Under the pieces are notes generated by a model that worked only from the letters and a program-made list of their open reading frames with translations, was not told the origin of the DNA and did no database searches. From contig JNEN01001161.1 of the NCBI GenBank assembly GCA_000697355.1, positions 62,001-126,000 on the forward strand: DNA of 64,000 nucleotides. Reading direction: 5' to 3'. Shown piece by piece: positions 1 through 64,000 of the stretch. The stretch comes from Syncephalastrum monosporum B8922 (Eukaryota; Mucoromycota; Mucoromycetes; Mucorales; Syncephalastraceae). Each line of letters begins with the position of its first letter. The first letter of the stretch is position 1. The position numbers and the translations under genes are program-made.

Positions 1-1361
1 GAAATGACATGTTTTTCGTATTCAGCTGATACACGAGTCCCTTCTCTCATCCATTGCATGATCATTGCATGAAGTATATGTTTCGTGGTCACACTAATAA
101 GCCTCTAGAGACAAGACTGAGTAACGTTAGCAGAACTCTCAAGCTCAACCTTGATGAAGCGTGTGTTGCATGTCTTTGTTGCAGGTACGACAGCTGTTCA
201 GAAGTTCTGAAAACCTGGAATACCTGGACATAAACGACAACTCCGAAGCCAGGGCGGTGGTTCGTGCTTCGAACAAAAAATTGGCTATTAGATGCAGACA
301 AAGGAGGCATACTACAGGGGAAACTTGCCGCTTGTTGACGACGGCAAACCGATTTTATACTATAATTGGTAGGTCGCATTGCAGCGCAAGCATGGGTCAA
401 CAATCTGGTCTTGCCTTTTTTAATTCTTGACTGGTCATGTGTTCCTCATCAGCAGGCATCTTGCGCTCGAAGTCATGGAGATTGAGAGCACATACGTGGA
501 CTTGCAGCAGGAGGTAGCAACCTGAGGCAAATAGTATTTTTTTTTCACATACTGCAGCAGACAGAAAAAAAAGAAAAACGCGGGCCGGTACGCGCATCAA
601 AAGAGCAATTATGCAAGAAACAGCGGTGCACGTCCATGAACCATGTAGAAGCTTATTGGTGCTCGCTTATTGTGTTTACGTACACTAACGTACTTGCTTT
701 CTTCTTGATTCTGTGCATCAATCGCTTGTATTATACGCCGACAAGAGGTTCTCAATTGCCGTTTTGCTTGTAGCACGTACATACAAAATAAGTATGACCG
801 TATTACGCCCAACTGACTTGTGTCTCCACATGGGTGAGACGACCACAGGGGCAGATTGATCGGCAATCTCAGGTACAGTGACAAAAAATTGATAGCTGTC
901 TCCATCCAAGTGACAATCCTTTCGTGTCACTATTCAATACGAAAAAGGGCGTACGTGCGCACATGAAGTAGAGGCTTATACTATATCCATACCACCTCAC
1001 AATGGCACTTATTTTTTATGTTTCGTCAACGTGCACACAATAGTGTATAGCAAGATGCACCGAAAACAAAAAAAAAAAAAAAGAATTATGGGAACGTACC
1101 ACGCTGATCCACGCATGGGGAGAATTTTGGGGAGAGGAGGGCTGGCACATATTGGCCGTGCATGCAGGATGGACCGATTTTATACCAAATATGGGGTGCA
1201 CAGGCTTCCGTATCTTTGTCGATTGAATGCATCTCGAAAGGTAAAGAAGATTAAGCTCATGATACAACATGGAGACTAGATATCATTCTATTCTATTTGT
1301 TGGGGTATACTGTATTGTAAATTGGATGTGAGATTCCAGAAGGTATCGACTTGTTTGGGTG
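1..1361. other. Left-edge region without a convincing gene
   Basis: Short open frames on both strands here have no recognisable family and no consistent splice pattern. An A-run lies near 1068-1082. Frames around 161-430 (+) and 609-930 (-) read through without stops but resemble nothing I know. The stretch downstream of PEN-2 may hold its 3' UTR. Confidence 0.5.
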
Positions 1362-1714
1362 TCAAACCCCTTTTGGTATGACAACGGTAATTTTATCCGC
1401 TGCCGCTCCCCAAGCAATGCGCTTATTGACAAAAAGGGCGTACCATGTGGTGAGGACAATAAACCACACACAGCAACCGATTGCTGACAGGAAGACAACT
1501 ATGTACAGAATTAACCTTTTTCTTCTGTTGGCATGAAAGAACGATGATGCTTACATTTACGCAGATCGGGCGGAGCAGAGGGCTTTCGACTGGCCCGGGC
1601 AAAGAAAACAACGTTAATCAGCCAAAGGAAGGGCAGAAACGCAAAGCCGCCATAAAACATCTTTTTGCAGAGAGACACAAGCTCGTCTGGCTTCATCTTG
1701 TCAATCTTGGCCAT
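1362..1714 (-). CDS. PEN2: Gamma-secretase subunit PEN-2
   Basis: Predicted small polytopic subunit of gamma-secretase, the intramembrane aspartyl protease built on presenilin. Two exons, 1714-1555 and 1498-1362, are joined by a 56-nt GT-AG intron and close in phase to a 98-residue protein; animal PEN-2 has about 101. The N-terminal half carries the family signature: LCKKMFYGGFAFLPFLWLIN at residues 15-34, the GGF-FLPFLW block being the hallmark. The second exon holds a second hydrophobic segment with FIVLTTW, then WGA-AD and a terminal IPKG, matching the conserved PEN-2 end (WGALGDYL...IPLG in animals). An in-frame upstream extension exists, but the Met at 1714 gives the family-length N-terminus. 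In the family PEN-2 stabilises presenilin and is needed for its maturation; it acts in ER/Golgi/endosomal membranes. Presenilin, nicastrin and APH-1 are not in this window. The neighbour RPA2 is unrelated. Confidence 0.88.
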
Positions 1715-2063
1715 CGTGGCGAACAATCGCAAAAATCCGAACGAGCGCCCCTGCCTTGTGCCTGAAAGGAATAAAAGAAAAAAAACCAAATCACTCGGAT
1801 CCATTCCCGCAGTGCATTCTTCTGTCACACAGAAAATGGCCCATTCGAATATTGCCAGGAGTGATCTTGCAGCACGGCAACCAGGTGCCGTGTGTTCTCT
1901 GCTAAGGAAGAAAAACCCTAATTTCGTTGCACATCCTTCCCGTTTTTTATGTTTCTTAATTAGCCAGATAGCTGAACAGTGGGGCAGTGAGTCTCACAGA
2001 TGTGCAGGAGGGTCGAGACAGAGTGACGTGTATATGTAATGTAGGAATGGGGAGACGGGAGAT
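1715..2063. other. Intergenic between PEN-2 and RPA2
   Basis: About 350 bases between the PEN-2 start and the RPA2 stop, both genes on the minus strand. It should contain the PEN-2 promoter and the RPA2 3' end. The PEN-2 frame stays open upstream to 1828, but that extension lacks family similarity. I see no separate gene. Confidence 0.5.
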
Positions 2064-3050
2064 TTAAAAGGATTCAGTGGACTTGAAGTGGTTATCGTCA
2101 ATGGTGGTGTAGCAGTGGCCTTCATTAGACAGGTATTCGATCGCATCGCGAATCTTGGTTTCGTCATGTTGACCACGGAGAGCGCTGAGGATGACATCTA
2201 CGCTCGCGCCCGTGTCCGATTCTTGATATTGCTTGATGATTTTCAGCACCTCGTCGTTCACATTGCCGCCCGACGCTGTAGAGTTGTTTGCCGTGCCCAT
2301 CGCCATGTCACCGCCACCAGCACCCTATGACCTGTGAGACACTACGTAGCTATCGCGTTTACCAACTTACAGGAGATCCCTTGGTAAGTCGCAGGTGGGT
2401 ACGAATGGCGTCCAGAAAGTGATAGCTGATCTCGTTGAAATCAGTAATGGGGACGATGCGGTAGCTGACGACGCTGATCTTGCCGTTGAACTGGTTGGGA
2501 CGACCAAAGACACGCACGTACATGTCCGTCTGGAGTTCGCGTCGTTCCGCAGCATTTTCAGCCGTTTCGGCCTGATCAATCCACCGCTTGACTTCCAGTG
2601 CGCCTGTGCCATCTTCAATCATATACGTCGAGTTGGTTGACAGCTCGGTGATGTTTCGGATCACGCCCACAAAGGTAACCTAGAAGCTGCCAGTCAGGTC
2701 TATTGCCCCCTGTTTTGCACTTCTTTCCGTTCTTTTGATCGCTTACTTGAGTGACATCGGCACCATCGATCCGCAGTGTACTGTCGTGCATCAAGTCAGC
2801 CTTGAGAAGTTGTCGCAGCGTAATGGGTCGCATTGTTTGCTCGCCCATCGGTCGCTACGTGAATGAGTGAGTATTTGAAATGGGGATCGAGGGGAGCAAA
2901 GATTCTGTTTGCTTACACGAGGGGCAGAAGCGCTCGTAGTACCCGAGTTGAACGAGGTGTCCATGTATCCACCGCCTTCAGAGTAGTCTAGCCGAATGCC
3001 ATGAGGATAAGAGCAAAGATTGAGCATTCATTAGCATTCATACCGTTCAT
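2064..3050 (-). CDS. RPA2: Replication protein A 32 kDa subunit (RPA2/Rfa2)
   Basis: Middle subunit of the trimeric single-stranded DNA binding complex RPA, used in replication, repair and recombination in the nucleus. The first coding exon is only ATGAACG (3050-3044); the next starts at 2987 and encodes a Ser/Gly/Tyr-rich tail (YSEGGGYMDT), the region phosphorylated in RPA2 proteins. Then come MRPITLRQLL, the start of the OB fold, and VTFVGVIRNI / YMIEDGTGALEVKRW, a classic RPA2 OB-fold pattern. The last exon (from about 2324) follows a Gly/Ala linker and encodes a C-terminal winged helix (DEVLKIIKQYQ to the end), the protein-interaction module. Order and length match the family. Exon edges in the middle are approximate; the identity is secure. 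Confidence 0.93.
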
Positions 3051-3623
3051 GCTATTGTCTTTGTCTGAGGTGTATTGCTCGAAAAGAAGAACGCGTGTGC
3101 CCGGTCGCGTGCAATGAAAAATTATTTTCGTTTTTTGGACGCGTCCTTCCAGATTTGTCGGGTCATCGAATTTAAAGGCCACAAGTGTATGAATTACATT
3201 CAACCCAAAAGCAAAGTGTTCGGTAAATAATACTTACCTGTGAAGTATAAACATGCGAGCTCAATCAGACACAAAAAAAATACACTTATTTTGTACAAAG
3301 TTATTAAATAGTAGAGCATATGGCTACTGAATGGCTTTATTCTGTGTGCAAGTCGTATGACTTCTGAGTGAAGCCAATCATCTTAAATGTCGGATATAAA
3401 GACATGTGTCTGCTCGGTGCTGGAAGTGAGACAAGACACATAAGAAGTGTAGAACATTCAGGCGGGCTCAGGCGCGACGCATGAGGAAGCAACAAGGCCA
3501 TTGCACAAGCAGCAGGAATCTTTCATCAGCAGTTGTGAAAGTTTCCCACGCTGCCTGCGTGATAAAGCGCACGGTTTTGTTCAAAGACGTCTTTTCTCGA
3601 TTTCTCTCTCACTGCATATCAGA
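3051..3623. promoter_or_regulatory. Divergent intergenic region RPA2 / HGD
   Basis: About 570 bases separate the start codons of two divergently transcribed genes, so both promoters must lie here. The sequence is AT-rich in the middle. The last 60 bases before the HGD start are CT-rich (TTTCTCTCTCACTGC), a pattern seen before several start codons in this window. No TATA box stands out. Confidence 0.45.
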
Positions 3624-5423
3624 ATGACTACCACCGACCCATACTCCTATCTCGAAGGTTTTGGTAACCATTTTACCTCAGAGGCCAAACCAGACGCTCT
3701 TCCCAAAGGTACCGCACCTCTTCCCCCCTTCCTTTATTGATCTAAACTCCTCCCCCCCCTTTTTTCTTCCTTCCTTCTAGGACAAAACACGCCACAGAAA
3801 TGCCCCTACAACCTATATGCCGAACAGCTCTCCGGAAGTGCTTTCACGATGCCGAGAGCCCAGAATTTGCGAAGGTAAACAAAATACAGATACAGATGTT
3901 CAGTAGCCTGACAATAGGGTACTTCCATGACAGCTGGCTGTACCGTATTCGGCCCTCTGTGGTCCATGCGCCCTTTCAGCCCATGCAAGAGAACAACGCC
4001 CTTTTGGTTTCCAAATTTAACGAGTGCGAGGTGACTCCCACCCAGCTCCGATGGAGCCCGTTTGACCTGCCCAAGGAAGGTGACTCTGTCAACTTTGTGC
4101 AAGGCATCAAGACCGTGGCCGGTGCGGGTGATCCAGCCTGCCGTAGTGGTTTGGCTATCCATATTTACACCGCCAACAAGGATATGGACCGCAAAGCTTT
4201 CTACAACTCAGACGGCGACTTCCTGATCGGTATGTACGCACACATGAAGGAAAAAAAGCATATATTCTATGAATAGCTTACATGCAGTTATGATCAAGTC
4301 CCTCAACATGGACGATTGGATATCTTTACCGAATTTGGAAAAATGATGGTGGCTCCTAACGAAATCTGCGTCATTCAACGTGGCGTTCGCTTTTCTGTCT
4401 CCCTACCCGACAACACAGCGTAAGTTTTACAGAAAATATAAGCAAAGTGATTTGACTTTATTAATCGCTATTATAGACGTGGTTACATGCTCGAAATTTA
4501 CGGCCATCATTTTGAGTTGCCTGACCTCGGTCCTATTGGTAATTAATTGCACATTATGCAGTCAACATATGCCGACGCCTGATACCCATGCTAAAATCCA
4601 ACTTAGGTGCCAACGGACTCGCCAATCCACGCGACTTTGTGAGCCCTGTGGCGGCCTATGAAGAGGAAACCGACGTGGACTGGGACATCATTTCCAAGTT
4701 CAACGGCAAACTGTTTGTCGCACGTCAGAGGCATACGCCTTTTGACGTCGTGGCCTGGCACGGTAATTATGTGCCTTACAAGTATGATCTGGCCAAGTTT
4801 TGTGTCATCAACAGTGTGTCGTTCGACCATATTGTAAGTTGAATTTTTTTTATTTTTTTATTTTTTTATCTTGAACCTTGACAACTTCTATTTTTAACCC
4901 CTGCTTGCCCTGGATAGGATCCGTCGATCTTCACAGTGTTGACCGCAAAGTCTGACACACCCGGTCTGGCGATCGCTGACTTTGTCATTTTCCCACCACG
5001 TTGGGCTGTAGCAGACAAAACGGTAAATAGGACCCATCAAACCCGCAAACTGTCTGAAAGCGTACATTCTTTTATTGACCCTTTTTTCCCTGTCAGTTCC
5101 GCCCGCCCTATTTCCATAGAAACTGCATGTCCGAATTCATGGGGTTGATCTTGGGAGACTACGAAGGCAAATCGGGTGGCTTCTTACCTGGAGGTGCCTC
5201 GCTGCACAGCCCCATGACACCGCATGGACCCGATGCAGCCGTCTTTGAGGCCGCATCCAACGCTGACCTCAAGCCAGTGCGCGTTGGTGATCGCACGCAA
5301 TCCTTTATGTTCGAGACGAGCTTAATCTTGAATATTACACCCTGGGCGCTCAAGACCTGCGGCAAGGTGCAGGAAGATTACTACAAGGCTTGGGCCGCTC
5401 TCGAAAGCAAGTTCAACTCGTGA
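3624..5423 (+). CDS. HGD: Homogentisate 1,2-dioxygenase
   Basis: Fe(II) dioxygenase that opens the aromatic ring of homogentisate to maleylacetoacetate in tyrosine/phenylalanine breakdown (cytosolic). The start is the ATG at 3624, followed by [13 protein letters not shown], the conserved N-terminus. Exon 1 ends at 3708 and exon 2 starts at 3781; several further short introns follow (for example near 3876-3932, 4230-4290, 4833-4918 and 5022-5097). Family blocks in order: [67 protein letters not shown] and [10 protein letters not shown]. These include the conserved His and Glu positions that bind iron in the family. The last exon ends at TGA 5421-5423. No other gene of the pathway (fumarylacetoacetase, maleylacetoacetate isomerase) is nearby, unlike the clusters of some ascomycetes. 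Confidence 0.95.
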
Positions 5424-5561
5424 GTTTTATGTATGTGTAATTTGCGTCTGTGTGCATGCAATGCGTGTGATAAAATAACAATTTGGAAGAGAGAGTGTTG
5501 AAAAAAGAGAAAAAATGTGTTTAAACAAAAAAAAAAAAATAACTGGAAGGGGGTATATCGA

Positions 5562-7557
5562 TCACGAAGAAACGGCCATTTTCCACATGCCGTTACGCCA
5601 TTCGGGCGCATTTGGGTTCAGACCTTTCTTATTAGACGGCTCGGATTGGTGTTGCGCGTAATGGTGTTGTTTGTTATTGTGATGGTGAGGACGGTGGGAG
5701 TGGTGTTGATGTCGGTGGAAATAATGCGTATGTGGTGAACCGGCCCGCGTGATAGGAGGGGACACAAGTGCCAGAGGGAAGTCGGCTGGGCGGCGCATGA
5801 CAGGCGTCGAATGCAGGCTAGTGACTGTACTACTGGGGATCTTGACACGACAGTGGATGAGCTCGCCGTCGATGTTTGTATTAAAGACAAGATAACCGTC
5901 TTCCTCCTTCACAGGCGATTGGGTCTGCTGTTTGGATGCGTGCTCGTTCCGAGGTCCTTGATAGCTCACCGAGGGCGATGAACAGGGCGTCGGCAGCTTG
6001 GCAATTTGGGGCGCCTGCTCTGCGTGGTGCTGGTGCTGGTACGGGTACACCTGTTGATGTGGGCGTTGCGCATGGTGCTGATAATGCTGCTGTTGTTGTT
6101 GTTGCTGCTGCTGCTGAGGATGGCGGTGCGGATGATGCTGATGCTGTTGGTGGTTGAAGTGCAGTTGCTGTGGCTCAACCATGGGTGCAGGAGGAGGACG
6201 GGGCTGGGAGCGCTTCTGCTGCTTGTTCATCGTGTTATGATTAGGTTTATTGCATGGCGGCGAGTTGGCACGGGTTTGTTTTGCACGCAGTTCAGCTTCC
6301 AGAGCTTGGATCCTGCGTCGCATCTGGTTTATCTGCATCATGTCCTCCGTTTTTTGTTTATGAAAGTCAACGTAGTCTTGCTCGAGCTGCTTGTATTTAG
6401 ACTGTTCGTCGAGGACCCGCATCTGCAGCGACTGGCATTCCTTCTGCAATGCTTGGACTTTCGAGCCAGAGCCGTCAGTCACGCGCTGCTGGCGTTGCTG
6501 CAGAGTGTGTTTCAGTTCATCCATGGTGCTTTTGATCATGTCACGCTCGGCTTGCAGACTACGGGAAGCGTCGGATGGATGCTGGCTGTTGTCGACTATG
6601 CAGCCTCGTGTGCGCTCCCTCGTCTCGTGCTGAGCCCCCTCCCGGTTCCCTGCATCTGTCGGCGTTGACAGGCCACGAGCATTGCGGGCATTGGACTCGA
6701 GTGCAGCCAAGCGTCGATGGAGGCGCTCCGTCGCACGCTCAAGGTCGTCCAGGCGCTGGACGGTGTTGTCTCGGCCTGACCTAGATTTATCATGGTGGTG
6801 ATGATAATGATCGGGATGCAGCACAATGTTATGGAGCAGGGGTCGCAAGTGTGCTTCTATTTCATGATCCATGCGGGAAGCAAGCATATCCCAAAACCGA
6901 TCCTGACAAGACGAGGGGTTTTGGTGTAAGGAGCAACAAAATGGATCAATTAGCTGCTGCTGTTGATGGTGCTGCTGGAGTTGATGAAGGGCTGCCCCTG
7001 TCGTATCGACCGTCATCCTGCGAGGCTGTTTGGGCGAAGGAATAGGAAGTTGAGTTTGTTTTTTCCTCGTGCTCGCTAATAGTTGGGGTCACTCACCAGT
7101 TGATCGTGTGTCTTGTGCTGCGTGCCACGGTGCCGCCGATTCGCCGCTGTCGGACCGGGCTCTTGGGATGTGCCTCGTGCCTTGGCATGCTCGATCACAC
7201 GGATGACGGCAGGATCATCGTACACCGCGGAGCCGAGTGCTGAAAGCGAAGCTCGATGAAACAATGCTGCTTCGCTATGATGCCATTAATTATTTTTGAG
7301 CTTTTCGACAGCATTTTACATATATGCATATATCTGTATAAAATATAAAATACCTTTCTAATTTTTCGGGTTTATCCATCCGAGAAGCGGGAAGGGTATG
7401 TGAATTCTCCTGTGAAAAAGCTCATCAGTAAAATTGTTCCCCTACACAAACATATAGTTTGTGAGTATTCTACCTCCATGGTCGCTGAGGACGAAGACGA
7501 CGAAGAACAAGCATCGGTTAGCGATTGGGGAGGTGGAGATGATGCGTTTGGATCCAT
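5562..7557 (-). CDS. Q/H-rich coiled-coil protein with C-terminal PAM2-like motif
   Basis: No named family is recognised. I assemble four exons: 7557-7474, 7409-7354, 7274-7097 and 7025-5562. All junctions are GT-AG and in phase, giving 593 residues. In order: a Ser-rich N-terminus; a block FHRASLSALGSAVYDDPAV; charged coiled-coil stretches in the middle (heptad-like segments around DDLERATERLHRRLAALE and later QALEAELRAKQ); a long Gln/His tract encoded by CAG/CAT-type repeats near 6040-6180; a short ordered-looking segment GYLVFNTNIDGELIHCRVKI; and a His/Asn-rich tail. The last residues contain KKGLNPNAPEWRNG, close to the PAM2 motif (LNPxAxEF) that binds the MLLE domain of poly(A)-binding protein; Trp replaces the usual Phe. 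I infer a cytoplasmic RNA-granule or translation link. The first exon and start are the least certain parts. Confidence 0.7.
6040..6185 (-). repeat. CAG/CAT trinucleotide tract coding poly-Gln/His
   Basis: On the plus strand this reads as TGTTG/CTG/GTG-rich triplet repeats; on the coding (minus) strand it encodes an uninterrupted Gln run flanked by His-rich sequence. It lies within the PAM2-type gene. Mixed CAA/CAG codons suggest it is old rather than a fresh expansion. The opposite strand gives a false Leu/Val-rich open frame. Confidence 0.75.
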
Positions 7558-10025
7558 TTTGGACAGGGCTAATAAGATCCTGTTGATTGTTAATATACGC
7601 AGTTGGGTGGTGTGTTGTATAAATTGCTGCCAGATGACAAAGAAGCGAAAGAGTTGAGAAAAAAGAAGGGACGGAGGAAGAAATAGAGCAAGAAATAGCG
7701 AAAAGGACGGCGTACAAATCAGAACAATGGGCTCCTTAAAAGAATGAAAATGGATGCATGTAAAAGGGTGTACCTCTTGCGGATGCGGGCATTGGGCTGA
7801 GTAACGTCCCTCCCCCAACCCACCTGTAACTCCCCTTCAAGTGCTCCGACACCTTACCATAGTAATAATCGCCGCCGCGATCCGCACCACATCCTTCTCA
7901 TTTCTATACGTTACCATCTTCAACAAGTCCATCTGTCTTGGATGAAATGCTGTGCTCTTTTTTTCTTTTCCCAAACCAGACGCTCGCCAGACTATTACGT
8001 TATTGCGCAGCGGCTAAACCTTGTAATCTCACCTTAATTGCTCCGTTTGTCAACTGGTACAATCGTATTGGCTATCAGAGATCCTTAAACCCCCCCACCC
8101 CTTCCTTCCTCCTTGTTCTATTTGCTGCTGATTAAATATGCATTGGCTGCAACATGATTTGTTCTTCCAAAAACACCAGAAAGAGCGTGTGTTTTATGTA
8201 GAATTGCTGCTGTGCCATTGCTGCTGCTGCTGCTGCTGCTCTTATCACCTTTTGGGCAACCGTTCAATGCAAGCCATGCATGCACCTATAACTTTTTCTT
8301 ATAAAAAATTGACTTCCCGCTATCTTTCACAACGTGCTGGTCCCACGACTTGCATTCTCGTTGTCTTGACTGTTCCGTAATACGTGCAACGCTTCTTTGT
8401 GAATCTTAAAAACCTTCTTCATCAGAATTTGGCAGGTTGCTGATCTGCCTTGGGTTACATCTGGATAATCTTTCTTTTACAAGTATTTCCTTGATGGTAT
8501 GGAGTTTATCTTTCATCATTACACTGTACATATATGTATATGTAGAAGCCTTACAGTGCATGCTATATCGTGTCATTCGAGAAGCATAGCTTGAAGCATA
8601 TTACAAGTACACGGATGTATACATGCCAGGCAAGAGCATGTCAGCATTTGACCATGTTTGGCAGCAGAGAAGCACTGGCAGACCACGAGGGGCAAAGTTG
8701 GAGTCGGAATCGTCATTCGTGGTTTACCGGATCTACGGCTGTAATGTTTTTTTTTTTTTTTTTTCGCGTGGCACCGGAGACCGGTGACCTGTTGCACATA
8801 GGCTCCATGAGCGGAGCGCACAGCAACAAGGCTGTTGTGAATGACGGGGTCGCCCAGCAGAGACATATTAAGAAGTCCTCTCTGATCCTTCAGTTGAAGA
8901 GACCTGTGGGTGCAAAAACTCGTGTCACAGAAATAAGCTTACTCGTTCGGCATCGGATCTATGTGTGTCTGGACAATAATAAGCAGGAAGAACTTGTGCT
9001 TCACGTCTTGCCAAAGAAAGACTGTATTTCACTGAAGTGTTTCCTTCGACCAAAGTACCCGCCCAACACTCCGGTGTCACACCTCACAGCAGTCTCGTTT
9101 GAGAACTACCCACAATAAGCTAACGCGCGCGTTCGGATCGCTGCTTCCGGCTCGCTTTGATGCCCCGGTCACAACAGAAAAATGAAATGATCGGCGCAAA
9201 ACTAAATCGATTAGAAGCACATCCTTTTTTTTTTTCTTCGATGGGCAATGATCGCTTGACATAAGCCTTCAATCCCTGCTGGCACAAAAAAAAGGAGCAC
9301 ACTAAGGATACGGACTTCTCAGCAGTGAGATTCCGAGCATGCGCGCTTTCCCTTTTCAATGGTGTCACGCCAAATGAATGATTTCCATTGGACATATATT
9401 TGTTTTTATTATATCTGCGTATACAGCATTTCGAAGTATGCAAACAAGCAATTACATGACAGATCTCAGCTACCGACTCACGACTGACAGGCAAATAAAT
9501 GAGGAGCGTATTCCTGCACAGTCGTCGAACATTATGTGATGCGCCGGGTTTCTTTATTTGCAGTATGTACTGTAGTTCGTTTATACATGCATGTATCTAT
9601 GTCTGTCAACTTGTGATACCTTGACTTTATATATTAGAGAGACATATTTTACATAAGCTCGATAGGCATATCTCATTCTCACGTCTGATAATGCCTGGGC
9701 ATACTGTATAATAAAGTTTTCCTCTGGTCTTACGTACAGCTTTATAAGAACCACACAAGCAAGAAGCACGCCGGTAGCATGCAATATACTTGCCGTACAT
9801 TATACAAGTCAAGTACGTTATTTTTTAAAACGTTCACTTATGATGAGAAAGGGGAAAACGAGATGGCCTTGAGCTGTACCTGACGAGTTGCCCCGTAAAA
9901 CAGGTTTGATATCTTATTGGCTCGGAGGTGCAAATTAGGTGGCAACTGGATATGCTTTGAGCAAATGACCATTCAAAGGCTGCAACTTTCTCTCCCGTCC
10001 AGTGAGAGAGGATTCATCCAGTACA
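7558..10025. other. 2.5-kb region without a convincing gene
   Basis: Lies between the divergent PAM2-type gene and the FHIP gene. It holds a CTG run (8219-8240), a T-run of about 20 (8745-8764) and several AT-rich, TATATA-containing patches. A plus-strand frame of 182 codons (8570-9118) reads through the T-run as poly-Phe; its second half (8850-9115) has a fairly even composition but no recognisable domain. The segment before 10026 should hold the FHIP promoter. Confidence 0.5.
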
Positions 10026-13000
10026 ATGTCTTTGTTTCTTTCCAAGCTTTTAACGGGGAGGAACAATACCAAGACAAAGCTCGAGCTTCTTTCCGATGCC
10101 TGGACGAGCATCCAAAAGTACTACGAGACGGCTGCAGGTATGAGACTCAGGCCGGCCGCCCACTGAATGCCCTTCTCATCCCTCCTTGGCCTGCAGATCC
10201 GCTCAAGGATGCCATCGACGTGACGCCCATCCCCTGCTGTCTGCAGAATATTGTCAAGCTTATCCAGGCCGAGGAACTGGAGTACGAGCGTGCGAGCGAC
10301 AGCTTAGAGACCGGCCCGTGCCTAGAATATGTACTGCAGAAGCGTGTGCTTGAGGAACTGGTCGAGTTTGCCAAAGTCGATGTGAGTCTGGTTTGGTTGT
10401 TCCTAACGAACACTGTCTTAACGCATGCTTTATAGACGCCTATTGGTATGCGTATTCACTGTCTCCGGTTCTTTTGCAGTCTCGTCACCAATGTCCACGC
10501 TCAACTCCTCCCGGAGCGTGCCGTCCACGCTCCTCTGCAGAAACTCATCAACTCGTGCCATCGCCTAATATCGCAGCACTATGAACGGCTGGCTGCCGAT
10601 GGGGAGTGTTCCGAAGAGCGCGCGGCTGCCATCGCTACCTTGTCCTTGGAGCTCGTCAAGCTCATGCATGGCGTCTTCTCGCACTTCAAAGGCACCAATG
10701 CCGCACTGATGGATCTGTTTTTCGAGCGAGGCTGGTGCCGAGGTTTGGGTGAGAACGTATGGCGAAGCAGCAAAGATGGCAAGACGTTCCATAAACGACG
10801 TGAAAGCGTGGACGAGAAAATTGCCTGGAACATGTTCCTGACGGTAAGTCTTTCATCTGTCGCGATAACCCTTTCTCTTATCCGTGTCGTATATTTGTGT
10901 AGCCGCGCTTCGATATGTTTACCTTTTTGATCGACTATATGAACATTCCGGGCGAGACGGGCGAGATTGCTCGCGAAGCCATCTTGTTTGCGCTGCGTCT
11001 GCTCGATGGTGATCCTGAATATGTCTGCTACGTCGTCGAATACTCGGGGCTGTGCGAAGTCGTGGTATGGTTGTGCGCCCATCCGAAATGACTGCATATT
11101 CAAGCAATTTATTTTTATCTTGCAGGCTGAGCGTCTTGCCCTTTTTTACGCCAAACTTCCTAAAAATGCAGGCGCTTTCAGCATATCGAGCAACAACCGT
11201 GTGGTCCCCATTCGTCCACCTCGACGCCGCATTCATTTCTCGGTGCCAGCCATGATTACCAACAATAGCCTCATGATAACCGTGAATGCACACAACAGCT
11301 TTAAAAAGAAGCGTAGAAAGAGAAGCTCCTTTGACGCCAACTTTGTCCGCTCCCTCGAATCCATCCGCGATGGTGAGCGTATCGTCGACGAGTTCTACAG
11401 TTTCTGGGAGTACCTGAACGACGTTGCCCGTGTGGCCGACCGGCGCCTGATGACGGCGTTGATGGCGCAGCTTGCCACCAGTTTTTGGCATCCTGTAGTC
11501 TGCACTGCCCTCAGCTCGCCTTCGGCTACGCTCGCCACTGCTGCTACAGCCTACACGACAGAAATGGTCCGGTCGCTCACAGATCAAAAGCTTCTGCATG
11601 CTTTCCTCGTTGTTTTGATTGGTGAAGAGGGCGGTGTCGGCAAAGACTTGGAGCCCGAGATCCGTAGCAACCAGCCACGTCAAGATCTACTCGATGACGA
11701 CCGTGAGGATACAGAGTCGCTACAGACAGACGAGGAAGAAGAAGAAAAAGACAAGGTAGCCACTTTCGCTGACGATGATCTCACGCTGCGGTCGCTGCTG
11801 ATCAACCGACTGGATGCCGAGGCACCTGATCTATCACTCGCATCCTTGCGTCTTTTTGACACTATCATCGAGACCTACAACCAGTTCGCCATTTACAACC
11901 TCGTTCTCCGTAACTATCTGGATATCACCCCCGATGGCGAGTACCTGGAGGATCTCGAAAAAGCAGAAGAAGGCAAGGATACCGATACGTCGTCGGTGGG
12001 CTCGAAAACAATGGACGATCGGTCGAGCACCAAGTCAGAAAAGGTGGATGATCTGGCTGTGGGCCAAAAGACAGAGGAAACGAAGACGGACAAAAATGAC
12101 AAAGTGCGATGGATTGTGGAAAGGTAAAGGGACACTGGAGAATCTTCATCATCATGCTTACCGTTTGTAAAGAATTCTGTCACTTTTACCGCTTGAAGAC
12201 GAGCTCGAACGCATGAAATCGCCTCCACTATCGTCCGTCATCTCCTCTGATTCATTCACATCTTCGGTGCACGATCCGATATCACCGGGTGTGGACGAGA
12301 ACCCCACTCCCAAGACCAGTCTTGGCGATGGCACGGGCCAAAATGTGGTCATTCCAGGGAACAGCTATGACGACTATTTCCATGAAGCCCGTGAACGCTT
12401 CCAGTACGGTCTACTCGCCAAAAATTTCTGGCGAACCCCGTATCCGCCCGAGAAAACCAAAAAGGACTATGCGCGTGAAGCCGAGCATCGTAAGGGGCGG
12501 CCTCAGCGACGACCGATGAGCATGATCGTCTCGTCCAAGGATGCCGAGCTACACCGAGACAATGGGTTTGAGAATGACACTCTTTCTATCCGGAAGCTTT
12601 ACGGTAGCTACGAAGGTCTTTTTATGAGCAGGATTTTTGATCTATTCTTCAAGTTGCTCGAGTCTCCGATGGAGCAAAACCTGCTGGTCACGAGTATCCT
12701 GCAGAAAATTGCCGGTGTCGTGGACAAACGTGTGGATGGCGTCCTTTGCGAGTGGCGTGCTATCCGCGTCGGCGGCGATGGCGCGCTTTATGGAGGCGTA
12801 TGGACATTGCCAAGCGGAAAGGGCAACCGAAGAAGCCTGTACTCAATGTTGGAACAAGTGACGTTTGAGGCGCTGAAGCGCGCACAACTGGTGCCCAACT
12901 TTGAAACGCGCATTTCGATTGCCAAGAAGCGCGGTGTCCTTGCAGGACACAATCCGCCTGTTCAGCACGCAGCCCATCCAAAACGCTCCGCCTCGTCCTA

Positions 13001-13781
13001 CACCCTGTCATCCTCCACCCCCACGCCGCGCGACAATGGCAAGCGCTCCCTCTCGCGGCATCCAAGCTTGTCACAGCTCGTTTTCTCCAAAGGGGCCTCA
13101 TCTCCTGTCAACGAGGTACCTGCAAGCCCAAGTTCACCTTCGGGCACCAAATCCACGGGCCTAATGTCGCTACGTGTCAACACTACTCCACACAGCAACG
13201 GTAATAGTCGTGAAAAGCCCAACGCGGCTTACCCTCCTCCCACGAAGAGTACCAACAGCAGCACATCAAGTCGTGGAAGTACCAGCAATGGAAACAGCAA
13301 CGGCAGCAGTACAAGCACTGCTAATACCAGCAGCAACAACGGCGCGAGCTCGCCTTCCACTTCTTTCTTCCAACAATCACAACGCACCAATGCTACCCCC
13401 GTGACGATGACGAACCCTTTTGCTAAACTGTCCAACTTTGTCAATTCCTACATTGTCCTACAAGAGTTTTGCAAGGAGCTTGCTGCTGTTATCCTCGTGC
13501 GCCACGCATCCAATAACAATGAATCTGGCTTGATGCGGTACCAAGATCACCACCACAAGCGCGAATCCATGTTTGGGGCTTCAAATGATTACTGGCTCGA
13601 GGAGCGCACACTCGATGACGACGATATTCTCGACGGCGAGAAGCCAAGCATGGATAAGTGGCGTAATCGTATATCGATGGTATCCACCCTGGCAGACTGG
13701 CGAAGCGTGCGTAGTCTTGATATGATTGATGAGGCGCTTTCTAACCGCATCCGCTCTGCCTCAAGTGATGGCAAGTGGTGA
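10026..13781 (+). CDS. FTS-Hook-interacting protein (FHIP/RAI16-like)
   Basis: Predicted subunit of the FHF complex (FTS-Hook-FHIP) that links early endosomes to dynein in animals and in Aspergillus (FhipA). Six exons: 10026-10137, 10197-10381, 10436-10843, 10903-11064, 11126-12123 and 12173-13781. All close in phase to 1157 residues. The N-terminal half has the helical RAI16-like pattern: WTSIQKYYE, DVTPIPCCLQNIVKLI, FFCSLVTNVHAQLL, FDMFTFLIDYMNIPGETGEI and AREAILFALRLL. A low-complexity acidic stretch (EEEEEKDK) follows near the middle. Next comes the conserved C-terminal block YGSYEGLFMSRIFDLFFKLL with MEQNLLVTSILQKIAGVVD. The tail is Ser/Thr/Asn-rich and then ends with KLSNFVNSYIVLQEFCKELA. 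It is longer than most relatives because of the inserted disordered region. A Rab7-like gene follows on the same strand. Confidence 0.85.
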
Positions 13782-14714
13782 CTTCAATGATACCGATCAC
13801 CTTTATATATATATATATATTTGTCGTATAAACAAAAAATCTTTTATGTCTGTAACTACTACAGTTCACTTTTTCCACATACCTAGGCAGCGGGCGTCAG
13901 GTCGTCGATACACCCTCACGGCGCGTGGGCCACTGCCTCACCTGAGTCTGAATAGTTACAGGAATCATGGAATTTATGTTTGGAATAGATTATAAAGACC
14001 GGCTTTCATGCAGCTATTAGTAGTTTCAGGTTACTGTTTCTGTTCTCTATACAGTACTGATAGTGTGAATGTGATACTGTGATACTCCTTTCGCAAGAGA
14101 TTCGGTTCTGGTAAATAATTTAAACTGCATTTCCGAGAGATGACATGATTTGGATAAACTGGCCATTGCTATGTCCTCCCAAAAATTGTGTATTCGGTCT
14201 CAAATAATGTCTTACGCGCATGATCGATATAGGTTGGCATCCCATGATCGCGGATGAAATCATACTGGCACGATATATGCAGGGCTTATCTCATATACCA
14301 TTATTTGTGCGTGATGAATATATATGAAAGCAGAACAGTAGGCAACAATAGGGTTCAGCTGTTGAAATGAACTGATAGCTGAATAATTCCAATTTACAAT
14401 CTGGTATGCAGTGCCAGCCGACATCACGGTAGCGGATCATAGCGGCAGATGAGTGTGCGATATCGTAGGGATCATCGATGTAACCATGTACTCCACTAAC
14501 GGGTATCAGGGTAACTACCACAAACTATGAATAGTTTCAAAGTATAGGTGTAAGAAGACCCGATCGATGTGACCAGAAAGTATATGCAGAAAATGGCTGC
14601 ATGAGGCGAGCTGAATTAGGAACCAACGCGGCAGATGAAAATGAGTCTTTCTCTTTTGCCTGCTGCTGCTTCTGCTGCTGCTGCTTCACCGGCAGCGGTT
14701 CTATACAATCCGCA
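13782..14714. other. Intergenic FHIP / Rab with a dispersed-repeat copy
   Basis: AT-rich spacer of about 930 bases. It has a short (TA)n run at 13805-13821 just after the FHIP stop and a GC-richer island at about 13882-13955, which is one copy of a dispersed repeat described separately. The final 130 bases contain a TGC/CTG run (14660-14690) in the Rab 5' leader. No coding signal is seen. Confidence 0.6.
13882..13955. repeat. Dispersed repeat, copy A
   Basis: A GC-rich island in AT-rich sequence. Positions 13908-13953 match 26435-26480 at 39 of 46 bases counted by eye, on the same strand, and similarity continues weakly to the left (both have a CGG/GTC-rich stretch). No open frame is preserved between the copies, so it behaves like a non-coding repeat such as an old SINE-like element. 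Confidence 0.6.
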
Positions 14715-15605
14715 ATGCATAAAGACATTCTCAAAGTCGTCCTCATTGGTGATGGCGGCGTAGGAAAGGCAAATGACAGTCGTCCTTTATATATTTATAA
14801 TATTAACCTGCCTTTTTCTCTGTTCAACAGACCAGTTTACGGAATCAGGTGCATATACATACACGGAATATACATTCATATATTCGCATACATGACGTCG
14901 CTGACATGTCTCCCCCCTTCTTCAATGCAGTTTATACATAAGCGATTCACGAATGCTTACAAAGCGACCATTGGTAAGAGTGACGGCAATAAAAAGAAAA
15001 CGTACTTACAAGATGGACAGGAGCCGACTTCATCACCAAAGAAGTCCTGACAGACGAGGGCAACAAGGTCATGGTCCAGATCTGGGACACGGCGGGCCAA
15101 GAACGGTTTCAGTCACTTGGTGTCGCTTATTATCGTGGCGCGGATGCTTGTATCCTTGTTTACGACGTGAATAATTTTCTGTCTTTCCAGCATCTCGGTA
15201 AACTCGAACAGATCCGCCGTACATTACATGTACCTTGTACTGACCCTTTACCGACCGATATCAATAGGCCGATGGCGAGAAGATTTCCTGAAACAGTCAT
15301 CGTTGCCTAGCGAAGAGGCCGTGCATTTTCCAATGTTGATCATTGGAAACAAGATTGATATTGACGACCGAGTCGTCTCGCGGCGCCAAGCACGCGCCTG
15401 GGCAGATCAGCACTCGAGCGACAAGATGCGCATCCCGTGCTTTGAAGCTAGCGCCAAGGACGGTGTCGGCGTCGAGGAAGCGTTTACACATATTGCAAAG
15501 ATGGTCAAAGTACCCCAATTGGAACTGGACTTGAATGGCGGCGATGCATTGACCTTGTCGTCCGACGCCCGCTCCAGCCGCCATCATCGCCGGTCTTGCT
15601 GTTAA
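14715..15605 (+). CDS. Rab7-like small GTPase
   Basis: Ras-superfamily switch GTPase acting on late endosome/vacuole membranes if it is a true Rab7/Ypt7 relative. Five exons: 14715-14768, 14831-14848, 14931-14973, 15021-15197 and 15268-15605, closing to 209 residues. G motifs are intact: P-loop GDGGVGKTS, switch [33 protein letters not shown] (NKxD) and EASAKDG (SAK). KATIGADF and the [13 protein letters not shown] block are Rab7-like. The C-terminus ends RRSCC, a double-Cys prenylation site rather than the CxC common in Rab7. The first intron needs a GC donor (14769) because the P-loop Lys ends exactly there, and exon 2 is only 18 nt (TSLRNQ). Position 3 of GDGG (Gly) differs from the usual GDS of Rab7, so this may be a paralogue. 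Confidence 0.9.
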
Positions 15606-15890
15606 ACCGCCCTCGTCTCCATCTCTATCTTTCTCGTCCTTCGTTACGCTGTACTCTATACGTTCTATATAGTTTCTCTTCCACTCTCTATCACATACCC
15701 TTCTTCGCGGTGAGCATGATATCATTGTAACAAGATTCCTTCGCTACTGGATATAGTATCTTACTGCTGTTGCCATCCGGAGAATTCTCGGGCCGGTGGA
15801 GTTCAATGCTTCCTAGTTGGGTCCCCGAAAGCATAACATTATCCGTTTCCTTATTTTTTTTCTTCTTCCTCTCCTTTCATTGACAGCGAC

Positions 15891-18276
15891 ATGCAAAAGC
15901 GCCATATTGTTGTCTATTCCGTACTGGTATGGCTTCGGTGGATAGCGTCCAGCACACCAGGCTATGTCCATCCCGATGAATACTTCCAGTCGCCAGAAAT
16001 CACGGCAGGGACGGTCTTGGGAGTCGAGACTTTGACACCCTGGGAGTACCAGCCCATTCACGCTGCGCGGTCCATCGTCGTTCCGTACGTTCACTCTTGC
16101 TGCTTCTTTAGTTTGCCCGCTAATGTGCTCAAACGCGAACAGATTCTTAACCACGGGCTTGTCATTCTTGTTTATGCAACCAGTCGACGCGTCGCCGCAA
16201 AGTATGTTTATCCTTTCCATATTGAATGCTTATTAAGCTCATGGTCAAACCAGTCCCCGAGACAGTCAGCATATTCTTGGCTGAACGCATGCCCTTTTTC
16301 GCTCTTTCCTTGCTCATGGGTAAGTGCTCACTAGGTACCTTGGCCGGTGAAACTCACACTTTTTAGATTTTGTGGTCTACAAGCTTTGCCGTCAATTGCG
16401 GCAAGAGCCTTTGCTGCCTATGGTCATCATGGCGACGAGCCAAGTCATGCTTGTTTACTACATGCGCCCCTTCTCCAATACGGTTGAATCACTTATACTC
16501 TGCTTGAGTCTGCTCGTGTACTCTACCACCTTCGAACAGGTAAAGCCTCGGGAAGTCTTCAGCAGATACTGATATGGTCACATTCATGCAGACTACGGCT
16601 GCAGCAGGATTTCTCCTCGGCTGCCTGATAAGCCTGGGCATATTCACGCGTGTAACGTTCGTCCTGTATGGTCTACCCGTGTGTCTTGCCTACCTGAGGA
16701 TGCTTTACATTCAAAAGTAAGTACGTAACATCGTGTACCAATGCGGGTCACTTAGCCAAATTCAAGCGGAAAGCACATTGGCGGTACGGTAGCATCGCTG
16801 ATTCCATTTGCCATTGGTGCGAGCTTGGTATCTTCTGTCTGTATCGTCGCCGACTCGCTGTATTATCAAGCACTCAAGGTCACGTTGAATGGCGAGCCTT
16901 TCAAGAACTCGACGCAAGTACTTGATACCCTGACGGACATATTTCAATGGCCCTCACTTCGCTTCTCCGTAATTTACAAACTGAAATTGCGGTCGTCCTT
17001 TCTCTAATCATCATTATCCAGGGCCACTTTGTGCTGACGCCGCTGAACAATCTTCTCTACAATATGGATGTGGACAATCTCAAACAACATGGTCTGCATC
17101 CCCGTTATCTTCATTTGCTCGTGAACACACCCATGCTTTATGGTCCCCTGGCCATCGGCGCCCTTTCGGCTGTTTATGGCAAATTTCTGGAGGATCATCG
17201 CGATGAATTCCAGCAATTTTACTATGGTATGAGCGGCAGAAGGGTGAGATCAGCACGCGTCTAATGGGAGTTATAGTTCTTCTGGGCACCATTGTGGTAC
17301 CACTCGCGGGTCTGTCGTCCATGCCCCACCAAGAAGCGCGGTTTTTGACGCCTTTGCTCGTCCCTCTTGTCCTGACCTATACTTGGAACCGTGACAAGCT
17401 TTATCGCTTCTTCTGGGTATAACGTGATCTTTTACTTCTATCCACAGGGACTAAACAGTGATTCCTAGGTGATATGGCCGCTTTTCAACATTATCATGAC
17501 CTTTGTTTTTGGCGTCCTGCATCAGGTAGTCCCAAACATCTGTCACTTCTTATATGTTACTGAATCTATCGTTGAAGGGAGGCATGATGCCAGCCATGAT
17601 GTACATGCAACAACAGTCTCTCGCCCTCCAGTCGTGCGAGACGACAGCCAATGGAGGAGTGAGCTGCCATTATGGTCCACTCGGACAGCTCCCCGAGGTG
17701 GACTTTGATTTGACAACCCATCTCCTGTTCTACAAGACGTACATGCCGCCGGAACATCTACTGGCATACCCCACAGCATGGAAGAAGGGTAAGAGTGGAA
17801 AGTACATTTATGAGCATGTTATTGATACAGCAGTAAACTGGATGTAGACCCCGATTGTCATGTACATGTGACTGTCAAGGACTTTGCCGGACGTTTGGAT
17901 CTCTTGGAGCAGGAGATTGCTGTGCGGGAAGGCGTTGACTTGCGAACGGAACGACCGATGGTGCCACAAATTGATTTTGCCCCGAGCGGTGAAAAAACCT
18001 ATGAACGGTAATTTCATATCCAACCGCACTGTCATCATCCTTGATTAAGCTTCTTCCACCAACGCGTCTGTTTCTTCTCATAGGACACTCGTGGTTTCCC
18101 CGAGCACAGCCATGCTACCCCATGTTGAGAAGCGGAGGTACCAGTTACTGGCCAGTTTGAGTCCGCATGTCAACTTTGATGATGCAGCCATGCTGCTACA
18201 AGCTATACAGGAAGGCAAATTTTCGCGTGCGATGATGGGCTTGAACGTTTATTTGCTGTTGTCCGATGTTGACTAA
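15891..18276 (+). CDS. SMP3: GPI mannosyltransferase 4 (Smp3/PIG-Z)
   Basis: ER membrane mannosyltransferase of family GT22 that adds the fourth, side-branch mannose to GPI precursors, using dolichol-phosphate mannose. The ATG at 15891 is followed by a hydrophobic segment and [13 protein letters not shown], the lumenal HPDEYFQ motif typical of Smp3/[29 protein letters not shown] follows across the first intron (donor after 16084, acceptor ending 16142). At least seven short introns follow. Many hydrophobic segments are visible ([47 protein letters not shown]-like runs), as expected for a 10-12 TM protein. The gene ends at TAA 18274-18276. The next gene downstream encodes a protein with a GPI-type tail. 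Confidence 0.85.
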
Positions 18277-18411
18277 CAGATGAAATCAGTCCTCTTGCAT
18301 ATTAGACTATACATATAATCTTGTGTTTATTTGAAAAATAATAAAAGAATAAAAAGTGCCAGCATACATGTCAGAAAGAAGACAGAAAGACACGTTTTCA
18401 TATACAAGAAT

Positions 18412-19943
18412 ATGCTCTTCATACCCACACTTTTCCTTGTCAGTCGGGTCATGGCAGCTGACCCGGTGACTTCAGATGTGGAGGCCACCTCAACGCATAG
18501 TAACGCAATGGCATCTCCGGTATGGTTAGCGGGCCTGAAAGGCCCAGAAGGATTGCATGTACGCCAAGACAACAGCGTGGCACGGCCGCTCGAGCCAGTG
18601 TCTGAGCTATCTCTGAGCCGATACCCCCCGCCTCTCAAGGCACCAGCGACGGACGACCCCGAGATTGCGGCCGTGATGCGCCAAATCGACTGGTCCTTGG
18701 TGCCCAAGACCGCACCACGACACAAGGATGCCGCGAGTGGTGACCTGGATATCAAGCACTATGACACCCAGGCCGATCCGGATTGCTGGTGGTCGAGCTC
18801 ACTCTGCACAAGACCCAAACTGGACTATCTTCCAGAGGACGTGCGCCATTGCCCTCAGGCAGGCGACTGGGGTCTGAATTACGACGATGGGCCTTTTCGC
18901 GTGTGGAGCGAGGATGCCGAGCAACAAGCTTGGCAGGAGCCCCGATTGTACAACTTTCTGGCCGAACATGGCAACCAAAAGGCAACCCTCTTTTGTAAGT
19001 AATTGACACGTGGTACAGCATGGCGAAAAAAAGACAAAAAGGAATCACTGACGTGCCTATTTTCCGCGAAAAGTTATTGGCTCCAATGTGATCACCTTCC
19101 CCGAGGCGGCTCAACGCGCGCTGCAAGATGGACATACGATCTGCTCACACACGTGGTCCCACCCGCAGATGACGACCCTCAGCAACGAGGCGGTTGTCGC
19201 CGAGCTTTATTGGACTCAAAAAGCCATTAAGGAGGTGCTTGGCGTCACGCCCAAGTGCTGGCGTCCGCCATTCGGTGATGTCGATGACCGCGTACGTGCC
19301 ATTGCATATGCGATGGGCATGCGTACCATTCTGTGGGATCAAGACTCGAATGATTGGGGCTTGGTATGTTATACCTGCATGATATTGACGCGTCATCTGA
19401 CTTTCCTTTTTCTTCCCTGTGACAGCCTTCCTCCGCCGTCTCAGACAAGACGGTCAATGGCTATTTTGAGGACTGGATTCTGCAGCGTTCAAAGAATCTG
19501 GATAACGAGCACGGGCACATTACCTTGGTAAAAAAAAATTCGGAATATGTTGTACAACGTCGGATTTTGACAGATTTGAAATTGCATAGCAACACGAAAA
19601 CAGCAATGCGACGATCGCCCTCACGGAGCACTGGTTGCCTCAGCTGCAAGAACACTTTAGGGTGATGCCCATTCACGAGTGCCTCAACGATGCGCAGCCA
19701 TATTGGGAGAAGGACTGGGTCTACCCGACACGCGATCATCCTCAGCGACAAGAACCTTCGGAAAACCATTCGGCCGTGGGTACTGTGGACCATGCGCAGG
19801 TTCTCGAACAGGATAACAAGGTGCAGCAAGGTAGTAATCAGGAGCAAGCGGCCAGCAGCAGTGGCGCAACACAAACAATGGGTTCCGGAATCCATGGATT
19901 CTACGTCCTGGCAGCGGTGCTGCTGTTGCAAAGGTTGATGTAA
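18412..19943 (+). CDS. Chitin deacetylase, GPI-type
   Basis: Carbohydrate esterase family 4 enzyme that removes acetyl groups from chitin to give chitosan in the wall. The ATG at 18412 opens a signal peptide (MLFIPTLFLVSRVMA); an in-frame upstream Met (18331) would place a Lys/Arg-rich stretch before it and is less likely. The NodB domain shows motif 1 as NYDDGP (both Asp kept), motif 2 as HTWSHP and motif 3 as RPPFGDVDDRVR, then ILWDQDSNDW. Introns lie at about 18999-19073, 19363-19425 and 19529-19590. After the domain comes a Ser/Gln-rich linker and a hydrophobic end (GFYVLAAVLLLQRLM), the pattern of a GPI-anchor signal. The stop at 19941-19943 lies about 230 bases from the stop of the convergent chitin synthase gene. 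Confidence 0.92.
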
Positions 19944-20171
19944 CACAAATAGACTTTGGGGGGTGGTTCCAGGCCAACATAATAAAAAAAAGGTTGCATT
20001 GGCGACACTTTATTACTGGATACGTATGAAGAGAACAAATACAAATGAGAGGGAAATGAGTTCGTGTTGTGTTGTGTGAGTATGGGTGTGAAAGTGAAGT
20101 CGTAGGAAGAAAGAGATAGAGAGGAAAGCACGTGAAGTGGTTTTGAAAGATGAGGAACTGAGACGAATGTT

Positions 20172-23100
20172 TTAGAAGCCATAAGAGCCCTGCTGATGGG
20201 GAGGCGGCGGGCGAGCGCCGACGTACTGGCCGGGGCCCATGGGCGGTTGAGGCGATGAGGATGCAGAGGAATGTGTGGACGAGGCCCAAGGGCTAGGCTG
20301 ATCGTTTTGAGGCCGGAACGAGGGATAGTAGCCGCCAGCACCGGCACGGGCGGGCCCCTCCTTGGAGGGATCAAAGTAGTGTACTGGATCCTGACCACTG
20401 ATGTCCGAGCGACTGCTGTAAGCATCATCGTCTGCGCCAGGGTCGAGCAAGCCCCGCTTGCTCTCGTCCTCATCTCCCGGCACGACCGAGTGCATAAAGT
20501 GAACCGGACCCATCTCACGCAGTTGGCGCTCTTTGCGCTCGCGGCGCTTGAAGGCGCGGACACGCTTACGTTCGTAGTCTTCCCATCGCTTGAGCGGCAC
20601 GGAGGAGGGATCAAAGACACCGTCTTTGTTGGCATGATCGTCGCCCTTTTCGCCCTCGACCTTACGCGTCTCACCCCACGAGAAGTCATCGAAATGCCAG
20701 AAGGAGTAGACGGGCAGAATGAAGTTCCACACGGGCAGGGCAAGGAGATAGACAAACATCCAGGTGAGGTAGACCCACTTGCGGGTTGTGATCAGGATCA
20801 ATAAAGCCGGCGAGAAAAGCACGATAATGAGGAGGACCAGGGGCACAGCGGTCTGGAACGACGTGATTTGCGTGGATGCAATCGAGACAATCAAAACGAC
20901 GGTCAGACAGATGGCGACAGGCAGGGTGAGGGTACCAATCAAATCCATGAAGACGACAAACTGCATCGAGAAGCAGAAAGTACCACACAAGTTGCGGACC
21001 AGAACAAGCTCGAAAAGATTGTGGATGGTCGAATTGATCCAGCGGCGACGTTGGGACAGGAGGACCTTGAACTCGTCTGGCACGATGGTTTTGCAGATAG
21101 CCTGGGGTGTGAAACCCATCTTGCGGTAGGGGAAGTTCCGAAGCATAAGCGTGGTCAGGAAACGATCTTCACCGAGCAGGAGCAAGTTCTTTTGATGGAG
21201 TGTTTCAATCACGTTTGACGAGTATTCTTGGACAATTTCGGGCTTGGTGATGATCGGCACCCAGTCACCATCGCCCTTGCGAGCCTTGAGACGATACATG
21301 GAGAAACAACCAGGCAAACAGGTCACACCACCGAACACGGCTTCGAAACCCTTGGCAAGATGATGCGAAATGAAGTATTCGTAGACCTGGATGGCGGTGA
21401 CCCACGAGTCGCGCTTGTTGGCAATCTTGGTCTCGCCACACAAGCCCATCAACAAGTTGTCGTTGACCATGCAGTTGACAAGCACACGAAGAGCAGCCAT
21501 GTAAACCTTGGTATCAGCATCCACCTATAGACACATATGAATATCCTGCCTGTCCTTTGATTGGCATATGCTTACCATGAGACAGACTTCAAAGTAGTCG
21601 GGAGTAGCACCACCCATCAGGTAGGTAATCTTTTGGAAGAGATCGTAGTCGAGGGGAGTCATTCGGTCGTTGTAGGTAACACGGCTGAAGAAGTTCATGA
21701 GAATCAGCTGGGAATCACGCTTGCCACGGTTGCCGGCCTTAGGCTTGCCGTCTTCAGTAGGGTTGCCGCACTTGACGATTGTAATCATAGGCACCTTGTG
21801 TCCCTTGCAGACTGTACAACATACGCGGTGAGCTCATCTCTTCCCCGTTGTTTTCTGTTTTTTTTTATGGCTTACCATAGTGACCGGCATAGACCTTGGC
21901 GCGGTTGTACATCTTGGCACCGTTTGCGACAGCGATGTAGGCCTTGGGTTCGGGATTCTGCATGGCAGGGTTATCAAAGGTCATCAGCTCCAGGCACTGA
22001 TCGGGAGTGGTCTTTGTCTCGCCGTGGCCGGTGATGATACCGTCAGCAATGAGGAAGAGCAGCTTGCGGTCGTCAGGGTAGTCGGTCATGGAGAGCGATT
22101 CGACGGTTGCGCCGATACCTTCCTTGTTCTCGGAGTAACAGGTGACCAGCAGGACGGCAAAGAGGTCGTTGCCAACTTCGATTTGCTTGCCGGCAGGAAG
22201 ACCACCCGCGGCAACGCCAGGAGCAGGAGGCATGGGCTTGCCGATGGCCGACATTTCCATGGACTGGTTCGAGTGGACGAGCGCAGCCGAGCGAGGCATG
22301 GGCGGCGGGTTCTTGCTAAGCTTGCGCGAGAGGAACCAAGCAAAGATGAGGGCCATGAAGAACCGAGCAAACACGATGGACAGCACACACGCAAGCGCAA
22401 AGAACAGGATCAGCTGCGACGCGAAACAGCCAGGCGTGTCCTTGTCGATGTGGCCAGCACGGTACTTCTGGGTCAGACACTTGCTCGCCGCTTCGAGCTC
22501 AGCCTTGTGCGAAAACATCTTGGTCGCGTCACGGCCACCCTCGGCATAAGGCTGCTTAAGCATGTATCGAATGACTTCATCCAGCTCATCGTCGGCAAGA
22601 GCAGTCGGGTTCGCTTTAATGTAAGGGTCCATGTTAAGCACGACGCCGTCAATGACCATGAAGTTGGTGAGGTTGCTCGACGCCATCATGTTCCAGTCGT
22701 AGCCGACTTGCTTGGTCGTGTTGGTGATTTTGAGGTTTTCCAGATTAGAAGCAGACAAGGCACCCAAAGAGCAGCCGTCATTGCCATTGTTGGACGAGCA
22801 CGGGTTGAAAGTGACGGCCGTGAAGCTGTTGGCTTTGGTGTTACCAGTGTCTTGACACTCGGAAATATCGGTGCCGTGCGTAAAGTAGTTTGTAATGTCG
22901 GTGCCGGGGACGGATGCGATGCTGTACACATCCACGTTGTTGGTCACCTTGGCTTCAGAGATATTAAATTGCCAGCCGAGGATACCAAGCATGCCGGCTA
23001 CACATATTCATCATCATCATCAGTGTGAGTGTGGGCAATTAAGCGTGGTTACATAGAAAACACTTGCACCCCCCGCACCCCCAAAAAAAGAAAGAAATAG

Positions 23101-23696
23101 AGGACGCCCCCCCCCCTCACCGCCTCTGTCTCTCTCTTTTTTTTTGTCCCTTTCCTATGGCTGAACTTACCACCACTAAGGGTATCATTGTAGGTAGCAT
23201 ATTGAGCATTGTTGGACTGATCCGGAGGGCAAAGGACACTTGACACACCCATCGTGATGAATGCGACAATACCGCCCATGCAGGCGATAATGAAGCAGAG
23301 CGTGAACTTTTCGCGCCAGGCCTGCTGCATACCGGGGTCAGGCATTTTCATTGCCCTAAGCATCGGTGGAAGGGCCCAGAAGGTTACGATGCGGGACAAG
23401 AGGACCCAAGGATCAAAGACCGAGCGACTCTTTTGGGTCTTGCCTGTCAAGAGCGGGGGCGGTTCCTGGTATCGGTCGGGACGGATCAAGGTACGGCCGC
23501 GATTGATGTTCGCGCCAGCGTTTTGGATGTTGTTGGCGCCAGGCATAATCCGCCGCGTCGGCGCTCGTCCCAACGTAGTCTGTCGCCGGCCGACAGAGAC
23601 ACTGCCGGCGGGTGTGTAGGTGGTATCGCTGGCAGTGCTGTACGCGTAGTCAGACCCGCCACCGCCCGCGGGGTTATAGCGGACACCGGGTGCCAT
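20172..23696 (-). CDS. Chitin synthase, class IV type (Chs3-like)
   Basis: Plasma-membrane GT2 enzyme polymerising UDP-GlcNAc into chitin. Four exons are visible: 23696 to about 23171, about 22997-21876, about 21811-21578 and 21524-20172. The N-terminus is Gly/Tyr-rich, followed by [10 protein letters not shown] and [21 protein letters not shown], a class IV feature, then a lumenal stretch. The catalytic part includes [49 protein letters not shown] and [12 protein letters not shown] (the QxxRW motif). A cluster of C-terminal membrane helices follows, then a Pro/Gly-rich tail. No myosin head is fused, which argues against classes V and VII. The GTG before the ATG at 23696 is not a likely start. 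Long antisense frames (for example 21880-23028, +) are shadows. Confidence 0.95.
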
Positions 23697-24130
23697 CACT
23701 TAAAGAGTAAAAGTAAAGGAGGAAGGGAAAGAGTGAAGGGAACGGAAAAAGAAAGGAAAAGAGAACAGAAATAAGAGAGGGAGAGAGAAGGACAGACAGG
23801 CGATGAGGGCACGAGGGCCACGAAAAAAGTAATGTAAAAAAGAAAGAAAAAAAAGGGAAAGAAGAAGGTAAAAGGCAACGGGAAGGCGAAGATGGGCTGT
23901 GTATAAAAATAGCTAATGAGAGGAGTTGGAAGCGGGTGCACAAGGACGACACACACACGCACACTCGAATAAACGCACGCACGCACACACGCACTTCTCA
24001 CTCCACTCTCAGTTATCTTGGAGCTCGGCATTCGATCAGTCAGTCAGGGCACACCTGCTCACTTCATTTGCGGACCATGAATGTGCATGAGATCAAACCG
24101 ATCACAGACGTTCCAGCCTCCATGTAATCT
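23697..24130 (-). promoter_or_regulatory. Chitin synthase leader: long polypurine/CT-rich tract and CA repeat
   Basis: Directly upstream of the chitin synthase start the plus strand is almost pure purine (GAAAGG/AGAG blocks, 23700-23890), that is a CT-rich leader on the coding strand. It is followed by an (AC)n/(ACGC)n run at about 23945-23995. CT-rich leaders are common before highly expressed fungal genes; a promoter role is inferred. Confidence 0.5.
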
Positions 24131-26400
24131 TATACTCACACACAACAGATTTATCAATACATTGAATATGTATCATCAATTATAGAATTGGCTTTCCAGA
24201 ATCTCACATACTTTATTCTCCCATTCTTGCTCGTATCACTTCTCTTCTCCCGACTCGGGTGCACCTTCATCTCGCCATTCACTGCCTTCATCTCAACGAA
24301 AAAAAAAATAAAGAAATCCTTATTCCCAAATCAAGTAGGATCGTAAAATTACTCCAAAGAAGGGGGTGCATGTTGGGGGCTCATCTTTCCCATTCGTCCG
24401 CGCCACTTTTTTCTTTATGCTCTCTTTCTTTTTCTTATGTATCCATTTCGTAATTCGTTGTTTGTATTTCCCAAGACTACTTCATCGCTACCGTTACTAC
24501 GCATGATGCAGATTATTAGCCTCCGTAGTCGTTATAGAAAAAGGCCTATGCGGCCCGTTCCGCGCATACCATTTTTCAAGAGAGAACGAAGATGGCTGTG
24601 AAGCCAAAAGCCACATCATATGATACATGATCCAACCTCTATCTTTTTTTTCTCATACTGAACGAAAAAGATGCATCAATTGATGCTAAGCAGCCACGGT
24701 GTCGAAAGTATCAGGACCATTACCACAATAAGAGATGATGGGCCAGCCATATTACTATCTATATATTCCATAATGCTTCAGGCCTTCTTGACAACAGCCT
24801 GAAAAAGAGATATATTTTAAGCCGAGGCGTGGTGATCCCACAGGAATGGCTAGCCTCGATGGTAACGGAGGATCGCTTTTTTTCCCTCCGCTCAGACGCA
24901 CTTTCCCAAAACCTCTCTCTCTTCCTCGCTATTGAACAACTTTGTTTCTTCGTGAATTTGCGGAGGGGGTTTCAGGCCAGCCAAAGAAAGTTTGACACCT
25001 TTTTGTCGATGTTGCTGCTCAGGTCCGACAATCTTGCCCTGGGCTCTCGCCATTTTTTTTCTTTGGTTGTATGCTTCGATGCAGATGCTGGTTCAGAGGA
25101 TGCAAAATCATGCGTATATCTATGCATCAAATAAACAGCAGTTTCAATCGTTTTCAAGCTGGACCCTGACAAGCTCTAGCTACTAAAACTCCCCCTGTGC
25201 AATTTAATCAACTATCATTGCCACGTGAGCACTCCTTTCCCGTTCATATTTGCCGGAAAAAAGAAAAAATTAAATGGCAAACTTTGTACATGTCGTGCAT
25301 CGACACAACCAACACCGACTCATTGGCCAATTTGATAGTAGGTCCTCACCCGGAAACTGGGATCTATCAGTTCCAAACACAACCAATTGCTTGCAATGTC
25401 ATCATACATGGCTGCTCTGAGCTCGGAGAACTCGCCTATTCGTTTTTATGCCAACAAACTGGATACGTGCGCATGATGGAGCAATATTTTGCAACTTTGA
25501 AGCCTGCTTTATGCTCTATATCAAGGCACCTGTGTGTTACGAATGAGCTTTTTATAGATTCCTTCACAAGTTTATGTTGCAAATACATGAAGGGGTCAAA
25601 GTCAGCAATTCGAAGAGCGCGGGGATTGGCCCGCCTCGCAAATCTTTGTCCCACCTTGTTCGAGATCTGCAAGAAAAAAGTCCGTAACACACACAAGTCA
25701 AGTACCCAGCTATTCATTAAATATGGAAGATCACTCAAATACAGAGAATGACCTATCCCTTATTCATTTTTACAAAAGGAGTGTTGACTACGATTTCAAT
25801 AAGTCTTAAAAGTAGCAATAGCAGCATGTAGCTCAACCAAAATAAAGCCACGTTTTTTAGTGCGTTTTTTCTTATTTGTCAAACCAACCACTGTGGCTGC
25901 ACGCCTCTCATTGGATCATTCATATTTTAGTCTCTCTTTCTGTTTCAGGTTGCCTCTTTCTTGTTAGTATGCATATTCGCGAACATCGCATAGCACAAAA
26001 ATGTATTCCTCCTTTGGAGCGCACTAACACTAGGCATTAACGGTGTCCATAACCAAGTATAATTATTCCTTGCTGAACACGCAGACGATCTAATTGGGAG
26101 CGAAAGAACGGCCACTACGTAGCGTCATTGAGTAAGTCATAGTTCTACCTTTTCGAACAAAGTATATAGCCCTATTGGCCTATACCAGTATATATTCTTT
26201 CGTGAACATATAATGATATGACAAAGACAAATTCAACTATAGCTTTATATTTGGCGAGAACCAAGTATTGTTATTTCTGTCGGCGCAGATGTCGACCTCG
26301 AAGGTATGCAAAGGAAGGTAACATTAAAACAATTCACTCTAAGTAGACTATGGGTTTTTGTGCGGAAATCAGTCCTCGTCTTCTACACCTAATCTATTCT
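24131..26400. other. Gene-poor AT-rich region
   Basis: About 2.3 kb with only short open frames. A plus-strand frame of 184 codons (25197-25751) contains many Cys and Leu residues but no motif I recognise. On the minus strand, short frames between 25053 and 24785 have a plausible polypyrimidine-AG acceptor at about 24806, yet no consistent spliced protein could be built. I cannot support a gene. Confidence 0.5.
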
Positions 26401-26407
26401 ACCTACC

Positions 26408-26610
26408 TAGCCGGCCGGAGTCTGGATCATCGGTATACACTCACGGTGCGTTGACCACTGCCTTACCTGCGGCTGAATTAATCTTGAGCCACGGTTTCAA
26501 AAATTATCTACAGATCTTTACCGGTTGACGTATGGCAGACATTTGGCGCAGAGGCACATGTCTATGGGGGTTAGATTCAAATGGTGGTACCGGCCACCGA
26601 CCGCCTAGGC
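26408..26610. repeat. Dispersed repeat, copy B, with Pol III-like boxes alongside
   Basis: Positions 26435-26480 match copy A (13908-13953) at 39 of 46 bases. To the right, 26541-26551 reads TGGCGCAGAGG, close to the tRNA A-box consensus, and about 25 bases on is a GATTCAAAT stretch loosely like a B box. The distance between boxes is short and no cloverleaf folds by eye. A tRNA-derived SINE remnant is possible; an unrelated neighbour is equally possible. Confidence 0.45.
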
Positions 26611-27568
26611 TAGAGGGTATACGCAAACGGAGGAGGAAGGAAGAGCAAACGGTAAAGGAATGGGTGATAATGATTCATGCGTAAATGTCTGAGAAGCAAG
26701 CAGACAGGAGCAAGAGACGCAAACGGAAGTGAGGACAGGACGAGAGGCGAGAAAGAAGACAGCAATCTGAATAAATATGTATAGGAACAAGTTTATTGAC
26801 CTCCAAGCCCATACGCTCTTGACGCGGCAAATTGCGACCATGTGTACCGGCACAGTTGGAGCGGGCAACCGGTGACAGAGGGACTTTGGGGGAACTTATG
26901 CAGTCTACGTTGCGCTTATTAGTTTACACTTGTAGCCACGATCCTTTTGTATGTCCTGCTAGGATAAGACTTTGACCAAAGTAGTGAATGGAAGAAGTAA
27001 AGTAGATAACGTGTGAGAAAACAGCGTTTCTTAAGAAACAGACTCATATCGACGGCCTTTCATGCATATACATGAACCATGTCTGTCAATGGGAAAAGAA
27101 CGGTGAAAAAGAAGACTTTGACAGGGGTTGAACGTCAGGTATTTTTGCGTTTAAAAAGGTTCATTGGTTTACTTGCTATCACAGAACCAATGCTTATTGA
27201 TGGGGATAAAGAACTTTCTGAAGAGGGTACTGGTGTCATATGTTTTGTGCAGAAGTCGTTTCAGACATGAATAACCTCATATGCTTTCTCTATATCTCGT
27301 TGAACGTCATTTGCAAAATCAAAACATGCTCGAAAACGGACTGCTAGTCAGCAAGATTGCTATTTGGGTATTTATCCAATTAAAGGAAAAATAGATAAAC
27401 ATATGACCTGATAGCAGGACTTGCTTGGGTGTCCAACTTCGATACCTGCGTCGCGTGCGTGGTGCAACGTAAGAAGTGTTAGAGAAATTAAGAGGGCTTT
27501 CCGAGTATGGTCTTGAGAAACACCCATATAGCTGGGTAGATAGATTATATGTATCTTGAGAGTAAATA
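26611..27568. other. Intergenic downstream of the P450
   Basis: AT-rich spacer ending at the P450 stop. The frame at 27079-27270 (+, 63 codons, Lys-rich start) has no recognisable similarity. Nothing else is seen. Confidence 0.5.
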
Positions 27569-29565
27569 TTAAGCTTTCTGACGGCGTCGGATGTTGACCT
27601 TGAAGCTGCGGGATGCGAGAGTTAAGGTAACAAATTGGCGGCGATCTTGGGCGTTCTCCATCTCCTGCGGGATGCTTTCGATATCGAATAGTCTGACAAT
27701 CGCCGCTATCGCCAATCTCATTTCTTGTAGGGCAAAAAACTTGGCCATGCAATTCCGGGATCTTTCGATGTTTGTGAATTCTCATTGTGACGACGCAAAA
27801 AAAAAGTTGTCTACTTACCCCAGACTGAATGGATAAAACGCTTCTTCATCACCCGCTTTCTTCTCGAGCCATCGTTCCGGCATGAAGCGCAAAGGGTCCG
27901 GCCAATAATCAGGATTTATCTGTGCATGTTGCAGGTTCAAAGTGACGAGAGTCTAAAGATACATTTAGCTAGCTGATAAAATATGAGCCTTTTTCGAGTT
28001 GAGTACGTACCCCTTTAGGAACAAAGACACGGCCACCCAAGACAAAATCTTTATCTGCTTGGCGTTCCACGCCACAGATAAGAACGTGGTTAAGTCGCAT
28101 GGACTCATTGATGACAGCGTTTAGATACGGTAGGTCCTTGAGCTGCTGATGCCGGAAAGCGGAACCGTTCTCGTCAAGCGATACCGTGTCTAGTTCTTCC
28201 TGGAGTCGATCGAGTGTCTCGGGGTACTGTAAGAGTTGAACAAAAACAAAATTGATTGTAGTTGCTGTCGTATCTGATCCAGCGATGAGAAACTGGACCA
28301 TCTCCAATATAATCTCGCCTGTTGATAGTCTATCTCGGGGATCGGGTGCTTGCTGTGTATCCACGACGAATTGTAGTATATCACTTCGTCGCTCTGTTTC
28401 ACCGTTCTGTCTTTTCGTAACAACGTCCTGCAGAAGCTAATGTAGATTTTCTTGTCATCTGATCGCATATGAATACACGGGCATCATACCTCTTTCAAAT
28501 GGCGAAGCTGTCGGGTAAATCGGCCGACTGATTTCAAAGCGAGTATAGGGCCGACCAACGGGTGTGATATAAGCTTTTTATAAACATGTTATTAAGCTCG
28601 AATTTCTTTTACATGAACTTACCTTTGAGGTTGCTTCAAAGAATGTGTCGACAGTCTTGCGTACAGAATAAGGATCTTGCTCGAGTACGTTGAGGGATTC
28701 GCCAAAGCAGATCTCGCACACCACATCGATTGCTGTGGATTTTACGAGATCGAATAAATCCACAGTGCTAAAACCGTCCGCTGTCGGGCTAGCGGTAATA
28801 CCACCATCTATCTTCTTTACTAGTTTCTGGAAACCATCATTCATAGCCTGCTCCAAGCTTGCTACATATCTCTGGGAGAATCCGGGAGTAAGGAGCCGCC
28901 TCTAGTATATAACCCGTATCACTAAGATAACCACCACATTTTGTCGACTTACGCGAAATTTGTGTTCCGACTTGTCAATGATGTTAACCGTGCACTTGTC
29001 CTGCCCTAATATACAGATGAGCAGCTGTTATGGAGAAGGGGTGACTCTCGTACCTTTATGTGTTTCATAACTAGGTGCTTTTGGAAGAGATTCAGTAACA
29101 AGAGCTTGCTTGATCATATTTTTGTCTGCAACAGAGATTGTATTGGGGCCAATGCGGACCACCGCGCCGTAACGATCATGCCAATGCAAGTATCTGCGCC
29201 AGCTAAATCATCACTGTCAATCATGTGTTTGATACGATTGCATCATATGGTTTACATACATAGTGCCATGAGGCTGATCAGCAGTGAACCAACGAGGCGG
29301 GAAAAACTTGTACAGCATTGGGCCGGGTATGTTCCTGAGCGGGCCGCAATAAGCGGTATATAATTTCTGAAAGGTTTAGTTTGACCCTGGAATCATTTGA
29401 ATTGTCAAAATGTTGTATACACACTGATACTATAATATAAGATGTATAGCCTGCTATAATTGCTTTTGTGGCATTTTTGATCGATGGCATGTATTGCTTC
29501 ACAAGGATCTCGCTTTTGGCTGCTTCCTGCCCTAGGTCAGCAAAAATTCGTGTAAATTGATCCAT
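27569..29565 (-). CDS. Cytochrome P450 monooxygenase
   Basis: Haem-thiolate monooxygenase, probably anchored in the ER membrane; substrate unknown. The ATG at 29565 starts an N-terminus with a hydrophobic anchor (ATKAIIAGYTSYII). After the first intron comes the Pro-rich hinge NIPGPMLYKFFPPRW. The I-helix is QFLIAGSDTTATTINF (AGxDTT). The K-helix ExxR lies in LNAVINESMRLN and PERW in LRFMPERW. The Cys-ligand loop is split by an intron: FYPFSLG before it and SRNCMAKFF after it together give FxxGxRxCxA, with the haem Cys intact. The stop is at 27569-27571. At least seven short introns are present; the middle ones are approximate. The gene stands alone in AT-rich sequence, with no biosynthetic partners visible. 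All core motifs are intact, so there is no sign of decay. Confidence 0.9.
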
Positions 29566-29605
29566 GAGAGTCGAGAGATGAGATTAGAAAACAGTGAGAC
29601 CGGGT

Positions 29606-29612
29606 TTATATA
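29606..29612 (-). promoter_or_regulatory. TATA box of the P450 gene
   Basis: The minus strand reads CTATATAAACCC about 40-45 bases before the P450 ATG, a well-formed TATA box at a suitable distance for a short leader. Confidence 0.5.
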
Positions 29613-31047
29613 GGAGAAATTTCGAGCATATCAAATTTATGTTCTGTACTCTTTTGTGATAGACATCCAGCAAGGAGTGCATCGAAATATCACCCTTATT
29701 AGCTTTTATTGTGAGCCTAATGGAAATGAGCGAAGAAACTTTGTATGGATTCATACATAGACGTCATTGCTTCAGGCTTTGAGCCCTGGCTCAGTATCAC
29801 TACTTCTAAGCTTAAACTCTACTGACGCTTCCGGTATTATTATGGACATCTATTTAATCAATCGTGATGGTTCATATATAGGTACCTTGAATTTACCGTC
29901 CTAAATAGCGACCAGAGCCCCTGGTAAGCGCCTTGGTATCACTTCAGAGTACGCGGAAATCAGTGTAACCACTCCTTTCTTCCCATGCGACTCCAGTGTG
30001 AGTAAAATTAGTGGTTCTTCCAATGTAGATCTTTGAGCCCAAGTTGTTGCCTATGGTAGTGCTACTCCTATGGAAGGGGTCATCGGATGCCCCTATAAAA
30101 TTTTGCTATCAGGAAAGATAAAATGTTGCGAGAACGGTAGACCTATCAAAAAAATAGAATACAAATGTACCATATAGCAGTCATCAGCGTAGCAATATAG
30201 TAAGAACAGAAATGAGCACCCTTTGTTCTGGTGAACATTTATAAAGCTATTGCCTAAACAGACCCAGATTCGAACCTAAGAACTCTACTGCAATTGGAAC
30301 GCCCATACAGGAGTACCAGATTATTTTCCTACTTCAACGGAGTTTTGCCATGCATTGCATTTGATCTGCCTCTCGAATGATCAAACGATAAAAGCTTAAA
30401 CCGCGTGAAGTCGGTGGTGAAGTACACTACAAATTATTTTGTGGAAATATGATCGTCAGTATCTCGTGGGTAGTCATAGCCGCTTATGTGATAACTCATA
30501 TAAAACAAAACTGCGAGAATCGAGGATCTCGCAGGCAGTACACATTGCCATATTTATACTTCATATTGATGTCAAAGACAACTGAAAATCAGATAACACT
30601 GTTTTTCAGCTGAGGGCAATCAAAAACATACGCTCACATTATGTATTAGAATCTGATGCTGCGCGCTACTGATCATACTCTAATTTTATTTGTGGCATAC
30701 GACTAAAAATGCTTGATAGAAGGTTGAAATATAACAGCTCCTCACTTGCTGTGAGGAGCGTATCAAAAATCTGTCTTCATGGTGGTAAGTACTCTACTTT
30801 GCCAAGCGAACGCAGAATGAACGATTCTCGCACAAGTATTGGCCTCTGTTTGTTGAGGTTTGCTTCAAATGATCTTACAGCACAAGCAGGCGAAAGGGAG
30901 TCTTTTTAAACTTCTGCTGAGAATGTTCCTCGCATGATGAGGCATAGAATAGTCTAACATGCTAAAATTTCCTCCCAGACATAGCTTCGACGCTATTACT
31001 GTGCAACTTTTCATCTTGACGAATTTGTGTTAAGCTTTACAATCACT
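29613..31047. other. Intergenic, AT-rich
   Basis: About 1.4 kb between the P450 promoter and the stop of the MscS gene. It contains a tRNA-like T-arm sequence on the minus strand (about 30264-30280, GGTTCGAATCTGGG) whose remaining arms do not fold, and a 66-codon plus-strand frame (30709-30909) of unknown nature. No gene is supported. Confidence 0.5.
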
Positions 31048-33985
31048 TCATATTTTTGTAGACTGCACAAAAGTCTGCGATGTCGTTCGCAAGAAATCCG
31101 ACTGCGGATGATGACGACGATGCTTTCCTGGAGAGTGTGACAGACTCGATGTAACGCTGCTATTCATAAAGCCCGCGGCACCAGCATCCTGGGCAAAACG
31201 CTGAGTTGGTAATTCATACCGAATGCCAAGGTCGGTAAAGATATCTTTGACTGCAATTAGAAACTAAAACGAGAAAAAGGGGTGATGTTGGTGAGCGGGA
31301 TATCCCGTAAAGCGTGCATACATGTATGTACGAGCAACAACCGGCAGGCACAAGGATGCACAAGCTTTACACAAATACACGCACGCACGTCGTACCTTTG
31401 TCTTCCGCTGGAAGCGCTTTCCCAAATCTTGCCAATTACCCTTGTGGGGTAGCCACATAGATAGAACGAGCTTGTTCATATCGACAATATCCGAGACACG
31501 GACGTCGAAACCGGTGCTAAAGTCGCGTGATTGATTGTTCACCCATTCGGTAAGTCGCTCGCGTAGCAGATGCAGGCGCTCGGTAGGCGTCCGAAAATCA
31601 ATATTGACAGTAATCACTTCTCCCATATCGCCGGAGCGGCGGACGTTTACAATTAATTTGGTCATGAGCACCGTAGTGGGTGCATACACTTGCTGCCCAT
31701 CACCGCGGCTATACCCGTACAGGAAAGTATGCTAAGTTAGTAGATCTCGAAATAGACAATGCTTATCGTCTATTTTTTCGATTTTCGTTCTGCAGTCGCT
31801 TACATGAAGACCGTGCCCATCAAGCCAAGGTTGTGGACTAGCAAAAACTGATCGTCAATGAGAACATAGTCACCTGCGTCATACGGATGCTAAAAGTAGA
31901 CATGAGCCAATAGGAGTTGCAGCATTCCTTTTTGGGTTACCGTCACAAATAGGAAAAGCATGCTCTCAAACGTGTTCTTGCATGTGTTGCCAAATACGAA
32001 CGTCAGGGCGAGCAGGCAGGAGCCCAGAGGAACCAGTGAATGCCACACTTCCACGTTGAAAATGGCAAGGGAGATGAATACAGTTGCAATAATGCTTACA
32101 ATCCACAGCATGGTATCTACTTTTCCGAGTGCCTGGCTCGTATCACACATTGACTGCGCGAGTGCCTTGCGCTCTTTGTAAACCCTTAGGATCGTATCAC
32201 GAAACTCTCGGCGGGTTAGGTTGCCGTTACGATCTCTGTCAAACACGCAGAATGCTTGCTGGGCTTCGTCGAGCGAAGCAAAATAGGGTGCAAAATGCTT
32301 CACCTCGAGGCATACTTCGTTGTCGTGATGCGCGAGAGAGTAAAAAAGCTTCTTGGCAACCTTCTTGGCGTACTCAATAGAGTTGATATCGACTTTGTTT
32401 CTCTCGATGCGACTTCGAAGCTGAGGATGATCTGTCAAAACGATGCTTTGCAGACGCTTTTGGAACTGGCCCAATAGTTCGCTACCCGTGTTCTGTCGTT
32501 TGTGTTCAGGCCGGCGTTGATGGCTGTTGGCAGTGCGCTCCTGCTTTCCTTCCGACTTGCTTAATGTATCCAGGACTATCGACAGAAGAAAGTAAGAGGC
32601 AGTAACCTCTCACGTTAAACACACGTTGTGTTGTAGCTGTACATGTGCTGGAAGCACACACCATTTGGTGCCATACCTCTCAGTGCATACTTGTTTTCCT
32701 GCAGTCGATCACTAAACGCCTGGCGATGAAACCGCGTGGCTAGTTTTGGGTGAAAATAGTTGCAAATGTATGTATGAGAGTGTGTGAAGATATGTAGCGT
32801 GGGTGTGGTGAGGGTCAAATAGCTGGTGAGAAAAGGGGTGGCGAAGTGCACATGCGTAGGCGCGCGTACGCATGGTAATGCTTACCTATAACTTGGACAA
32901 TCACTTTTTGCACAAACAACCAAAAGCAGGCCACAAAGATACAAGCAAACACGTTCCAGATGACCATCGAATAGCCTTGCTCCTTGACAGACTATACAAA
33001 TACAAGGGATAGATGACCACATGAGCTACTTGACATGCATATCTCCTTTTCATTATCGCCACAACGGCTTACCTTGTAGGGGTAATCAAGCAGAAAAGCC
33101 CACGAGCCCCAGTTCCAGGATGCAAGGAGTAAAAGTGTCAGGTATCGCTTTAGGCTCATATAATACTTTTTATGTACACAAGCAGGTCAAGCATGGGCCA
33201 TGTAGATATGTAAACGCCGGATGGGAATATGGTCAGAAGATGGTAAGGGGCGACATCGAGTGTTGCACGGGTTACCTCCATGGCCGATTTCACTCTCTCT
33301 GATCGACGGCCTTTGAACAACTTGGTCCACATGGATACCACAGCGGGGATGATCTCAACAAACACAGTCGTCACCCAGCCAATGTGCCACTGAAATGCAG
33401 TCCAGTATAGCCAGCACTGCAAATTGCTCCGCATATTTTTAAAATCCGGGAGTGTCCGCTCTTCCTCGGAAGGCACGGCCATCAACAGGTTAACGCAAAT
33501 GGCAGGTGTGCTAAAGACGATCGAACCGACAAGGGCTAGAATCAAACGCTTAGAAAAAGGTGAAAGATAACGCCAGCAGCACGACGGACGACAGGCGATG
33601 AGTTGCAATAGCTGACGTGCTGTTTTGCGTCGTTTGATTTGTGGCTGGTCAGCTGCTGGGTCCTCGTTCCAGTCAAACTCATCTTCATCAAGGTGGTTGT
33701 TATTTGTTGAGAGCGGTGTAGGATAGGTGGCCTGTGATGCTTCTATTGGCAGCTCATCCTCGTCAAGGTGGGGCGGAGTGTCATCATTGTGCATATTGAC
33801 CATATGTCTTTCTGTTGTCTCCTGATCAGCTGCTGCTTGCGCTTTCATGTTAGCCAAGGGCATCGGAGCCGGGTCTGGTTAAACGTTTTTAGCCGCTGTG
33901 GTGACACCGCATGGTGCGAACAAACAATACCTGTCATCAAACACTTCTCGTCATCTGTTGTAATACGCACAGACTTTTTGACCAT
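31048..33985 (-). CDS. EF-hand mechanosensitive (MscS-type) ion channel
   Basis: Member of the fungal MscS family with an EF hand (relatives: Msy1/Msy2 of fission yeast, ER-located, acting in hypo-osmotic calcium control). The best start is the ATG at 33985: exon 1 runs to 33931, then an intron ends in AACCAG and continues DPAPMPLANMK in phase. An acidic N-terminus (HLDEDEFDWNED) is followed by several membrane segments (LILALVGSIVFSTPAICVNL, CWLYWTAFQWHIGWVTTVFV). The EF-hand loop DRDRNGNLTRREF precedes the MscS core (MLWIVSIIATVFISLAIF; LLALTFVFGNTCKNTFESML; HPYDAGDYVLID). The C-terminal cytoplasmic beta domain reaches SRGDGQQVYAPTTVL and VKDIFTDLGIRYELPTQ. The stop TGA is at 31048-31050. 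About nine introns are present. Membrane topology agrees with the family. Confidence 0.9.
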
Positions 33986-34556
33986 AGAATGTAGTAAGAC
34001 GAGAAGAAAAAAGGATGGCTCAGGTTAAGATTGGAGGTAGAAAAAAAGTCAACTTGGAAAATGGTGCCTGGTTGGAATGGAATAGGTAATGGGCGTGTGC
34101 GCGCACGGTATCCCACAGCGCCTAAATTTTTTTTTTTTTTTTTTTTTGGCGCCTATCAGGTCGAGACCCGTAATCCTAAGCGAAGCCAAGGAACAGCGGC
34201 ACAGAAAAAAATAGGACGCACGCACCAAGCTGCATTCAAAAACCGCACCCGCATTGTCAAAAAACTGTTTAGCCCAAAAGAACCCCTGCCAGGTGTAACA
34301 CCGGAACAAAGGCCAGGAGAGGAAACTCTGATTTGACCTCCTAACCGCACGGGTATATAATGAATGCCCTTTTCTTGCATCGTCCCACTTCTTCCATCAC
34401 TCTTTCCTTTCCTTATTGACTACTTTCTTTCTTCCCAACTCGATATTTGTGCTGGTCACTTCTATTTCAGTTTCACTCTCCACACACCATTCTATTGTTC
34501 TCCATTTTTTTTCTGCAACTTCGTTTATCTCGTCTTCTCTCTCTCTCTTTCTCGTT
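33986..34556. promoter_or_regulatory. Divergent promoter region, MscS / homeodomain gene
   Basis: About 570 bases between two divergent start codons. It includes a T-run of 19 at about 34129-34147, then a region of average composition, and a CT-rich leader before the homeodomain gene. A TATATAA at 34354-34360 sits about 200 bases before the homeodomain ATG. Confidence 0.5.
34354..34360 (+). promoter_or_regulatory. TATA box of the homeodomain gene
   Basis: GGGTATATAATGAATG lies upstream of a long CT-rich leader that runs to the ATG at 34557, the usual order for a fungal promoter and 5' UTR. Confidence 0.5.
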
Positions 34557-35884
34557 ATGATGAACAAGTACCGCGCCAATCACCAAGCCCCGACTCGCAA
34601 GCGCACCCACCTGAAGCCTAGCCAGGTCGCCGTCCTCCAGGAATCATTTGTGACCAACCCTCTTCCAGACGCCACGATCCGAAGCCGTCTGGCACACGAG
34701 CTTGGCGTCACCGAACGAACAATCCAAATTTGGTTTCAAAACCGGCGCGCCAAGGCACGCAAGCTTGAGGCGTCGGGGGGCGGCTCGGGTAAGGTCCCGT
34801 CCTTGATGCCTAATGTCCGCACCGGTTGGATCGAACCCCCACGCCATAACAACGCTGGTGTCACGAACACCAGCAACGCCCAGTGGCCGCCTCGTTACCA
34901 AGCGACCTTCCGCACCATGATGACACCCGAGCGATTTGAAGAGCTCCAGGCCGCGGATGACACCGTGCGACGCCGACCTCGTTCGAGCTCGAAGCCTGAA
35001 CCCGCCAACCTCCACCACCATCAGCACCAACATCATGTCCATCAGGGCATGACGGGCGGTATCCACGCGCGCGCCCTGTCTGAAGGCGCGGAACAATCCG
35101 TGCCCAATTCCGTCGGCGCTGCTGCTAACGCAATGCAGCAACAGCAAGGTAGGACAAACGAGACAAAAATTTTTTTTTGTTCTTTGATAACTAATTGCTT
35201 TACTTAGGCGCCATGTTTCCAGCAACTTCGCTACATGTGGGCAGCTGGGCCCGTTTTGCGGCCACCCAAGACAATGAAAACTACGACTTGTTGTGCTACG
35301 CCGAGGATCGCCAGTTGACCTGGCTCATCCAGGACAGCGAGTACCGCTTCCGGGTGCAGATCGATTTTGACGCGATCCAACAGCTGACGCTGACACCCTC
35401 CGACGACATGCTGCACGACGAGCTGCAGGTTCAGCTTCACAACGCCGGCGATGTCTCCTTCTCGATGCTCCACATGGGCTCGCAGGACTGGGTCCGCTGC
35501 GGCGACTTTTCCGAGAACAGACAGGCCACGACGCAAGCGATCCATGTGCTGCAGGCTCAGCAAGATACCCTTCGCCAGGCCCTTTGGCAGCTTTTTGCCA
35601 ATGCACCCGATCTCTTTGCCAAGTTCGTGATGCTCAAACAGCCGCTTGCGACACAGGCGTCGCCGCAGCAACAGCCCATTCTGGAAGACCTCTGCCGTGA
35701 TCTGACGTTGTCCCCTTCAGTCACGCCCGAACCGCCTGTTCACGAGCTCTCCTCTTGGATGGACAACACCTGGCAGCAGCAAAACATAGGCAAGATGGAG
35801 CCCTACCAACAGGCTCCGCAAGCCTCTTGGCCTTATACCATGCCAGCCTTCATACCGGATGACAATCTCTTGAATTTCATCTAA
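34557..35884 (+). CDS. Homeodomain transcription factor
   Basis: Nuclear DNA-binding protein. Two exons, 34557-35148 and 35208-35884, give 422 residues; a second Met follows immediately. The homeodomain begins after about 13 residues: RKRTHLKPSQVAVLQESF, then LGVTERTIQIWFQNRRAKAR. The helix-3 core WFQNRRAK is intact, and the spacing fits a typical 60-residue domain. Downstream are a basic stretch, a His-rich patch and a Gln run at the intron, then an independent folded region from about AMFPATSLHVGSWARF to VMLKQP. That region alternates beta-like segments (YRFRVQIDFDAIQQLTL) and resembles a domain found after the homeodomain in some fungal factors such as Phx1-like proteins. The exact family assignment is inferred. 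Confidence 0.88.
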
Positions 35885-36101
35885 ACTCTATCATCATCCC
35901 GCCTTTTCTGAACTCTATATAACTTATATACATACCCTCATTTCATACTTGGGCCTGGTTTGCTCAAGGCAATCTAAATAAAAATCACAAAGTTTTGCAT
36001 ATATCTCATATACACACTTAGAAAGGGAATCTTCACAGCAAGTTACAAAAAAAAAGAAAAAAAAAGAGAACAAAACCCTACTTTTCAAATTTTAGGGGAT
36101 T

Positions 36102-36971
36102 ATGCTTGCCAGTTCTCAGCCCTTGGACACCATGTCCGCAAGATACAATGACTCGCATCGACTGTTCATGCAGACCATGCTCTCCCACCGCAAACTACAT
36201 GAAGAAAAAGCCGTTGATCTCTATGAACGCATTTGCGAGTTGACAGAATGTACGCGGAAGGCTACGATCTACAACGATCATGCACCTGATTAGTTATAGT
36301 GACACCGCAGGACTTTGACGACTTTGTGGATGTGGTCAACAACGAGATAAACGACGTGGATCTTACTTTACGGAGGTCACGCGATGAACGTGACGGACGC
36401 ACGGTTATTGTGCTGGTCAACACAAAGGACGACGAGATTGCGCAGGTCGCAACCAACTACACAACAAATGAGATCGCCTACTTCAAACAATTGGTGCGTC
36501 GCGTCAGCAGAGGAAGCTCTACAACTCACCCGACGTTTTCCTATTCTATAGCTCGAGATGATTGTACTATCAGATGATGAAAACTTCGCGGTGAGCTCGC
36601 TCGGAGCGCTGCGGTTGGGAACCAAGATGAAGCCACCGATATCGCAACGCGAGACGCAGGACTTGCTGGACCGGTTTGTGGAAGACCAGTGGCTCTACAC
36701 CGCCCGCCGCGACGCTTACTATGTGATGGACCCGCGTACTATCCTCGAACTCATGACCTATCTACGCGAGCAGTACAGCGATGTTCTGCGCGACTGCAAA
36801 ATGTGCATGGAGATTATTACCATGGGCGAGCGCTGTGAGCTACAGAACTGTGATGTACGCATGCACAGACACTGTGCAGACACCTTCTTCTCCAACCGCG
36901 AAGCAAGTTGCCCCTCATGCAAGACTGCATGGTCCCGCACGAATACCTTTGGCCTCGGTCTTCCTTTATAA
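36102..36971 (+). CDS. NSE1: Nse1, RING-type subunit of the SMC5/6 complex
   Basis: Component of the SMC5/6 genome-maintenance complex; Nse1 pairs with an Nse3 MAGE protein and acts as a ubiquitin ligase. Three exons, 36102-36249, 36300-36493 and 36552-36971, give 253 residues. The N-terminal part is winged-helix-like (DSHRLFMQTMLSHRKL; IAYFKQLLEMIV; PPISQRETQDLLDRFVEDQW). The C-terminus is the variant RING: CKMCMEIITMGERC, then HRHCADTFF and CPSCKTAW. The ligands follow the Nse1 order, with Cys pairs around a His-Cys. It ends just after the ring (FGLGLPL). It is tail to tail with the Mpe1 gene, about 140 bases between stops. Confidence 0.92.
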
Positions 36972-37114
36972 AAGCAATCCGGTCAAAAACATGGGATGTA
37001 GTCTTTTATACTTTTTATTGTGTAGTTCAGCTGATGTTGCTGATGTGTATGATGGCCTTTGGTCGTTTGCTAGCTGTATCACCCTTCCTAAGGCTGCCAT
37101 TACTGTTGCTATTA

Positions 37115-38782
37115 CTATTGCTGCTGCTGTTGTTGCTGTTGAATGAGGTGTCGTCGCACATAGTTGTCCACACACACGCGAAGGTCTACGTTGGCTACCA
37201 AGCCATCCATGCCGTGATCGATCTGGCGCTGGCAGTCCTGACACCGGAAATCGTTCTCGAGCATGTAATTTCGGATACATTCGTCGCAAAAGCTAGCTCC
37301 ACAGCATGGCGTGATAGTGGCTTCTCGGAAGAGACCGCTGCACAGGGGGCACTGCAAATGAGGCACCACTGGCATTTGATCGTAGAGTTCGAGCAAGTCG
37401 CTTGCACTCGCGTTTTGGATGGTCGCCGCCGTTTTTGCCACGTGCTTGTCCCAGGTGGATGAGTCGGCTTGGGCGACGACCAGATCGCCCTTGGGCGTCA
37501 CCATGAGACCGCCTGTGCCTGACTTGACTGCATTTTTGGGCTCCTCAATCACTTTGAGGAAACTGCGTGGGATGCCCGTGGTCCGCTTGATGCGGGGGTG
37601 CTTATCGTACTCCTTGTCACCGTTGGTAGGGCACTGGTTGATGTAATGTCCTTTCTGGCCGCATCGGTAGCAGACATACGTCGGTGGGGGCACTCGCTGT
37701 GGTTGCTGCTGCTGCTGATTATGATGGCCGTCACCATCGCCGGATGTGCCTCCTCCACGTCCAGAATGATGGTATCCGCCGCGGCCCCGTCGGAATTCAC
37801 CCGGTCCACCTCCTCGGTGTTGAAATGGAATATATTGCTGTCTGAAAGAAGATATGAGGAAGAGCGCAAAGGAAGAAAAGGAAGACGATCAGAGCTGCTT
37901 GTCGATGTATCATTCCACGTATGCGGTCAAGCAAGAGAATCGTCTCAAGCAATATCAGTGTGTCAAGGGAAAAAGAAAATAAAGGTAGAGAGCCAGAGAA
38001 AAAAGCACTTGTGTATTTTTTCTTCATCCTTTGTCTGATCCAAATAGAGAGAGCTCCAACCTGACCCTTCCGTACACTACCCCTCGATAATCCACTCTAC
38101 AGAGATCCCAAGTGAAAAAGCAAAGTAAAATAGAACACTTACTCGGCCAACTTTTCTTGCATCGCACCCCATTGGTCTGTCGTCTGCTGGAACATGGCTT
38201 GAATGCGTGCTTCCTCCGAGTCTGCAGGTGGCGCCTCGTCTTGACCCGACGTGGATCCTCCTCCGCCGGGTGGTGTCGACTGTGGCTGCTGCTGCTGTTG
38301 ATGGGGTTGCCTAAACTGCTGGGCATTGAAGACCATATTCCGCCCACCCGACCCAAACGAAGGGCCAGAAGGCCCACCACTCCCAGGTGGCCCTCTTAAT
38401 ACGCCTACGCCGCTTGCAGCGTGTCCCCGTCCCCCTTCACCTGCTGCTAGCGCACCTAAAACATAGCGCTGCGCAGTGCCTTTGCCAGGTTTAGACGGGG
38501 GTAACCGTCGAACAATAACCGATGTGTTGCGTGGAATGACATAGACATCGTCCTTGTATTCTAGAGAGAAGAGTAAGTACGATTCCAGATAGGGACGACA
38601 CACTTGCCCTCATCAGTCTGGGCGTTGTAAATGGCTAGATCAAAGTCTGTGCCTTTGCCCAGTTTCTTGGCGCGAATGATCTCGCGCTTCGTATCGAATA
38701 CCGTCGCTCCCTGACCATCAAACGTGAAGACATCGAAGTCGGAATCCTTAGCCGCCTTGAATTTATAATAAATGACGGACAT
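37115..38782 (-). CDS. MPE1: Mpe1/RBBP6-type polyadenylation factor
   Basis: Subunit of the cleavage and polyadenylation factor, acting on pre-mRNA 3' ends. The ATG at 38782 opens the DWNN ubiquitin-like domain (MSVIYYKFKAAKDSDFD; VIPRNTSVIVRRLP). A Gly/Pro/Gln-rich linker and an RGG-like patch (FRRGRGGYHHSGRGGG) follow. Then come a CCHC zinc knuckle (CYRCGQKGHYINQCP) and a RING/U-box-like finger (CPLCSGLFREATITPCC; CDECI; CQDC). The domain order DWNN-knuckle-RING is that of Mpe1/RBBP6. Three exons: 38782 to about 38607, about 38563-38145 and about 37845-37115. The first intron appears to start with GC (GCAAGT), since the conserved AQTDE-EYKDD junction needs it. The gene ends in a short Gln run. 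Confidence 0.93.
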
Positions 38783-39213
38783 GGGCGAGTGTGTAAGAAT
38801 GTGAAGGGAATAGGAAACTCTTATTTCGTCCTTGCGAAACCTGTCTTTAATTGGATCTTGACCGTATAAGCAGTCAAACCAAAACCGCACTGTCCACTAC
38901 TCCGTAACAGCACGCATACCACAAATTATTCATTTAAAAAGGATAACAACAACAAAAAGTTAAGAGTGCATGGGCGATCAAACGTCTTCCATTGATATAT
39001 CCTATTAGATCGTTTATATTTTTGTTCTGTTTTTTGTTTTTAGTGAGCAGAAGGAAGAAAAAAAGAGAGAATGATAGCTTGGAGTGTAAATAGAAAAGTG
39101 CGTAGGTGAAGACAAATATCCAGGTATGTACAACAAAAGAAGAGGGATTCAGTGAGATGTTATTAGAAGAGGCTGTGTGCAAGGATTGCTGTAGATGGAG
39201 AGAAAGAGACGCC
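38783..39213. other. Intergenic Mpe1 / MFS transporter
   Basis: About 430 bases between the Mpe1 start and the MFS stop, both genes on the minus strand. AT-rich, with A/T runs and many GAGAG/AAGAAG motifs. I see only UTR and promoter sequence for the flanking genes. Confidence 0.5.
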
Positions 39214-41153
39214 TCACCGAGAAGCGCTGTTTCGTGCGAGGTCGTCGATTACTTTCTCAGAAGGTAGGCGACGCACAATGAATTTGCCGGGCTGGCCAGT
39301 GAAGAAATAAGTTAGAGGCAGGCAGGTCACATACAGCATTGCAATCACGAAGCATAGCCAGAAAAATCCAACTGAGCTGTAGAGGTATCCGGCCAAGATA
39401 GGGCCTACACACATGCCCACGCCATACGCAGCATTGAACAGGGCGTAGCTCGTCGCTAAACCATCCTTGCCGTCGCTATTGCCGTTTTGCTGGCTCACCA
39501 CGGCTGCGATTTCAGGGAAAACGGGCGCTTGACACCCGGCCATGACTGTGCCGCTCAAAATAAGGATGGCAATAATGGTCCAATACGTCACGTGGCTATC
39601 GGGTATGCCGAGCGAAACAGTGACCGGAATCAAGAGCAGCGTCGAGGAGATGACCACGACCTTGGCGCCGTATTTGTCGCAGAACCAGCCCGTCAAGGTG
39701 CTTGATCCAATGAAGGGGACCATGTAAGCAAGAAATATTAGGCCCACTGCAGCTTCATCAAAGTGCCACTCGGTAGCTAGGCGCATGGAGAGTGTGGACT
39801 GCAGCCAACGGAAGATAGATTGGTCTTACTTAGCAATAGGGCTACGAAGAGTATAAAGGAGCCTACCTCAAAGCAGCTCATGGTGCCAGCTACGACAAAG
39901 GTAATGTAAAGCGATGTCAAGAGTCTCGGGCGTGTGAGCAGCTGCTTGAGCGTGACCTTTTCAGGTTGAGCAGTGGTAGTGCTATCGCTGCTTTTGCGGG
40001 GCTGGCTGGGTGGCTGTTCTGGATCGGCGGGACGTACGAACCATTCTTTGGGCGAGTGGCATCGCTCAACGATGACGAGTCGCATAAAGAAGTCGATGCC
40101 GCAAAGAATCATGGATGCCGCGAAGGGCGCTTGGTAGCCAAGCCTGGCATAAAGGACTACGGGCGCATGAGTTTCCTAGATTAATCTTGTTTTCATTATT
40201 GGCTTACTTCCTGCAAAATAATTAAAGTCAGCGACCGCAGATCAGTGCATGTTTTCATTCACATTACCTCCCACAGGCAGACCGGCAACGATACCCAGTG
40301 GATAAAAACCGACCAACTTGCCCATTTGCAATCCTGAAGCAATAAAGGTGAGATATAAGGATTTCAGTTGACGAGACTTACCTAAATGGCGTTCCGGCCA
40401 GTTGTCTGCAATCAGACATAGAGACATTGTCCAGACGCACGCGTTAGACACACCCTGCAGGAAGCGTGCCAGGAGTAGCATCCAGTACGCGCAGGCAAAC
40501 ATAAACATGATGTTGGCTGCAATGGATGCCATGATACCCAGTAGCATCGGGAGCCGCCGTTGTCGGATTCTATCACCTAGCCAACCGAAAATAGGCGATC
40601 CGACTGAATGGGTAAAGTCATCAAAAGTGTCAGCAAGTAAATCATTGAAATAGGAGGCTAACAAGGGGTATAGAAGCAAGGACAGGACAAGGAAAAGAAA
40701 AAAAAAAGAAATATGCATACCCAAAAGGCCGACGGCATACAGGGCGACCATGACGCCTGTTTCTCTTGATATCATGGCTTGGCTCGTGTTTGATAGCGAC
40801 GTGTCTTCGAAAGAAAGGTCGTCACCATGATTGATATGGTTGACGATAAAAGGTGACAAAGGAAATAGAACTGAATGTACAAATGTCTGGCAGAAAAATT
40901 TTAGCCCTTCCGGCTATGCCCAACATCTTAAACTTACGCTTGTAAAGAGACCCACAGCAGCCGTGGCAAATATGAAATTATCATGGGATCGATAATGTAG
41001 CAAGATCGGCGGTTTCCTTGTAGGAACTGTTGTGGTCGTGCTGAGTGGTGATTGCGGTTTTTCGTCGTCGGATTGAGACTTTTTTGTTGCCACCGTCAAG
41101 GTCGTGGTAGGTGCCACGGAGGTACCTGACACGAGCGCGCGTAGTGACGGCAT
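39214..41153 (-). CDS. MFS transporter (DHA1 / VMAT-like)
   Basis: Twelve-helix secondary transporter of the major facilitator superfamily; substrate unknown. The N-terminus (ATG 41153) is a Ser/Thr/Lys-rich cytoplasmic tail of about 55 residues, followed by the first helix (NFIFATAAVGLFTSV). The MFS signature between helices 2 and 3 is present as SPIFGWLGDRIRQRR, then LLLARFLQGVSNACVWTMSL. The second half starts with LLTSLYITFVVAGTMSCFE, and GWFCDKYGAK repeats the loop signature. Helices such as MCVGPILAGYLYSSVGFFWL close the protein. Introns lie near 39785-39870, 40190-40270, 40330-40380, 40605-40725 and 40865-40935. The motif style resembles the vesicular amine (SLC18-like) group within DHA1. 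Confidence 0.88.
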
Positions 41154-42017
41154 GATATGTGTGTGCGGTGGCGAAAATAAAAAAGTTAAGTTAAAGAAAG
41201 AGAAAAGGAAGCGCGGGAAAGAAAAAAAATCAGCACGGAAAGCGTTCTTGCCACCCGATATATAAGGAGAGCAGACTACACTTGCTTAGGTGCAAGTGAG
41301 CCAGGGTTAAGAAAACCTACGAAAAATGCACTGGCTTTGATTCTTGATTACCGTAAAAGGGGGGACCCAATGGTCCAGGAGGTCACAGAGTTGTGCACGA
41401 AGGGGTTGCTAATTTTTCACGGAGGCCGAGCAGCCTGCTGCTTCTGCTTCTGCTTCTGTTTTTGCTTTTGCTTTTGCTTTTGCTGCCGCTCATGCTGCTG
41501 CTTCTGCCGGTTATGCTGCTACCAGTTCTTCTCTCGTGCAATGCCACGGCCCGGCCTTTTCTCCGCCCCAGCCGACACCATGTCCTTGATAAGTACGCTC
41601 CTCTTTGTACTGCCTGAATAGAATACACGTAAGTGCGCACGTGGAGTAGCTACGGTACGTTTTTGCGCCAACCCGGCTAGGTGTGTGTCAAGGCCACTTT
41701 CATTGTTGTTATTCTTGTCCCATTTGATTTTTCGTGCGCCTGCAAGGTGATTAGGATAGGAAGAATATAATCCGAGATTTTCTCGCTCATAAACACGTTT
41801 CTCGCTCGGCTATGATGTTTTTGTCTGTTGAGGTTTGTTTGTGTCACGTAGACAGGTGTGCGAAAGAAAATACACATGCAGGGATTGAAGAGAATAACGA
41901 ATAAGTGATACAAAAGTGGTAGCGGCGGCGTGCGCACACATGCTTACGTATACAAAGAAAGTAGCCACGGAGGCGTGGTATTATTGATAACAGTAGTATA
42001 CAGAATAGAATACAACT
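41154..42017. other. Intergenic MFS promoter / carrier 3' side
   Basis: Contains a TATATAAGG at about 41259-41266, roughly 105 bases upstream of the MFS ATG, and a hexanucleotide tract at 41437-41485 described separately. The frame at 41337-41621 is produced by that tract. No gene is seen. Confidence 0.5.
41437..41485. repeat. Imperfect hexanucleotide repeat (TTCTGC / TTTTGC)n
   Basis: About eight units, the left half TTCTGC-type and the right half TTTTGC-type, so two repeat variants abut. It lies upstream of the MFS gene. It creates Cys/Phe- and Leu-rich false frames on the plus strand. Confidence 0.8.
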
Positions 42018-43553
42018 CTAGAAACTCTCTAGAAATTCTAGTGTCACCTCGTAAATCCAAAAGGTAACAGCATTTACAGGGAAACCACGAAGGATTGTGG
42101 GCCACACACCGCGGAAAAAGACACCGATACCATCGGCTTTATAAGAGCGAGCGATGCAGTCCTTGATCGAAGCATAAGGACGACCATGTTGCCGGCGCAT
42201 CTGTAAATCGACACCCTCTGTAGTGGCGGTAGTAGTAGAATAGGAACGGTCTGGAAGTGACCGGCTACCCAACGTGGAAGTATCGAGATTATTGAAAGAA
42301 GGTGTTACGGAAACACCAGCCATTTGTGATGGCGCTATCACCTGCATCTGAAGTCTCGATTTGACAACGTCGATAGGATAAATAACTGTCCATGATACTG
42401 CCCCTGCCATGCCTCCTGCAAATAGGAGCTTCCATGCATTGGCGCTGGAGCCTAGCGTGGAATCCACCTCGAGGATACGCTTCAGGCCTTCATACACCCA
42501 AAAGTAAACGCCATAGCTAGGCGCGTCGCGAATCATTGTAATCCAGCCGCCTTGATATAGACCTTTTGTTTTACTTATCAGTATACGTCGCATACAGCCG
42601 AAAATTAAGACAATGGCATTGTGTCTCTTTGCCTTTCCCCCCCTTTTTTACTCACCGCGTGCACCGTTCCGAGCCCATATTTCCCTGGTAACCTGCCAAG
42701 TGGTTTTAGGGACACGTGAGACTTGCGCTTGAATCTTGACAAGTTCAGTGGGTGTTGTAAACAAAAAGCCCGCGATACCAGCGCCACAACCTGCCAGGTA
42801 CACTTGACTTAACGTCGGCACAAACGGCAACGTCGGATCCACCCGGTGCCTCTCAAACATGCGTAGCAGACTGCCGTATGACACAAAGAGAAGAGCATTC
42901 AGACCTGCCAGGCCAGCTACGGGGGCTAGGACACCTTTGAAAAGTGCACTGGCCTAGGGTAGTAATGATTGAAGTAATAAAGTTTAGTTTGCCGCCTTTA
43001 CATATGCTTTCAACCTTCCCAACCCACGTACACTTCTCCGTATTTTCCTTGTTCTTCTCTTACACTACTTGCAAACCACTTCTCTAACCCCTTAAGTTTT
43101 CTCAATCTCCTGCCCTCCCCCCAGGACATCCCTCCGTCCTTTCCCTCGTCACCCCCTCCCTTCATTTTTGGACTTGTTTTTAGTGAACTTACCCCTTCGT
43201 ATTTCACTAGGCTACGCAAGGTCTGCCAAGCACCCTCACGGGTATGGTTTGGGGATTGTAAGCGCGCCTTCGGATTTCTTCCTGCTTAAGCTCAAACTTT
43301 ATGTTGTCAAGGTTACTCCTTACCTTGAGCACGTCAAGCGGACTCCCGACAACGATGCCGGCCGCACCTCCCACCCAGCCTGAATGTTTCAGATGAGTCG
43401 CAATCACCCCTTTGCTCCGTTGCTATCCGATTACCTGCCACGAAATCATTAAAGCTTTCGGCTAATGAGACAAAGGCGTTCGGTGAGTTGAGTCAGTCTG
43501 TGGCTGTCAATAGTAAAAGAGGGGAGGCTTGCCCTTGTTATCGTCGTACCCAT
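42018..43553 (-). CDS. Mitochondrial carrier (SLC25 family)
   Basis: Inner-membrane solute carrier with three repeats. The N-terminus becomes canonical only with a split start: ATGG (43553-43550), an intron to 43462, then exon 43461-43435 and the next exon from 43379. This reads MAESFNDFVAGWVGGAAGIV. Repeat signatures are PLDVLKARLQ, PTELVKIQAQ and PIDVVKSRLQ, all fitting PxD/ExxK/R. Other carrier blocks: ARNGARGLYQGGWITMIRD, PSYGVYFWVYEGLKR, FRGVWPTILRGFPVNAVTFW. The extra loop of about 50 Ser/Thr-rich residues after the third signature is unusual. PSYGVYFWVYE and PVNAVTFW point to the Ymc1/ornithine-carnitine branch (SLC25A45-48 side); the substrate is not determinable. Confidence 0.9.
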
Positions 43554-44446
43554 GCTGTGTGACCAATGAAAAGACCCGACTGGCGTTCTTTCACCATGAA
43601 TCTGTGCTCTTTCACCTTGTACAGTATTTTCGCATTCCACCAAATCAGGAATACGGTAATGCCATTGACCGTTTTGTTTGGGATCAACACAGCTGCGACC
43701 TCCCACCTGCACTCCATCTAAACTATCCCATGTCATCCACGGCACGGATAGCTCAAGAAGATTATCGCCCTGACGTCCCTCGTTGCAGATATTATTACAT
43801 ACGCACACCTTCATTCTCTATACCGTTATAAGATCTGCGTAACGTGTTATCTAGATGCACACGACTAGCAGCCCTTTTTCCTACAGCCCTTTTTCCTTCG
43901 CATTTGAAGGGTGCAGACAAGATAACAGATGCACTGAGGCAATAGCTGGCATGGATTGACCAATCACGTCAGAACAGATCAGAGTTCCATGCCATCTAGA
44001 GTCAAGTTACATAATGCTGTATTTGTTTGATCATAGCTGCTTGAGAAGTACTTGGATTGACTGCATATTTCTACTAGTCAACCGGCTAGCAAAAAAGATT
44101 AAAGCATGACAGCTGTACTCTTGTTTCATTCATGTATGTACGTATGTATATATGTATGTATAAATGTATGTATGTATGTACGATATGTGTCATGTTGCAT
44201 CCGTCATAACCGCAAACGCAACGCGTACGCATATGCACAGTATTCCGGAAGCGAGCGGGGATGCATGGCATCATCAACCAGACCACATGCCAGCATAAAC
44301 AATGTGAGGGTTGAGCTGTTTGTTGTCTCACACAAACCCATGTATAAGCAGAAAAGTGAAAAGAAAATGCCGATGCTACTTCATATCCTAAATACGTGTT
44401 CACTCTTTTCATCCCTCACTCTGTACTTAATCCTACCTGTTCCACG
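43554..44446. other. Intergenic with TGTA microsatellite
   Basis: Spacer between divergent genes. It includes an imperfect (TGTA)n tract at 44132-44181. Open frames on both strands here have no recognisable domain. The last 50 bases before 44447 are CT-rich, a likely leader. Confidence 0.55.
44132..44181. repeat. (TGTA)n microsatellite
   Basis: Tetranucleotide TGTA/TATG repeat with a few interruptions over about 50 bases, non-coding. Confidence 0.85.
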
Positions 44447-45118
44447 ATGCCGACTCAAAGCTGTCTGACCAACTTTTTAACCGATCCATGGTCGGGTCTC
44501 AAAGTCCTCGTGCCTGCTGCTGCAGTCGAAATCCTTTTGCACAAGAATGTCTGGCAACAGTCATCGCTGCGACAACTCACGCTGTATCTCACGATGGCCA
44601 ACGTGTACTGGTTCGCGACCAGTTTCCACAGCGCCTTCCTCGAGACAGGCCTCTTGATGCAGGTGCCTTCGAATGACGAGAAGCACCAGGTTGATAACGC
44701 ACGTCATCGCTTTGGATTCCTCAACAAAATCGAGGTGAGGCAGCAGAGAAGGTGAATTTGTGAGACGATATCTCATCCCGGTTTACAATCACTGTAGATC
44801 GTGCTGGGTGTGGCGACCCTCGATCTGTTTTGCGAGTGGCGCAAGCGTATTGTGGACCATAATGGCTTTGTGGATACGTGCTTGTCGAGCGCTGTACTTG
44901 CACCTGCCTTGATTGTGGGCGCTCAGACAGCGTATATGCTGCCGCGCCTGGACCGAGGCATCAAGGCCATTTTGGATGGCACGACCACTCGCGAGGAGCT
45001 CGAGCGCAAGGACAAGCCTTTCGTCAACGTCCACCGTGCTTACATTGGCCTCGACAGCGTCAAGTTGGCTGGTCTCGCTGTGGCTGGTCTGCGCTTCGGA
45101 AAGATGCTTACTGTCTAG
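44447..45118 (+). CDS. Unknown membrane protein
   Basis: Family not recognised. Two exons, 44447-44734 and 44798-45118, close to 202 residues. Hydrophobic segments are spread through the protein: LKVLVPAAAVEILL near the N-terminus, LTLYLTMANVYWFATSF, IVLGVATLDLF, and a long CLSSAVLAPALIVGAQTAYM. A charged loop (KAILDGTTTREELERKDKPF) precedes the last hydrophobic part (KLAGLAVAGLRFGKM). The clean splice junction, GC-rich codon use and CT-rich leader support a real gene. No signal peptide is evident. The downstream KH-domain gene is on the same strand, 154 bases from the stop. Confidence 0.75.
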
Positions 45119-45272
45119 AATAAAACACGCTGTAAACACATTGTAATAAACTTTTGGCTGTCAAGAGCAGTAGCCGATACAGTATAAAGATCAATAATGA
45201 AATTGAAACCTGTACACACTTTATCCACAAATACCGACCCGCCGTTTTGTTAATAAGTCCATTGCTTTGATC

Positions 45273-47288
45273 ATGTCTCTCGAGCCAGAAGTGCCCTACG
45301 ATCCCCTCGAGCAGGAGCACGACACCTGGCGCGATGCGACTATTCTCTCGGACAGCAACGCGGTCCATACGAACGACGCCTTTGCAGCAGCAGACAACAC
45401 CGAAGATTACTACGATGCCACCCCAATGGACAGCAGCAAAGAACCCGACGGCTGCTGGATGTTCCCCCCTGAACATTCCCTCGCCGAGGTCCTCGGTCCA
45501 AACCGGGCCAATCTCAATTCTATCAAAGAAGAGACGAGCACCTACTTGGAATACAACGATGCAAAAAACCAGGTTGACATCTGGGGCCAGGCTGATCTCG
45601 TCTTGCGAGCGAAGCGTCTTTTGGACGGTATTGTCCGCAACCTCGCCGACAAGAAAGCCGACAGTACGCGTCGCAAGACAAAGAAGTGGGGCAAACCCGA
45701 GCGCGAGCTCACCCGCAAGGAAAAAGAACGCGTCGAGCGCAAGCTGCAGCACGAGCAGAAGATGAAGAGCTTTCAAGGCAAGCCGAGCGTGCCTCAGAAC
45801 TACAATGCCTACGTCACGCTCCCCAACCAGGATATCCCCGTCCTCAAGATCATGGGCGAACGCGAAGAAAGGGTGGCGAGCATCCGTGCCGACCTGCTGG
45901 TGTATGTGTACTACGACGAAAGACTCGCTGCGTTCCACATTGCGGGCGACGAGGAGTATCCCGTCCGGACTGCGGCCGAACGCGTCCGCAACCTCTACCT
46001 GCGCGCCGCCCGCCAGCCTTATAGCGCCACACTGCGTCTCATCAAGCAGCCTTCCAAGAACCTCACCGTCCAATTCGTCGAACTACCCTCGAACGCCCTG
46101 CGGTACGAGTATCTCCATGGTGACGACCATGCCACCAGTGTCCACCGCTACTACGAGTGCCACGAGCTCAAGGCCCCACGTCTGATTACCGACTACAGCG
46201 AACACCAGAATTTGATTGACTTTGATGAGACGCAAGACTCCTCGCCATCTCCGCTCCCCGAGCCACTCCAGTCGATCGACAAGACGAACGAAGAGAAAAT
46301 CACGGAGGCCCTCGAGCTCGGCCTGGAAAGCGTCCGTTTGAACGACTGGGAGCTTCAGATGAAAGTGCGCTTCGGTCAGACTCATCTTATTGACTACCCA
46401 AAGAAGGACTCGGTCTCTGTGGAAGGGTTGACCAAGTTCCTGCCGCACCCCCGGTTCCGATCAGAGCTTGCGCCCTGCATCGGCCGCACCTATGAACAGG
46501 TCAAGCCGCTTTTCGAATACCTCGATAGCACCTGCCTGCTGTTCAACAATATGCCTTACACACAGTACATCATCGAGGCCAGACAGCTCCCGACCATGCC
46601 TCAACAGGCGCCAAGCAACAGCCGCTTCAAGGAGCCACGCCCCTCCATACCTGAGGAATGGTCCACCAAAATGGTGGCTGAATTCGGTGAGCGTAGCGCA
46701 ACGCCTACTCGATGGCGTGTACTCGTGGAATGCCACGACCTGGTCAAAGTGAGCATGACCGACCTGGAGGCCCACTACGCATGGGACCTCAAGCTGCAGT
46801 ATGCCCGCCGCCTCAAGAGCGAGGGCGACACGCCCCACAACAAATTTGCTGAGCACCTGCGCGTGGACCACGAGAACCAGGAGCAGCGTCTTTCATACAT
46901 TTCCACGCAAGGCTATCGCCCTACCACGATCAAACAGAAAAAAATATGGGCATACGGCCACGGCGACTGGGTCTTTGAAGTCAAGCGAGAAGAACTTTGG
47001 GACATGCAGGACGTCGAGGTGACCAATCCTGGCCTGCCCGTCCACCTCTCGTCCATCCCCCCGCACCAAACTCAGTACAAGTTCTCGGCGCACAAGGAGG
47101 TCTGGCGGAACAAAATGTCGCATAACACCGACCTCAAGATGGGAGAGGCTCCCGAGTGGACCAGTAGGGACTTCCTGGCGCACGGAACTGACTCTGTCAA
47201 GGACATGATTTCGACCTCGCAGAAAGTTACAGACGACCTCCGCGCGCACGTGCCCATCTACTGGGAATCTGCACCCTCCTTAGTATAA
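45273..47288 (+). CDS. KH-domain protein, fungal type
   Basis: Intronless frame of 671 residues from the ATG at 45273; an in-frame TTG upstream is not a likely start. Residues about 68-115 read as a KH-like fold: PPEHSLAEVLGPNRANLNSI (with GPNRANL in place of the GxxG loop) and YNDAKNQVDIWGQADLVLRA. A basic stretch follows (RKTKKWGKPERELTRKEKER), then a large C-terminal region with further alpha/beta character (VASIRADLLVYVYYDERLAAF; KITEALELGLESVRLNDWEL; WAYGHGDWVFEVKREELW). The layout is like uncharacterised fungal KH proteins. RNA binding is inferred from the KH-like part; no enzyme motif is visible. Long antisense frames (45108-46073) are codon-bias shadows. Confidence 0.75.
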   Translation: MSLEPEVPYDPLEQEHDTWRDATILSDSNAVHTNDAFAAADNTEDYYDATPMDSSKEPDGCWMFPPEHSLAEVLGPNRANLNSIKEETSTYLEYNDAKNQVDIWGQADLVLRAKRLLDGIVRNLADKKADSTRRKTKKWGKPERELTRKEKERVERKLQHEQKMKSFQGKPSVPQNYNAYVTLPNQDIPVLKIMGEREERVASIRADLLVYVYYDERLAAFHIAGDEEYPVRTAAERVRNLYLRAARQPYSATLRLIKQPSKNLTVQFVELPSNALRYEYLHGDDHATSVHRYYECHELKAPRLITDYSEHQNLIDFDETQDSSPSPLPEPLQSIDKTNEEKITEALELGLESVRLNDWELQMKVRFGQTHLIDYPKKDSVSVEGLTKFLPHPRFRSELAPCIGRTYEQVKPLFEYLDSTCLLFNNMPYTQYIIEARQLPTMPQQAPSNSRFKEPRPSIPEEWSTKMVAEFGERSATPTRWRVLVECHDLVKVSMTDLEAHYAWDLKLQYARRLKSEGDTPHNKFAEHLRVDHENQEQRLSYISTQGYRPTTIKQKKIWAYGHGDWVFEVKREELWDMQDVEVTNPGLPVHLSSIPPHQTQYKFSAHKEVWRNKMSHNTDLKMGEAPEWTSRDFLAHGTDSVKDMISTSQKVTDDLRAHVPIYWESAPSLV

Positions 47289-47623
47289 GCCTAGTATAAG
47301 GTTCATTTGAGCACATATATACCTTGCATTTTTACAATAAGAGAAAGAAGCCACGACATGATGGAAAGAACTTCCCGGAGGCTCTCCAAAAAGAGAGCGT
47401 GGGCAGGGCGGGAAATTGTGTGATTGGCGGGAAGTTTTCCTGTATTGCTTACCTAAACGGGCCTAAGTGGGCGGCCATCTCTGGGTTCCCCCCCGCCGCC
47501 CGGTTTACCGTTTCGTATATATGCGTGCGACACCAGATTAAACGCTGTTCTTTCCTTTTATTGTTTGCATTCTTTTTCCCGTTTCTCACCTCTTTTCCAT
47601 CTTTTCATCACTTTCATAACACC
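47289..47623. promoter_or_regulatory. Promoter region of the aldose 1-epimerase gene
   Basis: Includes GTATATAT at 47515-47522, about 105 bases before the ATG, preceded by a C/G-rich block (CCCCCCGCCGCCCGG, 47489-47503) and GGCGGGAAG-type sequences. The 60 bases before the ATG are CT-rich. These look like a TATA element, GC-rich activator sites and a leader; the factor is unknown. Confidence 0.5.
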
Positions 47624-48782
47624 ATGCCCGTGACGAAGCAGAGCTTTGGTGCCAATGGCATCGACCAGTACACGCTGATCAACGAAAAGAAGACGCTGGC
47701 AGTCATGCTTCTCAACTATGGCGGCACGCTGACCCATATCCTCGTCCCAGACAAGAGGGGCCATATCCGGGACGTGGCGCTCGGCTTCGATGATTTTGAC
47801 AATTATAAGCGTGCCGAAAACCCTTACTACGGTGCTTTGATTGGCCGTTTTGCCAACCGCATCGGCGAAGGCAAGTTCTCGATCGATGGCAAGGAGTACC
47901 AGCTCGCGACCAACAACGGCCCCAACGCGCTCCACGGTGGTCTGGAGGGCTTTGACAAGAAGCTCTGGGACGTCAAGATTGTCTCGCAGAACCCGGCCAC
48001 GGTTGAGCTTGACCTCGTCTCGTCTGCAGGCGACCAGGGTTACCCGGGCACGCTCCACACCACCGTCATTTACACGGTGCACGACGACGCCTCGCTCGAG
48101 GTGCAGTACCGCGCCACAACCACGGCCGACACAGTCGTGAACCTGACGAACCACAACTACTTTAACCTGGCCGGTGTGTCCGAGAACCCCAAGGTCCTGG
48201 ACACCCGGGTGCAAATGCATGACGTCAAGGGCGTCCTTGAGCTGGATGCGAACGCGCTGCCCACCGGAAAGCAGCTCAGCTGGTCTGAAGCCCCGCAATT
48301 TGATTTCACGGTAAAATAGCAAAAAGAAAAAAAGGGAACTATCAGGCAAAGAAACGCGAAGCTCATGCCTCAGAAAGGGTAGCAAGGCAGGTACCACCAT
48401 TGGCGCTCGTTTCGACGAACTCAAGGACACGAATGGCTACGACCACCCATACGTCGTCCACAACGACTACTCGGTCGACACCTCAAAGCTGCCTTTGCGC
48501 CACGCTGTGACCGCGTTTAGCCCCGAAACGGGCATCCAGCTCGACTTCCATACCACCGAGCCCGCCTTCCAGCTCTACACAGGTAACTTCATCCCAGACG
48601 ATACCTTTGAGGGCAAAAAGAGCCAGAACAATGCCAAGTACGGTGTGCATGGCGGTTTCTGCCTCGAGAGCTCGCGTTTCCCCGATGCGCCCAACAAGCC
48701 CGACTGGCAGCCCATGTCGCTGCTCAAGCCAGGCGAGACCTACGCAAGCAAAACCGTGTTCCGTTTTGGTGCCCATGAATAA
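47624..48782 (+). CDS. GALM: Aldose 1-epimerase (galactose mutarotase)
   Basis: Interconverts alpha- and beta-anomers of galactose/glucose, the entry step of the Leloir pathway; cytosolic. Exons 47624-48310 and 48378-48782 join in phase to 363 residues, close to the family's usual 340-360. Signature blocks: NYGGTLTHILVPDKRG, GALIGRFANRIGEGKF, NNGPNALHGGLEGFDK, TNHNYFNLAG (catalytic His region) and GVHGGFCLESSRFPDAP (catalytic Glu region). The in-frame upstream extension to 47324 is non-conserved and contains the TATA region, so 47624 is the start. It converges with the beta-galactosidase gene, about 85 bases between stops, which suggests a shared role in galactoside use. Confidence 0.95.
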
Positions 48783-48866
48783 ATAAAGAATACTTGAGCA
48801 AATAGCAACATACTAAAATACGATTGGTATTCAAACAAAAGAAAATAAGAGATAAAGGGAAAAGGC

Positions 48867-51800
48867 CTAAATCGAGAATTTCGCCTCTTCCTTCCACACC
48901 ATGTACTCGGGTTGGGTCTCGTCCACGTTCCCACTGTCAAGTCGCACAGGCCAGCCGGCCACCATAATTTCGGCCGTGGTGTCTTGCCAGGTGTACACGA
49001 GCATCCGTACAACATTATGCTTCTTGACCAGACCGCCGGGCAAATAAAAGTCGTGCTGCGGTCCGTCGCCGTTGCCATAGTAGTCCGCGATCTGCACATC
49101 ATTCAGGAAGACGAAGGCGGTGAAGGGTCCGTTGAGATGGAGCCGGAGCGGGACCGTCATCGATGCGCTGGCGACCTTGCGCAGGTCGTCAAACTGGAAT
49201 CGGACCCACTGCGCGCCCTGCGCCTTGTTGACCGGGATGCGATAGATCCTGTCGTCATGCTCGGTTTGCATGGCCTGCCAGCCCGTCGAGACCTCCTGCT
49301 CGTCAGGGAAACCGATGGTGTTGAAGGGCTGCGGAAGCTGGCGGACGTCGGTGCCGGTGATCTGCCACGCCACGTCGCCTACCCCGTTCAGCTTGGCCTT
49401 CAAGATACCGCGCGGGTTGCGCACGTCGTTCATGATGAAGGCCTGTCGGCTCAGGCCAAAGCTATCGACGAGAATGACAAGCGTGTTGTGGTCCTGGAGG
49501 TCTGTGAGTGGGTACGTGTGCGTGCCGAGAAAAGGTGGGTCGGGGCCAATTTTGGCGCCGGGCGAGAAGAGCTGGCGTGAGTACGTCGTATGGCCGCCGA
49601 TGACCACGCCGTTCAGGATCACCGTCGCGCGGTTGCGCGCGTTGAGGCTCAACGAGACAGAGCGATTCGGATTGGCGAATTCAGTGCGGTACAGAACGTG
49701 ACCGTGGACGTACAGGTAGTCGAGATTTTCAAAAACCGGCGTGTTGCCGCGCTTCTGGATCGGGTGCCATGGCAGCGTGTCAAACTGGACTGTGCGCTCC
49801 TGCCATTTGTCAAGCGAGATGTCGACCGGCAGCGGGAAGCGCTGGTGGGCATGCGTCGACTCCATGACGTACAGAAAAGGCAGACCCGCATAGGGACCGG
49901 TGGTGGCAGGCGCAAAGCGGGTGTCGGTCGGCTTCTTGAAAGACAGGAGCGTGGCATGGCTGTCGGATCGGCGGAAATTGATCTCGAGCAGTTTCTTGTG
50001 GTTGTCGTAGTAGAAGGTATCAGCGCCCCAGGCAAAGAAGGCGGGGTATCGCTTCTGGCCTTCGTTCCAGAATGCGTCCTCAAAGTGGCCGTACAGTGTG
50101 TTGGCATCCTCACGTCGGATGCCGACGATGTACAGGTCACCGGTATTGGTCGAGAGCTTGATCCAGCCCGTGTGCTTGTCAAACTTGAGCATGTCGGCCG
50201 TTCCCTCGCGACGGAGTACGTCGTCTTGCATATTGCCCGAGACTTCCATGGTGCGGTGCTCAAACGCAATGCCACCAATCGGGTTGGGCTCGACAAGCCA
50301 GACCTCTTCTCTCGTTTCGGTATTGACCATGCGTGCATGGATAGGCAGCGTGGATTGGATCAGCTGAATGTCATTGACAGTCTTGTAGTTGCCGAGGCCG
50401 ATAAACGATGTCTTGTACGGCATATAGCAGCCCATGGTGAAATTGCCTCCATCATGGTCGACTGTGACGTCAAAAAGGTCCTCCTTATTGCGGGCAAAGT
50501 TGCGGAAGAAGGTAAACGTGACAGGCTGGTCCGATTCGACGGCTACGCGCTGATTATTGATGGTGTGGCGTACCGATGATTTGACGCTGTAGTTCTTGCG
50601 TTTCAAAATCTGCTCCGTCTTGGCAAAGTATGGGTCAAAGGAGCGGGCAAAGATGTTGGTCTCGCGGAGGTTGCGTCCACGTTCGGATAGGTAGCCGTAT
50701 TCGCGGATGCAAGCCGAATAGTCGTAAGAAGTATACACATCCCTAAACAAGTTAATAGCTTCTTTCAAACAGCTCACAGTGTGACTTACGGATCACCCAG
50801 TGCGCCCCAGTTCGTGCCGCCATAGCCCATGTACAGGTTGACCATGGTTACGCCTTGGGCTAACGAGGACTCATAGAGGATTTTGGTGTAGTAGGGGCCA
50901 TAATAATCGTAGATGGTGTCGTATGTGTGCTGCAACTGGTAATGATTAAACCAGCCGCCTTGAAGCTCTGGGATAAACATGGGCGACTATAATAGCAGGG
51001 CACGTCAGATAATAAGACAAGATACATATCGCCAGATGAAAGCTTACATCTCTCGCACCACTACCAAAAGCGCGGACAGTATGTTCCAGGCGGTCCATGG
51101 AATTCTCCAGCTGCTTGGCACTCCAGGGTTTCCAGCCAAGAGTGGAGTTACCCGTGTCAAAAAACCAGCTCGTCGGGTTACTGGTAGGTGCTAGGACTAG
51201 GATACACAGTTCAGAGACGGAGGCAAGACACAGAAGACAAGATACTTACCAACATACTTGTCAAATCCGTACCAATCCAGACCAAACGGTTTGTTTGACC
51301 AGACACTGACAGCAGGCCGTGCATCCAGTTCAGGACGCGGCACCCAGCTGCTCTCCTCAAAGCCGTCGTTGGAGAGCAAAGGCACGTGGATGCCCTCATC
51401 GCGCGCTGCTTTGGCGAGGACGCGCATCTGGTCACGCAGACCGATGGGCAGGATGATGGCCATCGTCTCAAAGAGTTCGTTGTCGAGCTGCAGACCAATG
51501 ACACAGCCGTTCTTTTTGTCTGTGATCTGGTGCTTGGCAATGATCGGAAGCACGTGATGGAGCCATTCTTTCTCGTACTCGGCAAAGTCGGGGTCGTACT
51601 CACGCCACAGCATGATTTTGTTATGCCGAATGCGAAGTTCGCGCTTGGCAATCAGCCACGGCGGATAACCACCTGCGGATGTCTCTGCGCAGATGTACGG
51701 ACCCGGCGCAGCCAGGACAAACAGGCCCATGTCCTCGCACAGGTCGAGGAGGTAGTCGACGTCGCGGTTGCCGTCAAAGAGATAGACGCCCTCGTCGGGT

Positions 51801-52117
51801 GAATGGTATCCCCAGTGGAAGTAGATGCGGATAGCGTTCATGCCCATGCCACGGTACTGCTTCAGGATATCGGGCCAGCGTTCACGGTCGGGCACGCGCC
51901 AGTAGTGGAATTCACCAGCAAAGATCATGGTGCGCTCGCCCGCAATCGTAATGCTGTACTTGTCCCAGTCAATGCGGTCATGGTAGGTGGTTCTGTCGTA
52001 GGCGACGGACGACGTGGTAATGTCGAGGAGGGTGCCGTACGTACGCTGGTGGGCATAGAAGATAAAGCCCGAAATGAAGATGGGTACAGCAGCAATCAGA
52101 GCGAAAAGAGGCCCCAT
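48867..52117 (-). CDS. Beta-galactosidase, GH35
   Basis: Glycoside hydrolase family 35 enzyme that cleaves terminal beta-galactose. From the ATG at 52117 the N-terminus has a short cytoplasmic end and one hydrophobic segment (FALIAAVPIFISGFIFYA), so a signal anchor or uncleaved signal is likely. The TIM-barrel part shows FAGEFHYWRVPDRERW, NAIRIYFHWGYHSPDEG, APGPYICAETSAGGYPPWL, GLQLDNELFE (acid/base Glu in NE), PMFIPELQGGWFNHY (nucleophile Glu in PELQGG) and NLYMGYGGTNWG. The long exon 50777-48867 holds the beta-sandwich domains and ends near VWKEEAKFSI. Introns lie at about 51246-51193, 51046-50988 and 50788-50745. An in-frame Met at 52288 would add residues of no conserved type. It is head to head with the BAF60 gene. 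Confidence 0.92.
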
Positions 52118-52286
52118 ATTGATTGACGAACTGTACGACACGTCTTCGTCCAGAGTAAAAGAGTAAGAAGCGCAAGCGCAAGAGATAAAGAGCGTGTAAT
52201 AGTGCGGGTGATTCAAGGACCGAAATGCTGCCCTATCAAATTGACAGACCCCCCTCTCCTCTTCCCTTTTTATTTTACCAAGTGCC
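52118..52286. promoter_or_regulatory. Short bidirectional promoter, GH35 / BAF60
   Basis: Only 169 bases lie between the two start codons, so the control regions of a catabolic enzyme gene and a chromatin-remodelling subunit gene overlap. The BAF60 side is CT-rich (CCCCCCTCTCCTCTTCCC). No TATA box is clear. Confidence 0.55.
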
Positions 52287-54066
52287 ATGTCTCAACCACC
52301 GCCACCCCAGGCGGGTGCCATCCCTCCACAGTCCATGCCCAATCAGCCCATGCAGTACAGAAAAAGACCCAGTGAGGCTGATTCCCTCTCCAAGCATATC
52401 AAGTACGCCTTCATTCTCACAGCGGGTCCAATCACACAGCTCACGTCATGTTTATAGAAAGAAGCGTCCGACCGATCGCAACATGCCTCCCAAGGTAGAG
52501 TAGCCACTACCCACCACCCACCACCCACAACCCACTACCCTGCCCCACGACTTGACCCGACGTACTCATCCCATGCGCTGTGCGGCTCTATAGATTGAGG
52601 CATTCGTTCCGGAATCCAAATTATACACAGAACTGACCGAATTCGAAAAGAAGCTCGACGCCACCATCATGCGAAAGCGTTTGGACATTCAGGAAGCCCT
52701 GGGCAAACCGACCAAGGTAAATACAGTCCAACAGCTGCTCATTCAAAGCATTCCACCCATGAACCATTCCGTAGACGCGTCGCACACTGCGGATATTCGT
52801 TTCCAATACAGCGGCAGACCAGACATCACAAAGCGGCGACGACGAAAACGCGTTCGATTTGAACAGCGGCAATGCCCCTTCCTGGACCCTCAAGATCGAG
52901 GGCCGTCTGCTCGATGTAATAACTAACAAACACAGCATGATCTGACACGTTACTGAACTGATTTTCCATAACAGCCCCCGATCCCCACCAAAAAGGCACA
53001 GCCTGTCCAGAAATTCACATCCTTCTTCCGGTCCATCCTCGTCGAGATGGACAGAGACCCCAAAATGTACCGCGATGGCAGCAATGTAGTCGAGGTAAGA
53101 CATGGACTCGTCCGGCCTGGGCAGAGGTGTCTAATGTCTCTATCTGCAGTGGCACAAGCAAGCCAATGCACCCGAATACGATGGCGTTGAGATCAACAGA
53201 CGCGGCGACACGAACGTCAAAGTGCGCATCGTCCTCGACCCCGAGTACATTCCTCAAAAGTACAAGCTCAACCCTGCTCTTGCGGATCTGCTGGACATGA
53301 AGCTCGAGACGAAGCCCCAAATCATTATGGGCCTGTGGAATTATGTCAAGGTATAATGATGACACGCACTTACACAAACAAAAAAATAGAATACTCCCAG
53401 GTATCAGTCATTGATTCATTTCTATATAGAACAACAAACTTCAAGATGCCGAAGATAAGCGATTGATTCGCTGCGATCCTCGACTGCAGCAGGTAAAAAA
53501 ACAGAAACAAATTCAGAGATCAAATCGTCTGACCCGAATGCATGCTACAGTTGTTTGGTGTGCCTCAAATCCACTTTGCGCAGCTTCCCGATCTCATTAA
53601 CCATCACTTGTCCCGCCCCGATCCTATTGTGATCAACTACACCATCCGGGTCGACAAGGAATTCCACCAATCCGCCCAGGCCTACGATTTGGATGTCGAA
53701 CTTGACAGTGTGGTGCGGACCAAGATGATGCAAACCGTAGCAGCCACGCAGACCCAAAAGGAGATCATGCAGCTCGATGATAAGATTGTTCAGTGTGTGC
53801 AGAGTATCAACAACTCCAAGATCAAGCGTGACTTCTTAATGCAGTTTGCTCAGCATCCTGTTGAGTTTATCAACAAATGGATCGCAAGCCAGGCCCGCGA
53901 TCTCGAAGTCATCCTGGGCGAGACCAAAGTCAACCTCGAGGAGATGCGCCAGACCGACTTTTACAAGCAGCCCTGGGTCAAGGAGGCTGTCTTCCACTAC
54001 CTGACGGCCAAGACCCAGCAGCGCATGCAGGAGCTCCTCAACACCCAGCGTGCGCCACCCCAGTAG
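52287..54066 (+). CDS. SWI/SNF complex BAF60/SMARCD (Rsc6/Snf12-like) subunit
   Basis: Accessory subunit of SWI/SNF-type chromatin remodellers. Exon 1 starts with a Pro/Gln-rich tail (ATG 52287). Short exons follow: KKRPTDRNMPPK, then IEAFVPESKLYTELTEFEKK. After an intron comes RRTLRIFVSNTAADQTSQ and APSWTLKIEGRLLD, the conserved core. Next are RSILVEMDRDPKMYRDG and VRIVLDPEYIPQKYKLNPAL. The SWIB domain runs through IIMGLWNYVKNNKLQD, LIRCDPRLQQLFG and IHFAQLPDLINHHL. The C-terminal helical part (ALEKEI-like MLQLDDKIVQCVQSINN; RDFLMQFAQHPVEFINKW) matches SMARCD proteins. About seven introns are present, one containing five C-tracts (52508-52540). The stop is at 54064-54066. Confidence 0.93.
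52508..52540 (-). other. Potential G-quadruplex in a BAF60 intron
   Basis: The plus strand has five CCC tracts separated by exactly four bases (ACCA, ACCA, ACAA, ACTA), so the opposite strand can form G3N4 quadruplexes. It lies in an intron right after a donor, on the non-transcript-like strand. Confidence 0.6.
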
Positions 54067-54228
54067 TAATTCGCAGAAACAAAATAAATTTCCTCTATCG
54101 TTGTCTCCCTATTATCATCATAAACGTGGAGCCGTGTTTAAACTAAGCAAAGTATATAACAATTTATTATCTACAATTCATATTTGGGGTTGATGTTTGT
54201 TTGTGTTTGTGTGTGTGGAAGTTGGTAT

Positions 54229-55358
<1,130 letters not shown>

Positions 55359-55410
55359 GATGATGAAAAGTGAAAGAGATACAGAGCAAGCATACCTTGT
55401 TGAGCAAATT

Positions 55411-55417
55411 TTTATAT
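55411..55417 (-). promoter_or_regulatory. TATA-like element of the GAPDH gene
   Basis: The minus strand reads ATCATATAAAAAT about 55 bases before the ATG. Its distance and form fit a core promoter for this highly biased gene. Confidence 0.45.
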
Positions 55418-56603
55418 GATAATGGGGCGCGCTCAGTTTCGTGTTTGAGTCTCAGATTGATCATCTGGGGGCAGTCATTAAGCTTTTTGCGTTATCCATG
55501 GCATATAGTTGGGCAGCGATCATGGCCTTGATTAGATTGTGACTCTTGCCTCTATTTCCCCGTCATTTCCCAATCTTTTCCCGCCTCGCCTTACACACTC
55601 AGCCCATCGATACTACCCACGTATAGTACTTTTCCTTCTCAATCACTCAGGCTAAACATTTTATCTCGGCAACTCTCTCCATTTGTATACCAACAGAAAA
55701 AAAGTAGATGCGCGCGTTCGTTGGGATCAGGTAATCAGTGCCGCATCACACGTATCTTTGTAATTTCTTCACACATGACGCATTGTTTTCTCGTTGCAGG
55801 TCAGCCTTCTCTCATACGCATGGATGACAAATCCATAACTGTGTCAAGCTAAAAGAAACGATGAGATTTGCTTGAGGAGATAAGATGGTTGAGTACAGCT
55901 TTGAATATACCATATATATGCCTGACTATGAAATTAAGGGACGCGTCGCGAACAAGTCACTTCACAGCAGGCATTGCGGGACTTTGAAAAAATGCCGACA
56001 TCATCATTGAGGTGCCACGTGTGTGCAAAGATGATGTCCAAAAGGTTACGTCGTGGCACAAACTTCCCGATTTCTTTAAAATGCCTCTTTTAGCTACTGA
56101 TATCCAGTAAGATGCCAAATTTTGCTACAATTGCGCATACACAAAAATGCTCAGCATCTGTTCCAATTTTTTCTAACTTGCCCTTCGTTCGTTTTCCAGC
56201 ATTGCATGCTCGTGTTGATATAAGCCACAGGTATCGCTGCCGAAGTTGGGAACGGTTAACGAAGCACGACAGAGCGTAGTCAAACTGGTGCAGACGACCA
56301 TCTACCATTTTTTGTTTATGCACGATGTTATTCAGTGAAGCACTACTGGATCCTTTTATGAGGCTTGTGTTGAAAATGCTATTCACTTTAGCTTGACAGT
56401 GAGTCCAAAAGAAAATACACCCGTTAGTACTCGGCGTTCTCTACTGCGTACAAATCGAGTGCTCCTGTATGCTACACGAACTGATATATGTATACATATT
56501 TATCTGATGTACATGATGCACTGTATCTGTATTTACACTGATGATGGATATCTATGACAAACATAATGCTAACGAACATAGCTCAAAATGATCACTTTCG
56601 GCG
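55418..56603. other. Intergenic upstream of GAPDH
   Basis: About 1.2 kb with the remainder of the GAPDH promoter on the left (CT-rich block 55540-55680). The frame 56090-56386 (-) has no recognisable family. No gene is seen. Confidence 0.5.
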
Positions 56604-56989
56604 TTATTCCCGGTATAAAGGTAACTTGGCACTGCTAGAGTGTTCCTCATACGGTGGCAGACCCTCGGATAAAACTGATGCTCCGTCGTTATCACCGCCA
56701 GCCACGATGGTTACATGCCGCAATTCGGATACTTCGAGTCCTTCTGCATGGCGCGCAGGAGTAAATTGCTCCTCTTCAAGCACTCTCCTCCTCGTCCTGC
56801 TCCGATCTACAACATATATGAATCTATATATGATAATGGGCGCTGAGGGAACGCACCTGGAGAGGAGTCGTTATCTGGCACGGATGACTCTGTTTGTGAC
56901 GCATTGGAGCAGAGAATATAGAGACAGATCGCAAGGACCGTGATACCTCCCAAAACACCACCTAGAACAGCGCCAACGTTTACTTCCAT
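56604..56989 (-). CDS. Small single-pass membrane protein with a PPxY motif
   Basis: Two exons, 56989-56857 and 56806-56604, with GT-AG ends and correct phase, give 111 residues. The N-terminus (MEVNVGAVLGGVLGGITVLA) runs into a hydrophobic segment to about residue 28 (ICLYILCSNA), so a type III/N-out single-pass protein is likely. The remainder is cytosolic-like: an acidic/Ser patch, a basic RSRTRRRVLEEE stretch, then VTIVAGGDND and, near the end, LPPYEEHSS, a PY motif (PPxY) of the sort bound by WW domains of Nedd4/Rsp5 ubiquitin ligases. Family not recognised. The PY motif on a membrane tail suggests an Rsp5 adaptor or substrate; that is inference. No homologue is known to me. Confidence 0.6.
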
Positions 56990-57735
56990 CCCGTAAAACT
57001 GTCGTTTATAAAAGTAAACTCTGCACAGGAACTCCTCAGCTTATATTGGATTGTGCATTGGTTAGGTGGTACATACGCGCCCGGCATGGCTGGGGTGCCA
57101 TACCCGGTTCAGATGGGCGTATCGACAGCGGGCGCACATGATCAAAACAAGAAGCGTCGACTCGTCAATATAAGTGTCAGTTGTTGATGTTGCTTTCATG
57201 TTTACTTCCTTTTTCGTACTTGCTACCATCAATGCTGCGTACGTAGCTCATGTATCAAACGATGTACCACGTACCATGGCTATTATTAGAAGGCGAAGAG
57301 CCCATATGCTGTGTGCAAAGGTCTATAATGAGGATGAAACCAGTCAAGATGCAGTACCTTTACATATCGCTCGTATGATGATAATGTGTCAATTGATCTA
57401 ACGGCAACAAATCCGGACATCATGGCATCTTGAACGCAGCATATACTTTCGCCATGTATCGGTCAGCAGAAGTCATCGAAAGGGCTATGTGGGCTTTGCG
57501 GTGCAGAAGGATTATGTTAGACGACGGCAGTTGTCATGACGATGAAACGAAAACAGAGTGTATCCCAGCATCTGTTTATGCATACTTTACTTCCAAGAAC
57601 ATCGAGTCGAAAGAAGAAGAACCGGCTATTTGCTGTATCTGCGTCTGTGCTCGAACGCTGCATATGCCGTCCTTTGGGCTCCTCGGCTCCGCTCACTTTC
57701 TCTTTCTCGTCCTGAATACAAGTGGCTTTTTCGAC
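56990..57735. other. Intergenic PY protein / methyltransferase
   Basis: Divergent spacer. A short frame with M-A-G-V-P-Y at 57084-57185 (33 codons, ends TGA) has a protein-like but unplaceable sequence. The in-frame region before 57736 is open to 57430 but has no conserved sequence. It probably holds both promoters. Confidence 0.45.
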
Positions 57736-59046
57736 ATGGACTCCACCAAGGAAGCATTTCTCGACCTCATTGCCAAGCTCGATGACTCCCAGTTCCATGA
57801 GTTTGAGCAATTCGCCCGTTCGGCTATGGGTAATACTTTTGAGGGCGAAAAAAACCTTTCTTTCGGCTCGTATTTTGACAGCGTGTATCAAATAGAGGAA
57901 TACCATGGCAAGATCCATAACCATGGCGACGACGTGAATGACCTTGTCGAAGACAGCCACATTCAGGGCTTCCAGCCCGTCAGCGATGCCAAAATGTCGC
58001 ATTTGGCTCGTATGATTCAAGATCTGCGGAAACGGGTCCCTATTTCGGCTGAAGCACCCGGTGAAAAGATTGTGATACCCGACAGCAAGGAGGTATGCGA
58101 ATCTCGAGATGTGTGCGTTCCTTATTGATTATGTATTTTTTTTTTTTTTTGCATAGTATGCGGATTACACAGAAAAGAACACGGTCCATGTCGACGGGTT
58201 CTTGTTCTCAGAGGAAGACGTGGATGAGCTGTGCGACGAAGGCAAGCTGTCGCGTAACTACTGCCTCGACTGTCAATCCACCAACACAAAGCCACTCAGT
58301 AAGCCAGCTGAATTATGCATGAACTTCCATCGCTTATCATGTGTTGTAGACTTCATTTCTCATTCTGCATCGGTGCTGCAACTGCAGTTTTTGTATCAGG
58401 TCGTTTTGGCTGACAAGGTCAAGGACAAGGTCATTGTGGATGTTGGCTCCCGTCTTGGTGCTGTGCTTTACACCGTAAGCAAGACAGGACCCATTAGAAT
58501 AATCAGATGTGACTCATGCATGTGTCGGTTAGGGTTTCCTTTTCACGCGTGCTCGCAAGATTGTGGGCGTGGAACTGAACGAATGGTTTTGCAAGCTGCA
58601 GCAGGATATGGTTCAGAAATACAGAATGGGCAGCCGCGTCCAGGTAAATGCATCACCGAGGATGGGCTTCTTCAAGCATAGCTGATTAGTATTTGCTCTA
58701 GGTGCAATGCAATGATATCCGGAGAACACCCGAGTTGCTATCGAAGGAAGCGGACGTGGTGATTATGAACAACGTGTTCCAATTCTTCAACGAGCTCCCC
58801 GTGCAACAGGAGATCTGGAACTTTATTCGTACAGAGACGTCAAAACGACCGGGTTTGCTCCTCGTGACTCTGCCTTCCCTCCAAGACCAGCTCAAGGAAG
58901 CCGGCCTGTCCGCCACCAAAACCATGCGAGGCTGGGTCAAGGAAATCAAACTGGATTACGAGAATGGGGAATATTTTCAAGCCGAGCTGAATCAAGACGA
59001 GATTGACGAGATTAGCCAAGTGCATTTGTACAAAGTCGTGTCATAA
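57736..59046 (+). CDS. Class I SAM-dependent methyltransferase, unassigned
   Basis: Five exons, 57736-58092, 58157-58298, 58350-58474, 58533-58643 and 58702-59046, all in phase, give 359 residues. The N-terminal part is acidic and helical (DSTKEAFLDLIAKLDDSQFH), followed by a linker with CLDCQSTNTKPLN (a CxxC pair). The Rossmann methyltransferase core begins LADKVKDKVIVDVGSRLGAV (motif I VDVGSRLG), then KIVGVELNEWFCKLQQDM (acidic end of strand 2) and EADVVIMNNVFQFF (motif IV-like). Substrate unknown. The shape recalls protein or small-molecule methyltransferases; no motif settles it. An upstream in-frame extension to 57430 lacks conserved features, so Met 57736 is chosen. Confidence 0.78.
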
Positions 59047-59068
59047 TATAAATTACCGTGCTATTTAA

Positions 59069-59188
59069 TTAAATCCGTTTCATATTGCGGTATGCATAAA
59101 CAACAAAGTCGAGGCAAATGGCAATGGTGATGGGTGCCAAAATGAAGAGCGCCAGGTATTGGAGTGATGTCGATACAAGTTCCAGCAT
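59069..59188 (-). CDS. Possible 39-residue membrane peptide or gene remnant
   Basis: From an ATG at about 59188 the frame reads MLELVSTSLQYLALFILAPI, a strong hydrophobic segment, then a short basic tail (YAYRNMKRI). The open frame continues upstream to about 59278 without an ATG. It could be the last exon of a lost gene, a small membrane protein, or chance. It converges with the methyltransferase, 22 bases between stops. Confidence 0.25.
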   Translation of the reverse strand: MLELVSTSLQYLALFILAPITIAICLDFVVYAYRNMKRI

Positions 59189-59606
59189 GTAAAAATGAGG
59201 ATAAACCAAGCGAGCCGAAAAGGTATTGGACTCGCAATTTGTTGGTACAAAAATAGGGAATTGCCACCAATACCCCAAAAACCTTAATCATACACTATGC
59301 ATATGGGCAAGCTGTCCGCCACATGGCTGGGTTCCTGATGGCCCTTGCCAAGGCATACCATGATGCTCTGTCAATTTAAGTCCCCATTTACAAACAATAC
59401 TGCACGGCCACAATTACAGCCTTGTAATTGCAAACACAAATAAATCAAACCCGCTACAGTCGTCAGGCTGCTACGGAATCAGCCATTGGTACGACGACCC
59501 ATTGTCTTCACAGCACAGATGATTCAAGCTACCGGTCATGTGATTTATACGTAAACAAGAAAAAAAGCACGACATGTGTATAAGTTTATTTTTTGAATAA
59601 GATCGT
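59189..59606. other. Intergenic before lipoyl synthase
   Basis: About 420 bases, AT-rich towards the right, containing the lipoyl synthase 3' end. I find no further exon for the small hydrophobic frame. Confidence 0.45.
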
Positions 59607-61080
59607 TTACAGAGAAGAGGAAACCTTCTTCTCGGAAGAAACTGAAGGAGCTTCGCTCACGGGCAGACCCTTCTGCTTCTTGAGGATGTTGCTGATATAG
59701 AATTCACCGGCCTTGTAGCTTGAGCGCACGAGAGGACCGCTTGCGACATACTTGAAGCCCATTTCCATGCCTTTGTCCTCCCAGTACTTGAACTTTTCGG
59801 GCGTTACGTACTCGTGGACCTTCATGTGCCGCTTTGTCGGTCGCATGTACTGACCCAAGGTGACGCAGTCCACGTTCGCCTTTCGCAGCTCTTCGAGGGC
59901 ATGCTGTACTTCGTCGTCCGTCTCACCGCATCCTAACATGATGGAGGATTTGGTGATCAGGCTGGGCTTGGTGTCCTTGGCATGCTTCAGCACAGACAGC
60001 GATTGACGGAAACCGGCGCGTCGGTCGCGAACGTACGGGGTCAGGGCCTCAACGGTTTCAATGTTGTGTGCATAGACGTCCAAACCCGACAGGGCCACTT
60101 TTTCGACACACTCCAAAGAGCCGCCAAAGTCGCCCGTCAGACATTCGACAAGGATGTGTGGTGCCCTATATATATGTCAATGATCCATCCGGCCTGAAGA
60201 AGGCAGGTGTGACTTACTTGGTCTTGATTTTCCGGATGGTCTCTGCGAAATGCCCTGAGCCGCCGTCGACAAGATCATCACGATCTACACTGGTCAGCAC
60301 GACATAGTCGAGACCCCATCGAGAGATGGCTTCGGATGTGTGCTCAGGCTCGTGCGGGTCCAGGGCCTGGGGTTTGCGGTTTGTCTTGACGGAACAGAAG
60401 CGGCAACCACGCGTGCATTCGTCACCCATCAACATGATGGTCGCAGTCGCAGTCTCGTGCTCACCTAGATACGATAGATACTGCTTAATTTCGCCCATCA
60501 TGGCAAGCCAATAAACAATCCTACGCACCTCCACCCCAGCATGAGTCGATGTTTGGACACCGTGCCTCCTCGCACACCGTATGAAGTTTCAGGCCACGCA
60601 AGTCCTTCTTGATGCGGGCGTAGTTTCCACCGGAAGGAATGTCTGTCTTGAGCCAGCTCGGAAGCCGCGGCTGCTTACTGTCATGGCTTAATCAGCTTCA
60701 CTCATTCTCAAACTCACTCTCGGCGGGATCGCCCGTGCTGGCAAGACCACACTTACAGCTTGCTCGTTTTAACTTTCTTGCCCTCGACCACAGTCTGCTT
60801 CAGCTCGAGCGCTTCCTCCGGGGTCAGCTTTCCGGACGCGCCGGTGTTGACGAATTCGTCCAGAGCCTGTGCGTCTTCCGCCGCGAGACGTTCACGCAGC
60901 TTGGACAGCTTGGATTGCGGAGAGGGATCGGACACGGTGGTAGCGTGGGTGCGCCATTGCTGAGACTATAAAACGGCTTAATATAGACGCTAGTATAGGA
61001 GAGCGAGCTGCTATTACCACGGCAGCACCAAGGCGGGCGTGGCTGTAGAGGCGAGGTAGGATAGTCGTCTGCTTAAGCAT
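59607..61080 (-). CDS. LIP5: Lipoyl synthase, mitochondrial
   Basis: Radical SAM enzyme that inserts two sulphurs into octanoyl groups on lipoate-dependent enzymes. The ATG at 61080 begins a mitochondrial presequence ([20 protein letters not shown]). Both cluster motifs are present: the auxiliary [13 protein letters not shown] and the radical [11 protein letters not shown]. Other blocks: [86 protein letters not shown] and [20 protein letters not shown]. Introns lie at about 61015-60970, 60760-60680, 60535-60465 and 60222-60167. The C-terminus ends with a Ser-rich tail. Length and order are typical of fungal Lip5. Confidence 0.96.
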
Positions 61081-63675
61081 TTGGAGAAATAGCAAAGAGG
61101 GAAGCTATTTTTTTTCTGGGGGAAAAATGCGGGAAAGCACCTCGTCGGGGTTGGTATCTTGTCACCGAGTAGACAACCACACCCGAAAAAAAACCAATAC
61201 TCACCAATCAAAAGAAAACTCAATATGCCAAAAGAGGCTTCATCATTCCAATCTGCAGTATCTGACTCAGAACACGCGAGTATCTTGTTCATGTATAGAG
61301 CATTAGCAATCGACATCAAGAAGAAGTGAAATTCATGCTGTGTCATATCCCAAATATTCCCGGCCCAGATAGAGGCCAGATCGACATCGAGATAACAGAA
61401 CAAAGCCCAGCTAAGCTTATTCCGCTGCCCGTTTTCTATTCTCTTTTGGTACGAATCTTATACAGGAATCACTAACATCATAGCGTGATGGTTGAGAACA
61501 ATAGAACTATAGAGATATATATATAAGCGAAATAACCAGTGCAGGAGATCGCAGACGTAGGCCATTGATCTTCGATTTCAGGAGTTATAAAGTATATCAC
61601 GTATAAAATAATGCACGTCGGTATCAAAAGAAGAAGAAAAGAGACTGGCGGCTATGTCGATTCGACAATGATAGGAAACTAGAAAAAAAGAAACGGCGAG
61701 CAATGTCATCAGCGGTATGCCAGCAATTTGCACATACGAGTTCTCAAATGTGTGCATACCCACATTGCTCTCTCAGCTTTCGTGACACAAACTATGAGAA
61801 TTGAATGCATCCAGTCTCAGCCCCGCCAGTGACAGCAGGATCACTTTCCCACTCTTCCATGTGAGGCGCAGACGACTGTTCTTCGCTGAAGTTTCCTGCT
61901 TGCTTTCTGTGGCAGTTTTGGCCTGTGCTAATTCAGCATAATAGCCACAAAGTTGAGTATACTATGGGCGAAAGGAAGAAGCCAAACGTAAACAATAATG
62001 ATGCATGTGCTTCTTGCTACCGCTCATGACTAACGAGGAGCTGATAACCAAAACGTTGTAGATGAGTGTGTCTTCACTATTTATGCAATATACTTGCCAG
62101 AGGCATCACAGAGAGCCCTTTGAAAGCCTTCTGATTGTGCAACAAAATGGGAATTATTCATTTATTTCGGTAGTGTGTAGTTTAAATATAACATAAGCCT
62201 CTATTTCTTGTAGTTCTCCTCTCTTTACAGTCATGCGTTAGACCGACCCCTGATTGACCAAACGCCAAGCTTTTGTATGTTAGTAACCGTATTGTATATA
62301 TAAACGTAAATTTACTAGAAATGATTATCCTTATATTCAGCCACACGTTGAACTTGCTAATTGATAAAGTATACCCAAAAATCTAAGAATGACGAATGTA
62401 CATGAAGTCGCTGGAGCGTCTAAGTATGTGTATCAGGTAAGCTTCACGCCTAACATATTACGTGTCTTGTATCAGCAATGTGGCATTGCCAGTAAGCTGA
62501 GAACCCAAGGCGTGATAGACTAACCGCAACCACACTATAAGCAGAACGAGCCATAAGCTTCGGCTTACTACAGTGCTTTATTAGAAATCACGATTCATAT
62601 TTTTGTAGTTCGTCGTGCTTGTCATAAGCTATAGATAAAGATGTGTCGATTCGCAATATATTCTGATGGCAATGTTATGAATAGAAAGAGCAAAATACCA
62701 AGGACGCTTCGAATTTCGCTATGTCAATGTAGTGCGCAAAAATGATAAGAATATGAGCCTTGTAAATGTGAGTCAGAAATGTAAGCTCCCTGTAGGCTTC
62801 CTAAAAGCTTCCTATAAACTTCCCTTAGGCTTCTGTAAGTGTCCCATATCTTAAGTCATTGTCAACAACTTCACCACGTCTAACACCTTGTGCAATATGT
62901 GTAAAGTAATATGCATTCATATACTGTATTCGTTTCATGCTGAGAGTTCTTTACTCCATATTCTCTTTTTGCGGACAGTAAGTGATGCAGTGGACAAGGA
63001 GTCAAAAGGTGACAGTTTATTCTCCAACCGAAATGACCTCACATCAAATCAGGTTTGTCTCGTCCATATGCAACTCGTATAGTCATTATACATCCACAAT
63101 GGGAAGTATATATGTGAAACTTTCTTACACGTCAGAGAAGCAAGTAAGGAGTACATTCAAGATTTTCTGTAAGTAACTGAAGTATCGTTAACGAACATAC
63201 ATACAAGTAATGTGCATGAAACTCTTATCGGATGTGTTTGTATAGCTTGGACATAGGAGGTATTATATGCCCTTGTCCTTCTTGATAATTTGCCCTATTC
63301 CTGTTACGTGTTATACATAGGTTCTTTTAGTTTATTCGTCGAAGGCTGATATACTATGATAGTGCATTTGACTGAATAAGTATATAAGCGCACGATGGAG
63401 ATGCACTACTAAAAAGAGCGAAGCGACTCCTTTGATCTAATCACCGTGTTCTACCCGTGATAACCCGGACCTTCCCGGCGCTCCGATACAAGATTTGCAG
63501 CACTCCCCGACTATGGTCCTATGTCAGTATATCATCCATTACCCTTCAATACAGAGACATGTAGCATGACAGCATAGATACAGTGTGCCCTTAGAGGAAT
63601 ACTTAAGCATATAAAAAAAGTATATTTATGGTTTACATGTAAAACCGGCATACGCATACGATACATAAAATCTAT
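61081..63675. other. 2.6-kb AT-rich region without genes
   Basis: Left part (to about 61440): the minus-strand lipoyl synthase promoter side with an open frame rich in Phe/Leu of no known family. 61440-63400: AT-rich with many TATATA-like patches and only short frames. A degenerate direct repeat of a GCTTCCTATAA-like unit lies at about 62791-62845. A GC-richer island is at about 63420-63525. I see no gene. Confidence 0.5.
62791..62845. repeat. Degenerate minisatellite, about 12-13-nt unit
   Basis: Four to five loosely matching units of the type AGGCTTCCTAAA / AGCTTCCTATAA / ACTTCCCTTAGG / GCTTCTGTAAGT occur in tandem. The units share the CTTCC/CTTCT core. No coding value. Confidence 0.45.
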
Positions 63676-64000
63676 CTAGAAGCGGGAGACATCACGGCCA
63701 AAGGCCCAGGTCATGAACCAGAACATAGGAATAAGGAGCTTGTTGCGCATGCTGACACTCATGCTGAGGTACGCCGACCGCCAAAACACCCACGCCATGT
63801 GACCTCCCTCAGTGGCTTTCTCATTAATGGGTGACATGTCCACGACGGCCTCCCACTTGCCGATATAGGCCATCGACCCTCGGCTCGCAAATGTGAAGTC
63901 GCTCTGTTTTGGGTCCTCCTGGCCGAGCTTGACCTCCTTGTTGAATGCCTTGCCGAGGTAGATAGCCTTTTGATTAGCCACCTGTGCAGTCGCAGGCAAG
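63676..64000 (-). CDS. Type II NADH dehydrogenase, C-terminal part (cut by window edge)
   Basis: C-terminal 107 codons of an alternative, rotenone-insensitive NADH:ubiquinone oxidoreductase (NDE/NDI family), a membrane-surface mitochondrial flavoenzyme. Seen: ATAQVANQKAIYLGKAFNK, ASRGSMAYIGKWEAVVD, then WVFWRSAYLSMSVSMRNKLL and a final WAFGRDVSRF, the family's membrane-binding end with its conserved FGRD-SRF terminus. The 5' part, including the FAD and NADH folds, lies beyond position 64000. Confidence 0.9.
   Translation of the reverse strand, partial: LPATAQVANQKAIYLGKAFNKEVKLGQEDPKQSDFTFASRGSMAYIGKWEAVVDMSPINEKATEGGHMAWVFWRSAYLSMSVSMRNKLLIPMFWFMTWAFGRDVSRF

Follow-up and report, generated by a model that had tools for sequence, protein, structure and literature searches.

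Does a fungus that carries a gene for PEN-2, a gamma-secretase subunit, possess the rest of the complex, and what would the complex do there? The question is raised by a locus at positions 1362 to 1714 of the window, the 64,000-nucleotide stretch of DNA analyzed here. Gamma-secretase mostly comes up in work on Notch and Alzheimer's disease, and the original prediction for this locus treated a fungal subunit as a novelty, echoing an older view. In the passages of Gazave et al. 2009 (PMC2770060) that deal with fungi, presenilin, nicastrin, APH1 and PEN2 are described as absent from Fungi, on the basis of four sampled fungal genomes, one of them from a microsporidian. The surprise has since been answered in print, because the main text of Merenyi et al. 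2023 reports gamma-secretase for non-Dikarya fungi, and the set described here is one instance of theirs. Our analysis indicates that the locus very probably encodes the PEN-2 of a Mucorales fungus akin to Syncephalastrum, and that this protein would assemble with the organism's own presenilin, APH-1 and nicastrin into gamma-secretase.

The PEN-2 gene

The gene lies on the minus strand and consists of two exons separated by one intron. Exon 1 (160 nt, positions 1555 to 1714, start codon at 1714 to 1712) encodes the N-terminal membrane hairpin with GGFAFLPFLW, and exon 2 (137 nt including the stop codon, positions 1362 to 1498) encodes a transmembrane segment, WGAAAD and the terminal TVVIPKG. 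The intron between them (56 nt, positions 1499 to 1554, GTAAGC...ACATAG) is of the GT-AG type and in phase 1. The spliced product has 98 residues and contains GGFAFLPFLW, WGAAAD and IPKG exactly. The identity, length, coordinates, intron and motifs originally predicted were all accurate. Its sole Pfam match is the PEN-2 family, PF10251, at 103.6 bits (E 7.6e-30) against a curated cut-off of 25 bits, and this match spans residues 10 to 97 and profile positions 3 to 93 of 93, the full length of the family. As a control for chance, a PEN-2 profile was built from 30 of 31 homologues, leaving out the short P0031 and the window's own protein. Among the 1980 stop-to-stop frames of the window, the two PEN-2 exons scored 78.5 and 76.3 bits and two further frames 7.9 and 7.1 bits, compared to a top score of 10.7 bits on 20 triplet-shuffled windows.

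The homologues place the protein among fungi. All 24 of the 31 that carry an organism name are Mucoromycota; the nearest, at 90% identity, is from Syncephalastrum racemosum (P0001), and the other 23 are 55-70% identical to the window protein. Most of these PF10251 members have the same length as the window protein; the S. racemosum sequence comes from another species or strain, and its database model begins six residues later. The PEN-2 chain of the solved human gamma-secretase (5a63_D) also matches over nearly its full length, at 77.1 bits, although the fungal inter-helix loop is three residues shorter in the alignment and the C-terminus reads DKITVVIPKG rather than DYLSFTIPLG. The Asp and the TVVIPKG of this C-terminus do not vary across the 31 rows of the alignment. 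The DYLSF motif, which has a role in animal PEN-2, is absent here, with DKITV in its position, and we take it to be an animal trait outside the definition of the family.

A predicted fold is consistent with these alignments. AlphaFold2 was run on P0001, as a 90% identical stand-in for the window protein, with 22 relatives, and gave a mean pLDDT of 81.5 (44-67 over the last ~20 residues) and a pTM of 0.60. Predicted helices at residues 3-19, 23-36 and 43-84 form an N-terminal hairpin and one transmembrane helix. In a Foldseek search, three human PEN-2 chains were the only matches at E <= 0.001 (E 6.8e-5 to 1.8e-4), with TM-scores of 0.71-0.75 but an rmsd of 7.4-7.6 Å.

The intron has independent support, because an insertion occupies the same position in five metagenome ORFs (P0023, P0026, P0028, P0029 and P0030), each of which reads C-K at that point, as does the window when translation continues through its T|GTAAGC donor (...DLRKCKHHR...). 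These ORFs are taken to be unspliced PEN-2 genes that share the intron position. No second PEN-2 locus was found in a family search over the organism's own genome (27.5 Mb in 198 contigs). A pseudogene reading was considered and dropped. To judge from its sequence, positions 1362 to 1714 hold a real, intact and normally spliced PEN-2 gene, and the locus is ordinary for its lineage.

Several other genes were recognized in the window. The neighbors of PEN-2 are an OB-fold gene (2064-3030, minus strand), presumably encoding a protein like the 32-kDa subunit of replication protein A, and a homogentisate 1,2-dioxygenase gene (3625-5420, plus strand); for each, one exon frame was tested and the bounds are estimates. 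Within 20172-21524 and 45207-52291 lie a chitin synthase gene, a DUF7905 gene, an aldose epimerase gene and a family 35 beta-galactosidase gene (two frames). A 508-residue frame rich in Gln and His (5562-7088, minus strand) had no Pfam match at E 0.001. No Rfam match was found in the window, nor any tRNA under bacterial settings.

The other subunits of gamma-secretase

Family searches over the same genome located a presenilin gene on contig C155, an APH-1 gene on C79 and a nicastrin gene on C174, so all three partners that the original prediction called for could be found and modeled. The models were assembled by hand, and their GT-AG, frame-keeping junctions were picked for those properties. 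The presenilin model (C155 97078-94867, minus strand, within the region 93800-98200) has 588 residues in 9 exons with 8 introns, and the nicastrin model 669 residues in 11 exons with 10 introns; the APH-1 model has 243 residues in 3 exons with 2 introns, of which the second has the least certain junction of all, being a choice between alternatives.

The presenilin model matches PF01080 at 394 bits and carries AVWDLVAVLCP, GLGD and ALPALP, thus both catalytic aspartates and the PAL motif, and it aligns with human PSEN1 over both catalytic segments. A Trp precedes the first Asp, a difference from human gamma-secretase. In a motif search among the best 120 of 1190 presenilin matches, W-D was present in TM6 of 116 rows and GLGD in 117, and no Y-D row was found. 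We considered W-D, as opposed to Y-D, as a special feature and dropped the idea; it is not claimed as new, because it is this frequent, also occurs in the nematode Trichuris (P0114), and is allowed for in the motif as Gazave et al. 2009 (PMC2770060) write it, Y/WD. The genome has a separate signal peptide peptidase locus on C44, so confusion of presenilin with that protein is unlikely. The Asn of TM4 is kept, reading YNW here against an LWNF consensus, and is invariant in 38 relatives. In animals, the Asn of this WNF motif faces PEN-2.

The APH-1 model matches PF06105 at 159 bits (cut-off 25.6) and aligns with residues 1-183 of human APH-1A, and its seven helices were not separated by a simple hydropathy scan. 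The nicastrin model contains both lobes (PF18266 at 151 bits and PF05450 at 111 bits) and a C-terminal hydrophobic segment, and no N-terminal membrane or signal segment passes a hydropathy threshold of 1.6 (best 1.58). It is 86% identical to the S. racemosum protein, the best of 78 matches, which together with the 90% identity of PEN-2 makes the organism probably another Syncephalastrum or a near relative of that genus. The best PDB match of the nicastrin model, at 222.9 bits, is 4r12_A, whose entry bears the name 'Putative uncharacterized protein' and which we take to be nicastrin of Dictyostelium purpureum and to which it is closer than to human nicastrin; the Glu in AETWGLAGS is kept, aligned with AERWGYVGS of 4r12. 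Two motifs that carry meaning in animals are altered: the G-G-G spacing in TM4 of APH-1 reads G-A-A, and the DYIGS region of nicastrin reads GLAGS. The four subunits, the catalytic aspartates and the PAL motif are common to the human complex and the fungal set. Because the genome encodes APH-1, nicastrin and a presenilin with both catalytic aspartates in addition to PEN-2, the four-subunit gene set, and with it the predicted gamma-secretase complex, is complete.

A proposed function and its alternatives

In animals, PEN-2 completes gamma-secretase and triggers the maturation of presenilin. Given the conserved TM4 Asn, the conserved body of PEN-2 and the full gene set, the role of PEN-2 here is most likely the same as in the known family, and assembly, endoproteolysis and activation by PEN-2 would proceed as they do in animals. 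A sheddase would first leave stubs of single-span proteins in the membrane, and the mature enzyme would then cut these inside the bilayer. An ADAM-like gene is present: a disintegrin domain at C197 6595-9714 with a HEIGHGFGAIH zinc-protease motif upstream makes this locus a candidate for an ADAM-like sheddase. Another disintegrin match, at C12 6157-9276, has no such metalloprotease motif in that 3.1 kb. Of the originally predicted active complex in an early-diverging fungus, the PEN-2 identity, the early-diverging host and the presence of all four genes are borne out, and activity is what we infer from them.

We know of no substrate of gamma-secretase in any fungus, which would suit a complex kept mainly for a non-proteolytic role such as scaffolding or trafficking. 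A role of this kind has been proposed for moss presenilin, and gamma-secretase-independent presenilin functions in moss and mammals are cited in the relevant passages of Gazave et al. 2009 (PMC2770060). Retention for such a role is nonetheless unlikely in our estimation, given that the catalytic motifs are kept in nearly all of the best 120 of 1190 presenilins (116 rows for W-D, 117 for GLGD) and that many of the groups with presenilin have also retained PEN-2 and nicastrin. Both of these subunits are needed for proteolysis in animals. That PEN-2 is an orphan remnant without a complex is scarcely credible and is refuted by the gene content, since the other three subunits are present and readable in frame. 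Contamination from an animal or protist, or a recent transfer, might be suspected because fungi were long thought to lack gamma-secretase (Gazave et al. 2009, PMC2770060, in its passages on Fungi), but is just as improbable, being contradicted by the ranking of the homologues, whose 24 named members out of 31 are assigned to Mucoromycota, by the shared intron position, and by the position of the window within a 358-kb contig with ordinary genes such as those for homogentisate dioxygenase and chitin synthase. Proteolysis by a complete four-subunit complex thus remains the reading that we prefer.

A MYND zinc finger on fungal presenilin

Residues 24-63 of the presenilin model match the MYND zinc finger family, PF01753, at 27.5 bits (cut-off 22.7), and the Cys and His zinc ligands are present. 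The finger also matches ZMYND12 in the PDB (E 3.1e-5), and a 49-nt intron (C155 96735-96783, GTGAGT...CTAAG) separates the exon that encodes it from the presenilin part. Human PSEN1 and PSEN2 chains match the fungal presenilin only outside the finger, a difference between the human and fungal forms.

The finger is widespread among related presenilins. PF01753 was matched at E <= 0.001 in 73 of the best 120 of 1190 rows (45 of 60 and 28 of 60), and a finger model built from 66 of these presenilin proteins themselves gave 69 full, 7 partial and 44 absent fingers among the same 120. Bearers include Mucorales, Mortierellomycotina, Glomeromycotina, Basidiobolus, Syncephalis (partial), chytrids, Blastocladiomycota and an aphelid; within the best 120 of 1190, the finger was not seen in Piromyces, Gonapodya, Hyaloraphidium, several Spizellomycetales, a second aphelid, Thamnocephalis, Bifiguratus or Trichuris. 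Two monoblepharid chytrids are among the rows without it, and aphelids are placed in Fungi by the NCBI taxonomy. Truncated gene models probably account for some of the finger-less rows: in 19 of the 44, a rough motif search, which in some cases probably puts TM1 in the wrong place, leaves fewer than 60 residues ahead of TM1. The comparison with non-Fungi is thin, with Trichuris the sole such organism among the 107 named of the best 120 of 1190 rows, and no Syncephalastrum name occurs among those 120. One further architecture was noted in P0100 of Rhizophagus irregularis (701 residues), for which precomputed domains are a gamma-glutamyl cyclotransferase (GGACT), MYND and presenilin; the GGACT may be a third fused domain or the result of a merged gene model.

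Median pairwise identity in a 38-row alignment was 50% in the finger, 14% in the linker behind it, and 60% and 72% in the membrane parts. These rows were picked from the 120 for having the finger, and the invariance of the zinc ligands among them is partly due to that choice. Because the finger is conserved while the linker behind it is not, we read the pattern as pointing to selection on the finger. In a presenilin tree of 43 rows (42 picked from the 120 plus the organism's own model), the finger occurs both in a chytrid clade and in a group of zygomycetes, Blastocladiomycota and aphelids, and its distribution takes 7 changes to explain (at least 4 if judged by the starred branches), compared with a mean of 12 after shuffling. 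One early gain followed by several losses fits as the simplest reading, and falls short of proof because the root is not fixed and Trichuris sits on a very long branch. A fold prediction for P0032 of Radiomyces with 37 relatives (mean pLDDT 64.9, pTM 0.51) was confident in the MYND region (residues 21-70, ~90-95) and below 50 over most of two linkers. All 19 of its Foldseek matches at E <= 0.001 were human presenilins, and the best match of the finger was the MYND domain 2dan, weak by E-value (0.16) with a probability of 1.00.

In other proteins, MYND fingers bind short peptides that contain proline, and the N-terminus of presenilin lies on the cytosolic side in animals. We propose that the finger would sit in the cytosol and dock partners, substrate tails or their released domains, and its conservation suggests that fungal gamma-secretase contains an integral docking module on the cytosolic side. 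More tentatively, and with slightly more doubt than belief, we suggest that fungal gamma-secretase is a distinct variant, in which a cytosolic MYND finger was added to the N-terminus of presenilin at the root of Fungi, aphelids included, or earlier, was retained in most lineages outside Dikarya and disappeared from some, and serves to recruit the tails of substrates or the intracellular domains that cleavage releases. Neither MYND nor zinc finger is mentioned in the main text of Merenyi et al. 2023, and no description of a MYND-presenilin fusion was found among the papers listed in searches of the open-licence literature, judged partly by title.

Implications

In one genome, this analysis confirms the full gamma-secretase gene set of a non-Dikarya fungus, at the level of predicted splice sites and of catalytic residues. 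Since yeast, the usual fungal model, belongs to Dikarya and lacks gamma-secretase (Merenyi et al. 2023, main text), a simple system in which the complex is native could be found in a zygomycete or a chytrid. The MYND-presenilin form is a more interesting lead than the PEN-2 finding itself, and offers a handle for finding substrates. If the proposal is correct, the protease and the handling of its effectors would be fused in one protein, and the binding partners of the finger would give a direct route to the substrates of fungal gamma-secretase.
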